Translations under genes and position numbers: made by a program
In this document: positions 1-39,345 of the stretch, in pieces
Layout: each line of letters opens with the position of its first letter
Numbering within the stretch: the first letter of the stretch is position 1
DNA from: Cellvibrionales bacterium
Lineage (GTDB): Bacteria > Pseudomonadota > Gammaproteobacteria > Pseudomonadales > JAHEIH01
Reading direction: 5' to 3'
NCBI GenBank assembly: GCA_024639455.1
Contig: JAHEIH010000027.1
Span: forward strand, 139,477-178,821
Length of the DNA stretch: 39,345 nucleotides
The notes under the pieces: generated by a model
Database searches by the model: none
What the model was told of the DNA's origin: nothing
The model's input: only the letters and a program-made list of their open reading frames with translations

Positions 1-416
1 CTCAACAAAGTAATAGCAACGCAGCTAAATAAAAACTTAGAAGCGTCAGCGAGGCCGCTAGTACGCGGCGAGCATGTATTTTGCGAGAGGAGTTTAGGTA
101 TTACTAAATGACTTGAGCAAAATGCATGCTCAACAAAGTAATAGCAACGCAGCTAAATAAAAACTTAGAAGCGTCAGCGAGGCCGCTAGTACGCGGCGAG
201 CATGTATTTTGCGAGAGGAGTTTAGGTATTACTAAATGACTTGAGCAAATGCATGCTCAACAAAGTAATAGCAACGCAACTAAATAAAAACTTAGAAGCG
301 TCAGCGAGGCCGCTAGTACGCGGCGAGCATGTATTTTGCGAGAGGAGTTTAGGTATTACTAAATGACTTGAGCAAAATGCATGCTCAACAAAGTAATAGC
401 AACGCAGCTAGCTTCT
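1..416 (-). repeat. Tandem array of 127/128-bp structured repeat units
   Basis: Units begin at 1, 129, 256 and 384 on the plus strand. The third repeat carries one substitution (GCAACGCAAC for GCAACGCAGC) and the second lacks one A in a short A run. The last, partial unit joins a distinct end, so the unit next to ribA, read on the minus strand from 416 to 294, is 123 bp and starts AGAAGCTAGC. Later units start with an A/T-rich linker instead. Each unit contains a 15-bp inverted repeat (GAGCATG...CATGCTC) around a smaller TTTAG/CTAAA hairpin, and a GCCGC/GCGGC hairpin. The array runs off the left edge, so its copy number is unknown. The same family occurs at 8903-9025. Confidence 0.93.
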
Positions 417-1002
417 AATCTAACAGATGGCCGAGCTTGCCTACCTTAGTAGCAAGGTACTTTTGGTTGTGACTATTGTGCCCAGTCTTAAGCGGCATCC
501 GCTCAGCTACCACCACACCCAATCCTTCGAGGGCCGCCACTTTACGGGGATTGTTGGTCATCAGTCGCACGCTATTGATTTGCAGATGATCACACATGGT
601 GCGGCACATGCTGTAGTCGCGCATATCGGCGTCGAAACCGAGTGCTTCGTTGGCTTCGACAGTATCGGCCCCTTCGTCTTGCAGATGGTAGGCACGGATT
701 TTGTTTAACAGTCCAATACCACGGCCCTCTTGGCGCAGATAGAAAATAACTCCACGGCCAACCTCGGCGATTGCCTGCATTGCAGCTTGTAACTGCGAGC
801 CACAGTCACAGCGCATGCTGAACAGGGCGTCACCGGTCAAGCATTCTGAGTGGATACGCGCCAGCACTGGCTCGTTGCCGGTAAGATCACCCATAGACAA
901 CACCACGTGCTCTTTGCCGCTGGCCAAATCTTCAAAACCATGCATTTCAAACACACCGAAGGGGGTCGGCAATTGTGAGGACTCAACAAAACGTACGCTC
1001 AA
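415..1002 (-). CDS. ribA: GTP cyclohydrolase II
   Basis: RibA opens the GTP ring to give formate, pyrophosphate and 2,5-diamino-6-ribosylamino-pyrimidinone phosphate, the first step on the GTP branch of riboflavin synthesis. The zinc cysteines C54, C65 and C67 are visible ([15 protein letters not shown]), followed by the RQEGRGIGL motif. At 195 aa it has the length of the stand-alone enzyme and is not a RibBA fusion. The start codon is TTG; a GGAG ribosome site lies 8 nt upstream and no nearer ATG fits. The gene is last in the minus-strand rib/nusB/thiL run. Its TAG stop overlaps the first bases of the adjoining repeat element, but the C-terminus (GKLGHLL) looks normal for the family, so the protein is probably intact. 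Confidence 0.96.
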
Positions 1003-1055
1003 GGCGGGTGCTCCGAAACAAAAATTGGGATTTTAGCAGTTGTGGATCGCTTTTC

Positions 1056-1538
1056 CTACACGCTTATCACGCCAGACAGTGCAAGTAATTGCAGGCAAAT
1101 CCAAGCAAAACCACCGGCGACAATATCGTCGAGCATGATCCCCGTGCCGCCGTGCACACGTTTATCAAGCCAACCGATAGGCATGGGCTTTACAATATCG
1201 AAGAAGCGGAACAGTAAAAATCCTATGACCACCCACGTCCAACCTGCCGGCGCCGCAAAAAGAGCGAGCCACATACCGACAAATTCGTCCCACACTATCC
1301 CACCGTGGTCGTGCACGCCAATATCGTTGGCGGTTTTACCGCACAGGTAGATACCCACCAACGTCGCGACCAACAGCACCGCTAAATAGACGGGCTGCGA
1401 CAAGTCCTGCATAAAATAATAAGGCACTAAAGCCGATAGGGTTCCAAAGGTGCCCGGTGCTTTGGGTGCTGCGCCAGAGCCGCAGCCAAAGGCGAGAAAA
1501 TGAATGGGATTGCGCCATACACTAGCGGGCGTCGTCAT
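1056..1538 (-). CDS. pgpA: Phosphatidylglycerophosphatase A
   Basis: This is an inner-membrane phosphatase that removes the phosphate from phosphatidylglycerol phosphate to make phosphatidylglycerol. The N-terminal family signature is present (FGCGSGAAPKAPGTFGT), as are a DEFVG motif near the middle and several hydrophobic segments. A longer reading from a TTG at 1550 is open, but I chose the ATG at 1538 because GAGG lies 6 nt upstream, giving 160 aa. The start overlaps the end of thiL by 17 bp, which suggests translational coupling. The thiL-pgpA order is usual in gammaproteobacteria. Confidence 0.93.
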   Translation of the reverse strand: MTTPASVWRNPIHFLAFGCGSGAAPKAPGTFGTLSALVPYYFMQDLSQPVYLAVLLVATLVGIYLCGKTANDIGVHDHGGIVWDEFVGMWLALFAAPAGWTWVVIGFLLFRFFDIVKPMPIGWLDKRVHGGTGIMLDDIVAGGFAWICLQLLALSGVISV

Positions 1539-2493
1539 GGGAGGCCTCAAAATGTTGATAGCCGGCGTGACTCACCGACTTCTGATCTAGGGTAACACCA
1601 CGTCCGGCGCGGCAGCGCCCAATACGGGTGACATTAAATGGCAGTGCTTGTAACGCCGGCACTTGGTCCGCAGGAACACAAAAAGCCAACTGGTAATCGT
1701 CTCCCCCTGTCGCAGCAGCCTTTAAAGCCAGCGCCGGATCACACAGATTGACAACCGTTGGATGAATAGGCAGGAGCTCGCTCGCAATCTCCACAGCTAC
1801 CCCACTGAGGTTAGCAATATGCCCCAGATCGGCCAGCAGCCCATCTGAAATATCCACCACAGCACTGGCCATTCCACGCAAGGCCATACCGAGCGCTATA
1901 CACGACTCTGGCTCATAATACGCCCGAAGCAGCTCTGAAGCTTGCCCACCCTGTACTGTTGCTAGGTAATCGAGGGCAACATGCGCGGCCCCTAAATAGC
2001 CCGAGACAAACACTTCATCGCCCTCAGCCGCCCCGTCGCGGCGCAAGGCAGCACCGATCGGCACCTCCCCCATCACCTGCAGGGTCATGGCCAACGGGCC
2101 TCGGGTAGTATCGCCACCGACCAGCGGAATACCGTAGTACTGGGCCGCGGACGCCAACCCAGAGGCAAAATCCTGCAACCATTGAGTATTTGTCTGCGGC
2201 AGGGTAAGGGCAAGGGTAAAGGCTTTCGGCTCGGCACCCATGGCTGCAAGATCGCTGATTGACACAGCCAAAGCACGCCAGGCCAATCGGTCGGCGGGGG
2301 CATCGGGCAGAAAATGGACACCGCTCACTAGCGTGTCGACAGACACTGCTAACTGGCAACCGGCAGTGGGCGCTAACAGCGCGCAGTCATCGCCAATCGC
2401 GAGGGGAATAAATGGATTATCAGTGGAACCGGTCAACGCCTGCACATCAAAAAACCGCGCAATCAGATCAAATTCTGACAGGGTTTGCGACAT
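1522..2493 (-). CDS. thiL: Thiamine-monophosphate kinase
   Basis: ThiL phosphorylates thiamine monophosphate with ATP to thiamine diphosphate, the active cofactor. At 323 aa it matches the family. The N-terminus (MSQTLSEFDLIARFF) is typical, and the AIRS-like fold motifs IGDDCA, SVDTLVSGVHF, DLAAMGAEP, GGDTTRG and DISDGLLADL are all present in order, including the aspartates expected to bind Mg-ATP. The gene starts 14 bp after the nusB stop with only a weak GAGA ribosome site and overlaps pgpA, so it is probably read as part of the rib-nusB transcript. Confidence 0.96.
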   Translation of the reverse strand: MSQTLSEFDLIARFFDVQALTGSTDNPFIPLAIGDDCALLAPTAGCQLAVSVDTLVSGVHFLPDAPADRLAWRALAVSISDLAAMGAEPKAFTLALTLPQTNTQWLQDFASGLASAAQYYGIPLVGGDTTRGPLAMTLQVMGEVPIGAALRRDGAAEGDEVFVSGYLGAAHVALDYLATVQGGQASELLRAYYEPESCIALGMALRGMASAVVDISDGLLADLGHIANLSGVAVEIASELLPIHPTVVNLCDPALALKAAATGGDDYQLAFCVPADQVPALQALPFNVTRIGRCRAGRGVTLDQKSVSHAGYQHFEASHDDAR

Positions 2494-2507
2494 ACAGGCG
2501 TCTCGCG

Positions 2508-2969
2508 TTAGAAGGTAGGGTTGTCGGCGGCGATCTCAATAGCGCGAGTCTGACGCGCTACCTTATCCAAAATACCGTTAACATATTTGAAGCTGTCGGT
2601 GGCACCAAATTTCTTCGCTAAATTCACCGCTTCGTTAATGGCCACTTTGTAGGGCACATCGATGCGTTGCGACAACTCGTAGCTTCCAATACGCAACAGC
2701 GCCAATTCAACGGCGCCAAGGTCGTCTTTATCTCGATCGAGTTGTTCGTCGAACAAACTGTCCAATTCACTCAACATATGAGGAATGCGGTGCAGCAATT
2801 CGCTGAAGTACTCACCGTCGACATTACTCATGTCGTTGTCAGCGCGAAACTCCACTTCGATTTGCGTAATATTCGCACCAGCCATATGCCACTGATACAG
2901 TGCCTGCATGGCGTAGTGGCGGGCCTTGTGGCGGCGCGCGGCCAAACGTTGTGCGTCTTGCTTATTCAC
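2508..2969 (-). CDS. nusB: Transcription antitermination factor NusB
   Basis: NusB binds boxA RNA with NusE (S10) in rRNA and lambda-type antitermination complexes. The N-terminal RRHKARHYAMQALYQWHM and the region KVAINEAVNLAKKFGATDSFKYVNG are characteristic of the all-helical family, and 153 aa is a normal length. The start is GTG, placed directly after the TAA stop of ribH with no gap, so re-initiation by the same ribosomes is likely. The ribH-nusB adjacency is widely conserved. Confidence 0.96.
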   Translation of the reverse strand: MNKQDAQRLAARRHKARHYAMQALYQWHMAGANITQIEVEFRADNDMSNVDGEYFSELLHRIPHMLSELDSLFDEQLDRDKDDLGAVELALLRIGSYELSQRIDVPYKVAINEAVNLAKKFGATDSFKYVNGILDKVARQTRAIEIAADNPTF

Positions 2970-3443
2970 TTAGAGCTGTCCTAGCAAACTGACCATTTCT
3001 ACCGCAGAAATAGCGGCTTCAGCGCCTTTGTTACCCGCCTTGGTGCCGGAACGTTCAATCGCCTGTTCGATGCTGTCTACGGTCAACACGCCGAAAGCCA
3101 CCGGCACGCCACTGTCCAACGACACCTGTGCCAACCCCTTGGTGCACTCGCCCGCAACGTATTCAAAATGTGGTGTACCACCGCGTATAACTGCGCCCAG
3201 CGCGATAATGGCATCAACGTTGCCCGCTTTAACGATTTTCTGAGCAGCGATAGGCATTTCAAAAGCACCGGGAACGCGAACGATGCGGATGTTGCTATCA
3301 GAAACACCGTGGCGACGCAGCGTATCCACCGCAGCTTCTACCAGGCTCTCTACCACAAAACTATTAAAACGACCTACCAATAAGGTGTAGCGCGCATCGC
3401 ACGCAGTGAAATTACCTTCCACAGTGGTAACGTTTGAGACCAT
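2970..3443 (-). CDS. ribH: 6,7-dimethyl-8-ribityllumazine synthase
   Basis: RibH condenses 5-amino-6-ribitylamino-uracil with 3,4-dihydroxy-2-butanone 4-phosphate to make lumazine, the direct precursor of riboflavin. The family motifs are visible: [18 protein letters not shown], the [17 protein letters not shown] segment with the catalytic histidine, PVAFGVLT and NKGAEAA. Its 157 aa is usual. The ATG at 3443 has an AAGGG site about 8 nt upstream. It follows ribE after only 29 bp. In many relatives ribBA sits in this spot, so its absence means one substrate of this enzyme must be made by a ribB encoded elsewhere. Confidence 0.97.
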
Positions 3444-3472
3444 GTTTATACCCTTCTATAAATAGCCGAAGC

Positions 3473-4135
3473 CTATTTCAAAAATCCGTGTTGCGCCAAA
3501 AACGACACATCGATACCACCACTCTCATGGCTATCGGCCGCTTTGTCGCCCATCAATAAACGCTCTAAATAGCGTGCTACTACATCCACTTCCAAGTTGA
3601 CCTCACTGCCGACGCGATAGCGCCCCATGATCGTCTCATCCATGGTGTGGGGGATGATATTCAATTCAAATTTGGCCCCGTCTACCTTGTTAACGGTCAA
3701 GCTAACACCGTCAACCGTAATCGATCCTTTATGGGCAATGTACTTGGCTAGACCACGTGGCGCCTCAATCCAAAAACGCCAAGAGCGGGCGTCTTGTGAA
3801 ATACTGCGTACCGTTCCCAATCCGTCGACGTGGCCGCTCACAATGTGGCCACCAAAACGCGCGGTAGGGGTCATCGCCTTTTCCAAATTGACGTCGCTAC
3901 CGACCTTTAGGTCACCCAGCGACGTGTACTGCAACGTCTCCCCAGAGACATCGGCCCAAAAGCCGTCGCTCAACAGGGTTACCACTGTTAAACAGGTACC
4001 ATTGACGGCGATACTGTCACCAATCAGCACGTCGGTCAAATCTAGCTTGCCCGTGTTGAGGCGCATGCGCAGATCACCACCACTGGGCTGCTGCTCAGCG
4101 ACATGGCCTTTTGCCTGAATAATTCCGGTAAACAT
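3473..4135 (-). CDS. ribE: Riboflavin synthase, alpha chain
   Basis: This enzyme dismutates two molecules of 6,7-dimethyl-8-ribityllumazine to riboflavin and the ribitylamino-uracil precursor. The MFTGIIQ start is diagnostic. Two lumazine-binding repeats are recognisable, at about residues 1-95 (IAVNGTCLTV) and 96-200 (HIVSGHVDG and ITVDGVSLTVN). Its 220 aa is normal. The ATG shares a base with the ribD stop (TAATG), and a strong AGGAGG site lies inside the end of ribD, so the two genes are translationally coupled. The gene is called ribC in some species. Confidence 0.97.
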   Translation of the reverse strand: MFTGIIQAKGHVAEQQPSGGDLRMRLNTGKLDLTDVLIGDSIAVNGTCLTVVTLLSDGFWADVSGETLQYTSLGDLKVGSDVNLEKAMTPTARFGGHIVSGHVDGLGTVRSISQDARSWRFWIEAPRGLAKYIAHKGSITVDGVSLTVNKVDGAKFELNIIPHTMDETIMGRYRVGSEVNLEVDVVARYLERLLMGDKAADSHESGGIDVSFLAQHGFLK

Positions 4136-5244
4136 TATACCTCCTGAAGGATCGCAATGATCCGCATATCGTCACCAAACTGGCGACGATCAACAATTTT
4201 TAAACCGACTTTATCGACCATGTGCGACAACGGCAATGTCAGCAGTGGTCGCGCCTCACTTCCCAGTAAAACAGGTGCAATAAATACGTGCAATTCATCG
4301 ATCAGGCCGGCTTCTAACATCGCCCCTGAGAGCGTTGCCCCGGCCTCGAGCATCAGTTCATTACACTGTTCTTTTTCAGCAAGATAGCGCAGCGCGCCCT
4401 CGAGATCTACGGCCTGCGATTGCCCAGTCACCCTAATGACCTGGGCACCACGCTGGCGTAACTCCTCGGCATTAGTCACATCTGGATTACTATACAGAAT
4501 CAAGCACTGACCATCGTCGCCTATCACCTGTGCATCAAGTGGCGTACACAATCGAGAATCCAATACCACGCGCTTGGGTGCCCGACGCGGCGCACTGAAC
4601 GCCGAATCGATGTCCAGCGCTCTCACCGTGAGGCGAGAATCATCCACCAATATGGAGCCAATGCCCGTCACAATAGCGCAACTTTCGGCGCGCATGCGCT
4701 GTACTTCAGCACGTGCGGCAGAGCCGGTAATCCACTGGCTTTCACCATTGGCCATGGCGGTGCGTCCATCTAGGCTCATCGCCAATTTGCAACGCACGCG
4801 AGGTAAACCAGTACGCATGCGCTTAATAAATCCAGGGTTGAGTGCAACCGCTTGAGCTTCGAGCAACCCACTTTCTACCTCAACTCCCGCCTCGCGAAGC
4901 TGCTGATGGCCACGCCCAGACACCTGCGGATTGGGGTCTTGCATGGCCGACACCACGCGGCGAACACCCGCGCTTATCAAAGCCTGACTACAGGGGCCAG
5001 TTTTACCCGTGTGACTGCAGGGCTCCAGTGTCACATAGGCTGTAGCGCCTTGTGCAGCGGCACCTGCAATCGCCAGCGCATTCACTTCGGCGTGACCTTC
5101 GCCGGCGTATTGATGCCATCCCTCGCCCACAATTTCACCATCGCGGACAATCACGCAACCCACGCGGGGATTAGGAGAAGTAGAGTAGCGACCGCGATCA
5201 GCCAGCTGAATGGCACGCGCCATAAAGTGGCGATCAGTCGACAT
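4135..5244 (-). CDS. ribD: Bifunctional deaminase/reductase RibD
   Basis: RibD deaminates and then reduces the ring-opened product of GTP cyclohydrolase II. The N-terminal cytidine-deaminase-like half has H51-A-E53 and the zinc cysteines C76 and C85 ([11 protein letters not shown]). The C-terminal reductase half begins near residue 150 ([18 protein letters not shown]). The frame extends upstream to a GTG at 5265, but I place the start at the ATG at 5244 because [15 protein letters not shown] lines up with the N-terminus known from E. coli RibD. This start overlaps the nrdR stop by 11 bp. Length is 369 aa. The nrdR-ribD pair is a classic gammaproteobacterial arrangement. Confidence 0.96.
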
Positions 5245-5707
5245 CGCTACCATGGCGATCGGCACTCAAACGATCGATTTCTTGACGGAATTCGTCGAGG
5301 TCTTTGAAATCTCGGTAAACCGAAGCGAAACGTACAAAGGCCACGTGATCCATATCACGCAACTGCAACATAACCTCTTCGCCGATCAGCAACGAACGAA
5401 TTTCACGCTCACCGGTTGCCTGTAGTTTGCGCTTAATAGCAGCAATGGCCGCCTCGATGCGCTCGACGCTAACAGGGCGTTTTTCCACCGCGCGCAAAAT
5501 ACCAGCACGCAACTTATCTTCGTTGAAGGGCTCTCGCACACCGTTGGTCTTAATAACCTTGGGTAGCAACAACTCAGCCGTTTCGAAGGTGGTAAAACGC
5601 TCTTTACAGCTTAAACACTCGCGGCGACGGCGCACTTGCCCACCGTCTGCCACGAGGCGCGAGTCGATAACTTTGGTGTCTGTTTCAGCACAGAATGGAC
5701 AGTGCAC
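5234..5707 (-). CDS. nrdR: Transcriptional repressor NrdR
   Basis: NrdR senses ATP and dATP and represses ribonucleotide reductase operons by binding NrdR boxes. The N-terminal zinc ribbon (CPFC at 3-6, CLSCKERF near 31-38) and the following ATP-cone domain ([16 protein letters not shown]) are clear. At 157 aa it is only slightly longer than usual. It starts 24 bp after glyA with no terminator between, so glyA, nrdR and the rib genes may share a transcript. I found no obvious NrdR-box pair in this window; its targets are presumably elsewhere. Confidence 0.96.
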
Positions 5708-5731
5708 CAGATGCTCCTCGCTCTTTGTGGA

Positions 5732-6994
5732 TTACGCGTAAACAGGGAAACGCGCACACAGCGCTTTCACTTGTTCACGCACTTGGGGAATCACAGTCTC
5801 ACTATTGCCATTCTCCAGTGAATCTAACACGTCGCACATCCAATTGGTCAACTGCACGCACTCTTGCTCACCAAATCCGCGAGTTGTAATGGCAGGTGTA
5901 CCTACACGGATACCCGAGGTAACAAAGGGTGAACGCGGGTCGTTGGGCACGGCGTTCTTATTCACAGTAATAAACGCTTCACCTAGTGCCGCATCAGCTT
6001 CTTTACCTGAGTAGGGCTTATTAATTAGATCAACTAGCATCAGGTGGTTTTCAGTGCCGCCAGATACAACATTGATACCGCGCTCAATAAAGGTCTTAGC
6101 CATTACCTTAGCGTTGCTGATCACGTCCTTCTGGTATTCGACGAAATCTGGGCTCATCGCTTCTTTGAAGCTCACCGCTTTAGCCGCAATCACATGCATC
6201 AATGGACCACCTTGACCACCGGGGAAGACCGCTGAGTTCAGCTTCTTCTCGATCTCGGGGTTGGCTTTCGCCAAAATGATGCCACCGCGAGGACCACGCA
6301 GCGTTTTGTGAGTGGTTGAGGTAACGACGTCTGCGAAAGGCACAGGGTTGGGGTATACACCCGCCGCCACCAGACCTGCGACGTGAGCCATATCGACTAG
6401 CAGATAGGCACCCACTTTGTCGGCGATGTCACGGAAACGCGCCCAATCAACAATACCCGAGTAGGCAGAGAAACCGGCGATAATCATCTTAGGCTTGTGC
6501 TCAAGAGCCAACGCTTCTGCTTGATCGTAGTCGATCATGCCAGTCTCGTTATTTAAACCGTATTGGATAGAGTTATACACTTTGCCAGAGAAGTTAGGCT
6601 TAGCACCGTGGGTCAAGTGACCGCCCGCGTCCAAGCTCATACCCAGCACAGTATCACCGGCGTTCAGCAGAGCTAGGAAAACCGCCGAGTTAGCTTGCGA
6701 GCCAGAGTGAGGCTGAACGTTGGCATAATCGGCACCAAACAGCGCTTTAGCGCGTTCGATCGCCAGCTCCTCAGCTTTATCGACGTATTCACAACCACCA
6801 TAGTAGCGCTTACCGGGGTAACCTTCGGCGTACTTGTTAGTTAAACGGCTGCCCTGTGCTTGCATCACACGGGGGCTAGCGTAGTTTTCAGAAGCGATTA
6901 ATTCGATGTGTTCTTCTTGGCGTACGTCTTCGGCTTGCATAGCCGCCAACAACTCTTCATCGAAACCGGCAATTGTCATATCGTTACTGAACAT
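5732..6994 (-). CDS. glyA: Serine hydroxymethyltransferase
   Basis: GlyA is a PLP enzyme that interconverts serine plus tetrahydrofolate with glycine plus methylene-tetrahydrofolate, the main one-carbon source. Visible motifs are [17 protein letters not shown], the [11 protein letters not shown] segment, and [14 protein letters not shown] with the PLP lysine. The open frame extends to 7066, but homology begins at [15 protein letters not shown]. The ATG at 6994 is preceded by AGAGGGA at a good distance, giving 420 aa. The gene is divergent from ettA across about 220 bp. A TACAAT-like -10 lies upstream without a convincing -35. I saw no glycine riboswitch there. Confidence 0.97.
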
Positions 6995-7215
6995 TAATTT
7001 TCCCTCTGGGTATTGAGCGATAAAAATAAGCTGCGAATTGTACACGAAACGCAGCCCCAACGGCACATTATGTAGCTTTAAATTTAGATTTTTTAGGCAG
7101 TTGCGGACTGTTTAAAAGCGACACATAGATATTGCAATGCGCAACGGTACAATCTGGCTTTAGGGCAGTGTTATACTCACGCCACTCCAAGCCTGCTACC
7201 CACAAAGGAATACCC

Positions 7216-8874
7216 ATGGCACAGTTTGTCTACAGCATGAATCGGGTGAACAAAATTGTCCCCCCAAAACGCCACATCCTCAAAAACATCTCCCTGTCAT
7301 TCTTCCCGGGCGCCAAAATTGGTGTACTGGGTTTAAACGGCGCGGGTAAATCGACCCTGCTCAAAATCATGGCCGGTATCGATGCCGACATCGACGGTGA
7401 AGCGCGCCCCATGCCCGGTATCAAGATCGGCTACTTGGCGCAAGAACCACAGCTAGATATGGACAAAGACGTGCGCGGTAACGTTGAAGATGGTGTGCGA
7501 GAAGCGCTGGACGCCTTGGCAGCACTTGATCAAGTGTACGCCGATTACGCCGATCCCGATGCCGATTTCGACAAACTGGCCAAACGCCAAGCCGAGTTAG
7601 AAGACGTGATCAATGCCTGGGACGCCCACAACCTCAATCACCAGCTGGAAATCGCCGCCGATGCGCTACGTCTTCCCCCTTGGGACGCCGATGTCAGCAA
7701 ACTGTCCGGCGGTGAAAAACGCCGCGTAGCGCTGTGCCGCCTACTGCTATCTAAGCCAGACATGCTGCTACTTGACGAACCCACCAACCACTTGGACGCC
7801 GAGTCGGTAGGCTGGCTAGAGCGCTTCCTGGTCGACTTCCCCGGCACTGTGGTGGCGATTACCCACGACCGCTACTTCCTCGACAACGCTGCCGGCTGGA
7901 TCCTCGAGCTCGACCGTGGCCACGGCATTCCCTACGAAGGCAACTACACCTCGTGGTTGGAACAGAAAGAAGCTCGCCTAGAGCAAGAACAGCGCAGCGA
8001 AGAAGCACACACTAAAGCGTTGAAACACGAATTAGAGTGGGTACGCCAAAATCCCAAAGGCCGCCACGCCAAAAACAAAGCGCGCTTGGCACGCTTTGAA
8101 GAAATGCAATCGCGCGAGTTCCAAACCCGCAACGAGACCAACGAAATATACATTCCACCGGGCGAGCGCCTGGGTGACAAGGTCATCGAGTTCAACAACG
8201 TTAGCAAGGGGTTTGGTAACGAACTGCTGATAGAAAACCTCAACATGAGCATCCCCAAGGGAGCCATCGTAGGCATTATCGGCGGTAACGGCGCGGGCAA
8301 ATCCACCCTATTCCGTATGATAGCCGGCACTGAACAGCCCGATAGTGGTAACATTGACCTAGGCGACACCGTGAAAGTTGCCTTCGTCGAACAGGGCCGT
8401 GAAAACCTCGACGACAAAGCCTCAGTATGGCAAGCCGTATCCGGCGGCTCAGACGTCCTAACCATCGGCAACTACGAAATTCCCTCGCGCGCCTATGTCG
8501 GTCGCTTTAACTTCAAAGGCTCTGACCAACAAAAACGCGTCGGCGAATTGTCGGGTGGTGAGCGCGGCCGCTTGCACTTGGCCAACACACTGAAACAGGG
8601 CGCCAACGTACTGCTACTTGACGAACCGTCAAACGACCTCGACGTAGAGACCTTGCGCGCGCTCGAAGAAGCCATTCAGAACTTCCCCGGCTGCGTATTG
8701 TGTATCTCTCACGACCGCTGGTTCCTCGACCGTATTGCCACCCACATCCTTGCCTACGAAGGTGAAGCTAAATTGACCTTCTTTGAAGGTAACTATACCG
8801 AGTACGAAGAGGATCGTGTTAAGCGATTGGGTAACGAGCCGCCGAAGCGGGTTAAGTACACGAAACTTAAGTAA
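7216..8874 (+). CDS. ettA: Energy-dependent translational throttle protein EttA
   Basis: EttA is a cytoplasmic ABC-F ATPase that binds the ribosomal E site and gates the first elongation step according to energy charge. It has no membrane segments. Both ABC cassettes are complete: Walker A GLNGAGKST near residue 39 and GGNGAGKST in the second half, signatures LSGGEKRRV and LSGGERGRL, and Walker B LLLDEPTNHLD and LLLDEPSNDLD. The arm and linker between them match the EttA subgroup. An upstream extension is open to 7132, but MAQFVYSMNRV is the family start, with AAAGGA 7 nt before it. At 552 aa it is close to the E. coli protein. A terminator follows directly. Confidence 0.97.
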   Translation: MAQFVYSMNRVNKIVPPKRHILKNISLSFFPGAKIGVLGLNGAGKSTLLKIMAGIDADIDGEARPMPGIKIGYLAQEPQLDMDKDVRGNVEDGVREALDALAALDQVYADYADPDADFDKLAKRQAELEDVINAWDAHNLNHQLEIAADALRLPPWDADVSKLSGGEKRRVALCRLLLSKPDMLLLDEPTNHLDAESVGWLERFLVDFPGTVVAITHDRYFLDNAAGWILELDRGHGIPYEGNYTSWLEQKEARLEQEQRSEEAHTKALKHELEWVRQNPKGRHAKNKARLARFEEMQSREFQTRNETNEIYIPPGERLGDKVIEFNNVSKGFGNELLIENLNMSIPKGAIVGIIGGNGAGKSTLFRMIAGTEQPDSGNIDLGDTVKVAFVEQGRENLDDKASVWQAVSGGSDVLTIGNYEIPSRAYVGRFNFKGSDQQKRVGELSGGERGRLHLANTLKQGANVLLLDEPSNDLDVETLRALEEAIQNFPGCVLCISHDRWFLDRIATHILAYEGEAKLTFFEGNYTEYEEDRVKRLGNEPPKRVKYTKLK

Positions 8875-8877
8875 ATA

Positions 8878-8898
8878 AAGGCGCTTCGGCGCCTTTTT
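8878..8898 (+). terminator. Rho-independent terminator of ettA
   Basis: A perfect 7-bp stem AAGGCGC/GCGCCTT with a TTCG tetraloop is followed by a T run. It begins 4 nt after the ettA stop. Bases 8894-8895 of the run also serve as the end of the stem. Confidence 0.92.
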
Positions 8899-8902
8899 GA
8901 TG

Positions 8903-9025
8903 AGAAGCTAGCTGCGTGGGTATTGCTTTGTTGAGCCCCGCTTTCAAAGTCGTCATTTAGACATAACTAAACTCCTCCCTTGCAAGCGGATCTCGCCGCG
9001 CACTACCTGCCTCGCTAACGCTTCT
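8903..9025 (+). repeat. Single 123-bp copy of the structured repeat family
   Basis: This element aligns without gaps to the minus-strand unit 416-294 beside ribA, and both are exactly 123 bp. Its ends form short inverted repeats: AGAAGCTAGC at 8903-8912 and GCTAACGCTTCT at 9014-9025. An internal hairpin has arms at 8933-8947 and 8980-8994, with a smaller TTTAG/CTAAA hairpin inside. Compared with the ribA copy, six arm base pairs are changed on both sides in a compensating way. Like the ribA copy it follows the 3' end of a gene and has the same orientation relative to that gene. Confidence 0.9.
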
Positions 9026-9107
9026 CGGGAAGGCTGTTACTCAATAACGCTTCTAAGGTATTTTACACGCCGCGCACTACCTGCCTCGCTAACGCTTCAC
9101 GGAATTT
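9026..9107 (+). repeat. Degenerate second unit of the repeat family
   Basis: The 31-bp string ending the previous element (8994-9024) recurs exactly at 9068-9098. Before it comes CGCTTCTAAGGTATTTTA (9049-9066), which resembles the CTTCTAAG plus A/T linker that joins units in the array at 1-416. This is best read as a shortened tandem copy. The remaining 80 bp up to the next gene hold only its ribosome site. Confidence 0.7.
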
Positions 9108-9188
9108 TATACGTCGAACTCGGCTTGAGTTTTTAGCAAATCTGCCGACCTAGCCTATACTTTTCGAACCAACCTAGAGGTTTTGATA

Positions 9189-9560
9189 ATGGAAGATATC
9201 AGCGACACCCAAGACGAGCGTCGAACATTTAGCCGCATCAGCTTTGACGCCGATACCTACCTCTGCCAAGACGATCGTCGTTGGCACGCAGAACTGATCG
9301 ATATTTCATTGAACGGGGTGCTGGTCAAACTACCCGACGATTGGGATGGAGACCCTACCAAAGATACTGCGGTATACATCCATCTCGGAGGCGACATCGC
9401 CATCAATATGATCACTCACCTTACGCATCAGTCGGAGGGACGCGCGGGATTCCAGTGCGAACACATCGACCTCGAGAGCATTAGCCATTTACGCCGCTTG
9501 GTCGAACTCAATCTGGGCGACACCGACCTGCTGGAACGTGAGCTAAGCCACCTGTCCTAG
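9189..9560 (+). CDS. PilZ-domain protein, probable cyclic-di-GMP receptor
   Basis: This is a single-domain PilZ protein of 123 aa. The two ligand motifs are present: R12xxxR16 in RRTFSR, and D-x-S-x-x-G in DISLNG about 30 residues later. This supports cyclic-di-GMP binding, which usually controls motility, secretion or biofilm functions through a partner not identifiable here. The start is the ATG at 9189 with AGAGG 8 nt upstream; a TTG two codons earlier is less likely. It is a lone plus-strand gene whose stop overlaps the stop of the convergent oxygenase gene (shared CTAG). Confidence 0.88.
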   Translation: MEDISDTQDERRTFSRISFDADTYLCQDDRRWHAELIDISLNGVLVKLPDDWDGDPTKDTAVYIHLGGDIAINMITHLTHQSEGRAGFQCEHIDLESISHLRRLVELNLGDTDLLERELSHLS

Positions 9561-10219
9561 CGCTGCGGGTCGATGCGCCCCGCCACTGACTGATTCAACC
9601 TGAACCACCCGGCAATACTGTATCGATCTCGCTGCGCCAACAAGACTTCGTGGGGAAACTCCTCGCTAAGGAATATCACCAGCGTACCCAGTAACGGCGT
9701 CACCTTTGTCAACGAGTGGTTGTCGGCGTCAAATATTTCAAGCTCACCACCATCCTCTGACGTCCAACCTGAATTCAAATACAGCACGGTGGATAGAATT
9801 CGGTTTGACTCTCCTTTAAAAGCGTCGTAGTGCTTGCGATAAAAATCTCCGCACTGGTAATGGGCAAAATGACTTTCGTAGGAAAATAAACCCAGCATAA
9901 GACGGCGATTAAGATAGATACGTAGACGTTCCGTCCACGCCATCCAACGGCGTTCAGCCTCTGTATCACCATCTATCCAGGCAATTTTGTCACGCCGAAC
10001 AAACTTGTTTTTCGTGGCGCTCTCGCCTCTGCCAACCTTAGCAGTAGTAAACGCCGCCGCCGCCTGCTCAGCTTGTCGCGCAAGCGGCAAAACGACCTCC
10101 TCGGGCATACCAACTGGCAAAATACAGTAGCCATTACTCTCAATAGCCTCAGCAATACGAGCGAAAAAAAGATCTTCACCGCCGCCATCGAACGCGTCAA
10201 ACAGAGTTGCTTCAACCAT
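9557..10219 (-). CDS. Prolyl-hydroxylase-like 2-oxoglutarate/Fe(II) oxygenase
   Basis: The 2OG oxygenase fold is clear: iron ligands H130 and D132 (KHYDAF) and H190 (EFPHEV), with a downstream arginine in SIAGWFR for 2-oxoglutarate. The segments VGRGE...DKIAWID and ESHFAHY...FYRKHYDAF...LYLNSGW resemble the Pseudomonas prolyl hydroxylase PPHD, whose known substrate is elongation factor Tu; that resemblance is from memory. Function as an EF-Tu or other protein prolyl hydroxylase is therefore inference. Length is 220 aa with no signal peptide. The ATG lies 3 bp after the ptsP stop, so the two genes are probably co-translated. Confidence 0.82.
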   Translation of the reverse strand: MVEATLFDAFDGGGEDLFFARIAEAIESNGYCILPVGMPEEVVLPLARQAEQAAAAFTTAKVGRGESATKNKFVRRDKIAWIDGDTEAERRWMAWTERLRIYLNRRLMLGLFSYESHFAHYQCGDFYRKHYDAFKGESNRILSTVLYLNSGWTSEDGGELEIFDADNHSLTKVTPLLGTLVIFLSEEFPHEVLLAQRDRYSIAGWFRLNQSVAGRIDPQR

Positions 10220-10222
10220 AGC

Positions 10223-12460
10223 TTAACCTAGCGATTTAAAGAGGTAGTCAACGCCGCTGTCACGCAGCTCTTGCAGCAACAATTCGTGAATCGCCGCTGC
10301 TGAACTCTTACGCAGCGCACGCTGCAAAATCAGTTCAGCGCGCTCCTGCGACAGGGCGCGAATCAAACACTTAATTTTGGGCAACTGGAAGGCACTCATA
10401 CTAAGACTATCGATATCCATACCCAATAGCAGAATTACCGCCAGTGGGTGCGAGGCCATCTCGCCGCACACGCCTATCTTGATCCCCAGCGTTTTGGCCT
10501 TGCGCACAATTCGGTACACCTCGGCAATGACCGCCGGGTGGACGTGATTGAACAGCGAGGCGACGCGTTCATTATTGCGATCCACCGCCAACAAATATTG
10601 GGTGAGATCGTTGGAACCGATGGAAATAAAATCTACTCGGCCAGACAAAAAGTCCATTTGGCTGATCAACGAAGGGACTTCCAGCATGATACCGACCTTG
10701 GGTTGACGAACGTCCAAACCCGTCTCGATCAACTCCTGACGACACTGCTCTAGCAAGGTCTTAAAGGCGTCTATCTGGTCTATTTCGCCCACCATAGGCA
10801 CCATGATATTGAGTGTAGGTAGGCCAATAGAGGCGCGCAGCATGGCGCGTAGCTGGGTGCGAAGGATCGGTCGGTTATCGAGCGTAAAGCGAATTCCCCG
10901 CCACCCGAGGAAGGGGTTCTGTTCGCTGAAACTGAAATACGGTAGCGGCTTATCGCCACCAATATCTAGCGTGCGCATATAGACCGGCTTGCCGTTGTAA
11001 CACTCCAGAACCTGGCGATAAATCGCCTCTTGCTCGCTCTCTGTTGGGAAGGATTCAGCCACTAAAAAAGGGATTTCCGAGCGGTAAAGGCCGATACCCT
11101 CGGCGCCCATTTTCAAACCAGGCGTAATTTCAGATAACAGCCCCGTGTTAACGAGCAACTGAATACGCTGCCCGTCCAGAGTAATCGCCATCAAATCGCG
11201 CAATTCCGCCAACTCGGCATACTCCTGCGCTTCGCGAGCTCTCAACTCGTGGTATTCCTGCAACAGTGCCGACGTCGGATGAACAATGACACGCCCCAAG
11301 TTACCCTCGACAATGAGGTCTTGCCCGACATCAATGGCCGAGATATTTTCCACACCCATGACACAGGGAATACCGAGGGCTTTAGCAACGATCGCGGTGT
11401 GGGAAAGCCCCGAACCGCTGCTAGAAATCACCCCCGCCAGGGCGCCCGAGGGATAGGCTGCAATATCCGTCGCCGCGACGTTATGACCCACCAACACGAT
11501 CGGGTGGTCGTGCACAATAGCCTCAAGATCTTGCGCGCGACAGTGCGCGACAATTTTACTGGCCACGTGGAACACGTCATCGGCTCTGGCTTTGAGGTAG
11601 GGATCGTCAATCGCCTGCAACGCATCGATAATATTTTCCGAGGCTTGTTGCACGGCAAATGAAGCGCAGTGACCCAATTCGATAAAACTGTATACCGCTT
11701 CGATAAAACCAGGATCCGACAGCATGGCGCCGTAGGCGTCAGCCAAGCCATCTAAATTATGCTCTGCCCCCAAACTACCCAGCGTATCTTCAACATCGCG
11801 CTTGGCGAGGTCGAGCGCCCCTTCGAAGCAATGCCGCTGCTCGCTGGGTATAAAACTCGGTTCGGGGTCGATATCCTCATAAAGCTCGCTGCTGTTTACC
11901 CAGACCACCGGGCCAATGCCGATCCCGGGTGAAGCAGCTTTGCCATTGAGGACGTAATTACTCAGGCCTTCGGTTTGCACGAAGTCGGCGATATCGAAAT
12001 CAACCGCCAACTGCGAGGCGATGGTAATTACAAAGGATTCTTCTTCGTCATTGAAGGCGCGCGATTCGTTGGTTTGCACCACCAACACACCCACCGTGTG
12101 GCCAAGGTGGACAATGGGCACACCCATAAAGCCGACAAAGCTGTCTTCTGCCAATTCGTCAACACGATGAAAAGCAGGATGCTCGGGCGCATTAGCCAAA
12201 TTTAAGGCATTGCCACTCTCTGCGATGCTACCCACCAAACCGACCCCCATAGGCAGTCGCGTGCAACCGATACCGCTCTCACTCAAGCCCTTGGTAGCAA
12301 CGAGCAACAATTCTTCACCGGTGGTGACGTAGAGCGACGATACAGGCACACACAGCACGTCGCAAATGGCATCGACCAAGTGCTGAGCTTTTTCACGCTG
12401 GGTACGTTTGTCAGCAGCGGTTTGAATAATCGCGCGCAGCTGATTAATTGAGACTGGCAT
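10223..12460 (-). CDS. ptsP: Nitrogen PTS enzyme I (GAF-domain PEP-protein phosphotransferase)
   Basis: PtsP takes phosphate from phosphoenolpyruvate and passes it to NPr and EIIA-Ntr, a regulatory relay linked to nitrogen and potassium status. Domains in order are a GAF sensor (about 1-160), the PEP-utiliser N-terminal helical domain (about 170-310), the swivelling domain with phosphorylatable H354 in SGSGLSHTAIVAKALG, and the PEP-binding barrel (about 420-720; GLYRSEIPFL, ENPFLGWRGIR, IGSNDLTQY, GVCGEMASHP). Its 745 aa is normal. The usual upstream neighbour rppH is absent; rimK lies 75 bp upstream instead. Confidence 0.96.
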   Translation of the reverse strand: MPVSINQLRAIIQTAADKRTQREKAQHLVDAICDVLCVPVSSLYVTTGEELLLVATKGLSESGIGCTRLPMGVGLVGSIAESGNALNLANAPEHPAFHRVDELAEDSFVGFMGVPIVHLGHTVGVLVVQTNESRAFNDEEESFVITIASQLAVDFDIADFVQTEGLSNYVLNGKAASPGIGIGPVVWVNSSELYEDIDPEPSFIPSEQRHCFEGALDLAKRDVEDTLGSLGAEHNLDGLADAYGAMLSDPGFIEAVYSFIELGHCASFAVQQASENIIDALQAIDDPYLKARADDVFHVASKIVAHCRAQDLEAIVHDHPIVLVGHNVAATDIAAYPSGALAGVISSSGSGLSHTAIVAKALGIPCVMGVENISAIDVGQDLIVEGNLGRVIVHPTSALLQEYHELRAREAQEYAELAELRDLMAITLDGQRIQLLVNTGLLSEITPGLKMGAEGIGLYRSEIPFLVAESFPTESEQEAIYRQVLECYNGKPVYMRTLDIGGDKPLPYFSFSEQNPFLGWRGIRFTLDNRPILRTQLRAMLRASIGLPTLNIMVPMVGEIDQIDAFKTLLEQCRQELIETGLDVRQPKVGIMLEVPSLISQMDFLSGRVDFISIGSNDLTQYLLAVDRNNERVASLFNHVHPAVIAEVYRIVRKAKTLGIKIGVCGEMASHPLAVILLLGMDIDSLSMSAFQLPKIKCLIRALSQERAELILQRALRKSSAAAIHELLLQELRDSGVDYLFKSLG

Positions 12461-12535
12461 TTATCATCCTTGCCAAACGGCGCCACAGGGGTAACACCTA
12501 CCTACTAACCATACGATCAATGCAGAGAAATACAA

Positions 12536-13906
12536 TTAGCCTCGCACTTTAAGACGCTTTTCGATAGCCGCGATCATAGAGCCAGCAACGTCGCTGCCGG
12601 TGGCTGACTCAATGCCCTCTAGGCCGGGCGAAGAATTCACTTCTAGCAACAAAGGCCCTTTGCTAGAGCGGATGATATCGACACCAGCCACCTGCAGCCC
12701 CAAGGTCTTGGCTGCTTTAATCGCCAGCTTGCGCTCGGCCGGGGTAATTTTCACAACCGAGGCGGTACCGCCTTGGTGAATATTGGCTCGGAATTCACCC
12801 GGGGCCGCGGTGCGCATGATAGAAGACACCACCTTGCCGTCGATAACAAAGCAGCGCAGATCTTTACCATCCGCCTCCTTCACGAACTCTTGCACCAACA
12901 GGTTGGCGCGCAGAGATTTAATGGCGTTGATCACACTTTCTGCTGCCTTGTCGGTTTCGGCCAGCACCACACCCTTACCCTGCGTACCCTCCAACAACTT
13001 CACAATCAAGGGCGCGCCGCCCACCATTTGGATCAGGTCATTGGTATCATTCGGCGAATTGGCAAAGCCAGTAGTAGGGATGTCCAACCCATTCTTTAAC
13101 AACAACTGTAGTGAATACAGTTTGTCACGCGAACTGGTAATCGCTTCGGCATTATTCTGAACGTACACGCCCAGTCCTTCAAAGTGGCGCGTCAATGCAC
13201 AGCCGTAAAAGGTAATACTGGGGCGAATGCGAGGAATAAGCGCATCCAAATCATTGACGATGGTACCACCGCGGTAGTGCACTTCTGGGTTGTCGGCATC
13301 CAATTTCATGTAGCACTGCTTGATGTTCAAGAACACCATCTCGTGACCGCGCGCTTCCCCCGCCTCTATTAGGCGACGGTTGCTGTAAAGATCGGGATTG
13401 CTCGCTAGCACGCCAATTTTCAGGCCACGCTTGGCGGTCGAGGTCACGCCATATATTTGGCGAATTTCGGTAATAGTGTGTTCACCCTGCTTAAAGCTGG
13501 CAGCCGGATCGACCAGAATGCGCCCCACCATCGCTTCGCGACCAAGCAGCATACGGTAGCCCATACTGTCGCGATTCGTCAGGGTCAGCTCGATGTCCCA
13601 CTGGTGGCCGCCAATATGGATCGGTGTTTTCACCACAAAACGGCGTTCGCTGGTACCACTCGATGACTTGACTGTACGACGATCGATCACAGGCGCTTCG
13701 CAACGCACCACGGTGAGATCATTTTTCTGGATCGGGTGCATGTCGAACGACACCCAAACTTCACCATTGCGCGTAAATTTTTTGATATTAAACGCATGCA
13801 GGGCCGAGGTCTTGGCCCCAGAATCGACACGCGCTTTGATGGCGGGCAAGTTCAAACCAGGCAGCGAACACCACTCTTCACTACCGACAACAAATTTGTT
13901 TTCCAC
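12536..13906 (-). CDS. rimK: RimB-like aspartyl protease domain fused to RimK-type S6 glutamate ligase
   Basis: The N-terminal ~145 residues match the retropepsin-like RimB/'ATP-dependent zinc protease' family, with [12 protein letters not shown] (catalytic Asp at about 28). The rest is an ATP-grasp RimK ligase ([57 protein letters not shown]), which in E. coli adds glutamates to the C-terminus of ribosomal protein S6. I chose the GTG at 13906 over a TTG at 13936 because GGAG lies 8 nt before the GTG and a candidate promoter would start transcription between them. Length is 456 aa. S6 itself is encoded at 21200-21613 and ends in glutamate. Fusing modifier and putative reverser in one chain is notable. 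Confidence 0.9.
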
Positions 13907-13934
13907 GGCTGCTTCTCCACACCCAAAAACACGC

Positions 13935-13962
13935 AATATATACCAGAATAAGGATAGTACAA
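13935..13962 (-). promoter_or_regulatory. Candidate sigma-70 promoter for rimK
   Basis: On the minus strand, TTGTAC (13962-13957) and TATATT (13940-13935) are 16 bp apart. The predicted start near 13928 is about 22 nt before the GTG chosen for rimK and would exclude the upstream TTG. This is pattern evidence only. Confidence 0.4.
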
Positions 13963-13980
13963 TGTTTATTTTTTAAACAT
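13962..13980. repeat. A/T-rich inverted repeat at the radA stop
   Basis: ATGTTTA and TAAACAT form a perfect 7-bp inverted repeat around five T residues (plus strand), overlapping the radA stop codon. It could be a weak radA terminator or a protein-binding site. No GC-rich stem is present. Confidence 0.4.
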
Positions 13981-15340
13981 GCTGCAGTGCGTCGGCTAAG
14001 CGCTTAACCGCGATGACCTGCATACCCTTGACACCGCCTTTAGGCACATTAGCCGCGGGTACGATAGCCTTGGTAAAACCGTGTTTAGCCGCCTCGAAAA
14101 GACGCTCTTGGCCGCTCGGCACGGGGCGAATTTCACCCGACAAGCCTACCTCGCCAAACACCACCATATCGCGAGGCAGGGCGCGATCTTTAAAACTCGA
14201 CACAATCGACAATAGGGTCGACAAGTCGGCACTGGTTTCCATCACCTTGACCCCGCCAACAACATTCACAAACACATCTTTATCACCCACCATCAGTCCA
14301 CCGTGGCGGTGCAGCACCGCCAACAACATGGCTAGGCGGTTTTGATCCAAGCCCACCGCAACACGGCGTGGATTGCCAAAGGGTGAGTCGTCGACCAGCG
14401 CTTGGATTTCCACCAATAAGGGACGCGTCCCCTCCCACACCACTGTCACCAAACTGCCCGAACTGATTTCTTCATCGCGCGACAAAAAGATCGCGGAGGG
14501 ATTTTTTACTTCCTTCAGGCCCTGCTCGGTCATGGCGAAAACACCCAACTCATTGACCGCGCCAAAACGATTCTTCTGCCCACGCAATGTACGGAAGCGG
14601 CTATCGTCGCCACCCTCGAGCAGAATAGAACAGTCGATCATATGCTCCAACACTTTGGGGCCTGCCAACGAACCGTCTTTGGTGACGTGTCCCACCAAGA
14701 AAAGCACAGTGCCAGTCTGTTTGGCGAAACGGGTGAGGTAGGCGGCACACTCACGCACCTGTGACACACTGCCAGGCGCCGAGCTAATCTCGGCCATGTG
14801 CATGACTTGAATCGAATCCACCACTAACAACTTAGGTTGCAGGCGCTGGGTGGCCGCACCAATGGCTTCGACATCCGTTTCCGACATCATCTGCAATTTA
14901 TCGGTGGGGAGTTTTAAACGATTGGCACGCATCGCGACTTGCTGTAACGACTCTTCGCCAGTCACGTATAGCGCGCTCTGGGTCTGTGACAAGCTGCACA
15001 GGGTCTGCAATAACAAGGTGCTCTTACCCGCACCGGGGTGGCCGCCGATCAAAATTACCGATCCGGGTACCAAGCCACCGCCCAGCACGCGATCGAGCTC
15101 GCCAATACCGGTGGAAATGCGCGGTTGCTCCTGAAGTGCTACCTCCGCGAGGGTGGTGATTTCACTCTGGCTACCTGCGTAACCACCACGGCGAGGACTG
15201 GCGGCTGTTTTGCGAGTCGCCGGGCCGAGTGAAATTTCAACAATGGTATTCCAGGCACTGCAATCGGGGCATTGCCCCATCCACTTGCTGAAATCAGAAC
15301 CACAATCATTGCACACAAAGGCGGTGGTGTTTTTGGCCAT
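13973..15340 (-). CDS. radA: DNA repair protein RadA
   Basis: RadA is a RecA-related ATPase that drives branch migration of recombination intermediates. All three parts are present: an N-terminal C4 zinc finger (CNDCGSDFSKWMGQCPDC), a RecA core with Walker A GGHPGAGKST and the RadA-specific KNRFG motif, and a C-terminal Lon-protease-like domain. Its 455 aa is typical. A consensus LexA box lies 11-30 bp upstream of the start codon, so SOS induction is likely here. The gene is divergent from the DnaT-like gene and upstream of rimK. Confidence 0.97.
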   Translation of the reverse strand: MAKNTTAFVCNDCGSDFSKWMGQCPDCSAWNTIVEISLGPATRKTAASPRRGGYAGSQSEITTLAEVALQEQPRISTGIGELDRVLGGGLVPGSVILIGGHPGAGKSTLLLQTLCSLSQTQSALYVTGEESLQQVAMRANRLKLPTDKLQMMSETDVEAIGAATQRLQPKLLVVDSIQVMHMAEISSAPGSVSQVRECAAYLTRFAKQTGTVLFLVGHVTKDGSLAGPKVLEHMIDCSILLEGGDDSRFRTLRGQKNRFGAVNELGVFAMTEQGLKEVKNPSAIFLSRDEEISSGSLVTVVWEGTRPLLVEIQALVDDSPFGNPRRVAVGLDQNRLAMLLAVLHRHGGLMVGDKDVFVNVVGGVKVMETSADLSTLLSIVSSFKDRALPRDMVVFGEVGLSGEIRPVPSGQERLFEAAKHGFTKAIVPAANVPKGGVKGMQVIAVKRLADALQHV

Positions 15341-15350
15341 AACGCGTCAC

Positions 15351-15370
15351 TACTGTATAAAAAAACAGGC
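15351..15370 (-). promoter_or_regulatory. LexA (SOS) box upstream of radA
   Basis: CTGTATAAAAAAACAG (15353-15368) fits the gammaproteobacterial LexA consensus CTGT-N8-ACAG perfectly, and the flanking TA on the left extends the match. It is 11 bp from the radA ATG, where a bound repressor would block RNA polymerase, and about 83 bp from the divergent DnaT-like gene. Confidence 0.82.
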
Positions 15371-15452
15371 CATATTGTAGCAATAATTTCTCTACAGACT
15401 AGCCCTTTGTCGCCTCGAACCGTAAAATCATTGACCCATTAGAGAGTCATTC

Positions 15453-16589
15453 ATGTCGCTATTACCAGAAACCCCCATCGCTATTCCGCCCTCACTCGCC
15501 GCCACGCTTGGCCTGGAAGAGGCCGCCTTGGTGGTTGTACTGCAAGACTGCGTGCGCCATAGCGAATTGCAAGCACAGCAACATTTACAGTGGATGACCC
15601 TCAGTAAAGATAAAATATTGCCATTGGTGCCGTTTTGGAGCGAGGCCGATATACAACGCGTACTACAAAACCTGCGCGACAAAGGGGTGATTCAACTCGA
15701 TTCCCCGCCGTTCACCCAGGCTCAATACCTGCGTGTGGCTTTTGACGTTCCTAGCAGCGCCGCCCAAACGCCACCGTCCCCGGTCAACATCAATAGCATT
15801 CCCGCCAACCATGGCGTGGGGGGCAACAGCTTAATCCCTCCTAATTGGCAACCGCCAGAGAGTATGTTGCAAACCCTGAAGCAGTTTAATGGCATTGAGG
15901 CCGATTTTTCACTGTCCCAAGTGACACCCTTTGTCACCTATTGGACTGAAAAACGCGCCACAGCCGCCTCGTGGAGCAACAAGTTTCGCACTTGGGTACT
16001 GCGCGAGTGGCGCAGCCGCGAAGCGGATTTCCTCAAGCCTAGCCCTGAGGTGGCCATACCGATGTACCGCGAGTGGCAACCCTCATTGGACGCCCTCGAA
16101 ATTCTCAACAAATCGGGTATCAACCAAGCCTTTATCGAAGACTGTATTCCCGAGTTTGTGCTGTACTGGCAAGAGCGTGGCGAAGCGCTAAAAACTTGGA
16201 ATAGCAAATTCATTCAACATATCCGCAACCAGTGGGAGCGCTACACCAACGCTACTCGCTACGACAGCGAACCGCGACGTATCGATGCCAACTGGCAACC
16301 GAGCAGCGACGTGTATGACGTCCTAACCTTTGCTAACATCGAGATCGACTTTGCCCGCCAACTCGTGCCAGAATTCGTTATGTATTGGCGAGAAAGTCAC
16401 CGCGTGCAAACGTCGTGGAATAGTAAGTTTTTGCAACACGTGAAATACCGCTGGGCACAGCGGCACCAAATGCCAAGCGCATTGAGTACGGGACAGCAAC
16501 ATGAAAAGTATCGATCATTTGGCCAACGCGGCGAACAAAAGTCTGACATCATCGAGCGACTTGTCGACCGAAGCTGGGCGCAAGGCTAA
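15453..16589 (+). CDS. Winged-helix replication protein with three DnaT (DnaB-binding) domains
   Basis: Residues about 12-95 look like the winged helix of phage and primosomal replication initiators (GLEEAALVVVLQ, VPFWSEADIQRVLQNLRDKG). A Pro-rich linker follows. Three tandem copies of the DnaT domain come next, at about 131-189, 207-265 and 280-337, each with a WQP start, an FV-x-YW core and a SW/TW-x-NKF motif. E. coli DnaT, which helps PriA-PriB load DnaB at stalled forks, has one such domain. The tail ends KSDIIERLVDRSWAQG. It overlaps the next gene by 89 bp, and dnaB lies 1.4 kb away. A role in loading DnaB is inferred from domains and context. Confidence 0.85.
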   Translation: MSLLPETPIAIPPSLAATLGLEEAALVVVLQDCVRHSELQAQQHLQWMTLSKDKILPLVPFWSEADIQRVLQNLRDKGVIQLDSPPFTQAQYLRVAFDVPSSAAQTPPSPVNINSIPANHGVGGNSLIPPNWQPPESMLQTLKQFNGIEADFSLSQVTPFVTYWTEKRATAASWSNKFRTWVLREWRSREADFLKPSPEVAIPMYREWQPSLDALEILNKSGINQAFIEDCIPEFVLYWQERGEALKTWNSKFIQHIRNQWERYTNATRYDSEPRRIDANWQPSSDVYDVLTFANIEIDFARQLVPEFVMYWRESHRVQTSWNSKFLQHVKYRWAQRHQMPSALSTGQQHEKYRSFGQRGEQKSDIIERLVDRSWAQG

Positions 16590-17166
16590 GCGTCCCGCCT
16601 TCAGCGACGACTTAATCGACGCCATTAATACGGTGTTCACCCAATTCGAAGTGGCCTTCCCTAACTTGTACCATCGCGCCTATAGCAGCGACAACGCGAT
16701 CATGCTGGCTAAGCAACTGTGGGCCAATTCATTGCAAGAATTCAGCGGCGAGCAAATCCTTCGCGCCTGCCAAAAGGCCATAGAATCATCGGATTTCATT
16801 CCCACCATCCACAGCGTTTTGAACTTCTGTCGTTCAGACCTTACCAGCTATGGCCTGCCCTCACCGCGCGACGCCTATATCGAAGCGTGTAACGCCAGCG
16901 AACCCCGCGCTGAATTTTCGTGGAGCCACCCAGCGGTATACTTCGCCGGGCGCGACGCCGGCTGGTACTTCCTAGCCAGCAACGCCGAAAACAAGGCGCA
17001 GCCAGTTTTCGAAGCTGCTTACCGCAAGGTCTGTGACCGCGTACTCGCGGGCGAAAAACTAGCAATGGCAAATGCAGAACGTCTGCCAAGTGAGACGTCA
17101 ACACCGCTAAGCTCTGAAGAGAAAGTGCTGCGCATGGCCGCGCTGCGGAAGGACATTGGCCTATAA
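16501..17166 (+). CDS. Phage lambda P-like replicative helicase loader
   Basis: The region from about residue 36 (DLIDAINTVFTQFEVAFP, KQLWANSLQEFSGEQILRAC, FIPTIHSVLNFCR) follows the layout of lambda replication protein P, which binds DnaB and delivers it to the origin. The C-terminal AYRKVCDRVLAGE stretch also fits. Length is 221 aa. The ATG at 16501 has a modest GGGA site 7 nt upstream; no better start exists before the conserved region. No other phage genes surround it, and dnaB lies beyond one convergent gene. Domesticated lambda-type loaders have been proposed in bacteria lacking DnaC and DciA; whether that applies here cannot be seen in this window. Confidence 0.8.
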   Translation: MKSIDHLANAANKSLTSSSDLSTEAGRKAKRPAFSDDLIDAINTVFTQFEVAFPNLYHRAYSSDNAIMLAKQLWANSLQEFSGEQILRACQKAIESSDFIPTIHSVLNFCRSDLTSYGLPSPRDAYIEACNASEPRAEFSWSHPAVYFAGRDAGWYFLASNAENKAQPVFEAAYRKVCDRVLAGEKLAMANAERLPSETSTPLSSEEKVLRMAALRKDIGL

Positions 17167-17724
17167 CTAGGCCGCCATCAAAAACTGATCCATCTTATCC
17201 TGAATGGTGTGCAGCACATCGCTTATCTGGAAACTCGACAAGCGCTTCAACTCATTGACACGCAGACGGTGCAAGTGGATGATGGGAAGTTTATTACCGA
17301 ACTGACGCAGGTCAGTGCTTTTCAACACAGGCAAGAACGGTTCATCTTTGGGCATTTGCTGGGCGATTTTACGCAGCCCTTGAGCCAACGGTGATACGCG
17401 TAGTTTGCCGTCGATACGCTGCCCCAACACCAAACCCTCTTTACCCACACACTCACCTGGCATGATGTACAAGCCCGTTTTCACCACCGCGTCTTCTGAA
17501 ATCGACTGAAAAATGTCGTGGAAGGCATAGGGATCGGGCAATACCACCAGACGGCTGTAATCCTCGCTCATGGGGGTAATTTCATAGTTGGCGTAGAGTT
17601 GGTGCACGCTACCAGAAAACACACACAACGCTTGCTCAAATCTTTTCAAGAAGTTGACCGCTTTTTCGCGATATTCAAAGCCGTTCAAGTTCCAAATCAT
17701 ATCTGGTGCTACATCGGTATACAT
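17167..17724 (-). CDS. Unrecognised 185-aa protein under a CRP-type site
   Basis: I do not recognise the family. The protein is soluble-looking with no signal peptide, membrane segment or metal motif. It begins MYTDVAPDMIWNLNGFEYREKA. Its central part has YSRLVVLPDPYAFHDIFQ and GLYIMPGECVGKEG. The end is helical (RVNELKRLSSFQISDVLHTIQDKMDQFL). A longer frame reaches 17763, but the ATG at 17724 has AGGA 7 nt upstream. Its stop directly abuts the stop of the convergent lambda P-like gene. A perfect CRP-consensus site lies about 112 bp upstream, so carbon or cAMP control is likely. Confidence 0.8.
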   Translation of the reverse strand: MYTDVAPDMIWNLNGFEYREKAVNFLKRFEQALCVFSGSVHQLYANYEITPMSEDYSRLVVLPDPYAFHDIFQSISEDAVVKTGLYIMPGECVGKEGLVLGQRIDGKLRVSPLAQGLRKIAQQMPKDEPFLPVLKSTDLRQFGNKLPIIHLHRLRVNELKRLSSFQISDVLHTIQDKMDQFLMAA

Positions 17725-17828
17725 GGTCTTATCCTCACGGGATTCGTTAACTGTTGATACCAATACTACGCCTTATTTATGCGTCAAAAGGTGAACTAAT
17801 TCAAACAAAATCTGACATTTTGCAAAAT

Positions 17829-17844
17829 TGTGATACGCATCACA
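17829..17844 (-). promoter_or_regulatory. CRP/Vfr-type binding site
   Basis: TGTGATACGCATCACA is a perfect TGTGA-N6-TCACA site. It lies upstream of the 17167-17724 gene. A possible promoter (TTGACG, 16 bp, TATTGG on the minus strand) lies between it and the start codon, at a distance compatible with an activator. The remaining 147 bp up to the dnaB stop show nothing else convincing. Confidence 0.72.
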
Positions 17845-17991
17845 CTACAAATGCCAAAGGTGTCGCAAAAAGGGCTAAAAGCGCTTACAAAAAGTCTTGC
17901 AGGCAAGAAACTGGCACAGCAGCACAGGCAATAAACAGTAAGATTTGGTAGGAATTGGTGACCTTTGGTGAGATTCGGTCACATTTTGACA

Positions 17992-19434
17992 TCAGTATTC
18001 GTCGTGGTACTCGATAGCGAGGTTTTCGAAACGGGTGTACCTATTAACGAAGGCCAGTTTACAGGTGCCAATAGGGCCGTTACGCTGCTTACCGATAATG
18101 ATTTCGGCCACCCCCTTCTGATCGGTGTCCTCGTTGTACACCTCATCGCGATAGATGAACATAATCACGTCGGCGTCCTGCTCGATCGCTCCGGATTCAC
18201 GTAAGTCGGAGTTGATGGGGCGCTTGTTGGGGCGTTGCTCCAAGCTACGATTCAACTGCGACAGCGCGATCACTGGGCAATTGAATTCACGCGCCACCGA
18301 TTTCAACCCCCGCGAAATTTCTGAAATTTCCGCTGTGCGGCCTTCGCCGAATCCGTTGATCTTCATCAGCTGGAGGTAATCGACCATCACCATGCCGATG
18401 TCACCCTTCTCACGCTGGATACGGCGCAAGCGAGCACGAATTTCTGTGGGGGAAAGACCGGTAGAGTCGTCAATGAATAACGGGCGGTCCTTCATCTTGC
18501 GCACCGCGGTACTCAACTTGGGCCAATCTTCCTCGGTGAGTTTACCCGAGAAGACGTTTTTTACATCGATGCGACCGAGCGAGCCGATCATACGCTTGAC
18601 GATGTCTTCCGCCGGCATCTCCATACTGAACACCACCACCGGCTTACCCACCGCCATCATGGCGTTCTCTACCAAGTTCATGGCGAAGGTGGTCTTACCC
18701 ATCGAAGGACGGCCCGCCACGATAACTAAGTTTGATTTTTGTAGACCAGAGGTCATCTCGTCGAGGCGTTCAAAGCCCGTGGTAACACCAGTAATGGCGC
18801 TGTCGGAATGAAACAGCTCATCGATCTGAGTAAGGGTCTTTTCCAACACCGGGTTGACGTACTGCGGACCACCCTCGTTTGGACGGTCATCGCGAATACG
18901 CAGAATATTATTTTCGGCGCTTTCCAGTAACTCATCACTAGACTGACCGGTGCTATCGTAGGCACGGTCGACAATCTCTGAGGCTGTAGAAATCAGTTGG
19001 CGTAGCGTCGCCTTTTCCCGCACGATGGTGGCGTAGGCGCGTATGTTGGCAGTACTGGGTGTGTTTTCGGCCAATTCAGCCAAATACACAAGACCACCAG
19101 CGCGCTCTAGTTCGCCTAATGCCTGCAGTTTATCCGCAACGGTAACAACGTCGATCGGCTGTTCGCTAGCGATCAATCCGGCCATCGTTTCAAAGAGTAT
19201 ACGGTGATCCGCACGATAGAAGTCAGCGCTGCCTAATACGTCAGAGACCATATCCCAGGCGTTGCCCTGGTCGCCCACGGTCAGCATCAATCCACCTAGT
19301 ACCGCCTGCTCCGCTTCAATGGAGTGCGGCACCACCTTCAATGGCATATCGAAGTCAGGCGCAGGCGAAGGTTCATCGTACTGATCGTAATGAGGACCCG
19401 CGTATTCTTCGTCTGGCAGTGGGATATCGTCCAT
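17992..19434 (-). CDS. dnaB: Replicative DNA helicase DnaB
   Basis: DnaB is the hexameric 5'-3' helicase of the replication fork. The N-terminal domain begins near residue 36 (PHSIEAEQAVLGGLML), followed by the linker and a RecA-like motor with Walker A (GRPSMGKTT, about 225-235), VFSMEMPAEDI, the VMVDYLQLM Walker B and LSQLNRSLEQRP. The C-terminus is complete. Length is 480 aa. The ribosome site is weak. The gene follows the rpsF-rplI operon, separated by a terminator, as in Pseudomonas and E. coli relatives. An unusual helicase-loader pair lies just downstream on the opposite strand. Confidence 0.97.
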   Translation of the reverse strand: MDDIPLPDEEYAGPHYDQYDEPSPAPDFDMPLKVVPHSIEAEQAVLGGLMLTVGDQGNAWDMVSDVLGSADFYRADHRILFETMAGLIASEQPIDVVTVADKLQALGELERAGGLVYLAELAENTPSTANIRAYATIVREKATLRQLISTASEIVDRAYDSTGQSSDELLESAENNILRIRDDRPNEGGPQYVNPVLEKTLTQIDELFHSDSAITGVTTGFERLDEMTSGLQKSNLVIVAGRPSMGKTTFAMNLVENAMMAVGKPVVVFSMEMPAEDIVKRMIGSLGRIDVKNVFSGKLTEEDWPKLSTAVRKMKDRPLFIDDSTGLSPTEIRARLRRIQREKGDIGMVMVDYLQLMKINGFGEGRTAEISEISRGLKSVAREFNCPVIALSQLNRSLEQRPNKRPINSDLRESGAIEQDADVIMFIYRDEVYNEDTDQKGVAEIIIGKQRNGPIGTCKLAFVNRYTRFENLAIEYHDEY

Positions 19435-19488
19435 AGCACCGGCTAGTTTAAGTGGATTAAAAAAAGAAGAACGATAATAAAAGAAAAA

Positions 19489-19520
19489 GCGAGAGGGGTA
19501 AAACCCCGTCTCGCTTTTTT
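19489..19520 (-). terminator. Terminator between rplI and dnaB
   Basis: GCGAGA-GGGGT pairs with ACCCC-TCTCGC, leaving one bulged G and an AAA loop. On the minus strand it is followed by TTTTTCTTTT, so it should end the rpsF-rplI transcript. A T run on the plus strand also exists, making it potentially bidirectional. Confidence 0.88.
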
Positions 19521-19555
19521 AATCTGCGGCGAGTCAAACTCGCCATTACGGCGAA

Positions 19556-20002
19556 TTACTCAGCAGCAATTGTCAGATTAATAGCCGACGTCACTTCGCT
19601 GTGAACCTGTACGTCGATTTCGTACTGGCCAACTTCACGCAGTGCACCGTTGGGCAAGCGAACTTCGCTCTTGTTAGCTTCAACGCCAGCCGCCACGATC
19701 GCATCAGCGATGTCGCGAGTACCGATTGAACCAAACAATTTGCCTTCATCGCCAGCTTTAGTAGTGATAGTCACTTCCAAGCCTTGCAATTTCTCGCCAC
19801 GTGCTTGAGCAGCTGACAAGGCTTCCGCTTGTGATTTTTCTAACTCGGCGCGGCGCGCTTCGAAATCAGCAACGTTAGTTTCGGTCGCAGCAACAGCTTT
19901 GCCGAAAGGCAACAAGTAGTTGCGGCCATAGCCAGCGTTTACTTTAACTTTGTCACCCAGACCACCCAATTTGCCTACTTTTTCCAGAAGAATAACTTCC
20001 AT
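19556..20002 (-). CDS. rplI: 50S ribosomal protein L9
   Basis: L9 binds 23S rRNA through its N-terminal domain and extends from the 50S surface on a long helix. The start [34 protein letters not shown] is the invariant N-domain, followed by the connecting helix and the C-domain ([16 protein letters not shown]). Its 148 aa is usual. A GAGGG ribosome site precedes the ATG. It closes the rpsF-rpsR-DUF2232-rplI operon before a strong terminator. Confidence 0.98.
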
Positions 20003-20052
20003 CTTAAGTACCCTCTATGTATTTTGCGCGACGTCTAATCGCGATTCTTATC

Positions 20053-20916
20053 TTACGCCGCAGTACGGTTTACGCGACGACGCACATCTATAAAACTATC
20101 GATGACCGCCAGTAGGCAGATCACCCATTTCACTGGATCAATTAACACCAAGCTGATGTATAGCAGCCATATCCAGCGGCGAGTGTTGTGAGCACGGTTG
20201 AACATAAAGTGCAACAAACCCAATCCACTCATGATGAGGGGTACCGACAACGCGGTCGCCCACAGTGAGTATTGCTCTCCCAATGTCAGGCAGTAACCTG
20301 CTGACAACAGCAGCGCTGCTGCTGGGCGATAGCTGAGTCTCAGGCTGTGAAACTCCTTAGCAAAACCGCCAGGATTGTAGAGCACCGATTGCCACCAGCG
20401 CGCTAACAAAATACTCACCGACACACACAGGGTGTGCATCACCACCAAGCCCCCACTGATCAACTCTCTACCGGGAGCGATGATAGTCGCTGCTCCGCTA
20501 GGGTCGGCCGGCAGGCCTTGGCTCCACTGAGCCACAAGCTCTTGCATGACTTGCACAAGGAAGTCTAAGTAAGGCGAGGCAACCGTTAACAAGGCTGCCC
20601 CCAACAAAAGACCTGTTACCGGCGCCACGATCAGGGTTAGAGCAAGCGACACAGTACTGCGAAGTACCAGCGCCAGCACAAAGGCCGCGATCAGGTTGGC
20701 GATGGGCAATACCTCCGCAAGGAGATAGAGCACGGCGCCAGCCGGTAGTAGAGACCACAACAGAAGGATCAAACCTTCTTGGGCTCCCTTGCGCAGTGTA
20801 ACCAGAGCTACGACTGCAGCACCGACCCAAAAAAACAACGAAGTGCCGGTGCTTAATACTGCTACTAACAATGCGGTCGCTCGGCGCCGCATTGCGAATT
20901 CAGCTAATGAACGCAT
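20053..20916 (-). CDS. DUF2232-type membrane protein
   Basis: This 287-aa protein is strongly hydrophobic with roughly eight membrane segments and a basic C-terminus (RRRVNRTAA). Its position between rpsR and rplI is the place held by a DUF2232 (YybS-like) membrane protein in Pseudomonas and relatives, and the length and profile agree. The biochemical role of the family is not known to me. The ATG has GAGAGG only 4 nt upstream, a tight spacing. It is cotranscribed with ribosomal protein genes. Confidence 0.8.
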   Translation of the reverse strand: MRSLAEFAMRRRATALLVAVLSTGTSLFFWVGAAVVALVTLRKGAQEGLILLLWSLLPAGAVLYLLAEVLPIANLIAAFVLALVLRSTVSLALTLIVAPVTGLLLGAALLTVASPYLDFLVQVMQELVAQWSQGLPADPSGAATIIAPGRELISGGLVVMHTLCVSVSILLARWWQSVLYNPGGFAKEFHSLRLSYRPAAALLLSAGYCLTLGEQYSLWATALSVPLIMSGLGLLHFMFNRAHNTRRWIWLLYISLVLIDPVKWVICLLAVIDSFIDVRRRVNRTAA

Positions 20917-20948
20917 TTAACCTCTCGGTGATACGTCCAGATTCACAC

Positions 20949-21176
20949 TTAGTTGTGTGAATCAGTGTAAGGGATCAACGCCAAGTAACGCGCGCGTTTG
21001 ATGGCAGTTGCCAACTGACGCTGGTATTTAGCGTTTGTACCAGTGATACGACTTGGAACAATCTTGCCAGTTTCTGAAACGTAGGCTTTCAGGGTATCCA
21101 AATCTTTGTAATCAATTTGCTTTACGCCTTCAGCGGTAAAGCGACAGAACTTACGACGACGGAAAAAACGTGCCAT
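20949..21176 (-). CDS. rpsR: 30S ribosomal protein S18
   Basis: S18 binds next to S6 on the 30S platform. The sequence [18 protein letters not shown]...[18 protein letters not shown] and [28 protein letters not shown] is the universal S18 signature. Length is 75 aa, with an AAGGAG ribosome site. It sits 23 bp after rpsF, as expected for partners made in equal amounts. Confidence 0.98.
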
Positions 21177-21199
21177 GTTAAATCTCCTTGACCGCTAGG

Positions 21200-21613
21200 T
21201 TATTCGTCAGTTGCTTCTGCGTCAGCTGACTCACCAGCTTCAGCAACAACTTCTTCACGCGCGGGGCGACGTTCACGACGCTCGCGGCTCTCTTTTTCAC
21301 CTTTCATGATCAGCGACTCTTCGGTAACCGCTTCATCCATACGGATAACCAGGTTACGCAGAACAGCGTCGTTATAGCGGAAAGATGAATCCAACTCAGC
21401 CATAACAGCTTCATTCGCTTCGATGTTCATCAGAACATAGTGCGCTTTGTGGATTTTGTTGATGGGGTAAGCCAGTTGACGACGGCCCCAGTCTTCCAGA
21501 CGGTGCACGGTACCACCTTCTTTGGTGATCAACTGTGAGTAGCGCTCGATCATGCCGGGCACTTGCTCGCTCTGGTCCGGGTGGACCATGAAAACAACTT
21601 CGTAGTGACGCAT
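21200..21613 (-). CDS. rpsF: 30S ribosomal protein S6
   Basis: S6 forms a heterodimer with S18 on the 30S platform. [37 protein letters not shown] and HYVLMNIEA are diagnostic. Length is 137 aa. After the fold there is a charged tail (about residue 105 on) rich in Arg, Glu and Ala that ends in ATDE, so a C-terminal glutamate is available as acceptor for the RimK ligase encoded at 12536-13906. The ribosome site is AAGGAG, 6 nt before the ATG. A leader with hairpins and a strong promoter lie upstream. Confidence 0.98.
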
Positions 21614-21634
21614 TGTAGCTCCTTACGGGTTAGA

Positions 21635-21658
21635 GTCTTCCGCAAAACGCGGTAAGAC
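21635..21658 (-). promoter_or_regulatory. Leader hairpin of rpsF mRNA (candidate S6:S18 control element)
   Basis: On the minus strand, GTCTT-A-CCGC pairs with GCGG-AAGAC, giving nine pairs with one bulged A and a GTTTT loop, 22 nt before the rpsF ATG. A second inverted repeat, TTTAGG/CCTAAA, is at 21678-21694. The position fits autogenous control by the S6:S18 complex known in other bacteria, but I did not match its full consensus. Confidence 0.5.
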
Positions 21659-21708
21659 AAGGAGACCTAAAGGTAGGTTTAGGCCTAGCCTAAAGGAATA
21701 AGGCGCGC

Positions 21709-21737
21709 ATATTACAGATCTCAAGGGACATTTGCAA
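21709..21737 (-). promoter_or_regulatory. Sigma-70 promoter of the rpsF operon
   Basis: On the minus strand, TTGCAA (21737-21732) and TAATAT (21714-21709) are separated by 17 bp. Transcription would start near 21702 and give a leader of about 90 nt. Confidence 0.75.
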
Positions 21738-21776
21738 GCTATTGCACAAATAATATGCAGCGTTGAGAAGGGTTTA

Positions 21777-21798
21777 CGGCGGCCTCTAGTAACCGCCG
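21777..21798 (-). terminator. Hairpin downstream of the BCCT gene
   Basis: CGGCGG and CCGCCG form a 6-bp GC stem with a 10-nt loop just past the stop codon at 21805. No T run follows on the minus strand, so it may act as a weak or factor-dependent terminator insulating the rpsF promoter. Confidence 0.4.
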
Positions 21799-21804
21799 CC
21801 GCGC

Positions 21805-23808
21805 TTAATAAACGCTGTGTAAAAAATGCAGGTGATTTTCATAGCGCTGCAACACGTCCAGCACCAACTGCTCTTGGTCCCAGCCCATCACGTCGTAGTC
21901 CTGCCCACCTTCGCTGAGGTGAACTTCGGCACGGAAATAGACATTGTCAGGCACATTTTCCATGGTCGCCTCTTCCTCAGGCGCATGAAAATCACCCTCC
22001 GGCATACGGTGGTGGCGACAGCGCACTTCGTAGACAAAGTCCACGTCTTCCCCGTGCACCACTTCTAAACGCACGCGATGCCCTTTTTTAATATCATCAA
22101 CCACTTGGCAAGATACTTCATTCTTGCGCAATTCATCTGCAAACTGTTGCAGCGCAGGCAACACCACACGTTTTTGAAACTTGAGCACTTGGCGGTCACT
22201 GGGGAAGCGCAACAGGCGCGACAAGCGTGATTGCCAATCACCGCTAGCACCATTCACCACCGGGGCCACTGCGGGACTACCCGCCTGAACTTCGCGCTTG
22301 GCATAGTCGAGTTGCAGTGCACGAAAGAAACCCCAAATAGCCCACAACAGCGCCACCGAGAAGGGAAGTGCACCTGCTATTGATGCGGTCTGCAACGTCG
22401 ATAATCCCCCAGCATATAGCAACACAATGGTCACCAAGCCAATCAGCACTGACCATAGAATACGCTGAAACAAACTGGTGTCGTCGCGCCCATGGGCGGA
22501 CAACATGTTCAAGATCATCGCACCACTATCGGCGGACGTCACAAAGAACACGACGACCATCACCAGGGATATCAGGGACAATACGGTTGAGAAAGGGAAG
22601 GCCTCTAAGAAATTAAACAGGGCAAGCGCCTGATTGTTATAAACCGTTTGCCCCAAGTCAGACATTGTGCCGTCAAGAATCATCGAAATTGCCGAGCTAC
22701 CGAAAACGCTCATCCAGAACAAATTAAAGGCACAAGGCACCAGCATCGCCCCAACGATGAACTGACGAATGGTTCGACCACGTGAAATACGCGCGATAAA
22801 CAGGCCGACAAAAGGCGCCCAAGATAACCACCACCCCCAGTAGAGGATGGTCCAACCACCCAGCCATGATGTGGGGCGATAGGCGTACAGGTTAAATGTT
22901 TTATGGGTGAGTTCCGAAATATAATCACCGATATTTTGCAAGAAACTCTGCAAAATAAATAAGGTTGGACCGACAATCAGAATTCCTAACAGCAACAAGC
23001 CCGCCAGGCCGATGTTAATTTCCGATAGGCGTTTAATACCCGCATCCAACCCCATCACCACCGACAAGGTCGCCAAGCCAATGGTGATAATAATCAGTAC
23101 CACCTGCGCTTCAGGGGTGATCTCAAGACCAAACAACATATTCAGGCCCGAGTTGATCTGCACGACACCCAACCCCAAACTGGTCGCGATACCGCACAGC
23201 GTACCAATGATGGCAAACACATCCACCGCTGCACCAATAGGCCCGTAAATACGATCACCAATCAACGGGTACAACGCTGAACGAAGTGTCAGTGGCAGTC
23301 CATGACGGTGGCTAAAATACCCCAAAATCAACGCCACAATGGCGTAAATCGACCACGCGTGAATGCCCCAATGGAAGAACGTCAGGCGCATCGCCTCGCC
23401 TGCCGCTTGAACGGTCTGCCCCTCACCTTGTGGTGGCTGCATGAAGTGCATGACCGGCTCGGCCACACCGTAAAACATCAAACCAATACCCATGCCCGCC
23501 GAGAACAGCATGGCAAACCATGACACATTGGAATACGCCGGGGTAGAGTGGTCAGGGCCCAGCTTAATGTTCCCAAAACGAGAAAATGCCAAAAATAAGA
23601 TACAAACCAAAATAATGGCCACCACCAGCACGTAGTACCAACTTGCATTTTCGACAATACCCGCCTGAAGTTGAGCAAAGGCAGAAGAGCTAGCATCTGG
23701 GAAAAGGCCCACCGTAAAGATGAGCGCAAATAGAATTGTGATAGAACTGATAAATACAGGGCGATCTATAAAAAAACTGCCCGGGGCAAATGCCGTTTTA
23801 GACTGCAT
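21805..23808 (-). CDS. BCCT-family choline/betaine-type transporter
   Basis: The betaine/choline/carnitine transporter family imports quaternary ammonium solutes for osmoprotection or as nutrients. The 12-segment core spans about residues 15-505 and contains SAGMGIGLMFYGVAEP and the family signature ILYWGWWLSWAPFVGLFIARISRGRT (given in part: positions about 330-355). A long cytoplasmic tail (about 520-667) resembles that of BetT-type members. Length is 667 aa. Its ATG lies 8 bp after the upstream TPR-sulfotransferase gene, so they are likely cotranscribed. Substrate (choline versus betaine or carnitine) cannot be settled from sequence reading; I lean to BetT-like choline uptake. Confidence 0.88.
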   Translation of the reverse strand: MQSKTAFAPGSFFIDRPVFISSITILFALIFTVGLFPDASSSAFAQLQAGIVENASWYYVLVVAIILVCILFLAFSRFGNIKLGPDHSTPAYSNVSWFAMLFSAGMGIGLMFYGVAEPVMHFMQPPQGEGQTVQAAGEAMRLTFFHWGIHAWSIYAIVALILGYFSHRHGLPLTLRSALYPLIGDRIYGPIGAAVDVFAIIGTLCGIATSLGLGVVQINSGLNMLFGLEITPEAQVVLIIITIGLATLSVVMGLDAGIKRLSEINIGLAGLLLLGILIVGPTLFILQSFLQNIGDYISELTHKTFNLYAYRPTSWLGGWTILYWGWWLSWAPFVGLFIARISRGRTIRQFIVGAMLVPCAFNLFWMSVFGSSAISMILDGTMSDLGQTVYNNQALALFNFLEAFPFSTVLSLISLVMVVVFFVTSADSGAMILNMLSAHGRDDTSLFQRILWSVLIGLVTIVLLYAGGLSTLQTASIAGALPFSVALLWAIWGFFRALQLDYAKREVQAGSPAVAPVVNGASGDWQSRLSRLLRFPSDRQVLKFQKRVVLPALQQFADELRKNEVSCQVVDDIKKGHRVRLEVVHGEDVDFVYEVRCRHHRMPEGDFHAPEEEATMENVPDNVYFRAEVHLSEGGQDYDVMGWDQEQLVLDVLQRYENHLHFLHSVY

Positions 23809-23816
23809 AATTCTCC

Positions 23817-25823
23817 CTAACGTTTAAATTCGTCTGCAAATCGCGGCCCTAGCGCCGCTTTCAAAGGATCGAGCCAAGGCTCGTAGTTGCGCCACTGGTC
23901 GAGACCACTGCGATACAGTGGCTGGCGCACCTGCTCAGAACTGGCAGTGCGCACCGCGCGCTTGGTTTCATGGAAGCTAAGGCAGGCCTCTTCAAAGGGC
24001 AGACCACAGAAATCCAACACGCGGCGCACTTGAGTTTCCAAGTCATCAACCACCTGTTCGTATTCCACTAGCAAAATTTCACCAGGGAAGACCTCTTGCC
24101 AATGATCCATCAAATCGCAGTAGTCGCGGTAGTACTGGCCGATATCCTCCAACGAGTAGGAGAACTCCTGCCCCTCGGCGAACAACTGCTTGAAACCACC
24201 AAAACAACACGCCGGCGCCGCCCGGCGAGCATCGATAATCTTGGCATTGGGCAACATCATCTTAATTAACCCGACGTGACGGAAGTTGTTTGGCATTTTA
24301 TCGATAAAGAAAGGCGCCTCTTTACGGTGGATACGCGTGTCTTCAATAAACGCCTCACCAAAGGCACGGTAATCATCAGCACTCAGGTCTTGCAGCACTG
24401 CTGGGTAGTGGCTTACACCACTGATGCGCTTACCGCGACGCAGGCGCTGGGCCAACGCCAACACATTGGGCAACTCCAGGGTGCCATCGACCTGGCTGTG
24501 AGAGGACAGGATTTGCTCCATCAAGGTGGATCCGGCACGCGGCATCCCCAAGATGAAAATAGGGTCGGGTGACTGGCAACCTACCCCCTTGTTCTTCTCG
24601 ACCAATTCAGGCGTTACCACCTCTTTTTGGGACAGCATTTCCTTTGTCATGCTGTCGGCGTCGTAGCGACTCTGGATCTTTTTGATGCGGTTGCCACGAC
24701 TGTAGTATTCAAATGACTTATCAAACACTTTGCGGTCTTCGTAAGCCTTTCCCAGGGCAAAGCTCAAATGCACGCGGTCGTTAGGCGTCAGTGCACCCTC
24801 TTCCTCTAAACCGTGCATGGTGGCTAATTCATCGTCGCTAAATGTGTAGGTTTTCAAGTTAGACAACGAATACCAAGCCTCTCCGTGACGGGGGTCAGTA
24901 GCCAATGCTGAACGGTACGAGTCAATAGCCTGCTCTTGGTGGCCAGCGGTTTTAAGGGCGTGTCCTCGGGTTGTGAGCGTAGTGGGCTCACCGGGCAATC
25001 GGGCAAGTACCTTGTCGAGGAAGGCCACTGCGGTGTCATAGTCACCGGTCTGCATCGACTCGATAGCATACAGCGACTGGAACTGTGGATTTTCCGGGCG
25101 TTTGTCTAGCAGCCACTCCGCCTGAGTGAAAGCCGCAGCGAATTTCTGACGCTTGCGCAGCGTTTGCAGGTAGTCGACCCGCAACTGCAAGTGTTCAGGG
25201 GCGAGCTTTACGGCGGCATCGAGCAGCATTTCTGCGTCATCAAGAATCCCCAAACGAATGCCAATATCGGCTAACAAACGCATCGCTTCCACATGGTGAG
25301 GGACTTTTTGCAGGAATTGGCGCACTAACTGCTCAGCCTTGAGCAATTTACCCTGCGCGATGAGATCCGACACCACCAACAACGGCTGGGGCAACGACTG
25401 CAGGTATTGGATCTGCTCCTGAATGCCCATCGCCCGCTCTTGTTGACCGCGCTGCTGCAAAATAGCCAGCTGTGCTTGCCAGCAGGCCACTAACGAGGGG
25501 TTTTGGCGCGTCGCCTGGTGATAGAACGCCATCGCTTCGTCGAGACGGTTCATATCACGAAACAAATGACCCTGTTCCTGTAGTGCCCTGCTGTGGTTGG
25601 GGTCAAGCTTGCGCACCGTCTCAAGGTGACTCATAGCTTCGTCAAAACGCTTTAAATAGCGTAAACAAGCCGCGGCAAAATAGTGACCGTCGGCATGGTT
25701 TGAGTGTTCTTGTAAAAATGTTTCGAGGTAGGCCAAGGCTTGCTCAAATTGCTTGCCCGACATCAGACGCTGCAGTTGCGCCATATCTAATATAGGAGTT
25801 TGTTGTTCAGCTTGTTGTTCCAC
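23817..25823 (-). CDS. TPR-repeat sulfotransferase
   Basis: The N-terminal ~400 residues are tetratricopeptide repeats (for example HSRALQEQGHLFRDMNRLDEA and later GHALKTAGHQEQAIDSYRSAL, quoted in part). The C-terminal ~240 residues are a sulfotransferase domain with the PAPS 5'-phosphosulfate loop ILGMPRAGSTLMEQIL near residue 425 and HKKxx-like downstream segments (FIDKMPNNFRHVGLIK). Such proteins transfer sulfate from PAPS to a protein or carbohydrate acceptor; the acceptor here is unknown. The start is GTG, with AAGGTG 6 nt upstream. Length is 668 aa. It is first in a two-gene unit with the BCCT transporter. Confidence 0.85.
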   Translation of the reverse strand: MEQQAEQQTPILDMAQLQRLMSGKQFEQALAYLETFLQEHSNHADGHYFAAACLRYLKRFDEAMSHLETVRKLDPNHSRALQEQGHLFRDMNRLDEAMAFYHQATRQNPSLVACWQAQLAILQQRGQQERAMGIQEQIQYLQSLPQPLLVVSDLIAQGKLLKAEQLVRQFLQKVPHHVEAMRLLADIGIRLGILDDAEMLLDAAVKLAPEHLQLRVDYLQTLRKRQKFAAAFTQAEWLLDKRPENPQFQSLYAIESMQTGDYDTAVAFLDKVLARLPGEPTTLTTRGHALKTAGHQEQAIDSYRSALATDPRHGEAWYSLSNLKTYTFSDDELATMHGLEEEGALTPNDRVHLSFALGKAYEDRKVFDKSFEYYSRGNRIKKIQSRYDADSMTKEMLSQKEVVTPELVEKNKGVGCQSPDPIFILGMPRAGSTLMEQILSSHSQVDGTLELPNVLALAQRLRRGKRISGVSHYPAVLQDLSADDYRAFGEAFIEDTRIHRKEAPFFIDKMPNNFRHVGLIKMMLPNAKIIDARRAAPACCFGGFKQLFAEGQEFSYSLEDIGQYYRDYCDLMDHWQEVFPGEILLVEYEQVVDDLETQVRRVLDFCGLPFEEACLSFHETKRAVRTASSEQVRQPLYRSGLDQWRNYEPWLDPLKAALGPRFADEFKR

Positions 25824-25905
25824 CGAGCACCTTAATTATTATCTGTTGGAAACGAGGCGCCCGAATAGATTGGGCACCAAGGGAGGGTAAACTTAACAAT
25901 ATATG

Positions 25906-25934
25906 ACGGTGTCGTCCAATGATTGCGACACCGT
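25906..25934 (-). terminator. Hairpin downstream of rlmB
   Basis: ACGGTGTCG and CGACACCGT form a perfect 9-bp stem with an 11-nt loop, 11 nt past the rlmB stop. Only a loosely T-rich stretch follows on the minus strand, so termination is plausible but not certain. A second, weaker hairpin (GGTGCCC/GGGCGCC) lies between it and the next gene. Confidence 0.55.
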
Positions 25935-25944
25935 TTTGGCAAGC

Positions 25945-26673
25945 TTAGCGCCGTTGACGCACCGCTTCGAATAAGGCGATCCCCGTCGCCACCGACACAT
26001 TGAGACTACTTACCGCCCCCGCCATCGGTAGCTTGACCAAGTAATCGCAACACTCGCGGGTCAAGCGACGCATGCCCTTCCCTTCAGCCCCCATCACGAT
26101 GGCCGTCGGAATTTTAAAATCGTAGGACCACAAATACTCTTCTGCTTCGCCAGCGGTACCCACAATCCACACGCCCTGCTCCTGCAGTGTTTTCAGAGTA
26201 CGCGACAAGTTCGTCACGGCGAAAAATGGCATGTTTTCAGCCGCACCACAGGCCACCTTTCGTACGGTAGAGGTAATCCCGACAGATTTGTCTTTAGGCG
26301 CGATTACTGCATGCACCCCCGCCGCATCGGCACTGCGCAGACAAGCACCCAAATTGTGCGGATCGGTCACGCCATCAAGCACCAGTAACAGAGCCGGGTC
26401 GTCGATGCTCTCGAGTAGCTTTGGCAATTGCGATTCGTCGAGCCCCTTTTGCTCGCGACACACCGCCACAACGCCCTGGTGATTACCCTCAACCAAGCCG
26501 TTCAATTCATTCTTTGACGTTTGCACCACCGCTACACCAGCGCGCTTGGCCAAGTCGGCAATGTGCTGTACTCGCTGGTCATCGCGACCGCTCTGCACCA
26601 ATACTTTTTTCACATCTGACGCGCGCTGGCTAAGCATTGACTCAACCGCGTGCAATCCAAAAACGTAATCCAT
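25945..26673 (-). CDS. rlmB: 23S rRNA (guanosine-2'-O-)-methyltransferase RlmB
   Basis: RlmB methylates the 2'-O of G2251 in the 23S peptidyl-transferase region. The N-terminal substrate domain (YVFGLHAVESML) and the C-terminal SPOUT knot (LVLDGVTDPHNLGACLRSADAAG, AIVMGAEGKGM, LPMAGAVSSLNVSVATGIALFE; quoted in part) are complete. Length is 242 aa. It follows rnr by 30 bp, the conserved rnr-rlmB pairing of gammaproteobacteria. Confidence 0.97.
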   Translation of the reverse strand: MDYVFGLHAVESMLSQRASDVKKVLVQSGRDDQRVQHIADLAKRAGVAVVQTSKNELNGLVEGNHQGVVAVCREQKGLDESQLPKLLESIDDPALLLVLDGVTDPHNLGACLRSADAAGVHAVIAPKDKSVGITSTVRKVACGAAENMPFFAVTNLSRTLKTLQEQGVWIVGTAGEAEEYLWSYDFKIPTAIVMGAEGKGMRRLTRECCDYLVKLPMAGAVSSLNVSVATGIALFEAVRQRR

Positions 26674-26703
26674 GCATTAACCCACAAATAGTTGCCGCCA
26701 GGC

Positions 26704-29148
26704 TTAGCGACGAGATTTTTTCTTTGGCTTAACGGTTTTATCCGCGCCTTTTTTAGACGACGTTGCGGCGCGCTTGTCGTGCTTACTTTTGCCACCCTTA
26801 CCACCGCGCTCATCGCGACGATCAACCTTGTGGCGCTTAGCGCGCGCTTGTTTAGCGGCAACTTCAGAAATTGGACTGTGATTTTTATTACTGGGCTTGC
26901 GGCGACGCACCGTTGAAACCACCCCAAGCAACTCCAGATCGACTTTGCGCTCTTCCAATTTAACCGCAGCAACCTGCACCGACAGCTCGTCACCCAATCC
27001 GTAAATCACACCGGTTCGCTCACCGAGTAAACACATGCGCGAGGCATCGAACTGGTAGTAGTCGTTTTGCAGCGCGGTAACATGAACCAGGCCTTCTACA
27101 TACAAGCCCTTCAATTCGACGAACAAACCAAAATTGGTGACCGCAGTGACCACCCCGCGAAACTCTTCGCCCACTTTGTCGAGCAAGTATTCACACTTCA
27201 ACCAGCTCACCACGTCACGCGTCGCCTCGTCGGCGCGGCGCTCCGTCATCGAGGTTTGCTCGCCAAATTGCACCATACGCCCCATGTCATAGGGGTATAT
27301 TTCACCTGCCCCCATTGGCACAGCCCCATCCACACGACGCACGTATCGGCTCGGCATCCCGCAACGGATCACATAGCGAATGGCGCGATGCGTCAACAAA
27401 TCGGGATAGCGGCGAATGGGCGAAGTAAAGTGGGTATACGCTGGATAATTGAGACCAAAGTGGCCTTGGTTGTCTGGGGTATACACCGCCTGACTCATCG
27501 AGCGCAGCATCATAGTTTGAATCAAACTGGCATCGGGGCGCTCGGCGACCATTTGCAACAATGCCTGATAATCTGACGGTGTGGGACTTTCACCACCTGT
27601 TAGGTCGAGCCCCAAGCCTCCCAGAAAGTCTCGCAAGCTTGCCAAACGCTCTTCTTTGGGACCGTTGTGCACGCGAAACAGTCCCGGCAGGGTGTGTTTT
27701 TCCAAGAAGCGCGCAGCGGCCACGTTGGCGCACAGCATGCACTCTTCGATCAGCTTATGGGCGTCGTTGCGCACCACCGGCACGATCTCGGCAATTTTCT
27801 TGTCAGCACCAAACACCATTTGGGTTTCGACGGTTTCAAAATCGATAGCGCCGCGCTGGTGGCGAGAATCGCGCAATGCAGTGTAGAGGTCGTGCAGATC
27901 TTCAAGCACTGGCACCACCGCCGAATAACGCTGTCGCAATGGGTTGTCAGCGCTGCGATCGTCGAGCATTCTGGCGACCTTGTTGTACGTCAGCCGTGCC
28001 TTAGAATGCATCACCGCCTCGTAGAAACAGTAAGAACTTAGATTGCCGCTAGCACTGATGGTCATCTCAGCCACCATACACAAACGGTCTACCTCGGGGT
28101 TCAATGAACACAAACCGTTGGACAAAATCTCCGGCAGCATCGGCACCACGCGACCAGGGAAATACACCGAGTTTCCTCGATTGATCGCTTCGCGATCCAG
28201 CGGGGTATGAGGCCGTACATAGTGCGACACATCAGCAATGGCCACCCACAGGCGCCAACCACCGCCGCTCTTGGTTTCACAGTAAACCGCGTCATCAAAG
28301 TCGCGGGCGTCTTCACCGTCGATGGTCAACAACGACAGGCCGCGCAAATCAACGCGGTGATGCTTATCATCCTCTTCTACCTCGGGCTGCAGGGGAGCAA
28401 TTTGCTGCTCGACCTCACGAGGCCAGATATGCGGAATACCATAGCTGCGGATGGCGACGTCGATTTCCATACCGGGCGCCATATGGTCGCCCAAAATTTC
28501 GCTAATCTCGCCTACCGGGCGGGTTTGCCAGGTGGGTTGAGCGATCAACTTCACGACCACAAACTGTCCATTTTCAGGTTGTAGGTCGCCGCCCTGAGGT
28601 ACTGACACATCGACCCCAATGCGGGGGTTTTCAGGCACCACAAAACCGATACCAGCTTCGCGGAAGTAACGCCCAACCAACTCTTCGGTATTACGACTTA
28701 AAACGTCGACAATGCGGCCCTCTGGGCGACCCTTAGAATCACGACCAACGATACTGACCACCGCGTCGTCGCCGTCCAACACACCGCGCATTTGTCGCGC
28801 ACTAATATAGACATCGTCGCCACCCGCGCTGGGCACCAAGAAACCAAAACCATCACGGTGACCTAGGATTTTGCCTTTGATCAAATCCATCTTTTCGATC
28901 AAACCAAAGCCTTGTTTGCGGTTGCGAACGATTTGGCCGTCGCGCTGCATCGCATTCAAGCGGCGGCGCAAACCTTCAAGGGCGTCATCGTCGTCGATAT
29001 GGAGGCTAGAGGCCAATTCCTGAAAATTCATTGGTACGCCGTTGTTGCGCAGCGTTTCTAGTATCAATTCACGGCTGGCGATGGGATTTTCGTAGTTGGC
29101 GGCTTCACGAGCCGCCTGGGGGTCCTTGGGACCGGTATGTTTTTTCAT
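26704..29148 (-). CDS. rnr: Ribonuclease R
   Basis: RNase R is a 3'-5' exoribonuclease that degrades structured RNA and takes part in rRNA quality control. Domains in order are an N-terminal helix-turn-helix (about 20-90), two cold-shock domains, the RNB catalytic core with the metal aspartates in DGEDARDFDDAVY (near residue 280), an S1 domain (about 640-725), and a Lys/Arg-rich tail ending KPKKKSRR. The frame is open to 29244, but MKKHTGPKDPQAAREA fits the family start, and AAGG precedes the ATG at 29148. Length is 814 aa. Confidence 0.97.
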   Translation of the reverse strand: MKKHTGPKDPQAAREAANYENPIASRELILETLRNNGVPMNFQELASSLHIDDDDALEGLRRRLNAMQRDGQIVRNRKQGFGLIEKMDLIKGKILGHRDGFGFLVPSAGGDDVYISARQMRGVLDGDDAVVSIVGRDSKGRPEGRIVDVLSRNTEELVGRYFREAGIGFVVPENPRIGVDVSVPQGGDLQPENGQFVVVKLIAQPTWQTRPVGEISEILGDHMAPGMEIDVAIRSYGIPHIWPREVEQQIAPLQPEVEEDDKHHRVDLRGLSLLTIDGEDARDFDDAVYCETKSGGGWRLWVAIADVSHYVRPHTPLDREAINRGNSVYFPGRVVPMLPEILSNGLCSLNPEVDRLCMVAEMTISASGNLSSYCFYEAVMHSKARLTYNKVARMLDDRSADNPLRQRYSAVVPVLEDLHDLYTALRDSRHQRGAIDFETVETQMVFGADKKIAEIVPVVRNDAHKLIEECMLCANVAAARFLEKHTLPGLFRVHNGPKEERLASLRDFLGGLGLDLTGGESPTPSDYQALLQMVAERPDASLIQTMMLRSMSQAVYTPDNQGHFGLNYPAYTHFTSPIRRYPDLLTHRAIRYVIRCGMPSRYVRRVDGAVPMGAGEIYPYDMGRMVQFGEQTSMTERRADEATRDVVSWLKCEYLLDKVGEEFRGVVTAVTNFGLFVELKGLYVEGLVHVTALQNDYYQFDASRMCLLGERTGVIYGLGDELSVQVAAVKLEERKVDLELLGVVSTVRRRKPSNKNHSPISEVAAKQARAKRHKVDRRDERGGKGGKSKHDKRAATSSKKGADKTVKPKKKSRR

Positions 29149-29224
29149 AGTGCCTTCAATGTTGGTTTTGCTAAGTGTAACGCAGAAATGCGCGTTACGC
29201 TGCAACGCCACTGGCAGCGATGAC

Positions 29225-29974
29225 CTAGAATGAGTAGCTAACACCCGTGGTCAACGCACGCTTAATGGGCGGCACACCAACAAAAGCTTCGCCGTTGTAA
29301 CGCCAAAAATAACCGATATTAATGTTCAAACGTTCCGTCATAGGGAAGGCCAAACCAGCTTTAAACGTACTGCGGTAGTCACCAAAATCATTCAATGCAG
29401 GCTGAAAATACAGCACACTCGTCAATACCGCTTGGCTCTCTAACTGATACTGCAGTTGCACCGATGAGGTCGCACGGGTTAACTGACGGTCTTGGCTAGC
29501 ATCGGTAGCGTGCTCCTCGCGTTCATCCATCACGCCCAACATGGCATGTAGCGCCAAATCATCTTGCTTTTTTTGCCACGACAAACCAACACCCAATAAT
29601 CGGCGCGACGCCAATTTGGCAAAGTCATCGCTCTCGCTCTGCACAAAGCCTTCAAAATTTAATTCGCCAACAACCTGTTTTCTAATATAACGGCCGTGTA
29701 TCAATTGGCTGTCAGCATTTTTAGTGCCGTCTACTTCGCCGTATTCCAGCTCACCAAACATCAACCACTGGCGCTGATCATTATTGTTGGAGGAGCGAAA
29801 GCTCCCCTTGTATTCCGTCTTTTCAACGGTAGAGCTCGAGGCCGCATAACTCGCCGAGACAGAAGACACCCAACCCTCGGCTTGTTCTTTTAAACTACTG
29901 ACCACCACGGTGGCCTGACTGAATGAACTAAATACACCGCAAAAAAAAGCGACCGACAAGACGCGATAAGACAT
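29225..29974 (-). CDS. DUF481-type outer-membrane beta-barrel protein
   Basis: A cleavable signal peptide (MSYRVLSVAFFCGVFSSFSQA) is followed by alternating-hydrophobicity strands and a C-terminal phenylalanine (GVSYSF), the usual outer-membrane insertion signal. The pattern VSASYAASSSTVEKTEYKG...WLMFGELEYGE...GRYIRKQVVGELNFEGFVQ resembles the DUF481 (YdiY-like) family, which includes salt-induced outer-membrane proteins. Length is 249 aa. The ATG has AGGA 6 nt upstream. It stands between the MlaC-like gene and rnr with modest gaps on both sides. Specific function is unknown. Confidence 0.75.
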   Translation of the reverse strand: MSYRVLSVAFFCGVFSSFSQATVVVSSLKEQAEGWVSSVSASYAASSSTVEKTEYKGSFRSSNNNDQRQWLMFGELEYGEVDGTKNADSQLIHGRYIRKQVVGELNFEGFVQSESDDFAKLASRRLLGVGLSWQKKQDDLALHAMLGVMDEREEHATDASQDRQLTRATSSVQLQYQLESQAVLTSVLYFQPALNDFGDYRSTFKAGLAFPMTERLNINIGYFWRYNGEAFVGVPPIKRALTTGVSYSF

Positions 29975-30019
29975 AAAAATCCTGAAAATGATAGCTAACC
30001 TTAAAATAAGAAGCGCATT

Positions 30020-30697
30020 TTACTCGATTGAGGTGCGATCTTGCCAGTAATGGCAAGTTTCGCTGCCCCGTACAGTATCGTTGCGACACATGTCAGCAAA
30101 ATGACGACGGTTCTTTTTCGCCAAGGATTCGGCAAACGCATCAAACCGTTGCGGCGTTAGACCACGCCGATAGGACCACTTTTTCGTACCGATGTAACTA
30201 AACCAGCCGTAGCGGATGTTATAGAAACGCCACGCATCCCCCTCGTCGACCAGCATCAATTCGATATCTAGATCGGGAAAATTATCCCAAACCGCGGTGA
30301 CATCCAATACGGCTAACTGAGGATTGTTATCGTCGAATTCCACCTCGTTGAGCACAAAGCGCTGACCGCTGTAACTGTCGAGGATTTCAAAGGCATAGCG
30401 TTGCACAGTGCGGTCGAGAATAGCATTGAGCCTGTCCAACTGTTCAGGCATCAACGCGTTGACCTTGTCAGCGGTAGCCAAACCTTCCAAGCTCTCGCGC
30501 CGACTCCACAAGGGTATCACTTTCGCTTGCACCATCGCCCAATAGGTATCGGGATCGGCGGCAAAAGCCTGCTGGTTTTCCTGTAGCGTTGTACTGAATT
30601 GCTGCAAAAACGTATCGTAGGTCAACACGATCTCTTCTCGCGGCGCAGCGTTCAGTAGCGCCGAAAACAACAGAAAAACCATCAGCAGCAACCGCAT
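30020..30697 (-). CDS. MlaC/Ttg2D-like periplasmic phospholipid-binding protein
   Basis: After a signal peptide (MRLLLMVFLLFSALLNA) the layout follows MlaC: a helical first half (FLQQFSTTLQENQQAFAADPDTY), RYAFEILDSYSGQ, then strands ending in DAWRFYNIRYGWFSYI, the place of MlaC's 'ydv.ieGvS' segment. MlaC shuttles phospholipids across the periplasm. The match is by layout rather than strong identity. A GTG at 30709 extends the frame, but I use the ATG at 30697, which overlaps the stop of the SLC13 gene (TAATG). Length is 225 aa. No mlaFEDB genes are nearby, so its partner is unclear. Confidence 0.6.
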   Translation of the reverse strand: MRLLLMVFLLFSALLNAAPREEIVLTYDTFLQQFSTTLQENQQAFAADPDTYWAMVQAKVIPLWSRRESLEGLATADKVNALMPEQLDRLNAILDRTVQRYAFEILDSYSGQRFVLNEVEFDDNNPQLAVLDVTAVWDNFPDLDIELMLVDEGDAWRFYNIRYGWFSYIGTKKWSYRRGLTPQRFDAFAESLAKKNRRHFADMCRNDTVRGSETCHYWQDRTSIE

Positions 30698-32466
30698 TAA
30701 AACGCCCACACCAATGGCACCAAACCTACCACAGCCGCACCGACCAACAAGGTCAACGGCAGGCCAACGCGCAGGTAGTCGGCAAAGCTATAACCGCCTG
30801 GGCCCTGCACCATCAGGTTAGTTTGATAACCAATCGGCGTTGAGAAACTCGCTGAAGCACCAAACAACACCGTCATAACAAATGGCATAGCGTCAACCCC
30901 AAGGGCACTGGCGATCGACAGCGCAATAGGGAACATCAGTACCGCTGCGGCATTGTTGGTAATCGTCTCGGTGACGATCACCGTGGCAAGATATAGCAGG
31001 AACAAATTGACCAAGGGGTCGCTACCGCCTAGCGCCATCAAACCGTTGGCTGCCATCGCCGCCAGACCTGTTTTATAGACCGCCACCCCCAACGACAACG
31101 AGGCTCCAATCGCCAATACCACCCGCATATCGATACTTCGCTGGGCAGATTCCGCGCTGAGACAACCGCTGGCTATCATGCCACCGGCCAACAACAAGGC
31201 ACCACCACTGAGTGACACTACGCCACTGACCACAGCCACCACAAAAGCCAACAGCAGCCCCAGCGCAATCGGCGCCTTGCTTAGGTTGGGGATAGTGGCG
31301 CCGTCTAAACGGCTGAGAAGCAGGAAGTCGCGACTGTAACGGTGGCGTGGCACAAAACCGCGCGCCGCCTCCAACAACAAGGTATCACCAGCGCGCAATT
31401 CAATCGAACCATTCTTTTGGTTGAGACGCTCACCCCCGCGGGACACCGAAATAATGGCACCACCATAGGTGGTACGAAAACGACTCTCCTTAACCGTTTT
31501 ACCGACCAAGAAAGAACAGGGAGATATCACTGCTTCGATCAAGGCGCGGTTGTTGTGAGGCACATCGAGCTTAGCCACCTGATCTTCTGCCGGGGATAAG
31601 CCTCGGATCTGACGCAACTCACTCACCGATTCTGGCTGCCCGACAAAGATCAACACATCCCCGGCATTGAGAATTTCGCGAGGCGCCACGGCAGGCATCA
31701 GTCGATCGCCTGAGCGCATTTCAGACAAGAAACTGTACTGCAATTGGCGCAGACCCGCCTCTGCAATAGATTTACCCACCAGTGGGCCGCCCTCTTCCAC
31801 TCGCATCGCAACCGCATATTTCTCGGCCTCGACAAGGGTATTAGCGAAATCTTCTCTGCTGGGTAACAAGCGGTGGCCGAGCGTCACAAAGTAAACAACA
31901 CCCAATACAACCAAGGGCAAACCCACTATCGCCGGCGCAAATAAATTGAGACTTTCGCCGACTTGAGCCTGCTCCATCAAACCGCTCAACAGGATATTGG
32001 TGGAAGTACCGATCATGGTGCACATACCACCTAGGATAGAGGCAAAGCTCAACGGCATGAGTAATTTAGAGGCGGGAATGCGGCAACGGCGCGCCCATTC
32101 CTGTAACTGCGGAATGAACATCGCCACCACCGGGGTATTGCTCACAATTCCACTAATGGCCGCTACGGGTAGCATCATGCGCATGGTGGAGCGCTTGATA
32201 CCGGTGCCGCGCCCCAAGGCTCGCTGCACCCACACGGTTAAGGCCCCACTTTCTTTGAGCGCCGCCGACACCACATAAAAGGACACAATCACAAACAACG
32301 CGGGATTAGCAAAACCACCGAAGGCCTCGGCGGGGCTAAGCACACCGAAGACCAACAGCGTTGTCATCGCCAGCGCCAACGCATAATCTACAGCGATCAG
32401 GCCACCGATGGACACCACAAAGAAGCCCAGCATAACGACAATTGTAATGATGGCATCAATGCCCAT
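30697..32466 (-). CDS. SLC13-family permease with two TrkA-C (RCK-C) domains
   Basis: Two membrane halves (about residues 1-200 and 395-589) flank a cytoplasmic insert with two TrkA-C domains (about 205-290 and 295-375; ILNAGDVLIFVGQPE and LRAGDTLLLEAARG). The hairpin signatures SNTPVVAMFIP and MIGTSTNILLSGL in the first half, and TNNAAAVLMFPIA and TPIGYQTNLMV in the second, are typical of the DASS/SLC13 group. Members of this architecture move sulfate or dicarboxylates with sodium; the substrate here is not resolved. Length is 589 aa. It is translationally coupled to the MlaC-like gene and divergent from the MBL-fold gene. Confidence 0.88.
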   Translation of the reverse strand: MGIDAIITIVVMLGFFVVSIGGLIAVDYALALAMTTLLVFGVLSPAEAFGGFANPALFVIVSFYVVSAALKESGALTVWVQRALGRGTGIKRSTMRMMLPVAAISGIVSNTPVVAMFIPQLQEWARRCRIPASKLLMPLSFASILGGMCTMIGTSTNILLSGLMEQAQVGESLNLFAPAIVGLPLVVLGVVYFVTLGHRLLPSREDFANTLVEAEKYAVAMRVEEGGPLVGKSIAEAGLRQLQYSFLSEMRSGDRLMPAVAPREILNAGDVLIFVGQPESVSELRQIRGLSPAEDQVAKLDVPHNNRALIEAVISPCSFLVGKTVKESRFRTTYGGAIISVSRGGERLNQKNGSIELRAGDTLLLEAARGFVPRHRYSRDFLLLSRLDGATIPNLSKAPIALGLLLAFVVAVVSGVVSLSGGALLLAGGMIASGCLSAESAQRSIDMRVVLAIGASLSLGVAVYKTGLAAMAANGLMALGGSDPLVNLFLLYLATVIVTETITNNAAAVLMFPIALSIASALGVDAMPFVMTVLFGASASFSTPIGYQTNLMVQGPGGYSFADYLRVGLPLTLLVGAAVVGLVPLVWAF

Positions 32467-32551
32467 GACACTCTTCCAGAAAACGTTTACGCCAGTATAA
32501 ACGTATAAGTAAACTTTCGTAACACTGATCTAACGGAGATAACAATCCCCC

Positions 32552-33598
32552 ATGCGAGCCATATTTAGCGCCCTGCTCTACGCCGTTCTATTGACCACGA
32601 CAGCCTGCGCCACCGCCAATGACGGCAGCGGCGAACCCATGATGGATAGTAAGGAAAAACCGGCGGTATCCTTCTTTAGCGTGATGTGGAAACGCTTCAG
32701 CAATACCGTACCCCATATGGAGCCAAGCAAACCCATTCCACTTCAAGACCCAAGCACTGAGCTACTCAGCGGCACGGGCGACAAGATCATCAAACTCGGT
32801 CACTCCACCGTATTAATGCGTATCGATGGCCACTGGATCATCACCGACCCCATGTTCAGCGAACGTGCCTCGCCCTTTAGTTTTGCCGGACCCAAACGTT
32901 TTCATCCACCGGCACTGCCGCTAGCTAAACTGCCAGCATTGAGCGCTGTGGTCATCAGCCACGACCACTACGACCACCTCGATGAAGCGAGCATCCTGCA
33001 AATCGATGCCATCACCGAGCGCTTTATCGTGCCCAGCCGTGTGCAGCGCCACCTTCTAGAGTGGGGCATCACCGAAAAGAAAATTACCGTGTTAGACTGG
33101 TGGGCATCAACCGAGGTCGGTAGTGTGACCGTGACCGCCACCCCCAGCCAACATTTTTCAGGTCGCTGGCTGAACGACCGCAACCAAACCCTTTGGGCCA
33201 GTTGGGTACTCCGCGGCCAACAGCACAACATCTTCTTCAGCGGTGACACGGGCTATTTTAGTGGCTTTAAAGAGATTGGTGACAAACTCGGGCCATTTGA
33301 TGCAACCTTGATGGAAGCTGGCGCTTACGATGACATGTGGTCGAATATTCACCTCTTCCCTGCAGAGACCCTGCAAGCCCATCGCGACTTGCGCGGCGTG
33401 CGCTTGATCCCAATCCACAACAGCACCTTTAGCCTCGCCTTTCACCCTTGGTTTGAGCCACTAGTCGAACTCAATAAATTAGCCACTCCCGAAGATCGCC
33501 TGCTGACTCCGCGCTTTGGTGAAATTATTGAATTAGAGAGTGATCAAACAACTGAAAAATGGTGGGAACCACTGCTACCTTGGTATCGGGGCGAGTAG
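32552..33598 (+). CDS. Exported metallo-beta-lactamase-fold hydrolase (NAPE-PLD/RomA-like)
   Basis: The metal motif H137-x-H139-x-D141-H142 (ISHDHYDHLD), the upstream GHSTVLMRIDGHWIITDPMF strand pair, GDTGYFSGF and IPIHNSTFSLAFHPW match the Lactamase_B_2 group that includes NAPE-phospholipase D and RomA-like proteins. The first 19 residues form a hydrophobic export signal ending TTTAC, so C19 could be a lipoprotein cysteine, though the lipobox is poor. Length is 348 aa. The GGAG site is 13 nt from the ATG, unusually far. Natural substrate is unknown; a phosphodiester or phospholipid is possible. Confidence 0.85.
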   Translation: MRAIFSALLYAVLLTTTACATANDGSGEPMMDSKEKPAVSFFSVMWKRFSNTVPHMEPSKPIPLQDPSTELLSGTGDKIIKLGHSTVLMRIDGHWIITDPMFSERASPFSFAGPKRFHPPALPLAKLPALSAVVISHDHYDHLDEASILQIDAITERFIVPSRVQRHLLEWGITEKKITVLDWWASTEVGSVTVTATPSQHFSGRWLNDRNQTLWASWVLRGQQHNIFFSGDTGYFSGFKEIGDKLGPFDATLMEAGAYDDMWSNIHLFPAETLQAHRDLRGVRLIPIHNSTFSLAFHPWFEPLVELNKLATPEDRLLTPRFGEIIELESDQTTEKWWEPLLPWYRGE

Positions 33599-33700
33599 TT
33601 GCACATATTTGGGGCACCGGCCGCACAAACCGAGTGCACATCATGTCAGCAACTTGTCACTGCTACTCCCTAAGCTACTGATTAAAAAGAAATTACAAAG
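33599..33700. other. Gene-free stretch upstream of the sigma-54 promoter
   Basis: No reading frame worth calling. It contains TGTCAGCAACTTGTCAC (33644-33660), a pair of TGTCA half-sites in direct orientation, and GTGCAC (33633-33638). Either could be an enhancer site for a sigma-54 activator, but I cannot assign one. Confidence 0.35.
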
Positions 33701-33718
33701 TTGGCACGACGACTGCAA
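33701..33718 (+). promoter_or_regulatory. Sigma-54 (RpoN) promoter
   Basis: TTGGCACGACGACTGCAA has the -24 GG (33703-33704) and -12 GC (33715-33716) separated by exactly 10 bp and keeps all of TGGCACG and TGCA. This is near-perfect against the RpoN consensus. Transcription would begin near 33727-33729. Confidence 0.8.
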
Positions 33719-33727
33719 TAGATATAT

Positions 33728-33795
33728 CGACATATTTGTCTCTGTTATCTCTGTTGACTTTGCTCATTTTTGCGCCCTTCGGGGCGCTTTTTTTT
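33728..33795 (+). ncRNA. Candidate sigma-54-dependent small RNA
   Basis: The stretch from the predicted start to the terminator is about 68 nt. It has no start codon with a ribosome site. Its 5' part is pyrimidine-rich with a near repeat (TCTCTGTT at 33740-33747 and 33749-33756), followed by a short T-rich spacer and a strong terminator hairpin. That is the anatomy of a short regulatory RNA. Targets are unknown. Confidence 0.55.
33772..33795 (+). terminator. Rho-independent terminator
   Basis: GCGCCC and GGGCGC form a perfect stem with a TTCG tetraloop, followed by eight T residues. It is 174 bp past the MBL-fold gene and ends the candidate small RNA; it could also stop read-through from the MBL gene. 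Confidence 0.92.
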
Positions 33796-33845
33796 ACCGT
33801 TCGGGACATCCTGTCCCTCACTAACGTCGCTTGCTCATCTGCTTG

Positions 33846-33992
33846 GCAGACAATGGCTACTGCATTGTCTGCATACATGACGTCTATGCCATTAAATATC
33901 ATTTTGCTTGATTATCTTCGCTCGCGCTCCGCGGGGTTGCGCTCCCGGTGCAACACCACCATAGACAGCTCTATATCTTTAAAGAAGAGAGC
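33846..33992. repeat. Three further hairpins in the gene-free island
   Basis: GCAGACAATG/CATTGTCTGC (33846-33872) is a perfect 10-bp stem with a 7-nt loop. GTTGC/GCAAC (33936-33954) is a short stem. GCTCT/AGAGC (33968-33992) encloses the palindrome TCTTTAAAGA. No open frame in this stretch resembles a protein. Confidence 0.6.
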
Positions 33993-33999
33993 GTTATAT

Positions 34000-34102
34000 A
34001 AACCCCAGCATCACTAGGACGGAACGCCGTGAAAATATCCCTATAGGCTAAACGGCAGCCTCCATGCTGCCGATTTCCGTCTTAAATGTATGTCTGGGGT
34101 TT
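34000..34102. repeat. Nested-palindrome element, candidate dispersed repeat or structured RNA
   Basis: Three coaxial or nested stems can be drawn: AAACCCCAG (34000-34008) with CTGGGGTTT (34094-34102), GACGGAA (34018-34024) with TTCCGTC (34075-34081), and CGGCAGC (34053-34059) with GCTGCCG (34066-34072). The palindrome CCTATAGG is at 34040-34047. The core GCCGTGAAAATATCCCTATAGGCT reads, in part, like an intergenic motif I remember as recurring in many gammaproteobacterial genomes (GCCGTGAATACATCC...), which I cannot verify here. The flanking 34103-34179 down to ppnP shows nothing further. Confidence 0.6.
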
Positions 34103-34179
34103 TGAAACATCACACCAACCTAAAGATGTTGAGAGCGAGGTCCCACGGGATGCGAGAAAAAGGACAAAAGCGACCTTGA

Positions 34180-34461
34180 TTAGCTGTAAAAGCAAAGATA
34201 GGCCGTCGTCGCCGCGACTTTCACGTCAAACGAGCTATTAGCTTCAACGTTAAACTCGGTACCGGCGGAGTAAGACACCCACGCTTCGGTGCCGGCCAAA
34301 CGCACAACTAATTCACCGTAAACCACGCGCATCACTTCGTGTTGGCTAGTGCCAAAAGTGTATTCACCTGCGGCCATAACGCCAGACGTTACGCCGCCTT
34401 CAGCGCCTTGGAAAGCGATCGATTTAACGTTGCCATCAAAGTATTCATTTACATTCAACAT
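34180..34461 (-). CDS. ppnP: Pyrimidine/purine nucleoside phosphorylase PpnP
   Basis: PpnP (formerly YaiE, DUF1255) phosphorolyses several nucleosides to base plus ribose 1-phosphate. The small cupin-like protein is recognisable by [48 protein letters not shown] and TAYLCFY. Length is 93 aa, as in E. coli. A longer frame to 34509 exists, but the ATG at 34461 has GGAG 8 nt upstream and matches the family start MLNVNEYF. It stands alone 67 bp downstream of the Lrp-type gene on the same strand. Confidence 0.94.
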
Positions 34462-34528
34462 AGGGTTATCTCCAAAAAAGTGGCAAGATAATACGCCTAC
34501 TGCCCACAAGAGTCATGCACAACGATGG

Positions 34529-35008
34529 CTATTCTGCCAATTCCAGCGGCAATTCGGTGGTGTTTTTGATCTCGGTAACGGCAATATGCGAATGTACTTC
34601 TCCGACGTGGTCAAGTTGTAGCAGTTTTTCGCGCACAAATACTTCGTACTGGCGAATCCCCACCGCAACAATTTTCAGCATGTAGTCCCAGTTGCCCGCC
34701 ATGGTGTAACACTCCACCACTTCGGGAAACCGCTGGATCTCCCGCTCAAAGTCCTCCAAGTTACTCCGCCCCTGGGCGGTGAGATTAACGGTGGCAAACA
34801 CGATCAGCTCAAAGCCTAGCTTGCGGCTGTCTAACAGGGTGACGTGTTTTTTGATAACACCCGCCTCCTCCAATCGGTTAATACGGCGCCAACAGGGGGA
34901 TTGCGACACATTGCTCATGTCGGCGATTTCCTGGGTGGTGGACTTCGCGTTGCGCTGCATGCAGGCGAGGATATTTAGGTCAGTTTTATCGAGTTTTACG
35001 GCAGTCAT
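34529..35008 (-). CDS. Lrp/AsnC-family transcriptional regulator
   Basis: An N-terminal helix-turn-helix (LDKTDLNILACMQRNAKSTTQEIADMSNVSQSPCWRRINRLEEAGVI, about residues 5-52, quoted by its ends) is followed by the RAM effector-binding domain with VVECYTMAGNWDYMLKIVA. Such regulators sense amino acids. I use the ATG at 35008 (159 aa) because GGTG precedes it; a second ATG at 35020 is possible. The gene diverges from an amino-acid catabolic pair across a 160-bp A/T-rich region holding a perfect palindrome, so it probably controls that pair and itself. Confidence 0.92.
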   Translation of the reverse strand: MTAVKLDKTDLNILACMQRNAKSTTQEIADMSNVSQSPCWRRINRLEEAGVIKKHVTLLDSRKLGFELIVFATVNLTAQGRSNLEDFEREIQRFPEVVECYTMAGNWDYMLKIVAVGIRQYEVFVREKLLQLDHVGEVHSHIAVTEIKNTTELPLELAE

Positions 35009-35029
35009 TTCGCGCACCATTAAAAAAAT

Positions 35030-35042
35030 GAATAATTTATTC
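35030..35042. promoter_or_regulatory. Candidate operator for the Lrp-type regulator
   Basis: GAATAATTTATTC is a perfect 13-bp palindrome in the A/T-rich divergent region, and a related half ACGAATAAATC follows about 10 bp later. A/T-rich palindromes are typical Lrp-family sites. The rest of 35009-35168 has no promoter I would defend. Confidence 0.5.
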
Positions 35043-35168
35043 TTAAAAGTATAGATCAACGAATAAATCACACTAAATATCGTATATAGCCAACATAAAT
35101 AGCATAAAAATACCCTCCAACTCCGCCTAATATGAGCGTAAATGGCGACCTACAAGGCTGGAGGACCT

Positions 35169-38100
35169 ATGGCGAAAATCTCACTGGACGATAAGTACGC
35201 CCTCACCAAAACCCGTGCCTACATGACAGGCATCGAGGCCTTGGTGCGTCTACCCATTTTGCAGCACCAACGCGACCTTGATAACGGCTTAAATACCGCC
35301 GGCTTTATTTCCGGTTATCGCGGCTCACCCCTGGGTGGTGTCGACCAGGCCATGTGGCACGCCAAGTCCTACCTCGACGAGCACAACATCGTTTTCCAAC
35401 CCGGCATCAACGAAGATCTTGCCGCCACCGCGGTGTGGGGTAGCCAGCAAGTTAATCTTTTTGAAGGCGCCAAATACGATGGTGTCTTCGGCATGTGGTA
35501 CGGCAAAGGCCCGGGAGTCGACCGCTCGATGGACGTGATTAAACACGCCAACGCCTTTGGCACGTCCCAATACGGCGGCGTGTTGGCAGTGGCCGGTGAC
35601 GACCATGCCTCAAAGTCTTCCACCCTGCCCCACCAATCTGAACACATGTTTATCGGCGCATCGATTCCCGTTCTAAGCCCTGCCAACGTACAAGAAGTGC
35701 TCGACCTCGGTGTTTTTGGCTGGGAATTGTCTCGCTACTGCGGTAGCTGGGTGGCACTGAAAGCCATCACAGACAACATGGATTCAGCCATTTCGGCCGA
35801 TATCGATCCCCAGCGCGTCAAAATCGTCGTTCCCGACACGTTTGAATTACCCGAGGGTGGTGTGCACGCGCGCCTTGGCGACAGCCCTCTCGCTCAGGAA
35901 CAACGTCTCAATAAATACAAAATTTACGCCGCACGCGAATTCGCTAGGGTGAATAACATCAACAAGATGGTGATCGATTCACCCAAAGCGCGCCTTGGCA
36001 TCATTACCACCGGCAAAGCCTACTTAGACGTTATGCAGGCGCTGGAAGATCTCGGTATCGACAAAACCAAAGCAGGCGAGATCGGGCTGCGGGTGTTCAA
36101 AGTAGGCATGAGCTGGCCGCTGGAACCCGTTGCCACCCATGCCTTCGCCGAAGGCTTGGAAGAAATTCTGGTGGTGGAAGAAAAACGCTCCATCATCGAA
36201 GACCAACTCACCGGCCAACTCTACAACTGGCCAGTCGACAAACGACCTGTAGTGATCGGTGAATTCGATAGCGAAGGCCGCGACCTGCTCCCCAACCAAG
36301 GTGAACTCACACCCGCCATGGTGGCGCGCGCGATCGCCTCGCGTATGTATCGCTTCTACCACGACGACACCATCGACAAACAACTGCAGTTTTACAACAT
36401 TAAGGAACAGTCGCTCGCAAAAAGCCGCCCCAAAATCGATCGTTTGCCGCACTACTGCTCTGGCTGTCCACACAGCTCTGGCACCCGTGTCCCCGCAGGT
36501 AGCCGCACATTGGGCGGCATTGGCTGCCACTACATGGGCACTTGGCAAAAGGGCAACCGTAAGGCCGACACCTTCAGCCAAATGGGTGGTGAAGGCGTCA
36601 CCTGGATGGGTCAGGCGCCCTTCACCGACACCAAACACGTGTTCCAAAACCTTGGTGATGGCACCTATTTCCACTCTGGCTTATTGGCCATTCGCCAGTC
36701 CATTTCGGCGAAGGTCAATATTACCTATAAGATTCTTTACAACGACGCCGTGGCGATGACCGGCGGGCAACCCCTCGACGGCACCCTCAGCGTGCCCAAT
36801 CTAATAGACCAGCTGGTCGCCGAAGGCATCAAACGCATCGCGGTGGTAAGCGATATTCCCGACAAATACCCGCGCAGTATGGTTCGTCGCCACGGCGTCA
36901 GTATCGACCATCGAAAACGCTTACTAACGGTAGAAGACGAACTGCGTAACACCCCCGGTACATCGGTCTTGATCTACGACCAAACATGCGCCGCGGAAAA
37001 GCGTCGCCGTCGTAAAAAAGGCCTGCTGCCAGACCCGAACACCCGTATTTTTATCAACGCTGAAGTGTGCGAGGGTTGTGGCGACTGCAGCGTGCAATCC
37101 AATTGCTTGTCGGTGATGCCATTGGAAACCGAACTAGGCCGAAAACGCCAAATCGATCAAAGCGCCTGCAACAAGGACTACAGCTGCGTCAATGGCTTTT
37201 GCCCCAGTTTTATTAGCATCCATGGCGCTAAGCTTAAAACCAACAATAAGGCCGCCGGCAGCCAACTTGGCCAACTACCCGACCCCGTGTTGGCCCCCAT
37301 TAATGAGCGGCCATGGAACATTTTGATCACCGGCATCGGAGGCACCGGCGTATTGACCATTTCGGCACTGGTGTCGATGGCTGCCCACATCGAGGGCAAA
37401 GGCTGCGCCACCATGAACCAAACCGGCCTGGCGCAAAAATTTGGCGCGGTGATCAGCCACGTCCGCATCGGCAAAACTCAAGATGCCATCAACTCGGTGC
37501 GCATACCCGCCGGCGATGCCGACTTGCTGTTAGGCTGTGACCTCGTTGTCGCCGCTAGCGACGAGGCCATTGCCAAAGTCAACATCGAGCGCAGTTACGC
37601 CATCGTCAATGACTTTGAAGCCATGACTGCCGAATTCGTCACTCATCCGGACCTCAACTTCCCCGCCGAGGGCATGAAAGCGACCCTGCGCGAGGAAGTT
37701 GGCGCCGACAAGGTCACCTACTTTAACGCCACCGACTTGGCTACCCATTTATTTGGCGACAGCATCGCCAGCAATGTCTTCTTGTTAGGCTACGCCTATC
37801 AAAAAGGTATGATCCCCGTCGGGCACGACGCACTGCTTGAAGCGATTGAGCTCAACCGCGTGCAGATCGATCTCAACCAACGCGCCTTCGAGTGGGGCCG
37901 CCACGCCGCGATCGACTTAGAATACGTCGCCAACATCGCCGACGTACACCCCAAATTCGCGCCACTGGATGACTTACAGGACATTCTCGACGATCGCTAT
38001 ACCCGCTTGGTGACGTATCAGGACAAGGCCTACGCCGACCGCTACCTGGAGACACTGCAACCGCTGCTTAAGGCCGATCAAGCCCACCCGGAACGCGCTA

Positions 38101-38642
38101 ACCAGCTGAGCATACACGCCGCGCGCCAACTTTACCGGGCAATGGCTTACAAAGATGAATACGAAGTGGCACGCTTATACAGCGACGACAGCTTTGCAAA
38201 ACACTTGGAGGAAATTTTTGAGGGCGAATACAGCATGGATTTCCACCTGTCGCCACCCTTGCTTGCTGGTCATGACAACGACCTCAACCGCCCCGCAAAA
38301 TACCGACTACCCGGCTGGCTGATGCGCCCAGCCTTCAAATTACTACAACACGGCAAAGCGCTGCGCGGTGGCGCGCTAGATATTTTTGGCTACAGCGAAG
38401 AACGCCGCCGCGAGCGTAAGTTGATCGACAGTTATCGCGATGACATCCGCTTCGTGAGCCAACACCTTTGCCGCGATAACTACTCTCAAGCGTTGCAGTT
38501 GCTAGCAGCCATGGCCAGCGTCCGCGGCTATGGCCCCGTAAAACTGACCAACCTTGATAACTATTTAGAACATCGCCACCTGTGGCGTCAGCGCTTTAAA
38601 AAACAAGGCGTCGACACCGTTAAATTCATCAATGCAGCCTAG
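35169..38642 (+). CDS. Indolepyruvate ferredoxin oxidoreductase-family fusion protein
   Basis: This ThDP and iron-sulfur enzyme family oxidatively decarboxylates aryl or branched 2-oxo acids to acyl-CoA. Parts in order (residues approximate): pyrimidine-binding region (GYRGSPLGG, ~40), ThDP region (GGIGCHYMG to LGDGTYFHSGL, ~450-510), cysteine cluster (CEGCGDCSVQSNC, then C and C in CNKDYSCVNGFC, ~640-680), the gamma domain (GIGGTGVLTISALVSMAA, ~720), and a C-terminal DUF6537-like region. The alpha and gamma subunits of archaeal IOR are thus fused. The ATG at 35169 has GGAGG 4 nt upstream and is preferred to the ATG at 35142. Length is 1157 aa. The dehydrogenase gene follows after 9 bp. Confidence 0.93.
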   Translation: MAKISLDDKYALTKTRAYMTGIEALVRLPILQHQRDLDNGLNTAGFISGYRGSPLGGVDQAMWHAKSYLDEHNIVFQPGINEDLAATAVWGSQQVNLFEGAKYDGVFGMWYGKGPGVDRSMDVIKHANAFGTSQYGGVLAVAGDDHASKSSTLPHQSEHMFIGASIPVLSPANVQEVLDLGVFGWELSRYCGSWVALKAITDNMDSAISADIDPQRVKIVVPDTFELPEGGVHARLGDSPLAQEQRLNKYKIYAAREFARVNNINKMVIDSPKARLGIITTGKAYLDVMQALEDLGIDKTKAGEIGLRVFKVGMSWPLEPVATHAFAEGLEEILVVEEKRSIIEDQLTGQLYNWPVDKRPVVIGEFDSEGRDLLPNQGELTPAMVARAIASRMYRFYHDDTIDKQLQFYNIKEQSLAKSRPKIDRLPHYCSGCPHSSGTRVPAGSRTLGGIGCHYMGTWQKGNRKADTFSQMGGEGVTWMGQAPFTDTKHVFQNLGDGTYFHSGLLAIRQSISAKVNITYKILYNDAVAMTGGQPLDGTLSVPNLIDQLVAEGIKRIAVVSDIPDKYPRSMVRRHGVSIDHRKRLLTVEDELRNTPGTSVLIYDQTCAAEKRRRRKKGLLPDPNTRIFINAEVCEGCGDCSVQSNCLSVMPLETELGRKRQIDQSACNKDYSCVNGFCPSFISIHGAKLKTNNKAAGSQLGQLPDPVLAPINERPWNILITGIGGTGVLTISALVSMAAHIEGKGCATMNQTGLAQKFGAVISHVRIGKTQDAINSVRIPAGDADLLLGCDLVVAASDEAIAKVNIERSYAIVNDFEAMTAEFVTHPDLNFPAEGMKATLREEVGADKVTYFNATDLATHLFGDSIASNVFLLGYAYQKGMIPVGHDALLEAIELNRVQIDLNQRAFEWGRHAAIDLEYVANIADVHPKFAPLDDLQDILDDRYTRLVTYQDKAYADRYLETLQPLLKADQAHPERANQLSIHAARQLYRAMAYKDEYEVARLYSDDSFAKHLEEIFEGEYSMDFHLSPPLLAGHDNDLNRPAKYRLPGWLMRPAFKLLQHGKALRGGALDIFGYSEERRRERKLIDSYRDDIRFVSQHLCRDNYSQALQLLAAMASVRGYGPVKLTNLDNYLEHRHLWRQRFKKQGVDTVKFINAA

Positions 38643-38651
38643 GAAATCTGT

Positions 38652-39345
38652 ATGAATGTTCTGTCACACCACGAGTTCGACAACCACCAACTGGTCGCCT
38701 TCCACAGCGATGAAGAGAGCGGGCTTAAGGCCATCATTGCCGTTCACAACAGCCATCTCGGACCCGCCACCGGCGGCTGCCGAATGTTCAATTATGCCAA
38801 GGAAGAAGACGCAGTGCGCGACGTACTGCGACTGTCACGAGGTATGACCTACAAGTCAGCGCTCGCGGGACTGCCCTTAGGTGGCGGAAAATCTGTCATC
38901 ATCGGCGACCCTAAAAAAGATAAAACTCCAGCACTATTACACGCTATGGGTGAATTTATTGACACTCTAGGTGGCCGCTACATTGGCGCCGAAGACTCAG
39001 GCACCAGCGTGGCCGACATTACCATGATGGGTGAGCGCACACCCTATGTAAGTGGCATCAACCGCCAAGCCAAACACGGCGGCGATCCCTCTCCGGTCAC
39101 CGCCTATGGCGTATTTATCGGGATTCGCGCCACACTCGAACACTTGGGCTACAGCGAGGTTAACGGCCGCTCAATCGCCATCCAGGGCGTCGGCAACGTG
39201 GGTTTCAATTTATGTCAGCTATTGCGAGACGCCGGTGCTAAGGTTTTCGTCAGCGATATACACCAAGTGAATCTTAAACGCGCCTTTGATATCGGTGCAG
39301 TGGTCGTCTCCAACGACGATATCCTAAGCATGGATGTCGATGTAT
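38652..39345 (+). CDS. Leucine/phenylalanine/valine-type amino-acid dehydrogenase (partial)
   Basis: This NAD-dependent oxidative deaminase converts a branched-chain or aromatic amino acid to its 2-oxo acid and ammonia. I translated it directly: [20 protein letters not shown] starts after [16 protein letters not shown]68 and catalytic K80 ([17 protein letters not shown]) and the GVGNVG nucleotide-binding loop (~178) match the leucine dehydrogenase group. The frame is open to the window edge, giving 231 codons of an expected ~350. With the preceding oxidoreductase it forms a two-step route from amino acid to acyl-CoA. Confidence 0.93.

Follow-up and report, generated by a model that had tools for sequence, protein, structure and literature searches.

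The window analysed here, a stretch of 39,345 nucleotides from a genome assembly of a Cellvibrionales bacterium (GCA_024639455.1, contig JAHEIH010000027.1), carries the gene ribA at its left end and, several kilobases further on, a gene for an ABC-F type ATPase. Hairpin elements of 123 nt lie behind both of these genes, and the features concerned are listed below, each with the evidence for it (the models R1 and R2 are defined in the text).

1..35, minus strand: start (5') of another unit, truncated by the window edge and a 100-N assembly gap (sequence)
36..159, minus strand: tandem unit 3 (sequence, R1)
164..286, minus strand: tandem unit 2, without the outer AGAAGC arm (sequence, R1)
294..416, minus strand: full element, unit 1 of the tandem array, overlapped by the ribA stop codon (R1, 145 bits over 291-418)
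415..1002, minus strand: ribA (GTP cyclohydrolase II), upstream of the array (Pfam PF00925)
7132..8874, plus strand: ABC-F type ATPase gene, upstream of the element (Pfam PF00005, PF12848)
8880..8898, plus strand: terminator-like hairpin and T-run between the ABC-F stop and the element (by eye)
8903..9025, plus strand: full 123-nt hairpin element 3' of the ABC-F gene (R1 129.8 bits, R2 97.3 bits)
8933..8947, plus strand: 5' inner arm of the ABC-F copy, pairing with 8980-8994 (recomputed pairing)
8953..8975, plus strand: conserved apical core TCATTTAG-N6-CTAAACTCC (column conservation in 107 copies)
8980..8994, plus strand: 3' inner arm of the ABC-F copy (recomputed pairing)
9068..9102, plus strand: solitary 3'-half copy, 97% identical to 8994-9028 (sequence comparison)

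The minus-strand unit at 416-294 and the plus-strand unit at 8903-9025, each of 123 nt, align without a gap and are identical at 90 of 123 positions. The original prediction was based on these two units, and every number in it was recovered when recomputed: 14 of 15 arm pairs are formed in one copy and 12 of 15 in the other, and the double changes fall at exactly pairs 6, 7, 9, 13, 14 and 15. The arms themselves are identical between the copies at just 7/15 and 5/15 positions. Shuffling the arms of one copy reached the observed pairing in 1 of 20,000 trials, and this result, together with the further copies, led us to reject chance similarity. It was also correct that both units lie 3' of a gene and in its sense; the ribA stop TAG (417-415) overlaps the first, and the second begins 28 nt past the ABC-F stop (8874), behind a hairpin resembling an intrinsic terminator. 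Beyond what had been described, unit 416-294 heads a tandem array with a period of 128, and a lone 3' half lies at 9068-9102. The array extends past the window into a scaffold gap of 100 N (assembly C13:139377-139476) which directly precedes the window, and hence the number of units is a lower bound. At its far end are degenerate partial units, followed by dxs (named from sequence reading).

A model built from the source genome's own copies (R1) found 18 matches in the 2.88-Mb assembly, a figure that includes reverse-strand echoes and partial units and corresponds to about ten places. Six of these are sense copies that abut or overlap a stop codon: those of ribA, phbA (a thiolase), aceA, rho, and the loci L257 and L258, the last two placed by reading (in L258 the next frame, as called, also extends across the element). 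Three others (ABC-F, L259 and L261) are preceded by a terminator-like hairpin, and the copy in L260 lies between divergent genes. Two of the ten places are degraded; the element of L260 no longer folds as one hairpin and that of L261 is truncated. The inverted ends of the own-genome copies consist only of a short outer stem, which itself covaries (GAAGC/GCTTC, GGGGC/GCCCC in aceA, AAAGC/GCTTT in rho), and no clear target duplication was seen among them. RNAalifold, applied to six own-genome sequences of which two come from the array, gave 41 pairs; for 18 of these, one or more of the sequences have both partners changed. In L257 (1490-1656) the element is followed immediately by the 5' part of another copy, a second tandem start which indicates that tandem arrays arise repeatedly in this genome. 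In the predicted folds of the rho copy (L013:1540-1690) and the aceA copy (L012:1541-1700), the base of the hairpin reaches into the 3' end of the coding sequence, the last codons pairing with sequence behind the element.

The original prediction had proposed a search of the genome and its relatives with the unit and a covariance model, and such a search yields many more copies than those in the source genome. At E<=1e-3, R1 matched 68 of 390 genomes of the order, in 40 of 142 genera. A broader model, R2, was built from 64 copies of many genomes (including one own-genome copy, that of rho in L013, and two from the same genus); it matched 168 of 369 genomes of the class, in 136 of 272 genera, at E<=1e-4, and 84 of 249 genomes of the phylum at E<=1e-5, with 59 of the latter outside the class by our count of the individual results. 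Since these large searches scored 8-14 candidates per genome, the copy numbers that they give are minimum values. Scanning named genomes with the core pattern gave at least 117 stretches, 80 of which are titled; among the matches listed, many are from Pseudomonas, and others are from Halomonas, Salinicola, Methylophaga, Kangiella and Nitrosomonadales, as well as from Desulfobacterales, Alistipes, Rikenellaceae, Bacteroidaceae and one Pedobacter metagenome-assembled genome (MAG). Fifteen genomes picked because they match the core pattern hold from 1 to 146 copies each: 30 and 56 in Alistipes, 46 in Rikenellaceae, 17 and 26 in Bacteroidaceae, 91 in Desulfobacterales, and 146 (among at most 150 candidates scored) in a Nitrosomonadales MAG. 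Many of the copy-bearing genomes are MAGs, and single cases could therefore be misbinned. The copies of the Pedobacter MAG (L107) have scores resembling those of Pseudomonadales-type copies (R1 94.7 bits); this record could therefore be misbinned and should not be counted as evidence for Bacteroidota.

Carriage by phages was considered and rejected with L034, a copy from another genome, as query: it had no match in phage records and 15 in plasmid records, 14 of them from Pseudomonas, none of these matches overlapping an annotated feature. Scanning viral sequences with the ABC-F protein returned nothing, and the core pattern occurs in nine stretches of viral contigs. Rfam had no match in the window and none at the gathering score in five further loci. 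In the Nitrosomonadales MAG (G1031), many contigs (C28, C51, C60, C64, C65, C114, C119 and others) begin within a few bases of a copy, and the repeat thus seems to break that assembly. Some Pseudomonas-type copies (L088, L092, L114, L117, L089, L090) contain an insert of ~16-60 nt, judged by eye, which directly precedes the apical core in the upper arm on the 5' side.

From the primers for the enterobacterial repeat ERIC, we took the central core to be ERIC-like; a 44-nt centre built from these primers matches 5375 of 5426 E. coli genomes. With default filters, R1 and R2 found no ERIC match at E<=1 in two ERIC loci; when its filters were switched off, R2 scored 12.0 and 10.7 bits (E 0.044 and 0.11). 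A third model, R3, trained without ERIC on sources that include six own-genome loci, placed ERIC at the top in every one of four distinct loci, the match extending over the whole model; the scores are weak, at 12.9-16.3 bits with E values of only 0.0013-0.035 (filters off). The core pattern, which was composed once the core had suggested ERIC, occurs in three of four distinct ERIC loci and nowhere in 60 Mb of random sequence. On a megabase scale, a profile of the core based on sequence alone was not significant: ERIC scored -2.6 and -3.5, against maxima of -5.7 to 10.4 in 30 random 2-Mb sequences.

The resemblance is one of architecture as well. ERIC (also IRU or RU-1) is about 127 nt long and forms a single long imperfect hairpin with a central TCA[CT]TTA-loop-TAA[AG]CTCC core, and its GCTGCGT and GCCTT flanks are, by eye, in about the same register. 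It too is often found 3' of genes; of four E. coli loci, two are in sense at 5 nt (cusC) and 0 nt (ybhI) past the stop, that of pgk-fbaA is antisense, and that of ArdC-mobH is in sense but away from a stop. TA termini and a target duplication are reported for ERIC in part of one source (PMC2229807), which may be compared with the YTAR and TNA duplications of other members of the new family, none being clear in the own-genome copies. On the other hand, the stem and end sequences of ERIC are unlike those of the new family, and its host range is given, in a portion of a recent account, as Enterobacteriaceae and Vibrionaceae (PMC10969869). The new family, in contrast, is found in the Pseudomonadales-like order, other Gammaproteobacteria, other classes of Pseudomonadota, Bacteroidota and Desulfobacterales MAGs. 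A paper by Zo (2011) reportedly treats ERIC among Gammaproteobacteria and might extend its range further. From these sequence comparisons, the element family is probably a distant relative of ERIC, not itself an ERIC, and probably constitutes the larger group to which ERIC belongs. More tentatively, ERIC may be the branch found in enterobacteria of a hairpin superfamily that is either ancient or widely transferred and is present in at least three phyla; an enzyme or a host factor would recognise the internal-loop motifs of the folded strand, with stems and ends free to change even where sites are orthologous.

Many members of the family have long inverted ends that fall, by eye, into several unlike classes. 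In one genome of the order (G190), the class-A end pattern occurs 107 times at <=2 mismatches and its reversed control not at all; among the 100 of these 107 sites that were listed, there are 43 nearest converging pairs, 42 of which span 81-311 nt and one 1515 nt. The 1515-nt pair was considered as a candidate insertion sequence and rejected, since it encloses a CvfB-like S1-domain gene and no transposase; its left end is at a stop codon, that of a GSDH-family gene. Four pairs of G190 with ends 81-98 nt apart (C1:2194772-2194869, 2960098-2960178, 3222922-3223019 and 3950403-3950500) are apparently shortened derivatives of the element. Target duplications are of 4 bp (YTAR) in class A and 3 bp (TNA) in class B. 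Exact 4-bp repeats flank 14 of 26 class-A-like copies, but 11 of these are the palindromes CTAG or TTAA and so are uninformative as to direct or inverted orientation; the three exact non-palindromic cases (L068, L122, L125) are all direct, and no perfect inverted-only pair occurs among the 26. Exact 3-bp direct repeats flank 10 of 15 class-B-like copies (two of the 15 being near-identical loci). At the L068 site the congener G761 has no element, its spacer being about 64 nt as against 209 nt, and the element is also missing from two more relatives with a conserved downstream flank; these empty-site spacers are too diverged to define a clean single target.

Inverted ends together with target duplications are the marks of a miniature inverted-repeat transposable element (MITE), and members other than those of the source genome have both. 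Ends shared with an autonomous element were found neither among the G190 end pairs listed nor at 30 transposase loci. The original prediction had suggested a search for a transposase with matching ends, and this came up empty: the PF01609 transposase is absent from 5 of 8 copy-rich genomes, exact words of six end motifs formed no pairs in 30 transposase loci fetched from the other three, and the PF13340 transposase is absent from 13 of 15 genomes. As partners, the DDE_Tnp_1 and DUF4096 transposases were accordingly rejected, being absent or having ends that do not match. Because the inverted ends differ between classes, no single transposase with fixed ends can explain all of them. Of the natures originally proposed (a MITE/REP-like element, a 3'-UTR RNA or a DNA hairpin site), the MITE-like one has thus gained ground for other members, through their target duplications and one case of presence and absence.

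We consider it moderately probable that the element is a copy of a widespread, non-autonomous, MITE-like hairpin family of ~125 nt, distantly related to ERIC, whose transposition, place in 3' UTRs and arm turnover would be as follows. As targets, members would use short TA-containing or TNA sequences (YTAR or TNA), which insertion duplicates; frequently these lie at a stop codon, and there the target and the first letter of the element can together preserve a stop. A DDE-type transposase might act in trans. That the hairpin serves instead as a single-stranded DNA site for a site-specific recombinase or a Y1 transposase, in the manner of attC or of REP/RAYT, seems most improbable. The conserved bulges on a long hairpin and the tandem array at ribA would suit such a site, but the 3-4 bp target duplications of other members would not, and no integron attC box was seen by eye in the window copies. 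Targeting to one replication strand was likewise rejected, there being no bias among 40 matches of one genome (10/11 and 9/10, with the origin assumed at base 1).

The MITE-like reading can be compared with other known systems. Target duplications of the YTAR and TNA types are known from the IS5 groups (IS5, IS427, IS1031), and family members resemble IS5-family MITEs in having inverted ends with such duplications. An element of the IS427 group inserts just before TAA with a TA duplication, according to part of its description (PMC4133298). The new family differs from these in that most copy-rich genomes tried have no PF01609 or PF13340 transposase, and in that, unlike an internally deleted insertion sequence, its interior hairpin is conserved across end classes. 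The REP/BIME repeats associated with RAYT are also palindromic, dispersed and intergenic, and their ends often supply a TAG stop; but REPs, as characterised in sections of the same source (PMC3733652), are 20-40 nt long with a GTAG or CGTC tag, whereas the new family has 125 nt and target duplications. An intergenic repeat of Pseudomonas putida, Ppu-9, which has 57 copies of 124 nt (excerpted account of PMC2267715), fits by its description in length, copy number and genus and could be an earlier sighting of a family member. A literature search on such repeats, whose sources also include portions of PMC2817692, gave no description outside ERIC hosts, although Ppu-9 and the work of Zo (2011) could be partial precedents.

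The position of the element relative to genes was studied in 175 copies, made up of 82 of 85 and 88 of 104 matches (the 16 weakest or partial being omitted) and five own-genome copies, with L257-L261 left aside; the core profile was taken from 143 of the 175, and the orientation counts from 174 after removal of identical and edge cases. By a home-made gene caller, 90 copies follow a gene in the same sense and have no gene call overlapping them; their median distance from the stop is 6.5 nt. Within -15 to +20 of a stop, in either orientation, are 32 of 74 long-ended and 65 of 100 short-stem copies; of non-coding TA sites, 12.9% (818/6364) lie within the slightly narrower window of -3 to +20, which is the expectation from TA content. 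Among the short-stem copies 53 are sense-only and 10 antisense-only, with 2 both (p = 3e-8), while among the long-ended ones 18 are sense-only at a stop, 11 antisense-only and 3 both (p=0.26). The bias fits insertion in either orientation followed by the retention of sense copies; a different insertion mode in the short-stem group is possible.

Such a bias is what one would expect if the element were mainly a structured RNA, selected for its fold in 3' UTRs as an mRNA stabiliser, an RNase substrate or a source of small RNA, with dispersal secondary. By a home-made rule, an intrinsic terminator lies <=110 nt behind 12 of 64 sense stop-abutting copies and, on the matching side, behind 0 of 20 antisense ones, so that at least those 12 lie inside a transcript; this too speaks for a structured RNA. 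Long-ended copies, however, have no such orientation preference, and a T-rich tract at the element's end is present in just 5 of 64 sense copies, for which reason we reject the element as an intrinsic terminator in most cases. We regard the structured-RNA explanation as rather unlikely. In the MITE-like account, short-ended copies such as those of the source genome would come to lie mainly in sense in 3' UTRs, where the transcript would carry a long hairpin that may affect mRNA decay or processing. De Gregorio reportedly obtained an RNase E result on Yersinia ERIC, as relayed by reviews.

The pairing of the arms was assessed in alignments fitted to the model structure (A3, A4 and A5). The original prediction would have been undone by arm changes that break pairing as often as they keep it, or by a lack of further copies; in the 107 copies of A4, 87.1% of 4363 pair cells are paired, as against 60.1% in shuffles and 36-48% when slid. 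There are 1176 double-change cells compared with 326 in shuffles. Double changes occur at 39 of 41 pairs, which is hardly above the 36.1 of shuffles, so that this count of pairs alone says little. The 64-copy set behaves similarly (87.8% paired versus 64.3% shuffled; 612 double-change cells versus 162.5). Around these variable stems, the loop and loop-flanking positions G35 T36 T37, T63 C64 A65, C83 T84 C86 and G113 C114 C115 are among the most conserved, at 97-100%. Within a single genome, whole arm blocks differ between copies and still pair (GCCATTGC/GCACTGGC, GGCAATAC/GTCTTGCC, GCCTGGCC/GGCCAGCC). Three genomes, from three genera and two families, share an orthologous site behind a peroxiredoxin gene, where in each of them the element begins 0-1 nt past the same stop with arms that are unlike between the genomes yet paired; lexA presents the same pattern, a shared stop site with unlike paired arms, in two genomes of one genus. 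Among 31 peroxiredoxin loci tested, two of them known beforehand, five contain the full element, which is at the stop in three and 286 nt downstream in the others; a remnant is present in one more locus, and 25 have none at E<=0.01.

The near-invariant internal loops and the repeated presence behind the peroxiredoxin gene count in favour of a structured RNA. Selection on an RNA should favour G-U pairs, and over all pairs G-T mismatches do exceed A-C mismatches by 275:121. This excess, however, comes from two pairs that are mostly T-G and from a third in which T-G occurs 27 times and C-A once; when the two mostly T-G pairs are excluded the ratio is 116:111, that is, equal at the variable pairs, which fits a process at the DNA level better than selection on RNA alone. 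Such a process is known for hairpins, in which template switching of DNA can alter the two arms simultaneously (described in part of PMC8794818). The original claim that the double changes are hard to explain unless the fold is selected was in this respect too strong, even though pairing is indeed kept far above the level of shuffles.

The covariation might then be largely mutational, a product of template switching or quasi-palindrome correction with no selection on the fold. The exchange of whole arm blocks within a genome and the equality of G-T and A-C would follow from this, as would the fate of one internal loop, TC/TC, which is now GA/TC in 2 of the 107 copies and paired as TT/AA in 12. 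Correction should nevertheless erase such loops, and TC/TC is kept unpaired in 66 of the 107 while other loop positions are conserved at 97-100%. Template switching is moreover expected to invert spacers (PMC8604942), and not one inverted apical spacer was found against 155 distinct canonical cores in the loci gathered here. A largely mutational origin is decidedly unlikely. In the MITE-like account, we propose two causes for the concerted change of the arms, namely that pairing is maintained and that template switching can use one arm to rewrite the other; the unpaired internal-loop motifs are presumably held by selection.

This hairpin repeat family is real and very common, and has the traits of a MITE; what is novel is its breadth, and the turnover of its stems and ends around fixed internal loops. 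It is present in nearly half of the Gammaproteobacteria sampled and reaches 146 copies in one of the genomes picked because they match, yet it had no Rfam match in the window and five loci. It offers many natural replicates for asking whether the covariation of stems comes from selection on RNA or from template switching of DNA, and it warns against taking covariation by itself as proof of a functional RNA. For its hosts, it is a mobile repeat that is tied to the stop codons of genes, those of housekeeping genes included.
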